DNA from: Serratia nematodiphila DZ0503SBS1
GTDB lineage: Bacteria; Pseudomonadota; Gammaproteobacteria; Enterobacterales; Enterobacteriaceae
NCBI RefSeq assembly: GCF_000738675.1
Contig: NZ_JPUX01000001.1
Location: 992,001-1,056,000, forward strand
DNA length: 64,000 nucleotides
Direction of reading: 5' to 3'
How positions within the stretch are numbered: the first letter of the stretch is position 1; each line of letters opens with the position of its first letter. A program made the translations under genes and the position numbers. Below are positions 1 through 64,000 of this stretch, piece by piece. The notes under the pieces were generated by a model. That model saw only the letters and a list, made by a program, of their open reading frames with translations, had not been told where the DNA came from and ran no database searches.

Positions 1-86
1 CGGTCATCACCGTGTTAATCAAAGGTTCACGTAGTGCCGCAATGGAGCAGGTAGTACGCGCGTTACAGGAGAAAGCACCATGTTAG
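1..86 (+). CDS. murF: MurF, UDP-MurNAc-tripeptide:D-Ala-D-Ala ligase, 3' end only
   Basis: Only the last 27 codons are present, read from base 3 and ending at TAG 84-86; the peptide ends ...ALQEKAPC. The call rests mainly on position: in the dcw cluster MurF directly precedes MraY, and here the stop lies 4 codon positions inside the mraY start, a 7-base overlap. MurF adds D-Ala-D-Ala to the cytoplasmic peptidoglycan precursor, giving the pentapeptide substrate MraY uses. No catalytic motif is visible in this fragment. Confidence 0.85.
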
Positions 87-1162
87 TTTGGCTGGCCGAG
101 CATTTGGTCAAGTATTACTCAGGCTTCAACGTCTTTTCTTATCTGACGTTCCGAGCCATTGTCAGCCTGCTGACCGCGCTGTTCCTGTCGCTGTGGATGG
201 GCCCGCGGGTGATCAAGCGTCTGCAAGAAATGTCCTTCGGGCAGGTGGTGCGCAACGACGGCCCCGAGTCGCACTTCAGCAAGCGCGGCACGCCGACCAT
301 GGGCGGCATCATGATCCTGACCTCCATCACCATTTCGGTGCTGATGTGGGCCTACCCGTCCAACCCGTATGTCTGGTGCGTGCTGTTCGTGCTGGTGGGT
401 TACGGCATCGTCGGTTTCGTCGACGACTACCGCAAGGTGGTGCGTAAGGACACCAAAGGGCTGATCGCCCGCTGGAAGTATTTCTGGCAGTCGGTGATTG
501 CGCTGATTGTCGCATTCGCCATGTACGCCGTAGGAAAAGACACGCCAGCCACCGAGCTGGTTGTGCCGTTCTTTAAGGACGTGATGCCGCAGCTGGGTTT
601 GCTGTACATCCTGCTGGCCTATTTCGTCATCGTCGGCACCAGCAACGCGGTCAATCTGACCGACGGCCTGGACGGCCTGGCGATTATGCCGACGGTATTC
701 GTGGCGGCCGGTTTCGCGCTGGTGGCCTGGGCGACCGGTAACATGAACTTCGCCAACTACCTGCATATTCCGTATCTGCGTCATGCCGGTGAGTTGGTGA
801 TCGTCTGCACCGCCATCGTCGGCGCCGGCCTCGGGTTCCTGTGGTTCAATACCTACCCGGCTCAGGTGTTTATGGGCGACGTCGGTTCGCTGGCGCTGGG
901 CGGCGCGCTGGGCACCATCGCGGTGCTGCTGCGCCAGGAGTTCTTGTTGGTGATCATGGGCGGCGTGTTCGTAGTAGAGACGCTGTCGGTGATCCTGCAG
1001 GTGGGATCGTTCAAGCTGCGCGGACAACGCATTTTCCGCATGGCGCCGATTCACCACCACTATGAATTGAAAGGCTGGCCGGAGCCGCGCGTGATCGTGC
1101 GCTTCTGGATCATTTCGCTGATGCTGGTGCTGATTGGCCTGGCAACGCTGAAGGTGCGTTAA
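80..1162 (+). CDS. mraY: MraY, phospho-MurNAc-pentapeptide translocase (lipid I synthase)
   Basis: This 360-residue polytopic inner-membrane enzyme transfers phospho-MurNAc-pentapeptide from UDP to undecaprenyl phosphate, making lipid I. The length matches the enterobacterial family. The signature acidic residues are visible: Asp115-Asp116 in the FVDDYRK loop, the [10 protein letters not shown] segment at residues 192-201, and a triple histidine (HHHYELKG) near residue 325 that contacts substrate in the family. About ten hydrophobic segments alternate with short loops. The ATG at 80 overlaps the end of murF, and murD begins two bases after the stop, which implies translational coupling in the dcw operon. 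Confidence 0.98.
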
Positions 1163-1164
1163 TC

Positions 1165-2484
1165 ATGGCAGACTATCAGGGTAGAAAAGTCGTCATCATC
1201 GGGTTGGGCCTCACCGGCCTGTCCTGTGTCGATTTCTTCATGGCGCGCGGCGTAACGCCGCGCGTGATGGATACCCGTATCGCGCCGCCAGGGTTGGACA
1301 AACTGCCTGAAAGCGTGGAGCGCCATCTGGGCGATCTGAACCAGGACTGGCTGCTGGCGGCGGATCTGATCGTCGCCAGCCCGGGCGTCGCGTTGGCGAC
1401 CCCGGCATTGAGCGCCGCAGCGGACGCTGGCGTGGAAATCGTCGGCGACGTCGAACTGTTCTGCCGCGAGGCGCAGGCGCCGATCGTGGCGATCACCGGC
1501 TCCAACGGCAAAAGCACCGTCACCACCCTGGTGGGCGAAATGGCGAAAGCCGCCGGTTGGGCGGTAGGCGTGGGCGGCAATATCGGCCTGCCGGCGCTGA
1601 GCCTGTTGCGTCAGGAATGTCAGCTGTACGTGCTGGAGCTGTCCAGCTTCCAGCTGGAAACGACGTATAGCCTGCGAGCGGCGGCGGCGACCATCCTGAA
1701 CGTGACCGAAGATCATATGGATCGTTATCCATTTGGCCTGCAGCAGTATCGCGGCGCCAAGCTGCGCGTGTATGAAAACGCCGCGGTGTGCGTGGTGAAC
1801 GCGGACGATGCGCTGACCATGCCGGTGCGCGGCGCCGACGAGCGCTGCGTCAGCTTCGGGGCGGACGTGGGTGACTATCACCTGAACCGTCAGCAGGGGG
1901 AAACCTGGCTGCGGGTGCGCGGTGAGAAGGTGCTGAATACGCGCGAGATGATGCTGACCGGCCGCCACAATTACACCAACGCCCTGGCGGCGCTGGCGTT
2001 GGCGGATGCGGTCAATATCCCGCGTGCCTCCAGCCTGAAGGCGCTGACCACCTTTACCGGCCTGGCGCACCGTTTCCAGCTGGCCTGGGAGCACAACGGC
2101 GTGCGTTGGATCAACGATTCCAAAGCCACCAACGTCGGCAGCACCGAAGCGGCGCTGAACGGCCTGCAGGTGGACGGCACGCTGCATCTGCTGCTGGGCG
2201 GCGACGGCAAGTCCGCCGATTTCTCGCCGCTGGCGCGCTATCTGCAGGGCGACAATGTGCGTCTGTATTGCTTTGGCCGCGACGGCGCCCAGCTGGCGCA
2301 GCTGCGGCCGGAAGTGGCGACGCTGACCGAGACCATGGAGCAGGCGATGCGCACCATCGCCGGCCGCGTACAGCCCGGCGATATGGTGTTGTTGTCGCCG
2401 GCCTGCGCCAGTCTCGATCAGTTCCGTAATTTTGAAGTGCGCGGCGATGAGTTCGCCCGCCTGGCGCAGGAGCTTGGCGGATGA
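1165..2484 (+). CDS. murD: MurD, UDP-MurNAc-L-Ala:D-Glu ligase
   Basis: MurD is the cytoplasmic ATP-dependent ligase that adds D-glutamate to UDP-MurNAc-L-alanine. The protein has 439 residues, one more than I recall for E. coli. An N-terminal UDP-binding Rossmann-like domain opens with [10 protein letters not shown] (about residues 11-20). The Mur ligase P-loop GSNGKST lies at 112-118, and the C-terminal domain ends in the typical [11 protein letters not shown] stretch. The start lies two bases after the mraY stop, and the TGA overlaps the ftsW ATG by four bases, so translation is probably coupled in both directions. Confidence 0.98.
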
Positions 2485-3683
2485 AACTACGCTTGCCGAA
2501 CTTCGGGCTGACAGAACGGATGAAAGACTGGGTGACCGGCGCGCGCGATAACGACGCGGTCAACATGGTGCTGTACGATCGCACTCTGCTGTGGCTGACC
2601 TTCGGGTTGGCGATCATCGGCTTCGTGATGGTGACTTCGGCGTCGATGCCGATCGGCCAACGCCTGGCGGACGATCCGTTCCTGTTCGCCAAGCGTGATG
2701 CGTTGTACCTCGGCCTGGCGTTCGGCCTGTCGCTGGTGACGCTGCGCATCCCGATGGAAGTTTGGCAGCGCTACAGCAACGTGATGCTGCTGATGTCGAT
2801 CGTGATGCTGCTGATCGTCCTGGTGGTGGGGAGCTCGGTAAACGGGGCCTCGCGCTGGATCGCGCTCGGCCCGCTGCGTATTCAGCCGGCGGAGCTGTCC
2901 AAGCTGTCGCTGTTCTGCTATCTGGCGAGCTATCTGGTGCGCAAGGTGGAAGAGGTGCGCAGCAACTTCTGGGGCTTCTGTAAACCGATGGGCGTCATGG
3001 TGGTGCTGGCGGTGCTGCTGCTGGCGCAACCGGATCTCGGCACCGTGGTGGTGCTGTTCATCACCACGCTGGCGATGCTGTTCCTGGCCGGCGCGAAAAT
3101 GTGGCAGTTCCTGGCGATCATCGGCTCCGGCGTGTTCGCCGTGGTGCTGCTGATTATCGCGGAACCCTACCGTATGCGCCGCGTGACCTCGTTCTGGAAC
3201 CCGTGGGCCGACCCGTTCGGCAGCGGCTACCAGCTGACCCAGTCGCTGATGGCATTCGGCCGCGGTGAGTTCTGGGGGCAGGGGCTCGGCAACTCGGTGC
3301 AGAAACTGGAGTATTTGCCGGAAGCGCACACCGACTTCATCTTCTCCATTTTGGGTGAAGAACTGGGCTATATCGGTGTGGTTTTAGCCCTGTTAATGGT
3401 ATTCTTCGTCGCTTTTCGCGCGATGTCCATCGGGCGCCGCGCGCTGGAGATCGACCAACGCTTTTCCGGCTTCCTGGCCTGCGCGATCGGCGTGTGGTTC
3501 AGCTTCCAGGCGCTGGTTAACGTCGGCGCCGCCGCAGGCATGCTGCCGACCAAAGGTCTGACGCTGCCGCTGATCAGTTACGGCGGCTCGAGCCTGCTGA
3601 TTATGTCGACGGCGATCGTGCTGTTGCTGCGAATTGATTATGAAACGCGCCTGACCAAGGCTCAGGCGTTTGTGAAGAGGTAA
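2481..3683 (+). CDS. ftsW: FtsW, septal peptidoglycan glycosyltransferase (SEDS family)
   Basis: FtsW is a SEDS-family membrane protein that polymerises septal glycan together with FtsI. The 400-residue sequence has about ten transmembrane segments. It carries the family signature in the C-terminal half: the [20 protein letters not shown] region, then [13 protein letters not shown] and a closing [13 protein letters not shown]. The N-terminal cytoplasmic tail is about a dozen residues shorter than the E. coli form I recall, and no better upstream start exists because the ATG overlaps the murD stop (ATGA). murG follows three bases after the stop. Confidence 0.98.
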
Positions 3684-3686
3684 GGG

Positions 3687-4751
3687 ATGAGCGGGAAACC
3701 TAAGCGTTTAATGGTGATGGCAGGCGGTACCGGCGGGCATGTGTTCCCGGGGCTGGCGGTCGCGCATCATCTGATGGCGCAGGGCTGGCAGGTGCGCTGG
3801 CTCGGAACCGCAGACCGAATGGAAGCCGATCTGGTGCCGAAGCACGGGATCGAGATTGATTTTATCCGCATCTCCGGCCTGCGCGGCAAGGGCCTGAAGG
3901 CCCAGTTGACGGCGCCGCTGCGGATCTGGCAGGCGGTGCGTCAGGCGAAAGCCATTATGCGCAGTTATCAGCCGGATGTGGTGCTGGGGATGGGCGGTTA
4001 CGTTTCCGGCCCCGGCGGCCTGGCGGCCTGGCAGTGCGGCATCCCGGTGGTGCTGCACGAGCAGAACGGCATCGCCGGTTTGACCAACCGCTGGCTGGCG
4101 CGCATCGCCGCCAAAGTGATGCAGGCCTTCCCCGGCGCGTTCCCGAACGCCGAGGTGGTGGGCAACCCGGTGCGCACCGACGTGTTGGCGCTGCCACTGC
4201 CGGCGGAGCGGTTGCAAGGGCGCGAAGGCCCGATCCGTGTGTTGGTGATTGGCGGAAGTCAGGGCGCGCGCGTGCTGAATCAGACAGTTCCTGAAGTCGC
4301 GGCGCGTTTGGGCGATAGAATTACGCTCTGGCATCAGGTTGGCAAGGGCGCGCTGGAAACGGTGCTGCGCGACTACGAAAGGGTAGGGCAGACGCAGCAC
4401 AAGGTGACCGAGTTCATCGATGACATGGCCGCCGCCTATGCCTGGGCAGACGTGGTGGTCTGCCGCTCCGGCGCGTTGACCGTCAGCGAAATCGCGGCGG
4501 CGGGGCTGCCGGCGATCTTCGTGCCGTTCATGCATAAGGATCGTCAGCAGTACTGGAATGCGCGTCCGCTGGAAGAAGCCGGCGCGGCGAAAATTATCGA
4601 ACAGCCGCAGTTTAACGCCGATGTGGTGGCCGAACTGCTGGCGAGCTGGGATCGCAAGACGCTGCTGGCCATGGCCGAGAAAGCGCGCGCGGTCGCCATT
4701 CCGGACGCCACCGAGCGCGTGGCGGCGGAGCTGGTGCGGCTCGCCAAGTAA
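3687..4751 (+). CDS. murG: MurG, lipid II synthase (GlcNAc transferase)
   Basis: MurG is a peripheral inner-membrane GT-B glycosyltransferase that adds GlcNAc to lipid I to give lipid II. Of 354 residues, the N-terminal acceptor domain holds the glycine-rich GGTGGH loop at residues 13-18 and the GMGGYVSGP loop near 95. The C-terminal donor domain holds [12 protein letters not shown] and the [23 protein letters not shown] stretch that binds UDP-GlcNAc in the family. It follows ftsW by three bases. An 80-base gap separates it from murC, one of the longer spacers in this part of the cluster. Confidence 0.98.
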
Positions 4752-4761
4752 CGAGTGCAGG

Positions 4762-4779
4762 GGTTCGGTGCGCCGAACC
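4762..4779. other. Short inverted repeat in the murG-murC spacer
   Basis: GGTTCGG and CCGAACC form a perfect 7-bp stem around the loop TGCG. No T-run follows on either strand, so I do not call it a terminator. A second palindromic patch (CCGGATCCGG) lies about 35 bases downstream, just before the murC ribosome site. An mRNA processing or stability role is only a guess. Confidence 0.45.
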
Positions 4780-4835
4780 TGAATAAAAGCAATGTGATGT
4801 AGGGCCGGGGTACCGGATCCGGATTAGAGAGAGTG

Positions 4836-6311
4836 ATGAATACACAACAACTGGCGAAACTACGTACTATCGTGCCCGAGATGCGTCGCGTCCGGCACAT
4901 TCACTTTGTCGGCATCGGTGGCGCCGGCATGGGTGGTATCGCCGAAGTGTTGGCAAACGAAGGGTATCAGATCAGCGGCTCCGACCTGGCGCCGAATCCG
5001 GTGACACAACAGTTGAGCGCGCTCGGAGCGACGATTTATTTCAATCACCGTCCGGAAAACGTGCTGGATGCGAGCGTGGTGGTGGTCTCTACCGCCATCT
5101 CCGCCGACAACCCGGAGATCGTCGCCGCTCGTGAGGCGCGCATCCCGGTGATCCGCCGCGCTGAAATGCTGGCGGAGCTGATGCGTTTTCGTCACGGCAT
5201 CGCTATTGCCGGCACGCACGGCAAAACCACCACCACGGCGATGGTCTCGAGCATTTATGCCGAAGCCCGCCTGGACCCGACCTTCGTCAACGGCGGGCTG
5301 GTGAAGGCGGCGGGCACCCACGCGCGACTGGGGTCCAGCCGTTATCTGATCGCGGAGGCGGATGAGAGCGATGCGTCGTTCCTGCATCTGCAGCCGATGG
5401 TGGCCGTGGTCACCAACATCGAAGCCGACCATATGGACACCTACCAGGGCGACTTCGAGAACCTGAAACAGACGTTTATCAATTTCTTGCACAACCTGCC
5501 GTTCTACGGCCGCGCGGTGATGTGCATTGACGATCCGGTGGTGCGTGAGCTGTTGCCGCGCGTGGGTCGCCATATCACCACCTACGGCTTCAGTGAGGAT
5601 GCGGATGTGCGCATCGAAGACTACCGGCAGATTGGGCCGCAGGGGCACTTTACTCTGAGCCGCCAGGATAAGCCGTTGCTGACGGTGACGCTGAACGCGC
5701 CGGGCCGCCACAATGCGTTGAACGCAGCGGCGGCGGTGGCGGTAGCGACCGAAGAAGGCATTGACGACGAAGATATTCTGCGCGCGCTGGCGGGCTTCCA
5801 GGGCACCGGGCGCCGCTTCGATTTCCTCGGCGAGTTCCCGCTGGAACCGGTCAACGGCAAAGCGGGCAGCGCGATGCTGGTGGACGATTACGGCCACCAT
5901 CCGACTGAGGTGGACGCCACGCTGAAAGCGGCGCGCGCCGGCTGGCCGGACAAGCGTTTGGTGATGATCTTCCAGCCGCACCGTTATACGCGCACCCGCG
6001 ATCTGTACGACGATTTCGCCAACGTGCTGTCGCAGGTGGATGTGCTGCTGATGCTCGACGTGTACGCCGCCGGCGAAGCGCCGATCCCGGGCGCGGACAG
6101 CCGTTCGCTGTGCCGCACCATCCGCAGCCGCGGCAAGCTGGATCCGATCCTGGTTTCCGATGCCGATAGCGTGCCGGAAACCCTGGCGCAGCTGCTGCAG
6201 GATGAAGACTTGGTGCTGGTGCAGGGCGCCGGCAACGTGGGCAAAATCGCCCGTAAACTGGCCGAGCTGAAGCTGCAGCCGCCGAAGAAAGAGGAGGAGC
6301 ACCATGGCTGA
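4836..6311 (+). CDS. murC: MurC, UDP-MurNAc:L-alanine ligase
   Basis: MurC starts the peptide stem by adding L-alanine to UDP-MurNAc in the cytoplasm. I chose the ATG at 4836 (491 residues, [10 protein letters not shown]), which matches the E. coli start, over the GTG immediately before it at 4833. A GAGAG ribosome site lies a few bases upstream. Visible features are the N-terminal [12 protein letters not shown] nucleotide fold at residues 23-34, the P-loop GTHGKTT at 126-132, and [10 protein letters not shown] near residue 350. The last codons overlap ddlB by eight bases. Confidence 0.97.
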
Positions 6312-7224
6312 TAAAGTTGCAGTTCTGCTGGGCGGCACCTCCGCCGAACGCGAAGTGTCCCTGCAATCCGGCGCCGCGGTGCTGGCCGGGCTGCGCGAAG
6401 CCGGCATCGATGCGCACGGTGTCGATACCCGCGATTTCCCGGCGACTCAACTGAAAGAGCAAGGGTTCACCAAAGTGTTTATCGCGCTGCACGGGCGCGG
6501 CGGCGAGGACGGCACCCTGCAAGGGCTGCTGGAGTTCCTCGAACTGCCTTATACCGGTAGCGGCGTGATGGCCTCGGCGCTGACCATGGACAAATGGCGC
6601 ACCAAGATGGTGTGGCAGTCGATGGGCTTGCCGGTAGCGCCTTACGTGGCGCTGAATCGCCAGCTGTACCTCGGTGCCGAAAAAGCGGCGCTGCTGGCGC
6701 GTGTGGCGGATCTCGGTTTGCCGCTGATCGTCAAGCCGAGCCGTGAAGGCTCCAGCGTCGGTATGAGCAAGGTCACCGCAAGCGCGGCGTTGGAAGCGGC
6801 GTTGGAAGAGGCCTTCCGCCATGACGACGATGTGCTGGTGGAGAAGTGGTTGAGCGGCCCGGAATACACCGTGGCGATGCTGGGCGATCAGGTTCTGCCG
6901 TCAATCCGCATCCAGCCGGCCGGCGTGTTTTACGACTACCAGGCCAAGTACATTTCGGACGACACGCAGTACTTCTGCCCGAGCGGTTTAAACGCCGAGC
7001 AGGAAGCCGAGATGGCGGCGTTGGCGCTGCGCGCCTACCGCGGTCTGGACTGCAGCGGCTGGGGCCGCGTCGACGTGATGCAAGACAGCGATGGCCGCTT
7101 CTATCTGCTTGAGGTGAACACCTCTCCGGGCATGACCAGTCATAGCCTGGTGCCGATGGCGGCGCGCCAGTTTGGATTAAGCTTCTCGCAGTTGGTGGCG
7201 AGAATTTTGGAGTTGGCCGACTGA
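6304..7224 (+). CDS. ddlB: DdlB, D-alanine--D-alanine ligase
   Basis: This ATP-grasp enzyme joins two D-alanines for MurF. The 306-residue length is standard for the DdlB type found inside dcw clusters. Visible motifs are [13 protein letters not shown] at the N terminus, [16 protein letters not shown] for ATP binding in the middle, [12 protein letters not shown], and [16 protein letters not shown] near the end, which carries the metal-binding and oxyanion-loop residues. The start codon follows a strong GAGGAG ribosome site that lies inside the end of murC. ftsQ begins one base after the stop. Confidence 0.97.
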
Positions 7225-7225
7225 T

Positions 7226-8077
7226 ATGTCGCAAGCTGCCCTGAATGCGCGCGATCGCGAGGTGGATAACGGCCCGCGTCGCAGCAATGGAACCCAGTTG
7301 GCGGGAATGATTTTCCTGCTGATGGTGTTGGGAACGGTCGTGTGGAGCGGTTGGGCGGTGCTTGGCTGGATGAAAGACGCCAGCCGCCTGCCGCTCTCAA
7401 GGCTGGTGGTGACCGGCGAACGCCATTACACCACCAACGATGATATTCGTCAGGCGATCCTGGCGCTGGGCGCACCCGGCACCTTTATGACGCAGGATGT
7501 GGACGTCATCCAGCAGCAGATCGAACGTCTGCCGTGGATCAAGCAGGCCAGCGTGCGCAAACAATGGCCGGATGAGCTGAAGATCCATCTGGTGGAGTAC
7601 GTCCCGGTGGCGCGCTGGAACGATTTGCACATGGTGGACGCCGAGGGCAAAGCGTTCAGCGTGCCGGCGGAGCGGGCGGGCAAGCAGAAATTGCCGCTGC
7701 TCTATGGGCCGGAAGGGAGCGAGCAGGATGTGCTGGAAGGCTATCGGGCGATGAGCGCCACGTTGGCGGCCAGCAAATATACGCTGAAAATGGCGGCGAT
7801 GACCGCGCGCCATTCCTGGCAGCTGGCGCTGGACAACGATGTCCGGCTTGAGCTGGGGCGCGATGACCGCAACGGGCGTTTGCAGCGGTTTATCGAGCTT
7901 TACCCGGTATTGCAGCAGCAGGGCCAGGCGGAGAGCAAGCGTGTCAGCTATGTCGATCTGCGCTACGAGTCCGGCGCTTCGGTAGGGTGGGCTCCGGTGT
8001 TGGTCGATCCGCAGGCGCTTGGCGGTCAGCAAAACAGTAATCAGCAACAGAATCAGGCACAGGCAAAACAACAATGA
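7226..8077 (+). CDS. ftsQ: FtsQ, divisome scaffold protein
   Basis: FtsQ is a bitopic inner-membrane protein that recruits FtsB and FtsL to the divisome. The 283-residue protein has a short basic cytoplasmic tail, one transmembrane helix at about residues 28-50, and then the POTRA domain ([19 protein letters not shown]) and a beta domain in the periplasm. The C terminus is glutamine-rich ([10 protein letters not shown]), as in other enterobacteria. Its TGA overlaps the ftsA ATG by four bases. Confidence 0.97.
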
Positions 8078-9330
8078 TCAAGTCGACGGACAGAAAACTG
8101 GTAGTTGGACTGGAGATCGGTACTGCAAAAGTCTCCGCGTTGGTAGGGGAAGTTCTGCCCGATGGCATGGTCAACATTATCGGGGTGGGCAGCTGCCCGT
8201 CTCGCGGTATGGATAAGGGTGGCGTAAACGACCTGGAATCGGTGGTGAAGTGCGTACAGCGCGCCATCGATCAGGCCGAGCTGATGGCGGACTGCCAGAT
8301 CTCTTCGGTGTACCTGGCGCTGTCGGGCAAACACATCAGCTGCCAGAACGAAATCGGCATGGTGCCGATCTCGGAAGAGGAAGTGACGCAGGATGACGTG
8401 GAGAATGTGGTGCACACCGCCAAATCGGTGCGCGTGCGCGACGAACACCGTATCCTGCACGTGATCCCTCAGGAATACGCCATCGATTATCAGGAAGGCA
8501 TCAAAAACCCGGTTGGGCTGTCCGGCGTGCGCATGCAGGCCAAGGTGCATCTGATTACCTGCCATAACGATATGGCGAAGAACATCGTCAAGGCCGTGGA
8601 ACGTTGCGGCCTGAAAGTTGACCAACTTATTTTCGCCGGTCTGGCCGCGAGCTACGCGGTGCTGACCGAAGATGAACGCGAACTCGGCGTTTGCGTGGTG
8701 GATATCGGCGGCGGCACCATGGATATGGCGGTGTATACCGGCGGTGCGCTGCGCCACACCAAAGTGATCCCTTATGCCGGGAACGTGGTCACCAGCGATA
8801 TCGCCTACGCCTTCGGCACGCCGCCGACCGACGCGGAAGCGATTAAAGTTCGACACGGTTGTGCGCTTGGGTCGATTGTTAGCAAGGATGAGAATGTAGA
8901 GGTGCCTAGCGTCGGGGGACGTCCTCCGCGCAGTCTGCAAAGACAGACGCTGGCTGAAGTCATTGAGCCACGCTACACCGAACTGTTGAATCTGGTTAAC
9001 GATGAAATTTTGCAATTGCAGGAGCAACTGCGTCAGCAAGGGGTGAAGCATCATCTGGCGGCAGGTATCGTGCTGACCGGTGGCGCCGCCCAGATTGATG
9101 GCCTGGCAGCCTGTGCGCAACGGGTGTTCCACACTCAGGTACGCATCGGCCAACCCTTGAACATCACGGGTCTGACGGATTATGCGCAGGAGCCTTACTA
9201 CTCGACGGCGGTAGGTCTGCTGCACTATGGAAAAGAGTCTCACCTGAGCGGTGAGACAGAAGTAGAAAAACGCGCCTCGGTGGGCAATTGGTTTAAACGC
9301 ATCAATAGCTGGCTGAGAAAAGAGTTTTAA
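8074..9330 (+). CDS. ftsA: FtsA, actin-like membrane anchor of the Z ring
   Basis: FtsA is an actin-fold ATPase that tethers FtsZ to the membrane. The 418-residue protein shows the nucleotide-binding segments [10 protein letters not shown] near the start, [14 protein letters not shown] at about residues 208-221, and [13 protein letters not shown] near 330. The last 15 residues ([14 protein letters not shown]) form the amphipathic membrane-targeting helix typical of the family. The ATG overlaps the ftsQ stop, so the two are probably translationally coupled. Confidence 0.98.
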
Positions 9331-9342
9331 TGTTTCAACAAA

Positions 9343-9374
9343 GAGATCATGCTGAGTAATCTTTTTATGATCTC
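9343..9374. other. Inverted repeat in the ftsA-ftsZ spacer
   Basis: GAGATCAT (9343-9350) and ATGATCTC (9367-9374) are perfect 8-base complements separated by 16 bases that include TTTTT. The repeat fills much of the 74-base spacer before ftsZ. It could be an RNA processing or stability element in the ftsAZ transcript. It does not look like an intrinsic terminator because no T-run follows the right arm. Confidence 0.5.
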
Positions 9375-9404
9375 GCAGCGACAGGCACAAAACGGAGAGA
9401 AACT

Positions 9405-10559
9405 ATGTTTGAACCAATGGAACTAACCAATGACGCGGTGATTAAAGTCATCGGCGTCGGCGGCGGCGGTGGCAACGCCGTTGAACACATGGTGCGCGAG
9501 CGCATCGAAGGTGTTGAATTCTTCGCTGTGAACACGGACGCCCAGGCGCTCCGCAAAACGGCGGTTGGCCAAACCATCCAGATTGGTAGCGGTATTACCA
9601 AAGGTCTGGGTGCGGGCGCGAACCCTGAGGTGGGTCGCAATTCAGCGGAAGAAGACCGCGAAGCCCTGCGCGCAGCGCTGGACGGCGCAGACATGGTCTT
9701 CATCGCAGCCGGCATGGGCGGCGGTACCGGTACCGGTGCGGCGCCAGTGGTGGCTGAAGTGGCTAAAGATTTGGGTATTCTGACCGTGGCCGTGGTGACC
9801 AAGCCTTTCAACTTCGAAGGCAAGAAGCGCATGGCATTCGCGGAGCAGGGTATCGCTGAACTGTCCAAACACGTGGACTCGCTGATCACCATCCCGAACG
9901 ACAAGCTGTTGAAAGTTCTGGGGCGCGGCATCTCTCTGCTGGACGCGTTCGGCGCGGCCAACGACGTGCTGAAAGGCGCGGTGCAGGGTATCGCCGAGCT
10001 GATCACCCGTCCGGGCCTGATGAACGTCGACTTCGCCGACGTGCGCACCGTGATGTCCGAAATGGGCTATGCGATGATGGGTTCCGGCGTGGCTTGCGGT
10101 GAAGACCGCGCCGAAGAAGCGGCCGAAATGGCGATCTCCAGCCCGCTGCTGGAAGACATCGACCTGTCCGGCGCGCGCGGCGTGCTGGTCAACATTACCG
10201 CTGGCTTCGATCTGCGTCTGGATGAGTTCGAAACTGTGGGTAACACCATCCGTGCGTTCGCTTCCGACAACGCTACCGTGGTTATCGGTACCTCGCTGGA
10301 TCCGGAAATGAACGACGAACTGCGCGTTACCGTGGTTGCAACCGGTATCGGTATGGACAAGCGTCCTGAAATCACTCTGGTGACCAATAAGCAGGCCAGC
10401 CAGCCAGTGATGGATCACCGTTATCAGCAGCACGGCATGTCGCCTCTGCCGCAGGAAGTGAAACCTGCCGCCAAGGTGGTCAACGACCAAGCTGCGCAGC
10501 CGAATAAAGAGCCCGACTATCTTGATATTCCAGCCTTCCTGCGTAAACAGGCAGACTAA
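9405..10559 (+). CDS. ftsZ: FtsZ, tubulin-like cell division GTPase
   Basis: FtsZ polymerises into the division ring. In the 384-residue protein the tubulin signature GGGTGTG lies at residues 105-111, and the synergy (T7) loop [11 protein letters not shown] lies near 207. A variable linker is followed by the conserved C-terminal peptide [13 protein letters not shown], which binds FtsA, ZipA and ZapD in relatives. The ATG follows GGAGAG with six bases between. A 103-base gap then precedes lpxC and appears to hold a separate promoter. Confidence 0.99.
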
Positions 10560-10574
10560 GAATATCCTGAGAAT

Positions 10575-11580
<1,006 letters not shown>

Positions 11581-11593
11581 GGTCTGAATTCCT

Positions 11594-11645
11594 CGCCTGC
11601 GAATAACGGCAGGCGCATCCTCTGAGAGCCTGAGAATTCAGGCTC
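11594..11645. other. Two hairpins between lpxC and the convergent DUF721 gene
   Basis: CGCCTGC/GCAGGCG (11594-11600 with 11609-11615) and GAGCCTGA/TCAGGCTC (11626-11633 with 11638-11645, loop GAAT) are perfect stems. Neither has a T-run on either strand, so transcription ending here would need Rho or would be inefficient. Confidence 0.45.
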
Positions 11646-11681
11646 GTGATGCCGTCTGATGTTTTGCAGTTGTGTCGCTGA

Positions 11682-12197
11682 TTACTTATCACGACTGGTT
11701 GTGTTGGTACCCTCTCCGGCCAATGCAGCCAGCCGTTCCAATATCTTGCGCAGTTTCTCCGGGCTACGGCTCGCCAATCCTCTCAGCTCTTCCGCACTTT
11801 CCAGACTCAAATGCCGCATCGGCACGGGTTTTTCCGGCGCTTTCTCGGCGTTTTGCACCTGGTTGCTGCCTTTCGCCATCAAGGCCGGATTAATCCTGAT
11901 GTCGATCGACGACAATGATGGTAGAATTTGCGCTCGTAGTGCAGACAGCAAAGCGGGTTGTTCGTAGCGCAAGCGCATCATCCAACTGGCATTTGCCGTT
12001 TCGAGCACTAAAATACCCTGTCGGAAATTCGCGACGCGGCACCAGGGATGCAGGGGAGCGGGCAACAGGCCCTTCACTGCACGGTTAAGCTTGAGCAGCG
12101 CCACCGCGCGTTGCTGGACGTTATGCAGCGGCCCTTTGCTGCCGGCAGACGCGTCGTCGAACAGGACATCTAATAATTGTGGACGGCTATCGCGCAT
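11682..12197 (-). CDS. DUF721 family protein, DciA-like
   Basis: This 171-residue protein lies between lpxC and secM, convergent with lpxC and divergent from secM. The middle (FRQGILVLETANASWMMRLR, about residues 57-76, then LLSALRAQILP) fits the DUF721 fold of DciA, the ancestral DnaB helicase operator outside the DnaC lineages. The C-terminal third is charged and low in complexity. E. coli K-12 has no intact gene here as far as I recall. Whether this copy loads helicase is unknown, since enterobacteria normally use DnaC. The ATG at 12197 is only 26 bases from the secM start, so the two promoters must overlap or lie within the neighbouring coding regions. Confidence 0.75.
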   Translation of the reverse strand: MRDSRPQLLDVLFDDASAGSKGPLHNVQQRAVALLKLNRAVKGLLPAPLHPWCRVANFRQGILVLETANASWMMRLRYEQPALLSALRAQILPSLSSIDIRINPALMAKGSNQVQNAEKAPEKPVPMRHLSLESAEELRGLASRSPEKLRKILERLAALAGEGTNTTSRDK

Positions 12198-12223
12198 AAT
12201 GGGCTCCGGCGGATTATAAACTC

Positions 12224-12754
12224 GTGATCGGTATTCTAAATCGTTGGCGACAATTTGGCAGACGTTATTTCTGGCCCCATCTCCTGTTAGGGATGGTTGC
12301 GGCCACGCTTGGCGCGTCTTCCAATTTGTCCGGCGCTCCCGATCAGGCCGCGCTGCCGAATACGTCGTCCAGCCTTAACCGGCAAAATTCGGCCAACGGC
12401 ACCTTCAACAGCCTGGCCCTGCTGCAGGACGCGCACCGCCGCCCTACCTTCAGCGTAGATTATTGGCAGCAGCATGCACTGCGCACCGTCATTCGTCACC
12501 TCTCTTTCGCGTTGGCGCCGCAGGCGGTTTATGCGCGGGTACAGGAGAGCGAAGCCGAAGCGGAACCGCCTTTGCAGGTAGCGCAACTGGCGTTGCTGTC
12601 TACCCTCAATGCGCTGCTGACGCATGAGCCGAAGCCGCCGACCATCATTCGCCACACCCACCTTGAGGTGCTGCCAACGCTGGCGCGGCACCAGACCGGC
12701 CTGTGGGTGGCTCAGGTGCAAGGCATTCGCGCCGGGCCCGTCGTTCTCGTCTGA
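12224..12754 (+). CDS. secM: SecM, secretion monitor with translation-arrest motif
   Basis: SecM is a secreted regulatory peptide: ribosome stalling near its C terminus exposes the secA ribosome site when export is slow. The start is GTG, as in E. coli, giving 176 residues with a long basic N region ([15 protein letters not shown]) and a hydrophobic export signal. The arrest core [12 protein letters not shown] lies at residues 161-172, so Trp161 and the essential GIRAGP are kept. The position of E. coli Phe150 is His156 here, and Ile156 is Val162. secA starts 82 bases after the stop, as expected for coupled regulation. Confidence 0.95.
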
Positions 12755-12836
12755 CTCCGCCCTTAGGGCATAAAAACCATAAATAATAGCAAGTTGACTG
12801 CCGCATTCGGCCGTCATGACAGAGATATCAAACATC

Positions 12837-15545
12837 ATGTTAGTGAAATTATTAACCAAAGTTTTTGGCAGCCGTAACGATCGTACCCTGCGCCGCATGC
12901 GCAAAGTGGTTGAGCAGATCAACCGCATGGAACCGGACATGGAAAAACTGTCCGATGACGAGCTGAAAGCGAAAACTAACGAGTTCCGCGCACGCCTGGA
13001 AAAAGGCGAGTCGCTGGAAAGCCTGATCCCGGAAGCCTTCGCCGTGGTGCGCGAGGCGAGCAAGCGCGTGTTCGGCATGCGTCACTTCGACGTGCAGCTG
13101 CTGGGCGGCATGGTGCTGAACGACCGCTGCATCGCCGAGATGCGTACCGGTGAAGGTAAAACCCTGACCGCGACGCTGCCGGCCTACCTGAACGCCCTGA
13201 GCGGCCGCGGCGTGCACGTCGTGACCGTCAACGACTATCTGGCGCAGCGCGACGCCGAAAACAACCGTCCGCTGTTCGAGTTCCTCGGCCTGAGCATCGG
13301 CATCAACCTGCCGGGCATGCCGGCGCCGGCCAAGCGTGAAGCTTACGCTGCCGACATCACCTACGGCACCAACAACGAATACGGCTTCGACTACCTGCGC
13401 GACAACATGGCGTTCAGCCCGGAAGAACGCGTGCAGCGCAAACTGCACTATGCGCTGGTGGATGAGGTGGACTCCATCCTGATCGATGAAGCGCGTACGC
13501 CGCTGATCATCTCCGGCCCGGCTGAAGACAGCTCCGAGATGTACATCAAGGTCAACAAGCTGATCCCTAAACTGATCCGCCAGGAAAAAGAAGACTCCGA
13601 CACCTTCAAGGGTGAAGGGCACTTCTCGGTGGATGAGAAGGCGCGCCAGGTGCACCTGACCGAACGCGGCCTGATCCTGATCGAAGAGATGCTGGTAGAG
13701 GCTGGCATCATGGATGAAGGCGAATCGCTGTACTCGCCGACCAATATCATGCTGATGCACCACGTTACCGCCGCGCTGCGCGCCCACGTGCTGTTCACCC
13801 GCGACGTTGACTACATCGTGAAAGACGGCGAAGTGATCATCGTCGATGAGCACACCGGCCGTACCATGCAGGGCCGCCGTTGGTCCGATGGCCTGCACCA
13901 GGCGGTGGAAGCCAAAGAAGGCGTGGAGATCCAGAACGAGAACCAGACGCTGGCTTCGATCACCTTCCAGAACTACTTCCGTCTGTACGAGAAGCTGGCC
14001 GGGATGACCGGTACCGCCGATACCGAAGCCTTCGAATTCAGCTCGATCTACAAGCTGGACACCATCGTGGTGCCAACCAACCGTCCGATGATCCGTAAGG
14101 ACATGCCGGATCTGGTGTACATGACCGAGAAAGAGAAGATCGGCGCCATCATCGAGGACATCCGCGAGCGTACAGCCAAAGGCCAACCGGTGCTGGTGGG
14201 TACCATCTCAATCGAGAAATCCGAAGTGGTGTCCCGTGAGCTGACCAAAGCGGGCATCGACCACAAGGTGCTGAACGCCAAATTCCACGCCATGGAAGCG
14301 GACATCGTCGCCCAGGCCGGCCAGAGCGGTGCGGTAACCATCGCCACCAACATGGCGGGCCGTGGTACCGATATCGTGCTGGGCGGCAGCTGGCAGGCCG
14401 AAGTAGCGCTGCTGGAAGCGCCGACCGAAGAGCAGATCGAAGCCATCAAAGCCGCCTGGAAAGAGCGCCACGACGCGGTGCTGGCGGCGGGCGGCCTGCA
14501 TATCATCGGCACCGAGCGCCATGAATCGCGCCGTATCGATAACCAGCTGCGCGGCCGTTCCGGTCGTCAGGGCGACGCCGGTTCATCCCGCTTCTACCTG
14601 TCGATGGAAGATGCCCTGATGCGTATCTTCGCCTCGGATCGCGTGTCCGGCATGATGCGTAAACTGGGCATGAAAGAAGGCGAAGCGATTGAGCACCCGT
14701 GGGTGACCAAGGCGATCGCCAATGCCCAGCGTAAGGTAGAGAGCCGCAACTTCGACATCCGTAAGCAGCTGCTGGAGTACGATGACGTCGCCAACGATCA
14801 GCGCCGCGCCATCTACAGCCAACGCAACGAATTGCTGGACGTGTCCGACGTGAGCGAAACCATCGCCAGCATCCGCGAGGACGTGTTCAAGAGCACCATC
14901 GACAACTACATCACGCCGCAGTCGCTGGAAGAAGAGTGGGACATTCAGGGGCTGGAAGAGCGCCTGAAGAACGACTTCGATCTGGAGATGCCGATCGCCC
15001 AGTGGCTGGACAAAGAGCCGGAGCTGCACGAAGAGACGCTGCGCGAACGCATTCTGGAGAACGCCAAAGAGCAGTATCAGCGTAAGGAAGAAGTGGTCGG
15101 CAGCGAGATGATGCGCAACTTCGAGAAGGGCGTGATGCTGCAGACGCTGGATTCCCTGTGGAAAGAGCATCTGGCGGCGATGGACTACCTGCGCCAGGGT
15201 ATCCACCTGCGCGGTTACGCGCAGAAGGATCCGAAGCAGGAGTACAAGCGCGAATCCTTCAACATGTTCGCCACCATGCTGGAATCGCTGAAATATGAAG
15301 TGATCAGCGTGCTGAGCAAGGTACAGGTGCGGATGCCGGAAGAGGTGGAAGCGCTGGAACAGCAGCGCCGTGAAGAGGCCGAGCGTCTGGCGCAGCAGCA
15401 ACAGCTGAGCCACCACGACGAGAACGCGCTGGTGACTGAAGATCCGAACGCGCCGGCGACCGCCGAGCGTAAAGTGGGGCGCAACGATCCTTGCCCATGC
15501 GGTTCCGGCAAGAAATACAAGCAGTGCCACGGCCGCCTGCAGTAA
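12837..15545 (+). CDS. secA: SecA, preprotein translocase ATPase
   Basis: SecA is the motor that drives unfolded proteins through SecYEG. The start at 12837 ([12 protein letters not shown], 902 residues) matches the family; an in-frame ATG at 12816 adds seven unsupported residues. Features in order are the Walker [14 protein letters not shown] near residue 102, the DEAD-type [13 protein letters not shown] near 209, the crosslinking domain, the second nucleotide-binding fold with [14 protein letters not shown] and [11 protein letters not shown], the scaffold helices, and the C-terminal zinc site [13 protein letters not shown] that binds SecB. Expression should be controlled through SecM just upstream. 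Confidence 0.99.
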
Positions 15546-15572
15546 TGCCGGCCGCGGTTAACCGATAACACC

Positions 15573-15604
15573 CAGGGGTTCAGCTTGCTGAGCCCCTGTT
15601 TTTT
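15573..15604 (+). terminator. Intrinsic terminator after secA
   Basis: CAGGGGTTCAG and CTGAGCCCCTG form an 11-bp stem with one G-T wobble around CTTG, followed by six T. It lies between secA and mutT, so mutT either depends on read-through or has its own start. Confidence 0.9.
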
Positions 15605-15625
15605 GGCACCCATCAGGAGGGTGAG

Positions 15626-16030
15626 ATGAAACATCTGAATATCGCCGTGGGCATTATCCGCAATGCTCAACAGGAGATCTTTATTACCCGCCGCGCCGCT
15701 GACGCGCACATGGCCGGATTCTGGGAGTTTCCCGGCGGTAAGATCGAACAGGGTGAAACGCCGGAACAGGCGTTGAGCCGCGAGCTGCGGGAAGAGACCG
15801 GTATCGAAGCCGAACGCGCCGAACTGCTGGAGGTGGTGGAGCACCGCTTCAGCGATCGCATCGTGACGCTGAATTTTTATCTGGTAGAAGCCTGGGCGGG
15901 TGAGCCGTTCGGCCGTGAGGGGCAACCGATGCGCTGGGTAAAACAGGCGGACCTGCGTGAAGACGAGTTCCCGGAAGCCAACGTCGGCATTATTCAGCTG
16001 CTGGTGGCACAGGCGAACGCCGCGCAATAA
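15626..16030 (+). CDS. mutT: MutT, 8-oxo-dGTP diphosphatase
   Basis: MutT is a Nudix hydrolase that clears 8-oxo-dGTP from the nucleotide pool and prevents A:T to C:G transversions. The protein has 134 residues, slightly longer than the 129 of E. coli. The Nudix box is complete: GGKIEQGETPEQALSRELREETGIE spans about residues 37-61, with all the metal-binding glutamates in place. An AGGAGG ribosome site lies six bases before the ATG. As in E. coli, it follows secA, but here a strong terminator intervenes. Confidence 0.96.
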   Translation: MKHLNIAVGIIRNAQQEIFITRRAADAHMAGFWEFPGGKIEQGETPEQALSRELREETGIEAERAELLEVVEHRFSDRIVTLNFYLVEAWAGEPFGREGQPMRWVKQADLREDEFPEANVGIIQLLVAQANAAQ

Positions 16031-16035
16031 CCAGT

Positions 16036-16059
16036 TTGGCCTGGCGTCCGCCAGGCCAA
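16036..16059. other. Perfect dyad between convergent mutT and yacG
   Basis: TTGGCCTGGC and GCCAGGCCAA form a 10-bp stem around the loop GTCC. It sits in the 39-base gap between two convergent genes, but neither side has a T-run. It may stabilise 3' ends or assist Rho-dependent stopping; that is inference. Confidence 0.5.
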
Positions 16060-16069
16060 CAGCGGGCGA

Positions 16070-16261
16070 TCAGCGATCGTCCATTTCGCTCCAGTCTTCG
16101 CTTTCCGACAGATCGCTGTTGCTCGGAATGCGCTTCTCTTCATCGGCCCACTCGCCGAGATCGATCAGCTGGCAACGTTTGCTGCAAAACGGCCGGAATG
16201 GGCTGACTTCACCCCAAACCACGCCGGTGCCACAGGTTGGGCATTTTACTACGGTCGTCAT
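16070..16261 (-). CDS. yacG: YacG, DNA gyrase inhibitor, zinc protein
   Basis: YacG is a small zinc-binding protein that binds GyrB and blocks DNA binding by gyrase in E. coli. The 63-residue sequence keeps the four zinc cysteines: Cys7 and Cys10 (CPTC), Cys26 and Cys30 (FCSKRC). The acidic C-terminal tail ([12 protein letters not shown]) is also typical. It lies 51 bases downstream of zapD on the same strand, in the conserved coaE-zapD-yacG order, which suggests one transcript. Confidence 0.95.
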
Positions 16262-16312
16262 AACGGTTCCTTATGCCTTCTGACAGTGCTGAGAAGGCTT
16301 TCTTGCATAAGT

Positions 16313-17065
16313 TCAACAACAGGCCAGTTCGAACGTCAGGCGTTCAGGCACCGCGCCATGTTCGCTGTCCAGCGGCAGGAAACGAATGGCATAACGCGTC
16401 TTATGGCCGGAAATCTGCGGATAAAGCTGCGGCGCCAGATGGAGGCGCAGGCGCAGCAGATCCGCCCCTTCGGCGTTGTCCTGGAAAAAACCGTTCAGGC
16501 TGATTTGATTGCGGAACGGCCCGGATTGGCGGATCAGATCCAACACCATGATCAGCGCCTGGTTCAGCGGTTCCAGCGACTGCAGCCAGGCGGCGACGTC
16601 GGTATCGCGATCCTGCTGCGGCGCGTGCATCCACATGTGCAGGGTCGGCAGATCGAAGCTGCAGCAACCGCCAGGAATGTTCAGCCGCTGACGCACCAGG
16701 CCGATCAGCCGATCTTCGCGCAGCGCCTGGCCGAGGCGCGGCGCCGCCATCAGCGCCGATGAGCGCGACTTCAGCTGGCCGCGCAGCTGGTCGATCAGCG
16801 CCATATCCACGCCCGGCACATCGGCCCAGGCCAACAGTTTCTGCTGCTGGCGCTCCAGCTCTTTGAGCAGTTCGGTGCGCACTTCGCCGCGCTCCAGCAC
16901 GTCCAGCAAGTCGGAGACGGTGCGAAAGAAGGTGAGGGCGATGGCGGTTTCACTCAGGGCGCGTTGGCCGTGCAGCTGTTGCAGCAGGAATTCGATGCGC
17001 AGCCAGGTGCGCATCTTCTCGTTCAGCGGGTGTTCAAAGAGAACGGTTGGGGAAACATCACTCAT
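16313..17065 (-). CDS. zapD: ZapD, FtsZ-associated Z-ring protein
   Basis: ZapD (formerly YacF) bundles FtsZ filaments by binding the FtsZ C-terminal peptide. The 250-residue protein matches the family in length, with conserved blocks [19 protein letters not shown] near the N terminus, [16 protein letters not shown] in the helical domain, [17 protein letters not shown] in the middle, and the end [12 protein letters not shown]. It begins five bases after coaE stops, so the two are probably co-transcribed. Confidence 0.96.
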
Positions 17066-17070
17066 GCAGT

Positions 17071-17685
17071 TTAATCCTGTTGGGGCGCTGTTGCCGCCAG
17101 TTCAAGGTAGCGACGATGCAGAGCGGCGACCTGTGGCTCTATCCCCTGAGCGGCGCCGCTGTTGTCAATAATGTCATCCGCCACGGCGAGGCGCTGCTGG
17201 CGCGTGGCCTGGGCGGCGAGAATGCTCTGCGCTTGCTCACGGCTTACGCCGTCGCGCGCGATGGTGCGAGCCAGCTGGGTTTCGGCGTCGACGTCGATCA
17301 CCAGCACCCGATCGGCGCGATCCTGCAGGCGGTTTTCCACCAGCAGCGGCACCACCCACAGCGCGTACGGGCTGGTGGCCTGCGCCAGTTGGCGATGGGT
17401 TTCACGGTGTATCAGCGGGTGCAGCAGCTGGTTCAGCCAGGTTTTGTCATCGGGATGGCTGAAGATGCGCTGACGCAGCGCAGCGCGGTTCAACGCACCG
17501 TCCGGCAGTAACATTTCATTACCAAATCGTTCGGCGATCGCGGCCAAGGCAGGGGTGCCCGGCTCGACGACCTGACGGGCGATCACGTCAGCATCGACAA
17601 GGGTTGCGCCGTGGCGCGCAAAGGCGTTCGCGACGGTCGTCTTGCCGCTGCCTATGCCCCCGGTCAACGCAACAATGTAGGCCAT
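17071..17685 (-). CDS. coaE: CoaE, dephospho-CoA kinase
   Basis: CoaE phosphorylates the 3' hydroxyl of dephospho-CoA in the last step of coenzyme A synthesis. The 204-residue P-loop kinase opens with [15 protein letters not shown] (residues 5-19), followed by the [14 protein letters not shown] segment that holds the catalytic aspartate and contacts CoA, and [12 protein letters not shown] in the lid region. It is the first gene of the coaE-zapD-yacG run and is divergent from guaC across a 362-base gap. Confidence 0.97.
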
Positions 17686-18047
17686 GGTGTTAGGTGCATC
17701 CGATGTTCATAAAAAAATAATAGTCGAATCATAAAGCGATCGCGCAGAAGTGCAAGTCGGCAGGCGGCGCTTGCGCATCGGCACCGATTGGGTGGCGAGA
17801 AAAAACGCAGCGGCACGGCAAAAATGAGCGGGCAATCACACTGCGATTATGCAGGTAAATTTGTCGGATTGTAGCGTAAATAAAGGCGAATTCGCAGTCT
17901 TGTTCGGCGATTATTAGCGCGTATTATAACGTCACTGGAACTGGCATTAATCTCGCCGCCGTCTTTTTGCGCCACTGGAAAGCCGTCGGGTAGAGGTTCG
18001 AATATCCTCCTTGCGATCCGTCGCCATTAACCAGGAAATCATAAGTC
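17686..18047. promoter_or_regulatory. coaE-guaC divergent intergenic region with candidate guaC promoter
   Basis: No gene is visible in this 362-base gap. A candidate + strand promoter is TTGTTC (17900-17905) and TATTAT (17922-17927), 16 bases apart. It would leave a leader of about 110 bases before guaC. The octamer CACTGGAA occurs twice in that leader (near 17933 and 17972). A good ribosome site, AGGAAA, precedes the guaC ATG. The first 200 bases next to coaE show nothing I can name. Confidence 0.4.
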
Positions 18048-19091
18048 ATGCGTATTGAAGAAGATTTGAAGTTGGGCTTTAAAGACGTGTTGATCCGCCC
18101 TAAGCGTTCCACGCTGAAAAGCCGCTCTGAGGTTGAACTGGAACGTCAGTTTACCTTCAAGCATTCAGGTTGCAGCTGGTCCGGCGTGCCGATTATCGCC
18201 GCCAACATGGACACGGTGGGCACCTTCCGCATGGCCGAGGCCCTGGCTTCTTTCGACGTTCTCACTGCCGTACACAAACATTACAGCGTCGAGCAATGGG
18301 CTGACTTCGTGCAGCGCATGCCGGAATCGGTGCTGCGCCATGTGATGGTCTCCACCGGCACCTCCGAAGCCGACTTCGCCAAAATGCAGCAGATCCTGGC
18401 CCTGTCTCCGGCGCTGAAATTCATCTGTATCGACGTGGCCAACGGCTACTCCGAACACTTCGTCGCCTTCCTGCAGAAAGCGCGCGAAGCCTGCCCGAAT
18501 CACGTCATCTGCGCAGGTAACGTGGTAACCGGCGAAATGGTGGAAGAGTTGATCCTCTCCGGCGCCGACATCGTTAAAGTCGGCATCGGCCCGGGGTCGG
18601 TATGCACCACCCGCGTGAAGACCGGTGTGGGCTACCCGCAGCTGTCGGCGGTGATCGAATGCGCCGATGCGGCCCACGGGCTGGGCGGCCAAATCGTCAG
18701 CGACGGCGGCTGCTCGGTGCCGGGCGATGTCGCCAAAGCCTTCGGCGGCGGCGCGGACTTCGTGATGCTGGGCGGCATGCTGGCCGGCCACGACGAGTGC
18801 GAAGGCACCGTGGTGGAAGAGAACGGCGAGAAATTTATGCTGTTCTACGGCATGAGCTCCGAGTCAGCGATGAAGCGCCACGTCGGCGGCGTAGCAGAGT
18901 ATCGCGCGGCCGAAGGCAAAACCGTCAAGCTGCCGCTGCGCGGCGAGGTAGAGTTTACCGTGCGCGATATCCTCGGCGGCCTGCGTTCCGCCTGCACCTA
19001 CGTCGGCGCCGAGCGTCTGAAAGAGCTGACCAAGCGCACCACCTTTATCCGCGTGGCGGAGCAGGAAAACCGCGTCTTCGGCAGCAAATAA
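18048..19091 (+). CDS. guaC: GuaC, GMP reductase
   Basis: GuaC reduces GMP to IMP with NADPH and releases ammonia, returning guanine nucleotides to the adenine branch. The 347-residue TIM barrel matches the E. coli enzyme in length. The catalytic Cys186 lies in [15 protein letters not shown], preceded by the barrel strands [13 protein letters not shown] and GNVVTGEM. The start [14 protein letters not shown] is that of the family. It stands alone, with hofC converging on it from the other side. Confidence 0.98.
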
Positions 19092-19106
19092 GCCGCAGCT
19101 TGCATT

Positions 19107-19140
19107 CGGGCGCCGCGCACCACGGCGCCCGCTATCCTCT
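19107..19140 (+). terminator. Probable guaC terminator
   Basis: CGGGCGCCG (19107-19115) and CGGCGCCCG (19123-19131) form a 9-bp stem with a 7-base loop. The tract after it is pyrimidine-rich (CTATCCTCT) rather than a pure T-run, so termination may be partial. Confidence 0.5.
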
Positions 19141-19143
19141 TCT

Positions 19144-20343
19144 TTATCCCAGCACGCTGCCCAGTTGAAAGATAGGCAGATACATGGCGATAACCAAAGC
19201 GCCGACAATCCCGCCCACCACCAGCATCAACAGCGGCTCCAGCGTTTGCGCCAGCGTATCGGCCAGCTCGTGCGTCTGCCGTTCATACCACTGCGCCAAC
19301 TTATCCAGCAAGGCGTCCAGCGAGCCGGACTCCTCGCCCACCCGCACCAGCTGCCGGCACAGTGGCGGAAACAGCGGTTGCAAACCCAGGGCCTGATGAA
19401 ACGCTTCGCCTTCGGCGATCTGCCGTTGCACCTGCTCCAGCGCCTGCCGGTACAGCGGATGATCCGCCGCCAGCGCCGCCGCGTTCAAACCTTCCACCAG
19501 CGTCAGCCCCGCGCGTTGGGTCATGGTCAGGATACGAAATGTTTGGCTCAGCGCGCCGCCGCTCACCAGCCGGGCAATTAGCGGCAGGCGCAGCAAGGCG
19601 GCCTGTTCGCGTTGGCGCCACGGAGGGCGCGGATGCAGCCAGCGGCAGTAGCCGAACAGCAACGCGCCGAGCAGCAGCGCCAAATAGGGGCCAACGGCGA
19701 TCAGCAGCGCGGACAACCCCAATAATCCTTGGGTAAACCAGGGCAGCTGCGCATCGAACGACTGATAAACCTTGGCAAATTCCGGCAGCACCATCACCAG
19801 CATCAGCACGCTGACCAGCAGCGCCACCGCGCAGATGAAGAGGGGATACCGCAGCGCTTTGGTCACCTTGCGGCGCAGCAGAAGCTGGGCCTCCTGTTGT
19901 TGCGCCAGCTGCAGGCAGCAGCGATCGAGGTTGCCGGTCAGTTCGCCGATGGCGATCAGTTGGCGATAGATCAGTGGAAAAACGCTTGGTTGTGCGGCAA
20001 GGCTTTCGGAGAGCGGCGGCCCTTCGCGCACCTGGTCGGCCAGCTGGCGCAGCAGGCAGCGCCAGGCTGCCGAAGGGTGCTCTGCCGCCAGAAGCTGCAG
20101 CGTATTGACCAGCGGCAGCCCGGCCTGCAACAGGGTAGCGAGCTGGCGGGTGAAGTGGATTAACGGTTCTCCGCGCCATTGGCCGGGCGTGACGCGTTTG
20201 CCGTGCCCGATCCGCCAAGGTTGCAGGCCTTGTTCGATCAGCAGCCGGCTCACCTGCCGTTTTTCATCGCTCATCAGTTCGCCGCGGCGTAAGGTGCCCT
20301 GAGCGTCGAAAGCCTGCCACAGAAACAACCGGCGCGCTTTCAT
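19144..20343 (-). CDS. hofC: HofC, type IV pilus inner-membrane platform protein (PilC/GspF family)
   Basis: HofC is the membrane platform on which the assembly ATPase drives pilin polymerisation. The 399-residue protein contains the two tandem T2SF domains typical of PilC/GspF: one around residues 55-180 (TRQLATLLQAGLPLVNTLQLL) and one around 260-380 (SQTFRILTMTQRAGLTLVEGL, then VGEESGSLDALLDKLA), with three hydrophobic segments. The ATG overlaps the hofB stop (ATGA). The other pilus genes (retraction, secretin, minor pilins) are not in this window. Confidence 0.93.
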   Translation of the reverse strand: MKARRLFLWQAFDAQGTLRRGELMSDEKRQVSRLLIEQGLQPWRIGHGKRVTPGQWRGEPLIHFTRQLATLLQAGLPLVNTLQLLAAEHPSAAWRCLLRQLADQVREGPPLSESLAAQPSVFPLIYRQLIAIGELTGNLDRCCLQLAQQQEAQLLLRRKVTKALRYPLFICAVALLVSVLMLVMVLPEFAKVYQSFDAQLPWFTQGLLGLSALLIAVGPYLALLLGALLFGYCRWLHPRPPWRQREQAALLRLPLIARLVSGGALSQTFRILTMTQRAGLTLVEGLNAAALAADHPLYRQALEQVQRQIAEGEAFHQALGLQPLFPPLCRQLVRVGEESGSLDALLDKLAQWYERQTHELADTLAQTLEPLLMLVVGGIVGALVIAMYLPIFQLGSVLG

Positions 20344-21782
20344 GGCGTGGTTACGCCGGGTTGGACGACGTCGATCACGCGGTACAGTTCTTCCAGCGAG
20401 GTCGTGCCTTCGGCGGCCAGCGCCAGACCCGCCTGCAGCAGCGAAAGCTGCCCCTGCTCGCGGGCGATATCCGCCAGCAGACTGGGAGCGGATATCGCCA
20501 GCAATGCCGCCTGAATTTCCGGCGTAATGGCCAACAGTTCATACACGCCGATGCGCCCATAATAGCCGCCGAAGCAGTGCTCGCAGCCGTCGGCGCGCCA
20601 GGCGGTCAGCGGTTCCGGCCAGAGCGCGGTGGGAAAATGCGCCGGCTGGCTTTGCGGGTAGCGGCAGTGGCGACACAGCCTGCGCACCAGCCGCTGGGCG
20701 ACGACCAGCTTCAGGCAGCCGGCGAGCAGGTAGCCGGGGATACCCATGTGCATCAGCCGCGTCAGGGTTTCAGCAGTGGAGTTGGTATGCAGCGTCGACA
20801 GCACCAGGTGGCCGGTTTGTGCGGCCTTGACCGCGATCTCGGCGGTTTCCGCATCGCGGATCTCGCCGATCATGATGACGTCCGGATCCTGGCGCAGCAG
20901 GGCACGCAGCACTCGGGTGAAGTTCAGCTCGGTTTTGGCGTTGATCTGGGTCTGATTGACGCCGAACAGCGGGATCTCGACCGGATCCTCGACGCTGCAC
21001 AGGTTGCTTTGCGCATCATTCAACTGGCGCAGCCCGCTGTACAGCGTTACCGTCTTGCCGCTGCCGGTCGGGCCGGTCACCAGGATCAAACCTTGCGGGC
21101 AGGCCAACGCTGCCGCGTAGCGCGCCAGATCCGTCCGGCTCATGCCCAGTTGATCCAGCGGCAGCTCTTGCTGCTCGCCCTGCTGAACGCGCAGCACCAC
21201 CTTTTCGCCGTGCAACGTCGGCAGGGTGGCGATGCGCATGGCATAGCGCGCGCTGTCCAGCGTCAGGCTGAGCTGCCCGTCCTGAGGTTGACGGCGCTCG
21301 GCGATATCCAGTTGGCCGAGGATCTTCAGCCGGGCGATGAGGCGCGCAGCCAGCTGCGGCGGCGGTGAGGCAAGGGTTTGCAGCACGCCGTCGATGCGCA
21401 GGCGAATGCGAAAATGCTGCCGAAAGGGCTCAAAGTGAATGTCCGAGGCGCGGCGCTGAATGGCCAGGCGCAGCGTCTGGTTGATGAACTGTACCACCGG
21501 CGCATCGCCGTCGTCGGGGTAGGCGATGTCGGTCGTGTCCTCTTCGGCCGTCAACGGCGCCGGGAGCGGCTCGTGGTGCTGGTTCAGCGCCATCTCCAGC
21601 CTGGCCGCCGGCCATTGTTCCAAATGGATGCGCTTGCCGGTGGCGAAACGCAGCGCCGCCAGCAGCCCCTGCGGCGCTTCTTCGCTGAGCGCGACCGTCA
21701 GGGTGGTCGGGTCTTCGCTCAGCGCCAGCGCCTGATAGCGCCGGCACAGGGCGTGAACCTCTTCGCTGATTTGCGCGTTCAT
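20340..21782 (-). CDS. hofB: HofB, type IV pilus assembly ATPase (PilB/GspE family)
   Basis: HofB is a cytoplasmic hexameric ATPase that powers pilus assembly. I chose the ATG at 21782 (MNAQISEEVHAL, 480 residues): a GGAG site lies eight bases upstream, whereas the ATG at 21788 is only two bases from it. Motifs in order are RASDIHFEPF, Walker A GPTGSGKT near residue 250, the Asp box ICSVEDPVEIPL-type segment, Walker B RQDPDVIMIGEIRD, and the His box AAQTGHLVLSTLHTNST. The usual CxxC zinc pair is present as CRHCRYP and CEHC. It follows ppdD directly and overlaps hofC. Confidence 0.93.
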   Translation of the reverse strand: MNAQISEEVHALCRRYQALALSEDPTTLTVALSEEAPQGLLAALRFATGKRIHLEQWPAARLEMALNQHHEPLPAPLTAEEDTTDIAYPDDGDAPVVQFINQTLRLAIQRRASDIHFEPFRQHFRIRLRIDGVLQTLASPPPQLAARLIARLKILGQLDIAERRQPQDGQLSLTLDSARYAMRIATLPTLHGEKVVLRVQQGEQQELPLDQLGMSRTDLARYAAALACPQGLILVTGPTGSGKTVTLYSGLRQLNDAQSNLCSVEDPVEIPLFGVNQTQINAKTELNFTRVLRALLRQDPDVIMIGEIRDAETAEIAVKAAQTGHLVLSTLHTNSTAETLTRLMHMGIPGYLLAGCLKLVVAQRLVRRLCRHCRYPQSQPAHFPTALWPEPLTAWRADGCEHCFGGYYGRIGVYELLAITPEIQAALLAISAPSLLADIAREQGQLSLLQAGLALAAEGTTSLEELYRVIDVVQPGVTTP

Positions 21783-21787
21783 CGCCA

Positions 21788-22225
21788 TTACTCCGCCGCG
21801 TTGTCGAAGCGGAAGACTTCCTGGCACACCTCAACCAGCGTCGCGTTTTCGCTGCTGCACAGCCGGCTCCAGCGGGTCAGCCCATCGGCGTTCGACTTGG
21901 GGGTTAATGCCACCGCCAGGCCCTGCAGCGTTTGGCTGCCGGTCAGCGTGATCACGCCTTTGACGACTTTCACCCCGCTGACATAGCGCGACGTGCCGCC
22001 GGTGGGAATGCCTTTGCTGCCGGCCTCGCAGCCGGCGGGCGCGCCTTCGTCCAGCACGCACAGCTCGACCGCCATTTTATACGGCGCCATGGTTTGCAGC
22101 ATGTCGGTCATCGCTGCTTTCTGGATGTAGCGCTGGTAGGCGGGAATGCCGATGGCGCTGAGGATGGCGATGATGGCGATCACCACCATCAGTTCTATCA
22201 GGGTAAAGCCGCGTTGTGTTTCCAT
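21788..22225 (-). CDS. ppdD: PpdD, major type IV prepilin
   Basis: PpdD is the major pilin of the enterobacterial type IV pilus. The start at 22225 gives METQRGFTLIELMVV (145 residues): a six-residue leader ending in Gly for prepilin peptidase, then Phe+1, Glu+5 and a 20-residue hydrophobic helix. An upstream in-frame ATG at 22258 would add 11 residues and spoil the leader. A strong GGAGGA site precedes the chosen ATG. Four cysteines in the globular part (Cys near 46, 54, 123 and 134) could form two disulfides, as in relatives. Confidence 0.94.
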   Translation of the reverse strand: METQRGFTLIELMVVIAIIAILSAIGIPAYQRYIQKAAMTDMLQTMAPYKMAVELCVLDEGAPAGCEAGSKGIPTGGTSRYVSGVKVVKGVITLTGSQTLQGLAVALTPKSNADGLTRWSRLCSSENATLVEVCQEVFRFDNAAE

Positions 22226-22383
22226 GCGTTGTTTCCTCCATTGGGGTGTGGAAGACAACGGTAGCGGCTTGCTCGGGGCACGGCGAGGGGCAGTTACGCG
22301 TTTCTCGGCGCGCTTCCATCAGTAATGATGTGGTTTGCAGCGGTGAAAAAAACGGTGAGAGGGGGTTCGCAATTTTACGGTGA

Positions 22384-22407
22384 CGCCCCCGGCAGCGGCC
22401 GGGGGCG
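22384..22407. other. GC-rich hairpin downstream of nadC
   Basis: CGCCCCCGGC and GCCGGGGGCG form a perfect 10-bp stem around AGCG, seven bases after the nadC stop on the minus strand. No T-run follows, so it is a stable 3' end structure rather than a clear intrinsic terminator. Confidence 0.5.
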
Positions 22408-22413
22408 AGGGGA

Positions 22414-23325
<912 letters not shown>

Positions 23326-23388
23326 TTAGATCGTAGGGGAACATGCTACTCTGTTGCAGGAATAAGTACCACCGCAGAGAGGTGTCTG

Positions 23389-23985
23389 ATGCAGTTGGAA
23401 AATGGCTGGATTGTCGGGGCGACGCGAGTGCTCTCGCCGCACTGCGATCGGCGCCCGGATGACGAGCACCCCTCGCTGCTGGTCATCCACAACATCAGCT
23501 TGCCGCCCGGCGAGTTCGGCGGCCCCTATATCGACCAGCTGTTCACCGGCACGCTCGACCCTGCGCAGCACCCTTATTTCGCCGATATCCATCAGCTGCG
23601 AGTGTCGGCGCATTGCCTGATTCGCCGCGGCGGAGAGATCGTGCAGTATGTGCCCTTCGACCAGCGCGCCTGGCACGCGGGCGTTTCCCTGTATCAGGGG
23701 CGCGATCGGTGCAACGATTTCTCCATCGGCATCGAGCTGGAAGGGACTGACCAGTTACCCTACACCGAAGCGCAATATCGCACGCTGCAGGCGGTCACCG
23801 TGCTGCTGGCCGAACATTATCCACCGCTGGCGGCCAATATCGCCGGGCATTGCGATATCGCCCCCGGCCGCAAGACCGATCCCGGGCCGGCGTTCGATTG
23901 GGATCGCTATCTGGCATCTCTGGAACAACGAGGCGCGCCCGCCGACGCTATGCTTGAGACAAGAAAAAGGGAGAGGAATCGCTAA
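23389..23985 (+). CDS. ampD: AmpD, 1,6-anhydro-MurNAc-L-Ala amidase
   Basis: AmpD is a cytoplasmic zinc amidase that strips the peptide from anhydro-muropeptides during wall recycling; its loss derepresses AmpC beta-lactamase where AmpR is present. The start [14 protein letters not shown] (23389) aligns with E. coli and follows an AGAGAGG site. The zinc ligands are His34 (VIHNIS) and the [15 protein letters not shown] segment (His at about 154 and Asp at about 164). The 198-residue protein has a basic C-terminal tail about 15 residues longer than E. coli AmpD. Its TAA overlaps the ampE ATG. Confidence 0.97.
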
Positions 23986-24839
23986 TGACGCTGTTTACGC
24001 TGTTGCTGGTTTTGGCCTGGGAGCGCCTGTTCAAGCTGGGAGAACACTGGCAGCTGGATCATCGCCTCGAAGTGGTATTTCAGCGGCTGCATCGGGTTTC
24101 GCTGGCGCAGACGCTGGCGATGACCGCCGCCTGGATGGTGATCGTCTGGGGCGTTCTGTGGTTGTCGCACGGGCTGTTCTTCGGCGTGGTGACGCTGCTG
24201 CTGTGGATCGTCATCGATCTGCTGTGCGTCGGCGCCGGCATCAAGCGCAAACACTATCGCGCCTACCTGAAAGCGGCGCGGCAGGGGGATACCCATGCCA
24301 GCGATCAGATGGCGGAAGAGCTGGCGTTGATCCACGGCTTGCCGGTGGACTGCAGTGAAGAGCTGCGTCTGCGCGAGCTGCAAAACGCGCTGCTGTGGAT
24401 CAACTTCCGTTATTACCTGGCGCCGCTGTTCTGGTTCGTGGTCTTTGGGCCGTACGGGCCGATCGCGCTGGCGGGGTATGCCTTCCTGCGCGCCTATCAA
24501 ACCTGGCTGGCGCGCCACAATACGCCGCTGGAGCGTTCGCAGTCGGGCATCGATCATCTGCTGAACTGGCTGGACTGGATCCCGGTGCGTTTGGCCGGGG
24601 TGGCCTATGCGTTGTTCGGCCACGGCGAGCGCGCGTTGCCGGCCTGGTTCGCCTCACTCGGCGATCGGCATTCGTCGTCGTATCAGGTGTTGACGCGGCT
24701 GGCGCAGTTCTCGCTGGCGCGCGATCCGCATATGGATCCGGTGCAAACGCCGCGGGCGGCGGTGACGTTGGCGCGCAAGGTGACGATGATCATCGTGGTG
24801 GTGGTGGCGCTGTTGACCATTTACGGCACGCTGCTTTAA
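23985..24839 (+). CDS. ampE: AmpE, inner-membrane signalling protein
   Basis: AmpE is a membrane protein encoded with AmpD and linked to beta-lactamase regulation; its biochemical role is not settled. The 284-residue sequence matches E. coli AmpE in length, with hydrophobic segments near residues 40-60, 65-80, 140-165 and 265-284, and the conserved [17 protein letters not shown] and [18 protein letters not shown] blocks. The start codon overlaps the ampD stop (TAATG), a strong sign of coupling. A bidirectional terminator follows. Confidence 0.95.
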
Positions 24840-24848
24840 GCCGCAGAG

Positions 24849-24883
24849 AAAAAAAACGGGCGCCGAGGCGCCCGTTTTTTTTT
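24849..24883. terminator. Bidirectional terminator between ampE and hemL
   Basis: CGGGCGC and GCGCCCG form the stem core around CGAG, flanked by eight A on the left and nine T on the right. It therefore works as a U-tailed hairpin for ampE on the + strand and for hemL on the minus strand. Confidence 0.93.
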
Positions 24884-24899
24884 GGCCATTCGGCCAGGA

Positions 24900-26189
24900 T
24901 TACAGCTTGGCGAAGCAGCGACGCGCGGCGTCGATGGTGCGCTGAATGTCTTCCTTGCTGTGCGCCACGGACATGAAGCCCGCTTCGAAGGCGGACGGCG
25001 CCAGATACACCCCTTCTTCCAGCATCAGGTGGAAGAAGCGCTTGAAGCGTTCCACGTCGCACTGCATCACGTCCTGGTAGCAGGTGACCGCCGGCGCGTC
25101 GGTGAAGAACAGGCCGAACATGCCGCCGACGTTGTTGACCACCAGCGGAATATTCTCCTCCTGCGCCGCGTGCAGCAGGCCAGCGGCCAGCATCTCGGTC
25201 AGTTCGGTCAGCGTCTGGTGCACGCCGACCTGTGAGACTTCGGTCAAACAAGCGTAGCCCGCCGCCATGGCGATCGGGTTGCCGGACAGGGTGCCGGCCT
25301 GGTAGACCGGGCCGGTCGGCGCCAGCGCCTCCATCACCTCGCGACGGCCGCCGAAGGCGCCCACCGGCATGCCGCCGCCGATGATTTTGCCGAGGCAGGT
25401 CAGATCAGGCTCGACGCCGTAATAGGATTGCGCGCCGGCCAGCGCGACGCGGAAGCCGGTCATCACTTCGTCGATGATCAAGAGCGCGCCGTACTTGTCG
25501 CACAGGGCGCGCAGGCCCGGCAGGAATTCCGACAGCGGCGGCACGCAGTTCATGTTGCCGGCGACCGGCTCGACGATGATACAGGCGATTTCGGACGGGT
25601 ACTGTTCGAAGGCGGCGCGCACCGAATCCAGATCGTTATAGGTGCAGGTCAGAGTGTGCTTGGCGAAGTCGGCCGGCACGCCCGGTGAGTTCGGCTGGCC
25701 GAGGGTCAGCGCGCCGGAGCCGGCTTTCACCAGCAGGCAGTCGGCGTGGCCGTGATAGCAGCCTTCGAACTTGATGATTTTATCGCGGTTGGTGTAGCCG
25801 CGCGCCAGGCGGATGGCGCTCATGGTGGCTTCGGTGCCTGAGTTCACCATGCGCACCATATCCATCGTCGGCACCAGCTCGGTGACCAGCTGCGCCATTT
25901 TGACTTCCATCTCGGTCGGCGCGCCGAAGCTCAGGCCGCGCTGCGCCGCTTCGATCACCGCGTCGCGGATCGCCGGGTGGTTATGCCCCAGCACCATCGG
26001 CCCCCAGGAACCGACATAGTCGATATAGGCCTTGCCGTCGGCATCGAACAGGTAAGCCCCGTCTGCCCGCTCGATAAACAGCGGCACACCGCCCACGCCG
26101 GTGAATGCACGCACCGGAGAGTTTACCCCGCCGGGGATCAACTGTTGCGCCTGGGCGTACAGACTTTCGGACTTGCTGTGTAGGCTCAT
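24900..26189 (-). CDS. hemL: HemL, glutamate-1-semialdehyde 2,1-aminomutase
   Basis: HemL is the PLP enzyme that forms 5-aminolevulinate from glutamate semialdehyde in the C5 heme pathway. The 429-residue protein is three residues longer than E. coli HemL at the N terminus, but no alternative ATG fits better. The PLP lysine is Lys268 in [17 protein letters not shown]. Further fold-type I features are [17 protein letters not shown] near residue 115, [17 protein letters not shown], and [12 protein letters not shown] at 238-249. It is divergent from clcA. Confidence 0.98.
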
Positions 26190-26363
26190 AAATCGGCTCC
26201 TGGATTCTCTTTTGAATGATTTGACCGCGCTATTCTAGAGGAGAGCGCCGCGTTATGAAACGATCACAGTCAGATACCATTAACGGCAGCGCCCGCCGCC
26301 AGGTTGGGGTAGAATTATCGCCCTGCCTATTTGTATTACAAATTACCTGACGAATCACTCGCG

Positions 26364-27803
26364 ATGACAGAATCACAATCACAGCCCGTCGGGACGTTGA
26401 GCCCGCGTCTTAGCCGCAGCGATGCGGTGCGTCAGTTTATTCGCCGCGATAAAACCCCGGTGGCGATCCTGGTGATGGCCGCGCTGGTGGGGGCGCTGGC
26501 CGGTTTGCTCGGCGTGGCCTTCGATAAAGCGGTGGAGTGGGTGCAGCAGCAGCGGCTGGCTTCGCTGGCGCAGGTCGCCGACTCCTGGCTCCTGGTGTGG
26601 CCCCTGGCGTTTATCCTGTCCGCCGCGCTGGCGGCGCTGGGCTATTACCTGGTGCGGCGCTTTGCGCCTGAGGCGGGCGGCTCGGGCATTCCGGAAATCG
26701 AAGGCGCGCTGGAAGAGCTGCGGCCGGTACGCTGGTGGCGCGTGATCCCGGTGAAATTCATCGGTGGCATGGGCACGCTGGGGGCGGGCATGGTGCTGGG
26801 GCGCGAAGGGCCCACGGTGCAGATGGGCGGCAACGTCGGGCGCATGGTATTGGACGTGCTGCGCATTCGCGGCGCTGAGGCGCGTCATACGTTGCTGGCG
26901 ACCGGGGCCGCCGCCGGCTTGTCCGCCGCGTTCAACGCGCCGCTGGCCGGCATCCTGTTCATCATCGAAGAGATGCGGCCGCAGTTCCGCTACAACCTGA
27001 TCTCGATTAAAGCGGTGTTTATCGGCGTTATCATGTCGAGCGTGGTGTTCCAGCTGTTTAACGGCCAGGGGGCGGTGATCGCGGTCGACAAACTTTCTTC
27101 GGCGCCCATCAATACCCTGTGGCTCTATCTGGTGTTGGGGGCAATCTTCGGCGCGGTGGGCGTGGGGTTCAACGCGCTGATTTTCCGCACCCAGGACATG
27201 TTCGCGCGCCTGCACGGCGGCAGAATGCGCAATGTCTTGCTGATGGGCGGGCTGCTCGGCGGCGTGTGCGGCATTCTGGGGCTGATCCAGCCGGAGGCAG
27301 CGGGCGGCGGCTTTGGGCTGATCCCGATCGCCGCGGCGGGCAACTACAGCGTCGGCATGTTGATGTTTATCTTTATCACCCGCATCTTCACCACGCTGCT
27401 GTGCTTCGGTTCCGGCGCGCCGGGCGGCATCTTCGCGCCGATGCTGGCGTTGGGCACGCTGTTCGGCACCGCCTTCGGGCTGGCGGGGGCGCATCTGTTC
27501 CCGCAGTACGGCATCGAGGCGGGCACCTTCGCCATCGCCGGCATGGGGGCGCTGTTCGCCGCCACGGTGCGCGCCCCGCTGACCGGCATCGTGCTGGTGC
27601 TGGAAATGACCGACAACTACCAGCTGATTTTACCGATGATCATCACCTGCCTCGGCGCCACGGTGGTGGCGCAGCTGCTCGGCGGCAAGCCGCTGTATTC
27701 GTCGATCCTGGCCCGCACGCTGCAAAAGCAGGAGGCGCAGCTGGCGCGGGAGGCGGCGCAGAAAACAAGTAAGGAAAATACAACAAATGCGGTGAATACT
27801 TGA
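26364..27803 (+). CDS. clcA: ClcA, H+/Cl- exchange transporter
   Basis: ClcA is a dimeric inner-membrane 2 Cl-/1 H+ antiporter that supports extreme acid resistance in E. coli. The start at 26364 ([10 protein letters not shown], 479 residues) is preferred over an upstream ATG at 26331. Numbering then coincides with E. coli: Ser107 in [10 protein letters not shown], the gating glutamate Glu148 in GREGPTVQ, and the proton-path Glu203 in [23 protein letters not shown] and [10 protein letters not shown] complete the chloride site. Both gate and proton glutamates are present, so it should be an exchanger, not a channel. Confidence 0.97.
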
Positions 27804-27892
27804 ACGCAACACTCAGGTATCGGATAATCGTTAATATTAATCAGGCAGCCATAGTCGCGATCTGATGCTGAACAATGTTGGGAGTAAAGAGT

Positions 27893-28237
27893 ATGAGTGA
27901 TCAAACGGCACTGCCCCTGCAATTTACCGAGGCAGCAGCAAACAAGGTGAAGTTCCTGATTGCTGACGAAGAAAACCCGAACCTGAAGTTGCGGGTTTAT
28001 ATTACCGGCGGCGGCTGCAGCGGATTCCAGTACGGCTTCACTTTTGACGACAAGGTCAACGATGGCGACATGACCATCGAGAAGCAGGGCGTGGCGCTGG
28101 TGGTCGATCCGATGAGCCTGCAGTACCTGGTCGGCGGTTCGGTGGACTACACCGAAGGGCTGGAAGGGTCGCGCTTTGTGGTGACCAACCCGAATGCCAA
28201 AACCACCTGCGGTTGCGGTTCGTCGTTCAGCATCTGA
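27893..28237 (+). CDS. erpA: ErpA, A-type iron-sulfur cluster carrier
   Basis: ErpA delivers Fe-S clusters to essential apoproteins, including isoprenoid enzymes IspG and IspH. The start at 27893 ([11 protein letters not shown], 114 residues) matches E. coli and follows a GGGAG site. The three cluster cysteines are Cys42 in [10 protein letters not shown] and Cys106 and Cys108 in TTCGCGSS. It sits alone between clcA and its own terminator. I saw no IscR site I could defend in the 89-base upstream gap. Confidence 0.97.
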
Positions 28238-28255
28238 GTTTGCCTGTCAGAACAT

Positions 28256-28288
28256 AACCCGCTCGCCTTACGGCCGGCGGGTTTTTTT
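28256..28288 (+). terminator. Terminator after erpA
   Basis: AACCCGC and GCGGGTT pair as the stem base, with an imperfect upper stem, followed by seven T. The convergent yadS ends about 75 bases further on, and the same hairpin has no T-run for that strand. Confidence 0.85.
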
Positions 28289-28362
28289 ATGCCTACCCTT
28301 CCACCAGGATCACTGCCGTGCCGTTCTCCTGCACCGGACGGCCTCGAGTGATGCGCGGCGGC

Positions 28363-28977
28363 TCAGCGTTCGAGAATAAAGGCGGGCAGCTTGAGATGCC
28401 AACGAATGGCCGCCAGCCGAATGGCCAGGGTGATGAGCATGCCCAGCATCATGGCCTGCTGCAGCGGCATGCCGAAGGTGTAAAACGCCGTGGCGTGCAC
28501 GATGCCGCCGATGATGCAGGCGGTGGCGTAAATTTCGGTGCGCAGGATCATCGGGATCTCGCGCGCCAGCACGTCGCGGATAATGCCGCCGCCGACGCCG
28601 GTGATCACCCCCATGCAGATCGCCACCAGCGGGCCGGTGCCGGCCGCGAAGGCCTTGTTGACGCCGATGCCGACGAACACCGCCAGCCCGACGGCGTCCA
28701 GCACCGGCAGCACCCACTTCGGCAGGCGGCGCGGCTGGCGCACCAGCAGCAGCGTCAAGACGCAGGTGATCATCGCCACCACCAGATCAGTGGGATCCTT
28801 GACCCAGAATACCGGGCCGTTGGCCAGCGCCATGTCGCGGATGGTGCCGCCGCCGACCGCGGTGACCACGCCCAATACCAGCACGCCGAACGGATCCATG
28901 CGCAGCTTGCCGGCCAGCAATACGCCGGAGACGGCGAACACCGCCGTGCCGAGAATATCCAGCCAGAACACCAGCAT
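28363..28977 (-). CDS. yadS: YadS, TRIC-type (UPF0126) membrane channel protein
   Basis: YadS is a small membrane protein of the UPF0126 family, whose two repeats share the fold of trimeric intracellular cation (TRIC) channels; I do not know its physiological substrate. The start at 28977 ([14 protein letters not shown], 204 residues) overlaps the btuF stop by ATGA; the much longer upstream reading would run back through btuF. Two internal repeats are plain: VVTAVGGGTIRDMALANGP near residue 38 and VITGVGGGIIRDVLAREIP near 125. About seven hydrophobic helices are visible. Linkage to btuF and mtnN is conserved from E. coli. Confidence 0.95.
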   Translation of the reverse strand: MLVFWLDILGTAVFAVSGVLLAGKLRMDPFGVLVLGVVTAVGGGTIRDMALANGPVFWVKDPTDLVVAMITCVLTLLLVRQPRRLPKWVLPVLDAVGLAVFVGIGVNKAFAAGTGPLVAICMGVITGVGGGIIRDVLAREIPMILRTEIYATACIIGGIVHATAFYTFGMPLQQAMMLGMLITLAIRLAAIRWHLKLPAFILER

Positions 28978-29783
28978 CAGCGGATCTCCGCCAGCTGGCG
29001 GCACAGCTGCTGCGCCGCCAACAGGATGCGCGGCCCGCCGCGATTGAACCAGTCTTCGTTCAGCGCGATCACCGGCACCTGCAGCTGCGGCGCCCAGAAG
29101 GCTTTCACATTGGCGGCCTCTTTCGCGCCGCCGGTGATGACGATGGCCTGCGGCTGACGCGCCAGCACCTGCTCGCGGCTGATCTGCGGCCAAGGGGTGC
29201 GGCTGTCGGCGAAGACGTTCTGCCCGCCGCACAGCGCCAGCACCTGGCTTTGCAGCGTGGCGCCGGAGCTGGTGAACAGCGGCTGGGTGCCGAACTGCAG
29301 CAACACGCGGCGTGGCACGTTAGTGGCGTACTGTTGCTTGAGAGCGGTGAACTGGCGACGAAGGCCTTCTGCGGCCTGATGCGCCTGGTCCGGGTGCGGG
29401 CTGTAGCGCGCCAGCTTGTCCAGCAAGCCGGCGATCCCTTCGAGATTGTCGGCGTCCGCATAGAAGATCGGGATGCCGAACGCGGCGAGCTGATCCAAGG
29501 CGCGTTGCGGATTGCCGCCGCGCCAGGCGAGGATCAGATCCGGCTTGAGCGCCAGCACCCGCTCCAGATTGATGCCCTGCCAGGAGGCCACCTGCTCCAG
29601 CCTGGCGGCCTGCGGCGGGTAATCGGAATAGGCGCTCGCCGCCACCAGCACATCGCCCATGCCGGCGGCATAGGCGAGTTCGGTGGCGTTGGGCGCCAGG
29701 CTGATCACCCGCTGCGCGGCGCCGGCCGGCAGAGCCAGCCAGAGCGCCAACAGGCAGAACATCGAGGTGAAGCGCAGTCTCAC
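28977..29783 (-). CDS. btuF: BtuF, periplasmic vitamin B12-binding protein
   Basis: BtuF captures cobalamin in the periplasm and passes it to the BtuCD transporter, which is not in this window. The start is GTG at 29783: the resulting [22 protein letters not shown] is a good signal peptide with two arginines, whereas the internal ATG at 29762 would lack basic residues. The two-lobed class III fold shows [40 protein letters not shown] and the closing [21 protein letters not shown]. It follows mtnN by one base and overlaps yadS. Confidence 0.95.
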
Positions 29784-29784
29784 A

Positions 29785-30486
29785 TCAACCGCGCTTGGCC
29801 AGGGTTTGCAGCATGGCGTTGACCATCAGCGTGGACTGCTTGGCCGCTACCACCAGGAACTCGTCAAAGCTCATGTGCGATTCGCTGTCGGCGACGTCGG
29901 AAATGGCGCGCACCACCACGAACGGCGTGCCGAACAGATGGCAGACGTGGGCGATCGCCGCGGCTTCCATTTCCACGGCGGCGACGCTCGGGAAGGTGGC
30001 GCGGATGCGCGCCAGCGGTTCGGCGCCGTTGATGAAGGCGTCACCGCTGCAGATCAGGCCGCGCACCGCGTGCAGATCCAGCTGTTTGATGCAGCTTTCC
30101 GCCAGCGCGATCAGCGCGTCGTCGGCGACGAACGCCGCCGGGCAGCCGGCCATCTGGCCCTGCTCGTAGCCGAAGGCGGTGACGTCGGCGTCGTGGTAGC
30201 GCACTTCTTCCGACACCACGATATCGCCCACGCGCAGCGTGCTGGCCAGGCCGCCGGCGGAGCCGGTATTGATCACCACGTCCGGGCTGCAGTGCTCCAG
30301 CAGCAGGGTGGTGCCCATGGCCGCAGAGACTTTGCCGATGCCGGATTTCAGCAGGGCCACGTCAACGCCGCCGATCTGGCCGGTGTAGATTTCGCAGCCC
30401 GCGCGCTGGATGGTTTGACGGTTTTCGATTTGATCGCGCAGCAGGGTGACTTCCTGCTCCATTGCGCCGATGATGCCTACTTTCAT
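29785..30486 (-). CDS. mtnN: MtnN, 5'-methylthioadenosine/S-adenosylhomocysteine nucleosidase
   Basis: MtnN removes adenine from methylthioadenosine, S-adenosylhomocysteine and 5'-deoxyadenosine, feeding methionine salvage and autoinducer-2 production. The start at 30486 ([12 protein letters not shown], 233 residues) matches E. coli; an in-frame ATG at 30534 adds 16 residues without support. Glu12 in [27 protein letters not shown] (ribose-binding Met-Glu) and RAISDVAD (catalytic Asp near 197) are all present. It heads the mtnN-btuF-yadS run, divergent from dgt. Confidence 0.97.
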
Positions 30487-30615
30487 AAATAACACTCGCT
30501 GATTGGCCGTGAGAATTGCGGCATAGTCTATCATGGCTGTGTAAGAGAGATAATGCGTTGCATCCGCCGCCGGGAATTGTTATCACGGAGGCAGGGCGCA
30601 ACGGCGGAGAAACAG

Positions 30616-32133
30616 ATGTCCGGGATCGACTTCAAGCAAAAAATCAGCTTCCAACGGCCTTTCAGCAAACCGATCGAGGCCGAGGAAGAGTACGACATCG
30701 TGCGGCAGTTCGAGAGCGATCGCGGGCGCATCGTCAACTCGGCGGCCATTCGCCGTCTGCAGCAAAAAACTCAGGTATTTCCGCTGGAGCGCAACGCGGC
30801 GGTGCGCAGCCGCCTGACGCACTCGATGGAGGTGCAGCAGGTCGGGCGCCATATCGCCAAAGAGATCCTCAACCGCTTCAAACAGGCGGGGAAGATCGAC
30901 GAACTCGGCCTGACCCGGCTGCTCGATCCGTTTGAAAGCATCGTGGAAATGGCCTGCCTGATGCACGACATCGGCAATCCGCCGTTCGGTCACTTCGGCG
31001 AATCGGCGATCAATGACTGGTTTGCCCAGCGGCTCGATCCCGCCAGCTGCGGCAGCGAGCCGGGCAGCCACGATCGCTGCCAGGTGGCGACGCTGCGCCT
31101 GCATGAAGGGGAGAGCGATCTGAACCGGCTGCGCAGCCGGATCCGTCAGGATCTCAGCCACTTCGAGGGCAACGCCCAGGCGATCCGCATGGTGTACAGC
31201 CTGCTCAAGCTCAACCTGACCTACGCGCAGGTCGGCTGCATTTTGAAATACACCCGCCCGGCCTACTGGGCGAGCGACATCCCCGCCAGCCACAGTTATC
31301 TGATGAAAAAGCCCGGCTACTATCTGGCGGAAGAGGCCTTCGTCGATCGGCTGCGGCGTGAGCTGCATATGGGCGAGTTCGATCGTTTCCCGCTGACCTA
31401 CATTATGGAGGCCGCCGATGATATCTCTTACTGCGTGGCCGATCTGGAAGACGCGGTGGAGAAGAGCATTTTCACCGTCGAGCAGCTGTATCAGCACCTG
31501 ATTCAGGAGTGGGGCGAGGTGGCGCCGGGCGATCTGTTCGACAAGACCGTCGCCAGCGCGTTTCGCAAGATCGATCGCGGCGGCGCGCGGCGCAGCGCGG
31601 AAGATCAGTTCTTCATGTATCTGCGGGTGTTTACCGTGGCGCGGCTGGTGCCGCACGCGGCGCAGCGCTTTATCGACAATCTGGACGCGGTTTATCAGGG
31701 CAGCTTCAATCAGGCGCTGCTGGAGGATTCCAGCCCGGCCTATCGGCTGCTGAAAATATTTAAAAATGTGGCGTTCAAGCATGTGTTCAACCACCCGGAG
31801 GTCGAGCAGCTCGAGCTGCAAGGCTACCGGGTGATCAGCGGCCTGCTGGACATTTACAGCCCGCTGTTGGCGATGTCGCTGGCGGACTTCAGCCTGCTGG
31901 TGCATGAGGACAGCCACCGCGCTTACCCGATCGAAACGCGCCTGTTCCACAAGCTGTCCACCAAGCATCGGCTGGCGTATGCGGAGGCGGTAGAAGGGCT
32001 GCAGCATTTATCGCCGGAGCAGCAAGCCATTCGGGAATATTATTTCCGCGCGCGTTTATTGCAGGACTATATCAGCGGAATGACCGACCTTTATGCCTAT
32101 GATGAATATCGTCGATTAATGGCGGCGGAATAA
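30616..32133 (+). CDS. dgt: Dgt, dGTP triphosphohydrolase
   Basis: Dgt is a hexameric HD-domain enzyme that releases tripolyphosphate from dGTP and lowers the dGTP pool. The start at 30616 ([12 protein letters not shown], 505 residues) matches the E. coli length; an upstream ATG at 30553 would add 21 residues. The metal ligands are His69 in [13 protein letters not shown] and His117-Asp118 in [15 protein letters not shown]. Further conserved blocks are [20 protein letters not shown] and [17 protein letters not shown]. degP follows 181 bases downstream under its own promoter. Confidence 0.97.
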
Positions 32134-32187
32134 TTAAGCTGAGGAATAATTTTCAGCAATTCCAACCGGTTGGCTGTCTTGATTTTT

Positions 32188-32212
32188 GTAAAGACGGACA
32201 ATATTTGTTTAC
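32188..32212. promoter_or_regulatory. Possible CpxR-related site upstream of degP
   Basis: GTAAA (32188-32192) and GTTTAC (32207-32212) are inverted copies of the CpxR half-site, but the tandem GTAAA-N5-GTAAA form is absent. degP belongs to the Cpx regulon in E. coli, so the position is suggestive and the match is weak. A 12-bp palindrome, CCAACCGGTTGG, lies just upstream at 32162-32173. Confidence 0.3.
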
Positions 32213-32232
32213 TATTGCCAATCATCTGTGCC

Positions 32233-32260
32233 GGAACTTCAGGCTATTAATTAACTCTGA
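32233..32260 (+). promoter_or_regulatory. Sigma-E promoter of degP
   Basis: GGAACTT (32233-32239) and TCTGA (32256-32260) are separated by 16 bases, as in the known E. coli degP sigma-E promoter. The start would fall near 32266, about 50 bases before the ATG. Induction by envelope stress through RpoE is therefore expected. Confidence 0.9.
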
Positions 32261-32314
32261 ATAAGCACGCAAGACGGCCATTCTTTTTTGAACGACTTTA
32301 TAAGAGACACACAG

Positions 32315-33754
32315 ATGAAAAAAACCGCATTAGTTCTGAGCGCATTGGCATTCAGCATCGGCATGGCGATCGGCCCGGTGACGGCCAGCGCCGCTGAAAC
32401 CGCCTCTTCCAGCACCCAGCAGTTGCCGAGCCTGGCGCCGATGCTGGAAAAGGTCATGCCTTCCGTGGTGAGCATTAACGTTGAGGGCAGCACCACGGTC
32501 AATACGCCGCGCATGCCGCAGCAGTTCCAACAATTCTTCGGTGAAGATTCGCCGTTCTGCCAGGACGGTTCGCCGTTCCAGGGCTCGCCGATGTGTCAGG
32601 GCGGTGAACAGCCTGGGCCGGATGGCCAGCCGCAGGGCACGCAGCAGAAATTCCAGGCGCTGGGCGCCGGGGTGGTCATCGATGCCGCCAAGGGCTATGT
32701 GGTGACCAATAACCACGTGGTGGATAACGCCAACAAGATCCAGGTGCAGCTGAGCGACGGCCGCCGTTTCGACGCCAAGGTGATCGGCAAGGATCCGCGT
32801 TCCGACATCGCCCTGATCCAGCTGAAAGACTTCAAGAACCTGACGGCGATCAAGATGGCGGACTCCGATCAGCTGCGCGTCGGCGATTACACCGTGGCGA
32901 TCGGCAACCCGTACGGGCTGGGCGAAACCGCCACCTCAGGCATCGTGTCCGCCCTGGGGCGCAGCGGCCTGAATATCGAAAACTACGAAAACTTTATCCA
33001 GACCGATGCGGCGATCAACCGCGGCAACTCCGGCGGCGCGCTGGTTAACCTGAACGGCGAGCTGATCGGCATCAACACCGCGATCCTGGCGCCGGACGGC
33101 GGCAACATCGGTATCGGCTTCGCCATTCCGAGCAACATGGTGAAAAACCTGACGGCGCAAATGGTCGAGTATGGCCAGGTGAAACGCGGCGAGCTCGGCA
33201 TCATGGGCACCGAGCTTAACTCTGAGCTGGCCAAGGCGATGAAGGTCGACGCGCAGCGCGGCGCTTTCGTCAGCCAGGTGGTGCCGAAGTCTTCCGCCGC
33301 GAAGGCGGGCATCAAAGCCGGTGACGTGATCGTCACCATGAACGGCAAGGCCATCTCCAGCTTCGCCTCGTTCCGGGCGGAGATCGGCACGCTGCCGGTC
33401 GGCAGCAAAATGTCGCTGGGCATTATCCGCGACGGCAAACCGGTGACCATTGACGTCACGCTGGAGCAAAGCGCGCAGACCCAGGTGGCCTCGGGCAATA
33501 TCTACACCGGCATCGAAGGCGCCGAGCTGAGCAATGCTCAGGTCGGCAACGTGAAAGGCGTCAAGGTCGACAGCGTGAAAGCCGGCAGCGCCGCCGCGCG
33601 CATCGGCCTGAAAAAGGGCGACGTGATCCTGGGCGTGAACCAACAGCCGATCCAGAACCTGGGCGAGCTGCGTAAAATCCTCGACAGCAAACCGTCGGTG
33701 CTGGCGTTGAATATTCAGCGCGGCGATAGCCAACTGTACCTGCTGGCGCAGTGA
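32315..33754 (+). CDS. degP: DegP (HtrA), periplasmic serine protease and chaperone
   Basis: DegP degrades or refolds damaged envelope proteins. The start at 32315 gives a signal peptide (MKKTALVLSALAFSIGMAIG, cut near Ala26) and 479 residues in all, against 474 in E. coli. The catalytic triad is His134 in VTNNHVV, Asp164 in RSDIAL and Ser239 in GNSGGAL. Two PDZ domains follow (about 285-375 and 390-475). The loop after residue 75 has two cysteines in PFCQDGSPFQGSPMCQGG, matching the disulfide-bearing LA loop of the family. A sigma-E promoter lies upstream. Confidence 0.98.
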   Translation: MKKTALVLSALAFSIGMAIGPVTASAAETASSSTQQLPSLAPMLEKVMPSVVSINVEGSTTVNTPRMPQQFQQFFGEDSPFCQDGSPFQGSPMCQGGEQPGPDGQPQGTQQKFQALGAGVVIDAAKGYVVTNNHVVDNANKIQVQLSDGRRFDAKVIGKDPRSDIALIQLKDFKNLTAIKMADSDQLRVGDYTVAIGNPYGLGETATSGIVSALGRSGLNIENYENFIQTDAAINRGNSGGALVNLNGELIGINTAILAPDGGNIGIGFAIPSNMVKNLTAQMVEYGQVKRGELGIMGTELNSELAKAMKVDAQRGAFVSQVVPKSSAAKAGIKAGDVIVTMNGKAISSFASFRAEIGTLPVGSKMSLGIIRDGKPVTIDVTLEQSAQTQVASGNIYTGIEGAELSNAQVGNVKGVKVDSVKAGSAAARIGLKKGDVILGVNQQPIQNLGELRKILDSKPSVLALNIQRGDSQLYLLAQ

Positions 33755-33778
33755 TAAACGTCAGGCGCTAAAAGCAAC

Positions 33779-33804
33779 AAAGGCACGCTATGGCGTGCCT
33801 TTTT
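33779..33804. terminator. Terminator between degP and barA
   Basis: AAAGGCACGC and GCGTGCCTTT form a 10-bp stem around TATG, with a T-run on the + strand. The minus strand also carries a T-rich tail after the stem, so it can serve the convergent barA as well. Confidence 0.9.
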
Positions 33805-33822
33805 GCATTATGGCCTGAGGAT

Positions 33823-36549
33823 TCAGGCCGGTTGCGCCAGATGCGCGCGCGCCGCGTGGATCACCAGTTCAATCTCATCCAACAGCTCCAGCCACTCCGG
33901 CTCCAGTTCGTCGTTGGTGATGCCCTGGCGCAGCTGCCGCTCGAGGTAGAAACACAGCTGCTTGAGGCGCGGCACGCCGCTGTAGCTGCAGCTGCCGTGC
34001 AGCTTATGGACCAGGTCGAGGATCTCGTCGTCGTGTTGCCCCTCGAGCAGCGCCTGCACCCGTTCGCGCACCTGCGGCAGGAAATCGAGCAGCATTTGCA
34101 GCAGATCGCGCGCCAGATCCGGCTTATTGGCCGCCTGACGCAGCGCCAGCGGCCAGTCGAGCGACAGCGGGGCATCGTCGGCGACGGCGCTTTCCACGTC
34201 GCCGCTGTGATAGCGCGACAGCACGCGGGTCAGCATTTTCTCGTCGATCGGCTTGGCCAGGTAGTCGTCCATCCCCGCCTGCAGCAGATGCTCGCGCTCG
34301 CCGCTGGCAGCATGGGCGGTGACGGCGACAATCGGCGTGGAGTTGTGATGCGGCAACTGGCGGATCAGCTCGCTGGCGTGAATGCCGTCCATCTTCGGCA
34401 TTTGAATGTCCATCAGGATCAGATCCAGCACGTTGTCGCGCGCCAGCGCCAGCGCTTCCTCGCCGCTCTCGCACAGCAGGGTTTTTTCTACCTGTTCTCC
34501 CAACAACGTGCCGATCAGCTTCAGGTTAGCCGGGTTGTCGTCAACCGCCATCACCGTCAGCGGCAGGCGTTTACGCTCAGGCTGCGCGGTGAGGCGTGCC
34601 GGCGCCTCCATCCGGAGCATCGGGAACAGTCGGGTGCTGGTGATCGGCTTGATCAGGCAGCCGAGCGCGCCTTGTTGTTTAAGCAGTTCGGCATCGATTT
34701 GCGCCTGGCACGGCAGCGCCAGAATGACCCGATCGGCCAGCTTCAGCGAGGCCAGCAATTTGTCCTCGTGCTGCGCCATGTTGTCGCGGAACGGGATCGG
34801 CACGCCGGCCAGCAGGAAATCATAGTGGCTTGGCGGCAACTGGCCCAGCGTCGGCGAGTGGGTGATCACCAGCTGCGTGACGCTGAGCATGTTGAGCGTC
34901 GCCTGCGCCGCCGTCGGGTTGGACTCGATATAGGCCAGCGTTTTGCCGTTCAGATCCGGCAGGCTCGGCGCCAGCGACAGCATGCCCTCATTCAGATCCA
35001 GCGTGATATGGAACCAGAAGGTCGAGCCGCGGTTCAACTGGCTGTGGAAGCAGATATCGCCCCCCATCTCTTTCACCAGCTTTTGCGTGATCACCAGCCC
35101 CAGCCCGGTGCCGCCATGGCGGCGGGAGATGCTGGCGTCCGCCTGGCGGAATGCCTGGAACAGCTGCGACTGCTGGCGTTCGGAGATGCCGATGCCGGTA
35201 TCGTGGATCTGCACTTCCACTTCCACCCGGCGATCCAGCTGTTTGCGCAGCTCGACGCGAATGTCGATATTGCCGGTTTCGGTGAATTTGATGGCGTTGC
35301 CCAGCAGGTTGGTGATGATCTGCTGCAGGCGCAGCGAGTCGCCGATCACCTGCTCCGGCACGTCGTTGTGCACATCCAGCGTCAGCTCCAGGCCCTTGTC
35401 GTGGGCGCTGGGCGCCAGCAGCACCACCACTTCGTCCAGCGTTTCACGCAGGGCGAACGGAATATGCTCCAGCACCAGCTTGCCGGCCTCCAGCTTGGAG
35501 AAGTCCAGCACGTCGTTGATGATGGTCAGCAGGTTGTTGGCCGAGCGCTCGATGGTCTGCAAATAGTCGGTCTGGGTTGCGCTCAGATCGGTTTTCAGCA
35601 TCTGGCGGGTGAAGCCGATCACGCCGTTGAGCGGAGTACGCAGCTCATGCGACATGTTGGCCAGAAATTCGGACTTGATGCGCGCCGCCTCCTGCGCACG
35701 TTTTTTCGCCAGATCCAGTTCGACGTTCTGGATCTCCATCTGCTCCAGCGTTTCGCGCAGGTCTGACGTGGCCTGATCGATGTTCTGCTGCATCTCTTCG
35801 TGATAGGCGGTAAGCGACATCGCCATCGAGTTGATGCCGTTTTTCAGCATGTGCAGCTCGCCGAGCATGTAGCCTTCCACGCGGCTGTCGAGCTGGCCGC
35901 GGCGGATGCGGTCGACGGTGTTCACCATATTGCGGATCGGGCCGGTCACGTCGCGCATCAGCCGGTAAGCGAACAGGATGGCGATGCACATGCACAGCAG
36001 CAACAGCAGGGTAGAGACAAAGACCTCTTTATATTGCTGCAGCCGCACCGACTGCAGATCCAGCTCGATCGCCACATAGCCCAGGTTGTTGTCGGGATGG
36101 CTGCCGCCGTCGGCGGTTTCATCCGGATACTGGCTTTCCGACAGGATCGGCGTGCGCAGGATCAGCGAATCGCCGCGTCGGGTGAGCATCAGATCGGTGG
36201 GCAACGGCACGCCTTTCGGCAGCTGCAGCTGAGCGAAGTTGTGATGATAATTGGAGGTGACGAACAGGTTATTCTGCGCATCAAACACGGTGATCGAACG
36301 CACGATGTCCGAATGGCGGCGGTGCAACAGGCTGACCAACTGCCTGACCGATTCGCGGCTGCGGAACGTCATGCCGTACTCGCTGGCCACCGCCAGCGGC
36401 TCGATGATGCTGGCGCCGGCGTCGACCAGTTGTTCCTGCAGCTCGTTATAGCGGTGCACCACGAAGAAGGTGCTGAGCAGCAAACCAATCAGCAAGGTCG
36501 GTGCCAGAATCAGGATCATCATGCGCGCACGCAGGCTGTATTTGGTCAT
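33823..36549 (-). CDS. barA: BarA, hybrid sensor kinase of the BarA-UvrY system
   Basis: BarA phosphorylates UvrY to switch on CsrB-type small RNAs and so controls carbon storage and motility. The 908-residue protein has two transmembrane helices (about 9-31 and 177-196) flanking a periplasmic domain, and HAMP near 200-250. His301 lies in the [11 protein letters not shown] kinase box, and the HATPase motifs NLLGNAIKF and GGTGLGLVI follow. A degenerate middle receiver is followed by a true receiver with Asp714 in [11 protein letters not shown] and an HPt domain with His848 in [12 protein letters not shown]. All four phosphorelay modules are complete. It is divergent from rlmD. Confidence 0.97.
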
Positions 36550-36615
36550 GGGATTCCAATGTGGGAGAATTGACAGCTGACACTAGCTTAATGAACCAGC
36601 ACACAATCGACAAAT

Positions 36616-37965
36616 ATGGCGCAATTCTACTCTCCCAAACGCCGCGTGACGACCCGGCAGAGCTCACAAATCTTCACCGTGACGGTGAGCGATCTCGATC
36701 CTTTCGGCCAGGGCGTGGCGCGCCACGACGGCAAAGCGGTGTTCGTGCCGGGCGTCTTGCCGGGCGAGCAGGCGGAAATCCAGCTGACCGAAGACAAGCG
36801 TCAGTTCGCCAAAGGCAAACTCAAACGCTTGCTGAGCCGCAGCCCGCAGCGGGTAGAACCGCGCTGCCCGCATTTCGGCGTGTGCGGCGGCTGCCAGCAG
36901 CAGCACGCGGATGAGGCGCTGCAACAGCAGAGCAAGGCGGCGGCGCTGGTGCGCATGATCGCCCGCGAAACCGGCGTAACCCCGCAACAGGAACCGGTGA
37001 TCGCCGGCCCGGAATACGGCTATCGCCGCCGCGCCCGCCTGAGTCTGGTATGGCAGCCGAAGCTGCAGCGCCTGATGATGGGCTTTCGGCAGGCGGCCTC
37101 CAGCGAGCTGGTGGCGGTGGAGCACTGCCCGGTGCTGCGGCCGGAGCTGGAGCAGCTGCTGGCGCCGGTGCGCGCCTGCCTGAGCGGGCTGCAGGCGGTG
37201 CGGCGGCTGGGGCATGTGGAGCTGGTGCTGGCGGATAACGGCCCGCTGCTGGTGCTGCGTCATCTCGACGCGCTGAAAGAGGCGGATCGGCAGGCGCTGT
37301 TGGCGTTTGGCGAGCGGGAAAAGGTCGCCGTTTATCTGGCGCCGGACAGCGAACGGGTGGAAAAACTGTGCGGTGAAACGCCGTATTATCAGGTTGACGG
37401 GCTACGCTTAGACTTCAGTCCGCGCGACTTTATTCAGGTCAATGACGTCGTAAACCAACAAATGGTGGCGCAGGCCCTTGAATGGCTCGACATTCAACCC
37501 AATGATCGGGTGCTGGACCTGTTCTGCGGCATGGGTAATTTCACCCTGCCGCTGGCGCGCCGCGCCGCCGCGGTGGTGGGCATCGAAGGTGTTGCCACGC
37601 TGGTAGCGAATGGGCAATATAATGCACATAAGAATAAGCTGAATAATGCGTCGTTCTTCCATGAGAATCTGGAGGACAACGTTGCGCGGCAACCTTGGGC
37701 AGCACAAGGGTTTGATAAGGTGATGCTGGATCCCGCCCGCGCCGGTGCGGCCGGGGTGATGTCACACATTGTAAAACTGGCGCCGGCGCGGGTGGTGTAT
37801 GTTTCCTGTAACCCCACCACGCTGGCTCGCGACAGCAACGTGCTGTTGAACGCCGGTTATCGTCTTGCGCGCGTGCGGATGTTGGATATGTTTCCGCACA
37901 CGGGGCATCTTGAATCAATGGCGCTGTTTATCAACGAGCGTGCGCCAGAGGTCGCTGCAAAGTAG
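36616..37965 (+). CDS. rlmD: RlmD, 23S rRNA m5U1939 methyltransferase
   Basis: RlmD (RumA) methylates U1939 of 23S rRNA using SAM and carries a 4Fe-4S cluster. The 449-residue protein opens with a TRAM domain ([25 protein letters not shown], about 19-43). The cluster cysteines lie in [10 protein letters not shown] near residues 84-93, and a fourth in VEHCPVL near 171. The methyltransferase fold shows [25 protein letters not shown], and the catalytic cysteine in [12 protein letters not shown]. relA begins nine bases after the stop. Confidence 0.97.
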
Positions 37966-37974
37966 GGAGAAGTT

Positions 37975-40206
37975 ATGGTTGCGGTAAGAAGTGCACATCT
38001 GAATACGGCGGGTGAGTTCGCTCTCGATGAGTGGATCGCCGGCTTGGGGCTACCTAACCCGCAGTCATGTGAGCGATTGGCCGCAACCTGGCGTTATTGT
38101 GAGCAGCAGACCCAAAACCATCCTGACGCCTCGCTGCTGCTGTGGCGCGGCCTGGAGATGGTGGAAATTCTCTCGACGCTGAGCATGGACAACGACAGCA
38201 TGCGCGCCGCGCTGCTGTTCCCGCTGGTGGACGCCGGCATCGTGCAGGAAGAGACCCTGACCGAAGCGTTCGGCAAGGGCATCGTCGCGCTGGTGCACGG
38301 CGTGCGTGATATGGACGCCATTCGCCAACTGAAAGCCACCCAAAACGACTCGATGGCCTCCGAACAGGTCGACAACGTGCGCCGCATGCTGTTGGCGATG
38401 GTGGAGGATTTCCGCTGCGTGGTCATCAAGCTGGCGGAGCGCATCGCCCACCTGCGTGAGGTGAAAGACGCGCCGGAAGACGAACGCGTGCTGGCGGCGA
38501 AAGAGTGTTCCAACATCTACGCCCCGCTGGCCAACCGGCTCGGCATCGGCCAGCTGAAGTGGGAGCTGGAGGATTTCTGCTTCCGCTACCTGCATCCGGA
38601 AGAATATAAGCGCATCGCCAAGCTGTTGCATGAGCGCCGCATCGATCGCGAACAGTTCATCGACGATTTCGTCGCCGGGCTGCGCGCCGAGATGGCCAAC
38701 GAAGGCATTCGGGTGGAGATCTACGGCCGGCCGAAACACATCTACAGCATCTGGCGCAAGATGCAGAAAAAACACCTGGCGTTCGACGAACTGTTCGACG
38801 TGCGTGCGGTGCGCATCGTGGCGGAGCGCCTGCAGGATTGCTACGCGGCGTTGGGCATCGTGCATACCCACTTCCGCCATTTGCCGGATGAGTTCGACGA
38901 CTACGTCGCTAACCCGAAACCGAACGGCTACCAGTCGATCCACACCGTGGTGCTGGGGCCGCGCGGCAAAACCGTAGAGATTCAGATCCGCACGCGCCAA
39001 ATGCACGAAGACGCCGAACTGGGCGTGGCCGCGCACTGGAAGTACAAAGAGGGCGCAGGCGTGACCGTGCGCTCCGGCTACGAAGAACGCATCGCCTGGC
39101 TGCGCAAGCTGATCGCCTGGCAGGAAGAAATGGCGGACTCCGGCGAGATGCTCGACGAAGTGCGCAGCCAGGTGTTCGACGATCGGGTCTATGTATTTAC
39201 CCCGAAAGGCGACGTGGTGGATCTGCCGGCCGGCTCCACGCCGCTCGATTTCGCCTACCACATTCACAGCGACGTCGGTCACCGCTGTATCGGCGCCAAG
39301 ATCGGCGGCCGCATCGTGCCGTTTACCTATCAGCTGAAGATGGGCGATCAGATTGAGATCATCACCCAGAAACAGCCGAACCCGAGCCGCGACTGGCTGA
39401 ACCCAAACCTGGGGTATGTCACCACCAGCCGCGGGCGCTCGAAGATCCACAACTGGTTCCGCAAGCAGGATCGCGACAAGAACATTCTCGCCGGCCGCCA
39501 GATGCTGGACAACGAACTGGAACACCTCGGCATCAGCCTGAAAGAGGCCGAAAAGCTGCTGATCCCGCGCTACAACATGAACTCGCTGGACGAGGTATTG
39601 GCGGCGATCGGCGGCGGGGACATTCGCCTGAACCAGATGGTGAATTACCTGCAGGGTAAGTTCAACAAGCCGAGCGCCGAAGAACAGGATCGCGAGGCGC
39701 TGCGCCAGCTGGTGCAGCAGAAAGCGCCGCCGCCGGCCCGCAACAAGGACAACGGCCGAGTGGTGGTGGAGGGCGTGGGCAACCTGATGCACCACATTGC
39801 CCGCTGTTGCCAGCCGATCCCTGGCGACGACATCGTCGGTTTTATCACCCAGGGGCGCGGTATCTCGATCCACCGTGCGGACTGCGATCAACTGGTCGAT
39901 TTGCAATCGCACGCGCCGGAGCGCATCGTCGATGCGGTATGGGGTGAAAGCTACTCCAGCGGTTATTCGCTGGTGGTGCGCGTGATGGCCAACGATCGCA
40001 GCGGGTTGCTGCGCGACATTACCACCATTTTGGCCAACGAAAAGGTCAACGTGCTGGGGGTTGCCAGCCGCAGCGACACCAAGAAACAGTTGGCCACCAT
40101 CGACATGGATATCGAAATCTACAACCAGCAGGTGCTGAGCCGGGTGCTGGCGAAGCTGAACCAGCTGCCGGACGTGATAGACGCCAAGCGTCTGCACGGC
40201 AACTAA
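37975..40206 (+). CDS. relA: RelA, (p)ppGpp synthetase I
   Basis: RelA makes the alarmone (p)ppGpp on stalled ribosomes during amino acid starvation. The 743-residue protein is one residue shorter than E. coli RelA. The N-terminal hydrolase-like domain has lost its HD pair (LLFPLVDAGIV), so it should only synthesise. The synthetase region includes RPKHIYSIWRKMQKKH, FDELFDVRAVRIV, YQSIHTVVLGPRGK and VEIQIRTRQMHEDAE. The TGS domain follows (VYVFTPKGDVVDLPAGSTPLDFAYHIH, near 405), then the zinc-finger or RIS region with CCQPIPGDDIVGF, and a C-terminal ACT domain. It follows rlmD closely. Confidence 0.98.
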   Translation: MVAVRSAHLNTAGEFALDEWIAGLGLPNPQSCERLAATWRYCEQQTQNHPDASLLLWRGLEMVEILSTLSMDNDSMRAALLFPLVDAGIVQEETLTEAFGKGIVALVHGVRDMDAIRQLKATQNDSMASEQVDNVRRMLLAMVEDFRCVVIKLAERIAHLREVKDAPEDERVLAAKECSNIYAPLANRLGIGQLKWELEDFCFRYLHPEEYKRIAKLLHERRIDREQFIDDFVAGLRAEMANEGIRVEIYGRPKHIYSIWRKMQKKHLAFDELFDVRAVRIVAERLQDCYAALGIVHTHFRHLPDEFDDYVANPKPNGYQSIHTVVLGPRGKTVEIQIRTRQMHEDAELGVAAHWKYKEGAGVTVRSGYEERIAWLRKLIAWQEEMADSGEMLDEVRSQVFDDRVYVFTPKGDVVDLPAGSTPLDFAYHIHSDVGHRCIGAKIGGRIVPFTYQLKMGDQIEIITQKQPNPSRDWLNPNLGYVTTSRGRSKIHNWFRKQDRDKNILAGRQMLDNELEHLGISLKEAEKLLIPRYNMNSLDEVLAAIGGGDIRLNQMVNYLQGKFNKPSAEEQDREALRQLVQQKAPPPARNKDNGRVVVEGVGNLMHHIARCCQPIPGDDIVGFITQGRGISIHRADCDQLVDLQSHAPERIVDAVWGESYSSGYSLVVRVMANDRSGLLRDITTILANEKVNVLGVASRSDTKKQLATIDMDIEIYNQQVLSRVLAKLNQLPDVIDAKRLHGN

Positions 40207-40220
40207 GCTCACATCGCCTT

Positions 40221-40285
40221 TCGGGCCGTATGCGCCATCGATACGGCCCGAGAACCATGCATTCGGTGGGCGCTCCCATGCGCCC
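40221..40285. other. Two hairpins in the relA-mazG spacer
   Basis: TCGGGCCGTAT and ATACGGCCCGA (40221-40231 with 40241-40251) form an 11-bp perfect stem, and GGGCGC with GCGCCC (40268-40273 with 40280-40285) a 6-bp stem followed by a pyrimidine-rich stretch. Only the second could act as a weak terminator. E. coli carries mazEF at this spot; nothing coding is visible here. Confidence 0.55.
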
Positions 40286-40308
40286 TCATTCTTTCTCAGA
40301 GATTTTTT

Positions 40309-41103
40309 ATGACCCAATCCACTCCGCTGCAGCGCCTGCTGAACATCATGAAAACGCTGCGCGATCCCCAGGTCGGTTGCTCGTGGGATCGCAAGCAAAC
40401 TTTCGCCACCATCGCGCCCTACACGCTGGAAGAGACTTACGAAGTGCTGGACGCCATCGAGCGGCAGGACTACGCCGATCTGCGCGACGAACTGGGCGAT
40501 TTGCTGTTCCAGGTGGTGTTCTACGCCCAGATGGGGCAGGAGCAGGGGCTGTTCGATTTCGATGAGGTGTGCACCGCCATCAGCGATAAGCTGGAGCGCC
40601 GTCACCCGCATATCTTCGGTGACGCCGAGGGTGGGGACAGCGAAGCCGTGGCCGCGCGCTGGGAGCAGCTCAAGGCCGGCGAGCGCGCCGAAAAAGCGCT
40701 GCACTCGGTGCTGGACGACATTCCGCAGGCGTTGCCGGCGCTGATGAAGGCGCACAAAATCCAAAAACGCTGCGCCTCGGTCGGTTTCGACTGGAACACC
40801 CTGGGGCCGGTGCTGGACAAAGTGTACGAAGAGATCGATGAAGTGATGCACGAAGCCCGCCAGGCGGTGGTCGATGAGAGCAAGCTGGAAGAGGAGATCG
40901 GCGATCTGCTGTTCGCCACGGTGAACCTGTCGCGCCATCTGGGGCACAAAGCGGAGAACGCGCTGCAGGCGGCGAACCGCAAGTTCGAGCGCCGCTTCCG
41001 CCAGGTGGAAGCGATCGTCCAGCAACGCGGGCTGCGGCTTGAAGACGCCACGCTGGAGCAGATGGAAGACGCCTGGCAGCAGGTGAAACGCCAGGAAAGT
41101 TGA
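40309..41103 (+). CDS. mazG: MazG, nucleoside triphosphate pyrophosphohydrolase
   Basis: MazG hydrolyses NTPs and dNTPs to monophosphates and is reported to lower ppGpp during starvation in E. coli. The 264-residue protein has the typical two MazG domains. The first carries EETYEVLDAI and ELGDLLFQVVF (residues about 43-70), the second EEIDEVMHEAR and EEEIGDLLFATVN (about 178-208), with the metal-binding glutamates and aspartates in place. It follows relA, but the toxin-antitoxin pair that lies between them in E. coli is absent. Confidence 0.96.
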   Translation: MTQSTPLQRLLNIMKTLRDPQVGCSWDRKQTFATIAPYTLEETYEVLDAIERQDYADLRDELGDLLFQVVFYAQMGQEQGLFDFDEVCTAISDKLERRHPHIFGDAEGGDSEAVAARWEQLKAGERAEKALHSVLDDIPQALPALMKAHKIQKRCASVGFDWNTLGPVLDKVYEEIDEVMHEARQAVVDESKLEEEIGDLLFATVNLSRHLGHKAENALQAANRKFERRFRQVEAIVQQRGLRLEDATLEQMEDAWQQVKRQES

Positions 41104-43092
<1,989 letters not shown>

Positions 43093-43104
43093 CATATTTG
43101 GTAG

Positions 43105-44469
<1,365 letters not shown>

Positions 44470-44493
44470 GTTCGACCGATTCGGTTGCTAAAT

Positions 44494-44519
44494 AAAAACC
44501 CGCCGCGGCGGGTTTTTTT
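44494..44519 (+). terminator. Terminator after eno
   Basis: AAAAACCCGCC and GGCGGGTTTTT pair around GC-rich loop bases, followed by a run of seven T. It marks the right edge of the conserved mazG-pyrG-eno block. Confidence 0.93.
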
Positions 44520-44766
44520 ATGTTTTAAATTCGTGATGATTGTCAGTTTAATAATAAGTTTTTCATTGAAAGCGTGGTTTTGTTTAACCCGATAATTTCA
44601 TTAAAGATAGTAAACGCGATTATTTTATATTCCCATTTTGTTTGCTTTATAACTATTCGTTACTAGACTGCCAATAAGGCAGTTTATTTTCGCCGTTCTG
44701 CCGTGGACCTTCATCATCACCATACCTTAATACTGCCGGCTTGCTGGCCGGTTGAGCGAGGGCTTG
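44520..44766. other. AT-rich region upstream of the FAD oxidoreductase gene
   Basis: This 247-base stretch is clearly more AT-rich than the window as a whole. I found no credible gene. ACTGCC and GGCAGT (44667-44672 with 44678-44683) form a small hairpin followed by TTATTTT, which could attenuate transcription entering the cassette. A weak GC-rich dyad lies just before the start codon near 44735-44751. No promoter stands out well enough to call. Confidence 0.5.
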
Positions 44767-45957
44767 ATGCGACAACGAATCATCATTGTCGGCGGTGGAA
44801 CCGGCGGCACCATCCTGGCCAATTTATTGGCCGCAAAATTACACCGGGAAATTATTAATAATAAAGTCGAGTTATTAATGATATCGGATTCACCGCTGCA
44901 TTATTACAAACCGGCGTTTATGTATGTGGCGTTCAATGCTTTTTTCAAGCAAGAGCTCACGCGCTCACAGCGGAGTTTATTGCGGCCCGAAATACAGTTT
45001 ATTATTGATAAAGCGGAATCTTTCGATTTAAAACAGCGAAGTATAGCGACGCAAAGCGGTAAATTTTATTCCTATGATTTTCTGGTTTTCGCCACCGGCT
45101 GCGTACCCTGGCCAGAGCGCATCGAAGGATTGGCGCAGGCGGGCGATCATTTTTACCAGTATCAGGCCGCCAGGCGGTTAGCGCATAAATTGGCGACGAT
45201 CGAGAAAGGCCGCATTTTCATCACCGTGTCCTTCCCTGAAACGCCCAACGTGCCCCACCAGTGCGGTATCGCCCCGATCGAAACCACCCTGATGCTGGAT
45301 GACTACCTGCGGCGGCGCGGCGTGCGCAAGGCGGTAGAGATTGTGTACACCTATCCGACCATTTCTCAACTCTTGCGTAACTGCCTGTTTTTACAGCGCC
45401 CGACAGGCGAAGCGCTACCCGCCATTTTTGCCGCACGTGACATTCTCCACCAGCGTGGGTTTACCCTCAGCCGGGTAGACGCCCAACGTAACATCGCCTA
45501 TTCCGCTGAGGGGGAAGAGCAGCCGTTCGACATTCTGATGGCAACGCCGCCGATTCGCGCAGTCGAGGCGGTGCGCAATACCGGGTTGAGCGAGAGTCAA
45601 AACGGTGAAGGCTGGCTGCCGACCGATCATCAAACGCTGCAGGTCTACGGCCAACAGGGCGTGTATGTCATAGGCGATACCGTGGATTTGCCGGTCAGCA
45701 AGGCCGGCGGCTCTTGCCATAATCAGGCGCCGGTCATTGCCGACAACATCGTGGCGGAAATGCGGCTGGGCCAAACCGTGAGCCATTATGACGGCAAGGT
45801 GCAGGCGGTCGCGCAAATGGGGCTGAATGCCGGCATGCCGCTGGTGTACGACTACCGTCACGACGTGCTGCCGACGCCCGCCACCAAGGTGGGCGGCATG
45901 CTGCGCAATGGGTTTAACCGCGGCCTTTACTGGGCCACGGTAAGGGGGATGCTATGA
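44767..45957 (+). CDS. FAD-dependent oxidoreductase, sulfide:quinone reductase-like
   Basis: The 396-residue protein has a two-dinucleotide-fold flavoprotein layout: RIIIVGGGTGGTILANLL at residues 4-21 binds FAD, LVFATGC at 106-112 closes the first fold, and GVYVIGDTVDLP at 298-309 is the second FAD motif. The segment HQCGIAPIETTLMLDDY (Cys166) matches the CxxxPxE region around the central catalytic cysteine of sulfide:quinone reductases. However, no cysteine follows Cys317, where the second essential one usually lies. I chose the ATG at 44767 (GAGGG five bases upstream) over a TTG at 44752. The first 300 bases are AT-rich. It overlaps the next gene by four bases. Function is inferred only; sulfide, persulfide or thiol oxidation feeding quinone is plausible. 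Confidence 0.75.
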   Translation: MRQRIIIVGGGTGGTILANLLAAKLHREIINNKVELLMISDSPLHYYKPAFMYVAFNAFFKQELTRSQRSLLRPEIQFIIDKAESFDLKQRSIATQSGKFYSYDFLVFATGCVPWPERIEGLAQAGDHFYQYQAARRLAHKLATIEKGRIFITVSFPETPNVPHQCGIAPIETTLMLDDYLRRRGVRKAVEIVYTYPTISQLLRNCLFLQRPTGEALPAIFAARDILHQRGFTLSRVDAQRNIAYSAEGEEQPFDILMATPPIRAVEAVRNTGLSESQNGEGWLPTDHQTLQVYGQQGVYVIGDTVDLPVSKAGGSCHNQAPVIADNIVAEMRLGQTVSHYDGKVQAVAQMGLNAGMPLVYDYRHDVLPTPATKVGGMLRNGFNRGLYWATVRGML

Positions 45958-46358
45958 CGGGAAGCACGGTGCATGCGGCTGACCTGCAATCATTGGCGGC
46001 GTTGCTCGAGAAACTGCAGCCGCTACTGGCGGGTGGCCGGTTGGATAACGTGGTCGATCTGTTGTCGCTGCTGTCGGACGTGGTGGATATTGCCGACAAC
46101 GCGCTGGTGGAGAAACTGGCCGGCGTCTTTGAAGGTTTGGTGACCCTCGGCTGGGAAGGCGGAACGGCGCTGCAGATGGCGCACAGCGAGCTGCAGTTGA
46201 ATCCTCCACCGGCCAGTTTTCGCGCGCTGTACGCCTTGCTGAAGCAGCCGGATACCCTGCTGGGGTTAACGCTGCTGCTGCGTACTTTACAAATCATCGG
46301 CCAGCGCACGCGAGACAGCGCGTTGCCGTCAGCCCTGTCAGATGAATCGTCGAATTAA
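45954..46358 (+). CDS. DUF1641 family protein
   Basis: This 134-residue protein has no signal peptide and is almost entirely helical in pattern. The segment LYALLKQPDTLLGLTLLLRTLQIIG (about residues 94-118) fits the DUF1641 (PF07849) family, whose members often neighbour SQR-like flavoproteins or formate dehydrogenases; their job is unknown. The start overlaps the flavoprotein stop (ATGA), so the two are almost certainly made together and may form a complex or a membrane-association unit. The methionine gamma-lyase gene starts 30 bases later behind a strong AAGGAG site. Confidence 0.75.
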   Translation: MTGSTVHAADLQSLAALLEKLQPLLAGGRLDNVVDLLSLLSDVVDIADNALVEKLAGVFEGLVTLGWEGGTALQMAHSELQLNPPPASFRALYALLKQPDTLLGLTLLLRTLQIIGQRTRDSALPSALSDESSN

Positions 46359-46388
46359 GCTTCACCCACTCAGGTAAGGAGTTGTGTT

Positions 46389-47585
46389 ATGTCCGCTACA
46401 GCAGTTGGCCACGACTTTGCCACCCGGGCTATTCATTACGGCTACGATCCTCAGCGGTATCAGGGGGCACTGTCTCCGCCGGTGTTTATGAGCTCTACGT
46501 TTGCTTTTCCCACGGCGGAATACGGCGGCGCCTGCTTTGCCGGCACCGAGCCGGGGTACTTTTATTCGCGTATCGCCAACCCGACGTTAAACCTGCTCGA
46601 GCAACGCATCGCCAACCTGGAGGAAGGGGAAGCTGCGGTGGCGTTCGCTTCCGGTATGGGGGCGATCACCGCGTGTTGTTGGACGCTGCTCAGACCGGGT
46701 GATGAGCTGATTGTCGACGAAACCGTCTATGGTTGCACCTTCAGCTACTTTCATCATGGTCTGGCGCGCTTTGGCGTCAAGATAACCCACGTTGATCTGA
46801 CCCGGCCGGAGCGGTTGGCGGCGGCCATTGGACCGCGTACCCGCCTGGTGTATTGCGAAACGCCGGCCAATCCCAATATGCGTTTGATCGATATCGCCGC
46901 CGTGGCGGAGATCGCCCATCGGCATCATGCGCTGTTGCTGGTGGACAACACCTACTGTACGCCCTATCTGCAGCGGCCTTTGGCGCTAGGCGCCGATATC
47001 GTGGTGCACTCGGCGACCAAGTACCTCGGCGGGCACGGCGATCTCCTGGCCGGGATCGCGGTGACGCGTCAGGCGTTGGCCGAGGCGATCCGTCTGGAGG
47101 GGCTAAAGGACATGAATGGGGCGGTACTGTCGGCGCAGGATGCCGCGCTGGTGCTGCGTGGGATGAAAACTTTGCCGCTGCGCATGGATCGTCATTGCGA
47201 TAATGCGCAGCGCCTGGCGGAGATGCTGACGGAGCATCCGGCGGTCGAGCGGGTATATTACCCCGGCCTGGCGAACTTCCCTCAGCATGCGTTGGCGCAG
47301 CGGCAAATGGCGCGCCCCGGCGGCATGCTGGCGTTTGAGCTGCGGGGTGGCCTGTGTGCAGGCATTCGCTTCCTCAATGCGCTGCAGCTCATCTTGCGCG
47401 CGGTCAGCCTGGGCGATTGCGAAAGCCTGGCGCAACACCCGGCCAGCATGACGCACTCGGCCTACACGCCTGAAGAGCGGAAACGGCACCACATCAGCGA
47501 GGGGCTGGTGCGGCTGTCCGCCGGGCTGGAGGCGTTTGACGATCTGCAGGCGGATATCCTGCAGGCGCTGGCGCAGGCGCAATAA
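46389..47585 (+). CDS. megL: Methionine gamma-lyase
   Basis: This PLP enzyme splits L-methionine to methanethiol, 2-oxobutyrate and ammonia, and releases hydrogen sulfide from homocysteine or cysteine. The 398-residue protein aligns end to end with what I recall of Pseudomonas putida MGL. All diagnostic residues are at the same numbers: Tyr114, Cys116 (VYGCTF, the residue that separates MGL from cystathionine gamma-lyases), Lys211 carrying PLP (HSATKYLGG), and Lys240-Asp241 (GLKDMNGAV). Tyr59 and Arg61 (FYSRIANP) contact the neighbouring subunit's PLP. It is the third gene of the cassette and ends at a terminator. Confidence 0.93.
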
Positions 47586-47608
47586 AAAAACCCGCCGCAG
47601 CGGGTTTT
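47584..47608. terminator. Terminator between the lyase and the permease
   Basis: AAAACCCGC and GCGGGTTTT form a 9-bp stem around CGCA. The seven A on the left make it a strong terminator for the minus-strand permease transcript; on the + strand only four T follow, so it is weaker for the lyase. Confidence 0.85.
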
Positions 47609-47622
47609 AGCCGAAGCGAGCG

Positions 47623-49017
47623 TTACATCTGTTGCGTCGCTGTGGTCACCGGCGAACCGCCGCCTTTTTTGCGCACCCACAGCCAGTAAGCCGCGGTGAG
47701 GAACGCGATCCACACCAGCCCGACATACAGGGCGATGCGGCTCTCTTCGAAGTAGCCGAGCAGGCCGATGACGAACGCCATAAAGGCGGTCGCCAATGCC
47801 GGCGCCACCGGCCACCACGGCACCGGGAAACTCAACTGACGGGTTTCCTCCGGCGACAGCGTGCGGCGCATGACGATCTGCGACAGCAGGATCATCAGCC
47901 ACACCCAGACGGTGGCGAAGGTAGCGATTGAGGCGATGATCATGAAGACCTTCTCCGGGATCAGGTAGTTGAGCACCACCGCCAGCAGCAGGGCGACCGA
48001 CATCACCAGCACCGTCATCCACGGCACGCCGCTGGCGGTCAGCTTGGTGAAGCTGCGCGGCGCTTGGCCGTCCTGCGCCATGCCGTACATCATGCGGCCG
48101 GCGCCGAAGATGTCGCTGTTGATGGCCGAAATGGCCGCGGTGATCACCACCACGTTCAGCACGTTGGCGGCGGAGCTGATGCCGAGGTTGCTGAAGATCT
48201 CAACGAACGGGCTGCCGTTCTGGCCGATGCTGTTCCACGGATAGATCGCCATCAGCACCGTCAGCGTCAGCACATAAAACAGCAGGATGCGCACCGGCAC
48301 GGCGTTGATCGCCTTCGGCAGCACTTTGGCGGGGTCTTTCGCCTCGCTGGCGGTGATGCCGATGATCTCGATGCCGCCGAAGGCGAACATCACCACCGCT
48401 AATGACGCGACCACGCCGCCGATGCCGTTAGGCATAAAGCCGCCGTGCTGCCACAGGTTGCTGATGCCGGTGGCGTGCTGGGCTTGCCCGAAACCGAACA
48501 GCATTACCGCCGCGCCGCCGACGATCATCGCCACGATGGCGGCGACCTTGACCAGCGACAGCCAGAACTCCAGCTCGCCGAAAACCTTGACGCTGCACAG
48601 GTTGAGCGCGCCGATAAACAGGATGATGCTGAGCACCCAGACCCACTGGGCGACGTCCGGGAACCACAGCCCCATATAGATGCCGAAGGCAGTGACGTCC
48701 GCCAGGGCGACGATCACCATTTCAAAGGTGTAGGTCCAGCCGGTGAGGAACCCGGCCAGCGGGCCGAGATAGTGGCTGGCGTAGTGGCCGAACGAGCCGG
48801 AAACCGGCTGGTGCACCGCCATTTCGCCCAGCGCGCGCATCACCATGAATACCGCCGCGCCGCCCACCAGGTAGGCCAGTAGCACCGCCGGGCCGGCCAG
48901 CTGGATGGCGCCGGCGGAGCCGTAGAACAGGCCGGTGCCGATCGCCGAGCCGAGAGCCATGAAACGGATATGCCGCGCGTTTAGTCCGCGTCTGAGTTGT
49001 GTCGTTTCGTTACGCAT
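47623..49017 (-). CDS. Amino acid permease, ProY/HutT-like, probable histidine importer
   Basis: This 464-residue APC-family permease has twelve hydrophobic segments. The N terminus ([28 protein letters not shown]) and the [20 protein letters not shown] loop resemble E. coli ProY and Pseudomonas HutT closely. It lies 102 bases downstream of hutH on the same strand with no operator in between, so it is probably the last gene of the hut transcript and imports histidine; proline remains possible from sequence alone. I chose the ATG at 49017 (GGGAAG upstream) over one at 49095 that would add a cysteine-rich, non-family extension. Confidence 0.88.
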
Positions 49018-49061
49018 GTTGCTTCCCGTTAAGTGTTTGCCGAACAGGCACGCGCTGCCCG

Positions 49062-49084
49062 CGCCGGGTGGAACGCACCCGGCG
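49062..49084. other. Hairpin in the hutH-permease spacer
   Basis: CGCCGGGTG and CACCCGGCG form a perfect 9-bp stem with loop GAACG, midway between the hutH stop and the permease start. It lacks a T-run on the minus strand. It could set different mRNA stability for hutUH and the permease; that is inference. Confidence 0.5.
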
Positions 49085-49119
49085 GGGCAGAACAAACTGC
49101 GTGATTCAGTATGTGATGA

Positions 49120-50655
49120 TTATGCCTGGCTAGGCAGCAGCGCCGCAGGCAGCAGCGATGTCAGGTGACCGGCCGCCAAGAGTTGGCTGGCGGCTTCAAT
49201 GTCGGGGGCGAAGAAACGATCCTTGTCGTAGAAACTGACATGCTCGCGCAGCAGACGGCGCGCCTGCTCCAGACCTTCCGAGGTCTTCAGGCCGTTGCGG
49301 AAATCCAGGCCCTGGCAGGCGGCCAGCCACTCGACCGCCAGAATGCCGCGCACGTTGTCCGCCATGTTCCACAGGCGGCGGCCGGCGGCCGGCGCCATGG
49401 AAACGTGGTCCTCCTGGTTGGCGGAGGTCGGAATGCTGTCGACGCTTGATGGATGCGCCAGCGCTTTGTTTTCGCTGGCCAGCGCTGCGGCGGTGACCTG
49501 AGCGATCATGAAGCCGGAGTTCACACCGCCGTTCTCCACCAGGAACGGCGGCAGCTGCGACATGTGTTTGTCCATCATCAGCGAGATGCGGCGCTCGGAC
49601 AGCGAACCGATTTCGGCGAATGCCAGCGCCAGGTTATCGGCGGCCATCGCCACCGGTTCGGCGTGGAAGTTGCCGCCGGACAGCACGTCGCCCTGTTCGG
49701 CGAACACCAACGGGTTATCGGAGACGGCGTTGGCTTCGATCTCCAACACCTCGGCGGCCTGACGGATCTGCGTCAGGCAGGCGCCCATGACCTGCGGCTG
49801 GCAGCGCAGGGAGTAAGGATCCTGCACTTTTTCACAGTTGCGGTGCGAGTCGGAGACTTCGCTGCGCGCGCCGAGCAGGTGGCGGTAGGCGAGGGCGGCG
49901 TCGATCTGGCCGCGCTGGCCGCGCACCTCGTGGATACGCGCATCGAACGGGCTGCGGGAGCCCAGCGCGGCTTCCACCGTCAGGCTGCCCGCCACGGTCG
50001 CGGCCGCGAACAGATCTTCGGCATCGAACAGGCCGCGCAGCGCGAAGGCGGCGGAGACCTGAGTGCCGTTCAGCAATGCCAGGCCCTCTTTCGCCGCCAG
50101 CGTCAGCGGTTTCAGGCCGGCTTTGGCCAGCGCTTCGGTCGCCGGCAGCCATTGGCCCTGATGGCGTGCCTTACCTTCGCCCAGCAGCACCAGGCTCATG
50201 TGTGCCAGCGGCGCCAGGTCGCCGGAGGCGCCGACGGAGCCTTTCAGCGGAATATGCGGATAGACTTCGGCGTTGACCAGCGCGATCAGCGCCTGGATAA
50301 CTTCCAGGCGAATGCCGGAGAAGCCGCGCGACAGGCTGTTGATCTTCAGCACCATGATCAGGCGCACCAGATTGTCGTCGGTCGGCTCGCCCACGCCGGC
50401 GGCGTGTGACAGCACGATCGAGCGCTGCAGATTTTCCAAATCGTCGCGGGCGATGCGCGTCGAAGCCAGCAGGCCAAACCCGGTGTTGATGCCGTATGTG
50501 GTGCGGTTTTCTTCAACGATGCGCTCCACGCAGGCCACGCTCTGTTGGATAGGGCCGTAGGCGTTGTCGTCCAGCGTCAGCGTCACCGGATGTTGATAGA
50601 CGTCGCGTAGCTGAGCCAGCGTCAGTTTGCCCGGGCGAATAGTCAGCGCTTTCAT
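49120..50655 (-). CDS. hutH: HutH, histidine ammonia-lyase
   Basis: HutH deaminates L-histidine to urocanate, the first step of histidine degradation. The 511-residue protein carries the Ala143-Ser144-Gly145 triad ([15 protein letters not shown]) that cyclises autocatalytically into the MIO prosthetic group. The active-site tyrosine lies in [10 protein letters not shown] near residue 54, and [16 protein letters not shown] lies in the C-terminal half. Its ATG overlaps the hutU stop by four bases, so urocanase and the lyase are translationally coupled. Confidence 0.98.
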
Positions 50656-52343
50656 GCTTTTTCTCCTTGGGTCGCGGCAACCATCGGCAGGTTCAGGCCT
50701 TGCTCGCGGGCGCAGTCGATAGCGATATCGTAGCCGGCGTCGGCGTGACGCATGACCCCGGTAGCCGGGTCATTGTGCAGCACGCGGGCGATGCGCTCGG
50801 CGGCCTCATCGGTGCCGTCGCAGACGATCACCATGCCGGAGTGTTGGGAGAAGCCCATGCCGACGCCGCCGCCGTGGTGCAGGGAAACCCAGGTGGCGCC
50901 GCTGGCGGTGTTCAGCAGGGCGTTCAGCAGCGGCCAGTCGGAGACCGCATCTGAGCCGTCTTTCATCGCTTCGGTTTCACGGTTCGGGCTGGAAACGGAG
51001 CCGGAATCCAGGTGGTCGCGGCCGATGACGATCGGGGCGGACAGTTCGCCGCGGCGAACCATCTCGTTGAACGCCAGGCCCAGCTTGGCGCGCTGGCCGA
51101 GGCCAACCCAGCAGATGCGCGCCGGCAGGCCCTGGAAGCTGATGCGCTCGCGCGCCATGTCCAGCCAGCGGTGCAGGTGTTCGTCATCCGGGATCAGCTC
51201 TTTCACCATGGCGTCGGTTTTGTAGATGTCCTGCGGATCGCCGGACAGCGCCGCCCAGCGGAACGGCCCGATGCCGCGGCAGAACAGCGGACGGATGTAG
51301 GCCGGCACGAAGCCTGGGAAGTCGAAGGCGTTGTCGACGCCGGTTTCTTTCGCCATCTGGCGAATGTTGTTGCCGTAGTCGAAGGTCGGCACGCCCATCT
51401 GCTGGAACGCCAGCATGGCTTTGACGTGATCGGCCATCGACTGCTTGGCGGCGGCGACCACCTTGGCTGGCTCGGTCTGGGCGCGCTGGCGATACTCTTC
51501 CCAGCTCCAGCCCTTCGGCAGGTAGCCGTTCAGCGGATCGTGGGCGCTGGTCTGGTCGGTGACCATGTCCGGGCGCACGCCGCGGCGCACCAGCTCAGGC
51601 AGGATTTCCGCCGCGTTGCCGCACAGGGCGATGGAGATGGCTTTGCCTTCGGCGGTGTATTTTTTGATGCGGGCCAGCGCGTCGTCCAGATCTTTGGCCT
51701 GCTCATCGACGTAGCGGGTTTTCAGACGGAAATCGATGCGGCTCTGCTGACATTCGATGTTCAGCGAGCAGGCGCCCGCCAGCGTGGCGGCCAGTGGCTG
51801 CGCGCCACCCATGCCGCCCAGACCGGCGGTCAGCACCCAGCGCCCCTGCAGGCTGCCGTCGTAGTGCTGGCGGCCCGCTTCGACGAAGGTCTCATAGGTG
51901 CCCTGAACGATGCCCTGGCTGCCGATGTAGATCCAGCTGCCGGCGGTCATCTGGCCGTACATGGCCAGGCCTTTGGCGTCCAGTTCGTTGAAGTGTTCCC
52001 AGGTCGCCCAGTGCGGCACCAGGTTGGAGTTGGCGATCAGCACGCGCGGCGCGTTGCTGTGGGTTTTGAATACGCCGACCGGCTTGCCGGACTGCACCAG
52101 CAGGGTTTCGTCTTCTTCCAGCGTTTTCAGGGTTTCGACGATCTTGTCGTAACAATCCCAGTCGCGCGCGGCGCGGCCGATGCCGCCGTACACCACCAGC
52201 TCATGTGGGTTCTCCGCAACTTCAGGATCGAGGTTGTTCATCAGCATGCGTAACGGCGCTTCGGTCAGCCAGCTTTTTGCGTTTAATTGTGTGCCGCGTG
52301 GCGCGCGTACATCGACATTGCGAACTTTGTTATTTGTAGTCAC
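50652..52343 (-). CDS. hutU: HutU, urocanate hydratase
   Basis: Urocanase adds water to urocanate to give imidazolonepropionate, using NAD+ as an electrophile. I set the start at GTG 52343 ([17 protein letters not shown], 563 residues), which aligns with Pseudomonas HutU and follows GAGGA at a good distance; ATGs at 52448 and 52379 would add up to 35 unsupported residues, and the first lies within the operator and promoter. The NAD fold is [17 protein letters not shown] near residue 175, and the urocanase signature [16 protein letters not shown] lies near 400-416. It is the first gene of the hutU-hutH run. Confidence 0.97.
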
Positions 52344-52685
52344 AGCAGTTTCCTCAAACAGTATCGGTGCAGATTCCATGCCGCGGTGGGGATGAGTACC
52401 ACGGCATAACAATGCGTAGGGCTTATTAACATATACTTGTATGTACAAGCATATGCAACACTGACCAGTTGCCGCTGAAAAGTGGCATAAGAAAAAGTTA
52501 TTTTCTTTTTATATCAGGTTGATATGCGATTTTTTGTTGCCGGTTTCATGTGCGAAAAGCCGGAGAAAAGTGAGCTGTTCGGCAAAAATGAATTAAAGTT
52601 GACTCATTTTTGGGCGGCTAGTCACAATATTTTTACAGACTGATTACAGTTGGCGGCGGAGGATAAACAAGCCCTATCACCGCGG
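52344..52685. other. hutU upstream region
   Basis: This gap between hutU and the MFS terminator holds no gene. It contains the hutU promoter and operator (separate entries) and a leader of about 80 bases. The 170 bases above the promoter are AT-rich, with TTTTT and AAAAA tracts near 52500-52600, and could bind CRP, NAC or nucleoid proteins, but I see no site matching a consensus well. Confidence 0.5.
52430..52458 (-). promoter_or_regulatory. hutU promoter with operator in the spacer
   Basis: On the minus strand, TTGCAT (52458-52453) and TATATG (52435-52430) are separated by exactly 17 bases. The 14-base dyad CTTGTATGTACAAG at 52436-52449 fills that spacer. The TGTA-N2-TACA core is the known recognition pattern of HutC, the GntR-family repressor relieved by urocanate. 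Repressor binding here should exclude RNA polymerase. Confidence 0.8.
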
Positions 52686-52711
52686 CAAGAAAGCCCGCCG
52701 TGGACGGGCTT
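52686..52711 (-). terminator. Terminator after the MFS transporter gene
   Basis: Read on the minus strand, AAGCCCG and CGGGCTT form a 7-bp stem with a 7-base loop, followed by TCTT. It starts eight bases after the MFS stop and separates that gene from hutU, so the two are transcribed separately. Confidence 0.65.
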
Positions 52712-52718
52712 GCCAGGC

Positions 52719-54059
52719 TCAGGCGGCCGGTTGCAGCATCGGCTTGCGGCTCATCTTGCACACCGTGGCGATGGCGGCGATCAGCGCCGGTACGCACAGG
52801 AACATCAGGATGCTCTGCACTTCCCACTGCATCGCCAGCAGTTGGGCGCCCATCATGGTGCCGGCGACGCCGCCGAAGCGGCCGATGCCCTGCATCCAGG
52901 CGATGCCGGTGGCGCGGCTGTGGGTCGGGTAGAAGGTGGCCGCCAGCGTTTGCAGCCCGGACTGCGCGCCGTTCATGGTGACGCCCATCAGGAAGATGAA
53001 GGCGCCCAGCAGCACGATCTGCTTGTCTTCGGTGGCCATCGCCACGATCAGCAGGGCGGTGACGACAAAGCCGCTCGAGACCACTTTGTGTGCATTCCAG
53101 CGGTCCATCAGCCAGCCGGCCACCAGGATGCCCAGCGTGCCGCCGAAGGTGAACAGCGAGGTGAGCATCGCCGACTGTTCCAGCTGATAGCCCAAGCCCT
53201 GCATCAGGATCGGCATCCAGCTCAGCAACACGTAGTAGATCACCAGCCCCATGAAGTAGGTCACCCACAGCATCAGCGTGCCGAGCAGGTAAGGGCGGCT
53301 GAACAGCAGCCCGACGCTGGTCTTGGCCTGCGTCAGCTTCTCTTCATACAGGTAGAAACGCGTCACGCCGTCGAGGCTCTGGCTGACGAAGCGTTGCGCG
53401 ATGCGTTTGATCTTCGCCGCATCCTGCCCGCGGTTGACCATATATTTGACCGATTCCGGCAGCAGCAGGATCAGCAACACCGTCAACGCCAGCGGCGCAA
53501 TGGCGCCGAGCAACAGCACGCTGTGCCAGCCGTAGCTCGGGATCAGCCACGATGAAATGGCGCCGCCGCCGGCCGCGCCCAGCGGAAAGCCGCAATACAT
53601 GGTATTGATCGCCAGCGAACGGCAGCGCTGCGGCGCGTATTCGGAGATCAGCGTGATAGCGTTGGGCATCGCCGCTCCCAGCCCGAGGCCGGTGAGGAAA
53701 CGCCACAGCGTCAGGCTATTGAGCGAGCCGGCGTAGGCGGTGGCCAGGCTTGACAGGCCGAAGAACAGGCAGGAAAACACCAGCACGCGCTTGCGGCCGA
53801 TGCGGTCGGAGATTGGCCCGGCGATCAGCGCGCCGAGCGACAGCCCCAGCAGCGCGGCGCTCAGCACCGGCCCCAGATCCTGTTTGACGATGCCCCAGTC
53901 TTTGGCGACCGAGGGGGCGATATAGCCCATGGCGGCGGTATCGAAACCGTCGATGGCGAGGATCAGGAATCCGAGAATGATCAGTGTCCAGTGAAACAGC
54001 GAAAACTTGCTGTCGTCGATGGCCTGTTGAATGTTTAACTCGCTGGTGGAATGAGTCAT
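52719..54059 (-). CDS. MFS transporter of the AAHS type, in the hut regulon
   Basis: This 446-residue transporter has twelve hydrophobic segments. DGFDTAAMGYIAPSVAKDWG in the first helix region is the aromatic acid:H+ symporter (AAHS) hallmark, and SDRIGRKRVL is the loop 2-3 signature. The start is the ATG at 54059, behind AGAGGG, and not the upstream ATG at 54143, which lies in the operator. It shares a TGTA-N2-TACA operator with hutU and sits directly upstream, so a substrate in the histidine pathway such as urocanate or imidazolepropionate is more likely than a benzoate-type acid. That specificity is inferred. Confidence 0.88.
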   Translation of the reverse strand: MTHSTSELNIQQAIDDSKFSLFHWTLIILGFLILAIDGFDTAAMGYIAPSVAKDWGIVKQDLGPVLSAALLGLSLGALIAGPISDRIGRKRVLVFSCLFFGLSSLATAYAGSLNSLTLWRFLTGLGLGAAMPNAITLISEYAPQRCRSLAINTMYCGFPLGAAGGGAISSWLIPSYGWHSVLLLGAIAPLALTVLLILLLPESVKYMVNRGQDAAKIKRIAQRFVSQSLDGVTRFYLYEEKLTQAKTSVGLLFSRPYLLGTLMLWVTYFMGLVIYYVLLSWMPILMQGLGYQLEQSAMLTSLFTFGGTLGILVAGWLMDRWNAHKVVSSGFVVTALLIVAMATEDKQIVLLGAFIFLMGVTMNGAQSGLQTLAATFYPTHSRATGIAWMQGIGRFGGVAGTMMGAQLLAMQWEVQSILMFLCVPALIAAIATVCKMSRKPMLQPAA

Positions 54060-54132
54060 GGCACCCTCTAAACGCAGATGTAGTCGTGATGAATAGTACG
54101 TGGCCGAAACTGATGCTCGGCTTGTGTTTGCT

Positions 54133-54167
54133 TGTATATACATCTGCGCGTCGGCGCTTTATGTCAA
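54133..54167 (-). promoter_or_regulatory. MFS promoter with second hut-type operator
   Basis: On the minus strand a perfect TTGACA lies at 54167-54162. The palindrome TGTATATACA at 54133-54142, within CTTGTATATACATC, lies 19 bases further on and overlaps any -10 element. The half-sites TGTA and TACA equal those of the hutU operator, so the same repressor should bind both. Confidence 0.7.
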
Positions 54168-54327
54168 ATATAATTATCTTATTTGTTAACTGCGTGTTGT
54201 TTTCTGTGGAGCAGGTTGCACCGCGGATGAAAGGCCTAAGACCGGTTAACAAATTAAATGAACGCCATTGGCGGTGAGATATGCTGGCGGCGGCGCGGAG
54301 GAAAAAATTTAATACAATTTTGGCCGT

Positions 54328-54356
54328 TTGGTCGCCGAGCCGGAATCTGCGATAAT
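54328..54356 (+). promoter_or_regulatory. Candidate queE promoter
   Basis: TTGGTC (54328-54333) and GATAAT (54351-54356) are 17 bases apart. Transcription would begin near 54363, leaving a leader of about 24 bases. I looked for a preQ1 riboswitch in the gap and found no room for one. Confidence 0.5.
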
Positions 54357-54386
54357 CGTTTTTTACTTTTCCAGATTGAGAAACCG

Positions 54387-55058
54387 ATGCAGTACCCGAT
54401 CAACGAGATGTTCCAAACCTTGCAAGGCGAAGGCTTTTTCACCGGCGTGCCGGCCATTTTCATCCGCCTGCAGGGCTGCCCGGTAGGGTGCAGCTGGTGC
54501 GACACCAAACATACCTGGGAAAAGGAAGCCCATCGGGAAGTAGACCTGCAACGGATCCTGGTCAAAACAGAAGAGAGCGACGCCTGGGGCAATGCCAGCG
54601 CCGAGCAGCTGCTGGCGGTGATGCGTCAGCAAGGCTACACCGCGCGTCATGTGGTGATCACCGGCGGCGAACCCTGCATCTACGATCTGGTGCCGCTGAC
54701 CGAGCTGTTCGAACAGCACGGCTACCGTTGCCAGATTGAGACCAGCGGCACCCACGAAATTCGCTGTTCCGCCAACACCTGGGTGACGGTTTCGCCCAAG
54801 GTGAATATGCGCGGCGGCATGAAGGTGTTGGATCAGGCGCTGCGGCGCGCCGACGAGGTGAAGCATCCGGTGGCGCGCGAGCGCGACATCGAGGCACTGG
54901 ATGCGCTGCTGGCGACGTTGCAGGATGACAAGGCGCGCATTATCGCACTGCAGCCGATCAGCCAGAAAGAAGAGGCGACCCGTCTGTGTATTGAAACCTG
55001 TATCGCGCGCAATTGGCGGCTGTCGATGCAGACCCACAAGTATCTGAACATCGCCTAA
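54387..55058 (+). CDS. queE: QueE, 7-carboxy-7-deazaguanine synthase
   Basis: QueE is a radical SAM enzyme that contracts carboxytetrahydropterin to 7-carboxy-7-deazaguanine in the queuosine and preQ0 pathway. The start at 54387 (MQYPINEMFQTLQGEGFF, 223 residues) equals E. coli; an ATG at 54258 would add 43 residues of non-family sequence. The cluster-binding cysteines lie in CPVGCSWC near residues 31-38, in the C-x3-C-x2-C spacing typical of QueE, and VITGGEPC is the SAM-binding motif. The convergent queD next door makes its substrate. Confidence 0.97.
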   Translation: MQYPINEMFQTLQGEGFFTGVPAIFIRLQGCPVGCSWCDTKHTWEKEAHREVDLQRILVKTEESDAWGNASAEQLLAVMRQQGYTARHVVITGGEPCIYDLVPLTELFEQHGYRCQIETSGTHEIRCSANTWVTVSPKVNMRGGMKVLDQALRRADEVKHPVARERDIEALDALLATLQDDKARIIALQPISQKEEATRLCIETCIARNWRLSMQTHKYLNIA

Positions 55059-55062
55059 AATC

Positions 55063-55090
55063 AGGGCGCCATTGCGGCGCCCTTTCTTTT
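55063..55090. terminator. Shared terminator between queE and queD
   Basis: AGGGCGCC and GGCGCCCT form an 8-bp stem around ATTGC, followed by TTTCTTTT for queE. On the minus strand the stem is followed by GATTTTAG, so it can also stop queD. Its right end overlaps the queD stop codon. Confidence 0.8.
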
Positions 55091-55448
55091 AACCTTTATA
55101 TACGCATCCCGCCGTACAGGTCTCTTTCACCATCACCGCCGTCAATTCCGGCAGCTGGGGCTTGAGCTGCTGCCAAATCCAGGCGGCGAGCACTTCGCTG
55201 GTGGGATTTTCCAATCCTGGAATATCGTTCAGATAATGGTGATCCAGCCGTTCCCAGATCGGGGAAAACACAGCCTTGAGCTCGGCGAAATCCATCACCC
55301 AACCGGTGTGGGGATCCACTTCACCGGTCACTTCCAGACGCACCATAAACGAATGCCCATGCAGACGGCCGCATTTATGGCCCTCCGGCACGTGCGGCAA
55401 GCGGTGTGCGGCTTCAAACTGAAAATCTTTAAACAGCGTGGTTGCCAT
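55089..55448 (-). CDS. queD: QueD, 6-carboxy-5,6,7,8-tetrahydropterin synthase
   Basis: QueD converts dihydroneopterin triphosphate to carboxytetrahydropterin, the substrate of QueE. The 119-residue T-fold protein keeps the zinc histidines His15 (FEAAHRL), His30 and His32 (CGRLHGHSF) and the catalytic Cys26. DFAELK and LDHHYLND follow in the usual order. It converges on queE with a shared terminator and is divergent from cysJ across a 436-base gap. Confidence 0.96.
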
Positions 55449-55884
55449 TATTACGGCCTCATTGACTCAAAAACCGCCGCATAGTACCGGAAAGCGCGTC
55501 TGCTTGCCATTTATACCGTTATGGTCTACCGCCACGGTCAACGCGCCCGTTTAACACTTTTTTTGTTTGGTGTTTGCGGAACCTATCGGCTGGGGTTATG
55601 AGCCGAAATGTTGAACGGTGAAAAAACGATGAAAAAAAGCGCTTTAATTTCATCTGGATAAAAAACTTTGTTTAACGGTTTAAGCGTTATCCCTTACCAG
55701 AAAAACAGCTTAGTCATTTTGGTTATGATTTATTGCTATCCCTTATTTAATCGTTGCTATTCTGCTCGGTAACCTTACAAACTCTCCTGATCTTTTCCGC
55801 ACACCCGACGCAGAGAAGAGACAGCGACTGACACTGGCGCGCGCCTGGCAGGAAAGGCGCTAAGTATAGGAAATAAGTACAGCA
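55449..55884. promoter_or_regulatory. queD-cysJ divergent region, probable CysB-controlled cysJ promoter
   Basis: No gene lies here. The part from about 55555 to 55765 is AT-rich. TATCCCTTA occurs twice (55688-55696 and 55737-55745), and TTGCTAT twice, 21 bases apart (55733-55739 and 55754-55760), which places two contacts on one face of the helix. cysJIH is activated by CysB with O-acetylserine in relatives, so these repeats are the natural candidates for its sites. The exact promoter is not assigned. Confidence 0.5.
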
Positions 55885-57687
55885 ATGACGACTCAGGCTC
55901 CTCCAACATCTTTGCTCCCGCTGACGCCCGAACAGTTGGCGCGCCTACAGGCGACAATCGGCGACTATTCGCCGACGCAGCTGGCGTGGCTGTCCGGTTA
56001 TTTTTGGGGCATGGTCAATCAACAGCCCGGAGCCGTGGCCATTGCGCCTGTTGCCCCTGCGGCTGCCGCCGGCATCACCATCATTTCCGCTTCGCAGACC
56101 GGCAATGCGCGCCGCCTGGCGGAGCAGCTGCGCGACGATCTGCTGGCCGCCAATCTGAGCGCCACGCTGATCAGCGCCGGCGACTACAAGTTCAAGCAGA
56201 TAGCTCAAGAGCGCCTGTTGGTGATCGTCGCCTCCACGCAAGGAGAAGGCGAGCCGGCGGAAGAAGCGGTGGCGCTGCATAAATTCCTGTTCTCGAAAAA
56301 GGCGCCGAAGCTGAATGATACCGCTTTTGCGGTGTTCGGGCTGGGCGACACCTCTTATGAGAATTTCTGCCAGTCTGGCAAGGATTTCGACGGCAAGCTG
56401 GCCGAGCTGGGCGCCGAGCGCCTGGTGGAGCGCGTGGACGCCGACGTGGAGTACCAGGAACTGGCCGCCGCCTGGCGCAAACAGGTGGTGTCGGTGCTGA
56501 AGGCGCGCGCGCCGGCGGAAAGCGCCGCGCCGGGCGTGCTGGCCAGCGGCGCGGTCGATCTGATCGACAGCAGCCCGTACAGCAAGGAACAGCCGCTCAC
56601 CGCCCAACTGGCGGTCAAGCAGAAAATTACCGGCCGCGCGTCGGATAAAGACGTGCGCCATATCGAGATCGATCTGGGCGACTCCGGCCTGCGCTATCAG
56701 CCGGGCGATGCGCTCGGCGTATGGTTCGACAACGATCCGGCGCTGGTGGACGAACTGGTGCAGCTGTTGTGGCTGAAAGGCGACGAGCCGGTCGAGGTGG
56801 AAGGGCAAACCCTGCCGCTGGCGCAAGCGCTGCGCAGCCATTTCGAGCTGACGCAGAACACCACGCCGATCGTCGATAAATACGCCGCCCTGTCGCGCGA
56901 TGAAACGCTGATCGGCCTGCTGGCGGATAAAGCCGCGCTGCAGCAGTACGCGCACAACACGCCGATCGTCGACATGGTGCGCCAGGCGCCGGCGGATCTG
57001 AGCGCCGAACAGCTGGTCGGCCTGCTGCGCCCGCTGACGCCGCGCCTGTACTCCATCGCCTCTTCGCAGGCGGAGAACGAAAGCGAAGTGCACATCACCG
57101 TGGGCGTGGTGCGTTACGACATCGACGGGCGCGCCCGCAGCGGCGGCGCCTCCGGCTTCCTGGCGGATCGCCTGGAGGAAGACGGCGACGTGCGGGTGTT
57201 TATCGAACACAACGATAACTTCCGCCTGCCGGCCAACCCGGAAACGCCGGTGATCATGATCGGCCCGGGCACCGGCATCGCGCCGTTCCGCGCCTTTATG
57301 CAGCAGCGCGACGCCGACGGTGCCGGCGGCAAAAACTGGCTGTTCTTCGGCAACCCGCACTTTACCGAAGATTTCCTGTATCAGGTCGAATGGCAGCGCT
57401 ATGTGAAAGACGGCCTGCTGACCCGCATCGATCTGGCCTGGTCCCGTGACCAGCAACATAAAATATATGTACAAGACAAACTGCGCGAACAGGGCGCGGA
57501 AGTGTGGCGCTGGATTCAGGAAGGCGCGCACATTTACGTCTGCGGTGATGCCAATCGCATGGCGAAAGACGTGGAAAACACATTACTGGAACTGGTGGCC
57601 GAGCACGGTGGCATGGATACCGAGCAGGCGGATGAATTTTTAAGTGAGCTGCGCCTTGAGCGCCGTTATCAGCGAGATGTTTACTGA
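55885..57687 (+). CDS. cysJ: CysJ, sulfite reductase flavoprotein subunit
   Basis: CysJ takes electrons from NADPH through FAD and FMN to CysI for six-electron reduction of sulfite to sulfide. The 600-residue protein has a flavodoxin domain opening at [14 protein letters not shown] (about residues 68-81) with [12 protein letters not shown] and [10 protein letters not shown]. An FAD domain with RLYSIASSQ near 388 follows, and an NADPH domain with [18 protein letters not shown] and the end RRYQRDVY. Its TGA overlaps the cysI ATG (TGATG). Confidence 0.98.
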
Positions 57688-59402
57688 TGAGTGATAAACA
57701 CCCCGGGCCTTTGGTAGTCGAAGGCAAACTGGCCGATGCGGAGCGCATGAAGAAGGAAAGCAACTTCTTGCGTGGCACCATCGCCGAAGATTTGAACGAC
57801 GGCCTGACCGGCGGCTTCAACGGCGACAACTTCCTGCTGATCCGTTTTCACGGCATGTACCAGCAGGATGACCGCGACATTCGCGCCGAACGCGCCGAGC
57901 AGAAGCTGGAGCCGCGCCACGCCATGATGCTGCGCTGTCGCCTGCCGGGTGGCATCATCAGCCCGCAGCAGTGGCTGGGCATCGACAAGTTCGCGCAGGA
58001 GAGCACGCTGTACGGCAGCATTCGCATCACCAACCGCCAAACGTTCCAGTTTCACGGCATTCTGAAAGGCAACGTCAAACCGGTGCACCAGCTGCTGAAC
58101 CGCTTGGGGCTGGACGCGCTGGCGACCGCCAACGACGTGAACCGCAACGTGCTGTGCACCTCCAATCCGGTGGAGTCCGAGCTGCATCAGGAAGCCTACG
58201 AGTGGGCGAAGAAGATCTCCGAACACCTGCTGCCGCGCACCCGCGCCTACGCAGAGGTGTGGCTGGATCAGGAGAAGGTGGCCACCACCGACGAAGAGCC
58301 GATTCTGGGGCCGACCTACCTGCCGCGCAAATTTAAAACCACGGTGGTGATCCCGCCGCAGAACGACGTCGATCTGCACGCCAACGACATGAACTTTGTG
58401 GCGATCGCCGAAAACGGCAAGCTGGTGGGCTTCAACCTGCTGGTGGGCGGCGGGCTGTCCATTGAGCACGGCAACAAGAAAACCTACGCGCGCCAGGCCA
58501 GCGAGTTCGGCTACATTCCGCTCGAGCATACGCTGGCGGTGGCGGAAGCGGTGGTGACCACGCAGCGCGACTGGGGCAACCGTACCGACCGCAAGAACGC
58601 CAAAACCAAATACACGCTGGAGCGCGTTGGGGTGGACGTTTTCCGCGCCGAAGTGGAAAAGCGCGCCGGCATCACCTTCGCGCCGATCCGGCCGTATGAA
58701 TTCACCGGCCGCGGCGATCGCATCGGTTGGGTGAAGGGTATAGACGATCAGTGGCACCTGACGCTGTTTATCGAGAACGGCCGCCTGCTGGACTATCCGG
58801 GGCGCCCGCTGAAGACCGGCATGGCGGAGATCGCCAAGCTCCATAAAGGCGACTTCCGTCTGACGGCGAACCAAAACGTGATCATCGCCGGCGTGCCGGA
58901 AAGCGAGAAGGCGAAGATCGAAGCCTTGGCGCGCGATCATGGCCTGATCGACGACCAGATCAGCGAGCAACGGAAGAACTCGATGGCCTGCGTATCGTTC
59001 CCGACCTGCCCGCTGGCGATGGCGGAGGCCGAGCGCTTCCTGCCGCAGTTTGTCACCAAGGTGGAAGGGATTATGCATCGGCATGGGGTGGGCGACGAGC
59101 ATATCGTGCTGCGCATCACCGGCTGCCCGAACGGCTGTGGCCGCGCGCTGCTGGCGGAGCTGGGGCTGGTGGGCAAGGCGGTCGGCCGCTATAACCTGCA
59201 TTTGGGCGGCAACCGCGAAGGCACGCGCATTCCGCGCATGTACCGCGAGAACATCAACGAAGATGAGATCCTGAGCGAGATCGATCTGCTGGTGGGACGC
59301 TGGGCGAAGGAGCGCAACGCCGGCGAAGGTTTCGGTGACTTCACCGTGCGCGCGGGCGTCGTCAAACCGGTGCTGGATCCGGCGCGAGATTTCTGGGAGT
59401 GA
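57687..59402 (+). CDS. cysI: CysI, sulfite reductase hemoprotein subunit
   Basis: CysI carries siroheme bridged to a 4Fe-4S cluster and reduces sulfite to sulfide. The 571-residue protein contains both nitrite/sulfite reductase half-domains. The cluster cysteines lie in [16 protein letters not shown] (C-x5-C, about residues 433-441) and [15 protein letters not shown] (C-x3-C, near 479-485). Siroheme-contacting basic residues lie in [14 protein letters not shown]. The siroheme maker cysG lies a few kilobases downstream. cysH follows 61 bases later. Confidence 0.98.
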
Positions 59403-59463
59403 GGCCGGGCGGCCCCTGGGCAGAGGGGCCGCACAGATAATTTCAAGTATCAGGAGAGACAAC

Positions 59464-60198
59464 ATGGCTGAATTCGATCTGGCGGCGCTGAACGCGTTGC
59501 CCAAATCCGGGCAGGCGCTGGCATTGGCGGTGGTCAACGGCCAACTGGAGACCCTCAGCGCCGAACAGCGCGTCGCATGGGCGCTGGAGCATCTGCCCGG
59601 CGAGTTCGTACTCTCGTCCAGTTTCGGCATTCAGGCGGCGGTATGCCTGCACCTGGTGACGCGCATCCGGCCGGATATCCCGGTGATCCTGACCGACACC
59701 GGTTATCTGTTCCCGGAAACCTATCGCTTTATCGATCAACTGACCGACCAGCTGAAGCTGAATCTGCAGGTGTTCCGCGCGGAGCAGTCTCCCGCCTGGC
59801 AAGAGGCGCGCTATGGCAAGCTGTGGGAGCAGGGCGTGGAAGGGATTGAAAAATACAACCAGATCAACAAGGTCGAGCCGATGAACCGCGCGCTGGAGAC
59901 GCTGGGCGCGCAGAGCTGGTTCGCCGGCCTGCGGCGCGAGCAGTCCGGCAGCCGCGCCAATCTGCCGGTACTGGCGGTGCAGCGTGGGGTGTTCAAGATC
60001 CTGCCGATCATCGACTGGGACAACCGCAAGATTTACCAGTATCTGACCGAACACGGGCTGAGTTATCACCCGCTGTGGGAGCAGGGCTACCTGTCGGTAG
60101 GCGATACACACACCACCCAGAAGTGGGAGCCGGGCATGAGCGAGGAAGAGACGCGTTTCTTCGGCCTGAAGCGCGAGTGTGGCCTGCACGAAGGCTAA
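59464..60198 (+). CDS. cysH: CysH, PAPS reductase
   Basis: CysH reduces 3'-phosphoadenylyl sulfate to sulfite using thioredoxin. The start at 59464 ([12 protein letters not shown], 244 residues) matches E. coli; an ATG at 59335 inside cysI would add 43 residues. Features are [10 protein letters not shown] in the PP-loop, [23 protein letters not shown], and the C-terminal catalytic cysteine in ECGLHEG. The enzyme lacks the extra CC pairs of APS reductases, so PAPS is the substrate. A strong terminator ends the cysJIH operon. Confidence 0.98.
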
Positions 60199-60215
60199 AC
60201 GGCGTGATTGACATG

Positions 60216-60248
60216 ACAGGGCTCAGCAATGCTGGGCCCTGTTTTTTT
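60216..60248 (+). terminator. Terminator of the cysJIH operon
   Basis: CAGGGCTCAGC and GCTGGGCCCTG form an 11-bp stem with one G-T pair and a 3-base loop, followed by seven T. It fills most of the 55-base gap before the convergent iap gene. Confidence 0.93.
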
Positions 60249-60253
60249 GCGGG

Positions 60254-61324
60254 CTACTTTTTCTTCTGTGCTTTCGGCGGGTGCGCCTGCGCCAGCTCTT
60301 TGATCAGCGGCAGCAGGATCTGCACGCTGTCGCGGCTGCGTTTGTCGATCCGCCCCGGCAGGTAGCGATCCAGATATTGCAGATTGTCATACTGCGGACG
60401 ATGCCAGGTGATGCCCTGCGGGAAGTGCGGGCTGACGGCGCGCTGCTGGTAGCCATCTTTGTCGCCCAGCGACCAGTTGGTGGCCTCCACTGACAATACC
60501 GGGATGCCTGCGGCGTCGAACACCTCTTGATCGGAACAGCAGCCGGTGCCTTGCGGATGCTGCGCGTTGCCTGGGTTGGTGGCGGCGGCGATGCCGTAGC
60601 GGTGGGCGATATCCAGCGCGCGATCGCGGGAACGCTTCGCCATTTGCGGCGGCGTGTTGCGCCCGGCGTTGAAATACAGACGATCGCCGGTGATCAGGCT
60701 GTCGAGGTTGATCACCAGCACGGTGTTGCTTTTCTCTTCCGCGCTCATGCGTTGCAGGTAGTTCTGCGCCCCCAGTGAACCGATCTCTTCGGCGCTGGTG
60801 GCGACGAAGCGCAGGCCGTAGGCGGTGGGGATGTTCTTCAGGCGTTCCGCCAGTTCCAGCATCACACCGATGCCGGAGGCGTTGTCGTCGACGCCCTGCA
60901 GCGTCAAGCCGCCGAGGTTGTTATCCAGATCCTCGTCGCTCTGCGGCGTATAGGTGTCGAAGTGGGCGACGACCACGATCTGTTTTGGGCTGTCGCCGTT
61001 GCGGGCGGCGATCACCGAGCTGGCGGTGACGTTGTTCCAGTTCTTCTTGCCGTCTTTGCTGGTGTAGAGATAGCGCGTATTGACGCTGCGAATGTCGCTT
61101 TGGTAACCCATCTTGCTGAATTGCTGCTTCAGATAGTCGGCGGTGAGCAATTCAGCCGGGCTGCCCGCCATGCGGCCGGGGAAGTAAGTGGCGATGTGGC
61201 GGGTCTGTTCGGCGGCGAAACGGCCCATTGGCGCGTCTTTTACGGGCTGTGCGGCACAAACGCTGAAGACGCCGCCGAGTGCGAGGGCCAGCAGGCTGGT
61301 CTTCAGGTAAAAACGGGAAAACAT
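60254..61324 (-). CDS. iap: Iap, secreted M28-family aminopeptidase
   Basis: Iap removes N-terminal arginine from alkaline phosphatase in E. coli, producing its isozymes. The start at 61324 gives a signal peptide (MFSRFYLKTSLLALALGG, cut near CAA) and 356 residues; the ATG at 61363 would place 13 residues before it. The metal-dependent M28 fold is intact: VVVAHFDTYTP, GVDDNASGIGVMLELA, ATSAEEIGSLGAQ and LVINLDSL. The CCSDQEVFDAAGIPVLSVE block is conserved. In E. coli the type I-E CRISPR-Cas locus lies next to iap; none is here. Confidence 0.94.
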   Translation of the reverse strand: MFSRFYLKTSLLALALGGVFSVCAAQPVKDAPMGRFAAEQTRHIATYFPGRMAGSPAELLTADYLKQQFSKMGYQSDIRSVNTRYLYTSKDGKKNWNNVTASSVIAARNGDSPKQIVVVAHFDTYTPQSDEDLDNNLGGLTLQGVDDNASGIGVMLELAERLKNIPTAYGLRFVATSAEEIGSLGAQNYLQRMSAEEKSNTVLVINLDSLITGDRLYFNAGRNTPPQMAKRSRDRALDIAHRYGIAAATNPGNAQHPQGTGCCSDQEVFDAAGIPVLSVEATNWSLGDKDGYQQRAVSPHFPQGITWHRPQYDNLQYLDRYLPGRIDKRSRDSVQILLPLIKELAQAHPPKAQKKK

Positions 61325-61585
61325 ACCGAAAAATCCTTCTTTGCTATCGGCGCTGCCGATCATTTTTCTTCGGCACCCAGTATGAGACGCCGGGCGGCAT
61401 TACACAATTTCCCTGTCTCTTAATTTTCGCGCGAACGCGCAAACCGCCGCCGTGAGTATTACCGTTTGCCTCCTGCGTTGCGGCCTATATTCCATAAAGG
61501 AACTAATCATTCCTTTTCGTCATTTCAGAGGCTAAATCTCAGCCCGTATAGTCACACTATCTTTCTGTTATATGAAAAGGCTGTT
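61325..61585. promoter_or_regulatory. iap-cysG divergent region with CysB-like inverted repeat
   Basis: AAAGGAA (61496-61502) and TTCCTTT (61510-61516) form a perfect 7-base inverted repeat with a 7-base spacer, preceded by another ATTCC at 61489-61493. It lies about 75 bases before cysG, the usual place for a CysB activation site. Several AT-rich hexamers between 61540 and 61575 could be the -10; I do not choose one. Confidence 0.5.
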
Positions 61586-63016
61586 GTGGACTATCTACCA
61601 ATATTCGCCGACCTGAAACAACGCCCGGTGCTGGTCGTTGGCGGTGGTGACGTGGCGGCGCGCAAAGTCTCCCTGCTTCAGCGCGCCGGGGCTGAAATAC
61701 GGATAGTTGCGCAGTCGCTCTCACCGGAACTGGAACAACAACGTCAGCAAGGGCGGGTGCTCTGGCTGGGGAAAACCTTTGATCCGCAGCAGTTGGACGA
61801 CGTGTTTCTGGCGATCGCCGCCACGGACGACAACGCGCTGAACGCCGCGGTGTTCGCCGAGGCGGATAAACGCCGGGTGCTGGCCAACGTGGTGGACGAT
61901 CAGCCGCGCTGCTCGTTCATCTTCCCGTCGATCATCGATCGCTCGCCGCTGGTGGTGGCGGTGTCGTCCAGCGGCCAGGCGCCGGTGCTGGCGCGACTGC
62001 TGCGCGAAAAGCTGGAGGCGTTATTGCCCGCCAGTTTGGGGCAGATGGCGCAGGTCGCGGGCCGCTGGCGCGGCCAGGTCAAACAGCGGTTGGCTTCGAT
62101 CGGCGAACGTCGCCGTTTCTGGGAGAAAACCTTCGGCGGCCGTTTCGCCACGCTGGTGGCCAACGGCCAGACGGCGCAGGCGGAACGCCAGCTGGAGCAG
62201 GATTTACACCGCTTCGCCGCAGGCGATGAAGGCACACAGGGCGAGATCGCCCTGGTGGGCGCCGGGCCGGGCGACGTGGGGCTGTTGACCCTGCGCGGGC
62301 TGCAGGTGATGCAGCAGGCGGACGTGGTGCTGTATGACCATTTGGTCAGCGGTGAGATCCTCGATCTGGTGCGCCGCGACGCCGAACGCATCTGCGTGGG
62401 CAAGCGCGCCGGCGCGCACTCGGTGATCCAGGAAGAGACCAACCGGCTGCTGGTGGAGCTGGCGCAGCAGGGCAAACGCGTGGTGCGCCTCAAGGGCGGC
62501 GATCCGTTCATCTTCGGCCGCGGCGGCGAAGAGCTGCAGGTGGCCGCCGCCGCCGGCATTCCGTTCCAGGTGGTGCCGGGCGTCACGGCCGCCGCGGGGG
62601 CGACCGCCTACGCCGGCATTCCGCTGACGCATCGCGATCACGCGCAGAGCGTGACCTTTATCACCGGCCACTGCCGCCCGGACGGCGATGGCCTGGACTG
62701 GGCCGATCTGGCCCGGACGCGGCAAACGCTGGCTATCTACATGGGCACCATGAAGGCGGCGGACATCAGCCAACGCCTGATCGCCCACGGCCGCGACGCT
62801 GCGACGCCGGTGGCGGTGATCAGCCGCGGCACGCGCGCCGATCAGCAGGTGCAGATCGGCACGCTGGATCAATTGGAACACCTGGCCCAACGGGCGCCGT
62901 TGCCGGCGCTGTTGGTGATCGGCGAGGTGGTGGAACTGCACCATCAAATCGCCTGGTTCGGGCATCAATCGCAGACGGAAGGGGCCGCGCGCCCGGCCGT
63001 CGTGAATTTGGCATAG
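61586..63016 (+). CDS. cysG: CysG, siroheme synthase (trifunctional)
   Basis: CysG makes siroheme from uroporphyrinogen III by SAM-dependent methylation, NAD+ dehydrogenation and iron insertion. The start is GTG at 61586 ([10 protein letters not shown], 476 residues), behind AAAGG; the ATG at 61466 would run through the regulatory region. The dehydrogenase-ferrochelatase half has [12 protein letters not shown], Asp104 in NVVDDQP and Ser128 in AVSSSG, as in E. coli. The methyltransferase half has [32 protein letters not shown] and [10 protein letters not shown]. It leads the cysG-cysD-cysN operon, which ties siroheme supply to sulfite reduction. Confidence 0.97.
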
Positions 63017-63038
63017 GCAAGGTTTTTAAGGATCTGTT

Positions 63039-63947
63039 ATGGACGAAAAACGACTCACTCATTTGCGGCAATTGGAGGCGGAGAGTATCCATATCATCCG
63101 TGAAGTCGCCGCTGAATTCGCCAACCCGGTAATGCTGTATTCCATCGGCAAGGACTCTTCCGTGATGCTGCATTTGGCGCGCAAGGCGTTCTTCCCCGGC
63201 ACGCTGCCGTTCCCGCTGCTGCACGTCGATACCGGCTGGAAGTTCCGTGAAATGTACGAATTCCGCGATCGCACCGCGAAGGAGTACGGCTTTGAGCTGC
63301 TGGTGCATAAAAACCCGGAAGGGGTGGCGATGGGCATCAACCCGTTCGTGCACGGCAGCGCCAAGCATACCGACATCATGAAGACCGAGGGCCTGAAACA
63401 GGCGTTGAACAAGTACGGTTTTGACGCCGCCTTCGGCGGTGCGCGGCGCGATGAGGAGAAATCGCGCGCCAAAGAGCGCATCTACTCGTTCCGCGATCGC
63501 TTCCACCGCTGGGATCCGAAAAATCAGCGGCCGGAGCTGTGGCACAACTACAACGGCCAGATCAACAAAGGGGAGAGCATCCGCGTCTTCCCGCTGTCGA
63601 ACTGGACCGAGCTGGATATCTGGCAGTACATCTTCCTGGAAAAGATCGACATCGTGCCGCTGTACCTGGCGAAACCGCGCCCGGTGGTGGAGCGCGACGG
63701 CATGCTGATGATGGTAGACGACGATCGCATCGATCTGCAGCCGGGTGAAGTGATCAGCCAGCGCATGGTGCGTTTCCGCACCCTGGGGTGCTGGCCGCTG
63801 ACCGGCGCGGTGGACTCGCAGGCGCAAACCCTGCCGGAGATCATCGAAGAAATGCTGGTCTCCACCACCAGCGAACGGCAGGGGCGGATGATCGATCGCG
63901 ATCAGTCCGGCTCGATGGAGCTGAAAAAGCGTCAAGGGTATTTCTAA
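63039..63947 (+). CDS. cysD: CysD, sulfate adenylyltransferase subunit 2
   Basis: CysD forms adenosine 5'-phosphosulfate from ATP and sulfate, with CysN supplying GTP hydrolysis. The 302-residue protein shows the PP-loop [18 protein letters not shown] near residue 33, [32 protein letters not shown] and [15 protein letters not shown]. The closing [10 protein letters not shown] is conserved. It starts 22 bases after cysG, and cysN starts 11 bases after its stop behind AAGGAG. Confidence 0.98.
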
Positions 63948-63958
63948 GGAGCCGCCGG

Positions 63959-64000
63959 ATGAACAACGCAATTGCACAACAAATCGCTGACCAGGGCGGC
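63959..64000 (+). CDS. cysN: CysN, sulfate adenylyltransferase subunit 1, 5' end only
   Basis: Only 14 codons are present (MNNAIAQQIADQGG), cut by the window edge. They match the N terminus of enterobacterial CysN, the GTPase subunit that drives APS formation by CysD. An AAGGAG ribosome site lies seven bases before the ATG. The call relies chiefly on its place after cysD. Confidence 0.85.
   Translation, partial: MNNAIAQQIADQGG

Follow-up and report, generated by a model that had tools for sequence, protein, structure and literature searches.

A variant SQR-like flavoprotein, a DUF1641-type protein and a methionine gamma-lyase in a co-inherited gene block of Serratia and its relatives

Results

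Organisation of the locus

The window, i.e. the whole stretch of 64,000 nucleotides that was analysed, corresponds to C1:992001-1056000 of the Serratia nematodiphila DZ0503SBS1 genome. Three consecutive genes on its forward strand encode an SQR-like FAD flavoprotein of 396 aa (44767..45957, with ATG at 44767 and the stop ending at 45957), a DUF1641-type protein of 134 aa (45954..46358) and a PLP-dependent methionine gamma-lyase of 398 aa (46389..47585). The first two genes overlap by four bases (ATGA); the lyase ORF starts 30 bases past the DUF1641 stop and is preceded by AAGGAG. These coordinates, the overlap, the gap and the arrangement as a single gene block were as given by an earlier, sequence-only reading, which had also correctly placed the block between eno (ending at 44469) and queE (54387-55052).

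The upstream border of the block is a terminator-like hairpin 3' of eno (44494..44517, forward strand), detected by a terminator scan. Folding displayed another hairpin between the lyase and a convergent permease gene (47587..47608), which was terminator-like for the reverse strand only. Altogether, the terminator scan reported four such sites in the region against a shuffle mean of 4.5, i.e. no excess. A scan of the region found no sigma-70-like promoter on the forward strand 5' of the flavoprotein gene, no Rfam family scored above threshold in 44400-47700, and megablast of 44500-47700 against the E. coli collection gave no match. Gene spacing, together with the co-inheritance described below, suggests that the trio forms one transcription unit.

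A 17-bp inverted repeat, ACTGCC-N5-GGCAGT (ACTGCCAATAAGGCAGT), was encountered upstream of the flavoprotein gene (44667..44683). Its 15-base core occupied the same place in 25 of the 28 fetched Serratia loci (some genomes having been fetched twice); the repeat is a candidate operator or leader hairpin. A role as operator of a wider regulon was unsupported: the full 17-base palindrome had one other site in its own genome, and additional sites across the genus were mostly one recurring, different sequence. Control by MetJ was also considered; in the accessible part of a study of its regulon, metboxes were reported for only one MegL group, in a few Shewanella (PMC3228920).

The methionine gamma-lyase

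The lyase exceeded the cut-offs of both family models, with 698.4 bits for NF005695 (cut-off 666) and 573.5 bits for TIGR01328 (cut-off 549.7). Tyr59, Arg61, Tyr114, Cys116, Lys211, Lys240 and Asp241 of 1gc0, which we take to be the active site of the Pseudomonas putida methionine gamma-lyase, were all identical in the aligned window protein. Its proposed identity was thus upheld by family models and active-site residues alike. The likeness to the P. putida enzyme, a member of the same family, was established by sequence comparison; the window lyase sits in one block with flavoprotein and DUF1641 genes.

Family and fold of the flavoprotein

Among the ten NCBIfam families listed for the flavoprotein, the best was NF049943 (type III SQR, selenoprotein subtype), at 243.7 bits and hence below the curated cut-off of 525 bits. 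The modelled structure, weak beyond residue 345, displayed the FAD-binding two-dinucleotide-domain fold of SQR. The top 15 entries of the structural comparison were all SQRs and ranked above NADH dehydrogenases, the nearest solved structure being human SQOR; type II NADH dehydrogenases, YjlD among them, were also structural relatives. Sequence and fold therefore both supported the SQR-like nature that had been assigned to this protein. Its nearest named relatives, among the best 80 of 201 loci found in named genomes, were from Serratia and displayed up to 98% identity.

The second nucleotide loop reads VPHQCGIAPIE. It is devoid of GxGxxG, which in the second nucleotide domain is the NADH motif of type II NADH dehydrogenases, and it holds the first SQR cysteine instead. 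NADH is therefore an improbable electron donor for this flavoprotein.

A changed set of cysteines

Alignment with human SQOR placed Cys166 of the flavoprotein at Cys201, the first catalytic cysteine, and Ala347 at the site of Cys379, following YDGxxx. The numbering and catalytic roles of Cys201 and Cys379 are those we assume for the human enzyme, and the spacing of 178 residues agrees with them. Cys112, Cys166, Cys206, Cys317 and Ala347 were each present in all 120 homologues listed (of 742). A 19-row alignment included five rows from inside the clade (the window protein, P0070, P0103, P0012 and L111) and 14 from outside (L112-L119, three haloarchaeal proteins and three of the 11 paralogue loci L020-L030). 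The second SQR cysteine was displayed by 14/14 outside rows and the alanine by 5/5 inside rows, while Cys206 and Cys317 were missing from all 14 outside rows and Cys112 from 13 of them. Compared with type III SQR and human SQOR, the window flavoprotein thus lacks the second catalytic cysteine, replaced by Ala347, and carries additional invariant Cys206 and Cys317 (and Cys112).

Cys317 may act as a substitute second cysteine, and the changed set marks the whole clade, to which PA2566 of P. aeruginosa probably belongs. The sequence-only reading had suggested a quinone-linked flavoprotein that could oxidise the sulfur product of the lyase; its SQR-like part stood, down to the first cysteine, but the replacement of the canonical second cysteine had not been foreseen. 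Since this residue is missing, textbook sulfide oxidation should not be assumed for the protein.

The same genome also encodes an SQR-like paralogue with both canonical cysteines (C1:3621538; L126 6012-7668). The presence of canonical and variant forms in one genome hints at a different job, or a different condition, for each. Directly 3' of the canonical paralogue lies a gene of the Rdx family (SelW/SelT-like).

The DUF1641-type protein

With 16.5 bits against Pfam PF07849, the window protein remained below the gathering cut-off of 21 bits; the empty result of a Pfam DUF1641 search of its own genome was accordingly rejected as a sensitivity miss. Thirteen of 27 aligned orthologues matched Pfam DUF1641 at E<=0.01 (best 5.4e-10), and profile comparison with three haloarchaeal DUF1641 proteins gave a probability of 92.9 and an E of 3.8e-7. 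The protein was predicted to be all-helical from a low-confidence model (pLDDT 67, pTM 0.31), for which Foldseek returned no usable fold match.

The two best PDB sequences found with the DUF1641 profile were YjlC (9snk) and 9pxk, the latter filed as 'NDH-2 membrane coupling protein'. Both were matched over nearly full length with E values of 0.041 and 0.074, weak and non-significant on their own. YjlC is, as we understand it, a member of DUF1641, and the same PDB entries contain YjlD, the structural relative of the window flavoprotein mentioned above. The Bacillus YjlC-YjlD system (9snk, 9pxk, model 9a63) thus resembles the window pair in combining a flavoprotein of two dinucleotide folds with a small helical DUF1641-type protein; it differs in that its donor is NADH, and the small proteins show weak sequence similarity (E 0.04).

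Another parallel comes from Bacillus subtilis. According to the available text of one report, the DUF1641 protein ForE is co-purified with a menadione-reducing formate dehydrogenase carrying menaquinone-7, and formate dehydrogenase activity is about 50-fold lower without ForE (PMC8808070). ForCE is therefore alike in that a DUF1641 protein is essential to a quinone-linked oxidoreductase, whereas its catalytic subunit is a molybdenum/tungsten enzyme and not a flavoprotein (PMC8808070, in part); the window pair is known from its genes. In an Ignicoccus proteomics study, the FAD oxidoreductase whose locus number follows that of a DUF1641 protein increases along with it (PMC3149612). By analogy with YjlC and ForE, the window protein is best read as a membrane- or quinone-coupling subunit.

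These parallels also bear on a donor other than sulfur. The flavoprotein could be an oxidoreductase transferring electrons from NADH or another non-sulfur donor to quinone and served by a DUF1641 coupling protein, like YjlD by YjlC. In its favour, the enzymes partnered by DUF1641 proteins include dehydrogenases for NADH and for formate, the structural relatives extend to type II NADH dehydrogenases, and the second SQR cysteine is missing. The second loop, which has the first SQR cysteine but no GxGxxG, speaks against it, as do the higher structural ranking of SQRs and the TusA genes neighbouring relatives of the pair (see below). We regard such a donor as very improbable.

Co-inheritance within the genus and the family

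Of 30 genus genomes, 19 had all three genes contiguously and the other 11 had none of them, a co-occurrence with synteny, proposed beforehand as a check, that exceeds chance. Counting any flavoprotein-like match would give 23 of the 30, as a paralogue (26-29% identity) and a short stretch (42%) score too; neither was included. Among the 19 loci, G021 and G023 have a frameshifted lyase and G019 a broken DUF1641 gene. The DUF1641 match crossed a stop codon in nine of the 19 genomes, and in loci L033-L037 the N- or C-terminal ends of the DUF1641 proteins shift by a few codons.

The family was scanned across 392 genomes with thresholds of E<=1e-100 for the flavoprotein, present in 20, and E<=1e-130 for the lyase, present in 27. 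Lyases fell into 16 with 61-100% identity, called orthologous here, and 11 with 50-52%; none of the latter 11 genomes displayed the flavoprotein. Flavoprotein and orthologous lyase co-occurred in 15 genomes and were adjacent in 14, one of which (G190) had a flavoprotein match limited to residues 156-396. The lyase matches of G227 and G301 contained a TAA. In G303, the fifteenth genome, the DUF1641 gene was split, one part lying beside the flavoprotein and the other beside the lyase, ~200 kb apart (L127 3242-4484, L128 2138-3494). Each half adjoins a gene for a 330-aa DDE transposase, the two copies being near-identical, an arrangement expected from an insertion and a subsequent inversion. G230 displayed decayed flavoprotein fragments adjoining a lyase of intact length (L129 4832-5696). 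In five genomes the flavoprotein had no counted lyase: four belong to genus g93, and in the fifth, G021, the lyase is frameshifted.

The lyase occurring alone in most relatives, a pattern named beforehand as contradicting a cassette, was thus not seen for the orthologous enzyme: across the 392 genomes it always lay with the pair or with what is left of it, although the more distant lyase (~51% identity) does occur in 11 genomes devoid of the flavoprotein. A Fisher test on these counts (15/5/1/371) gave a p of 5e-22, which is merely descriptive since the genomes are related.

A wider flavoprotein-DUF1641 core

Scanning of named genomes yielded 201 loci, of which the best 80 were analysed. A DUF1641 match lay directly 3' of the flavoprotein in all 80 (shortened in L090), in line with the suggestion that the small protein is a dedicated partner. 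The lyase came next in 28 of the 80, all from Yersiniaceae or Morganellaceae: Serratia (8/9), Yersinia (3/3), Proteus (7/10), Providencia (9/10) and Moellerella (1/1). It accompanied the pair in none of the loci from Morganella (0/3), Enterobacter (0/3), Cedecea (0/1) and outside Enterobacterales (0/40). Two contigs end within 2.3 kb downstream: that of L086 lacks a lyase, that of L041 has one. In Proteus L069, about 65-80 residues of the lyase are left as a remnant; the order of loss differs here, lyase first in L069 and flavoprotein first in G230. For the 28 loci with lyase, flavoprotein and lyase trees both separated Serratia and Yersinia from Proteus, Providencia and Moellerella, a main split which joint inheritance predicts; finer branches were often unsupported. 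Of the three-gene cassette put forward by the sequence-only reading, the co-inheritance of the trio therefore held, but the lyase turned out to be a lineage-specific companion of a wider pair.

This distribution allows another explanation, in which the flavoprotein and its DUF1641 partner are a free-standing module for sulfide or persulfide oxidation, while the lyase, a gene of methionine catabolism, became attached to it in an ancestor of the enterobacteria and does not supply its substrate. The pair lacks an adjacent lyase in 52 of the 80 loci, including all 40 outside Enterobacterales, the lyase has its own ribosome site, and partners were lost singly (flavoprotein decayed in G230, lyase reduced to a remnant in L069 and frameshifted in G021 and G023). 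Against this stand the contiguity maintained across Serratia, Yersinia, Proteus, Providencia and Moellerella and the confinement of orthologous lyases to the pair or its remains in the family. We consider a module independent of the lyase less likely than a linked pathway.

Other companions were encountered elsewhere. In 14 of the 80 loci, all from Pseudomonas, the next gene resembled trans-aconitate methyltransferases (in L089 after another ORF call), a family assigned from one representative scoring below the cut-off. A thiol methylase function for this gene was regarded as speculative, given the same sub-threshold score. On plasmid pKLC102 of P. aeruginosa, the methyltransferase gene comes directly after those for the flavoprotein and the DUF1641 protein (L120 5956-8444), all three within the conjugation gene block. 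Two haloarchaeal plasmids displayed the order TusA, flavoprotein, DUF1641. On a Halobellus plasmid, two successive flavoprotein-DUF1641 pairs follow the TusA gene (L122 4001-7937). TusA was also found upstream in three distant proteobacterial relatives (L114, L115, L116), with a marginal DUF1641 match downstream in L116. The downstream ORF tested in L112, L113, L115 and L117 gave no DUF1641 match. An apparent fusion of flavoprotein and DUF1641 in Burkholderia (L107) was rejected because the 593-aa ORF lies in the DUF1641 frame and not in that of the flavoprotein.

The Pseudomonas aeruginosa homologue

The P. aeruginosa homologue P0070 has 395 aa and is 71% identical to the window flavoprotein. 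This length fits the stop at codon 396 given for PA2566 in the accessible part of one paper (PMC3697988), and PA2566 is likely the orthologue. As far as the available text of another paper goes, PA2566 is regarded as an SQR gene, and a double mutant of PA2566 and PA2345 releases H2S and has lower sulfane sulfur (PMC13295329). PA2564-PA2566 shift together in one transcriptome table, seen in excerpt (PMC7775676). Both pKLC102 and the likely counterpart PA2566-PA2564 resemble the window locus in a 71% identical flavoprotein and an adjacent DUF1641 gene; they differ in their third gene, which is trans-aconitate methyltransferase-like and not a lyase.

Discussion

The explanation that we favour, if by a modest measure, is a linked pathway in which sulfide or methanethiol made by the lyase would be oxidised by a membrane-coupled SQR variant, with electrons passing to respiration. 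From methionine (or homocysteine, or cysteine), the lyase would release methanethiol (or sulfide) along with ammonia and a keto acid. The flavoprotein would oxidise the released sulfide or thiol by means of Cys166 and its flavin, and two electrons would pass to quinone. The DUF1641 protein would dock the flavoprotein on the membrane or complete a quinone site, as YjlC apparently does for the NADH dehydrogenase YjlD and ForE for a menaquinone-linked formate dehydrogenase.

Several observations argue for such a linkage. All 16 family genomes with an orthologous lyase displayed the flavoprotein, be it adjacent (14), in the transposase-split cassette (1) or as fragments (1). Sulfur-carrier genes (TusA) adjoin the pairs of relatives, and H2S is released when PA2566, the likely orthologue, is deleted together with a second SQR gene, according to the accessible part of that report (PMC13295329). 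The linkage is weakened by the replacement of the canonical second cysteine in every homologue listed, by the NF049943 score under the cut-off, by a YjlC match that is non-significant alone and a DUF1641 model without fold match, and by the many pairs without adjacent lyase. Moreover, the P. aeruginosa phenotype stems from a double mutant, and the window's own genome has a canonical SQR-like paralogue.

A more specific proposal is that flavoprotein and DUF1641 protein form a membrane-coupled oxidoreductase transferring electrons from methanethiol, or another small thiol, to quinone. With the canonical second SQR cysteine lost and Cys206 and Cys317 gained, the enzyme would have switched from making sulfane sulfur to joining two thiols as a disulfide. 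The operon would then turn methionine into electrons for respiration and dimethyl disulfide. Bacteria that degrade methionine are known to form both methanethiol and dimethyl disulfide (PMC6955855). This proposal seems rather unlikely; it overlaps with the linked pathway.

No description of the trio was found in the accessible open literature on DUF1641, subscription journals lying outside the search. SQRs, DUF1641 partners and the lyase are all of known kinds, and the putative operon with its cysteine change is a variant of these.

If the linked pathway holds, Serratia, Yersinia, Proteus and Providencia would couple methionine breakdown directly to the respiratory chain, and a thiol or sulfide that is toxic and malodorous would serve them as a respiratory substrate. 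The chemistry of the SQR clade with changed cysteines, which probably includes PA2566, is not transferable from the textbook enzyme. DUF1641, to our knowledge a widespread Pfam family without known function, would gain a general role in coupling soluble oxidoreductases to the membrane or to quinones.
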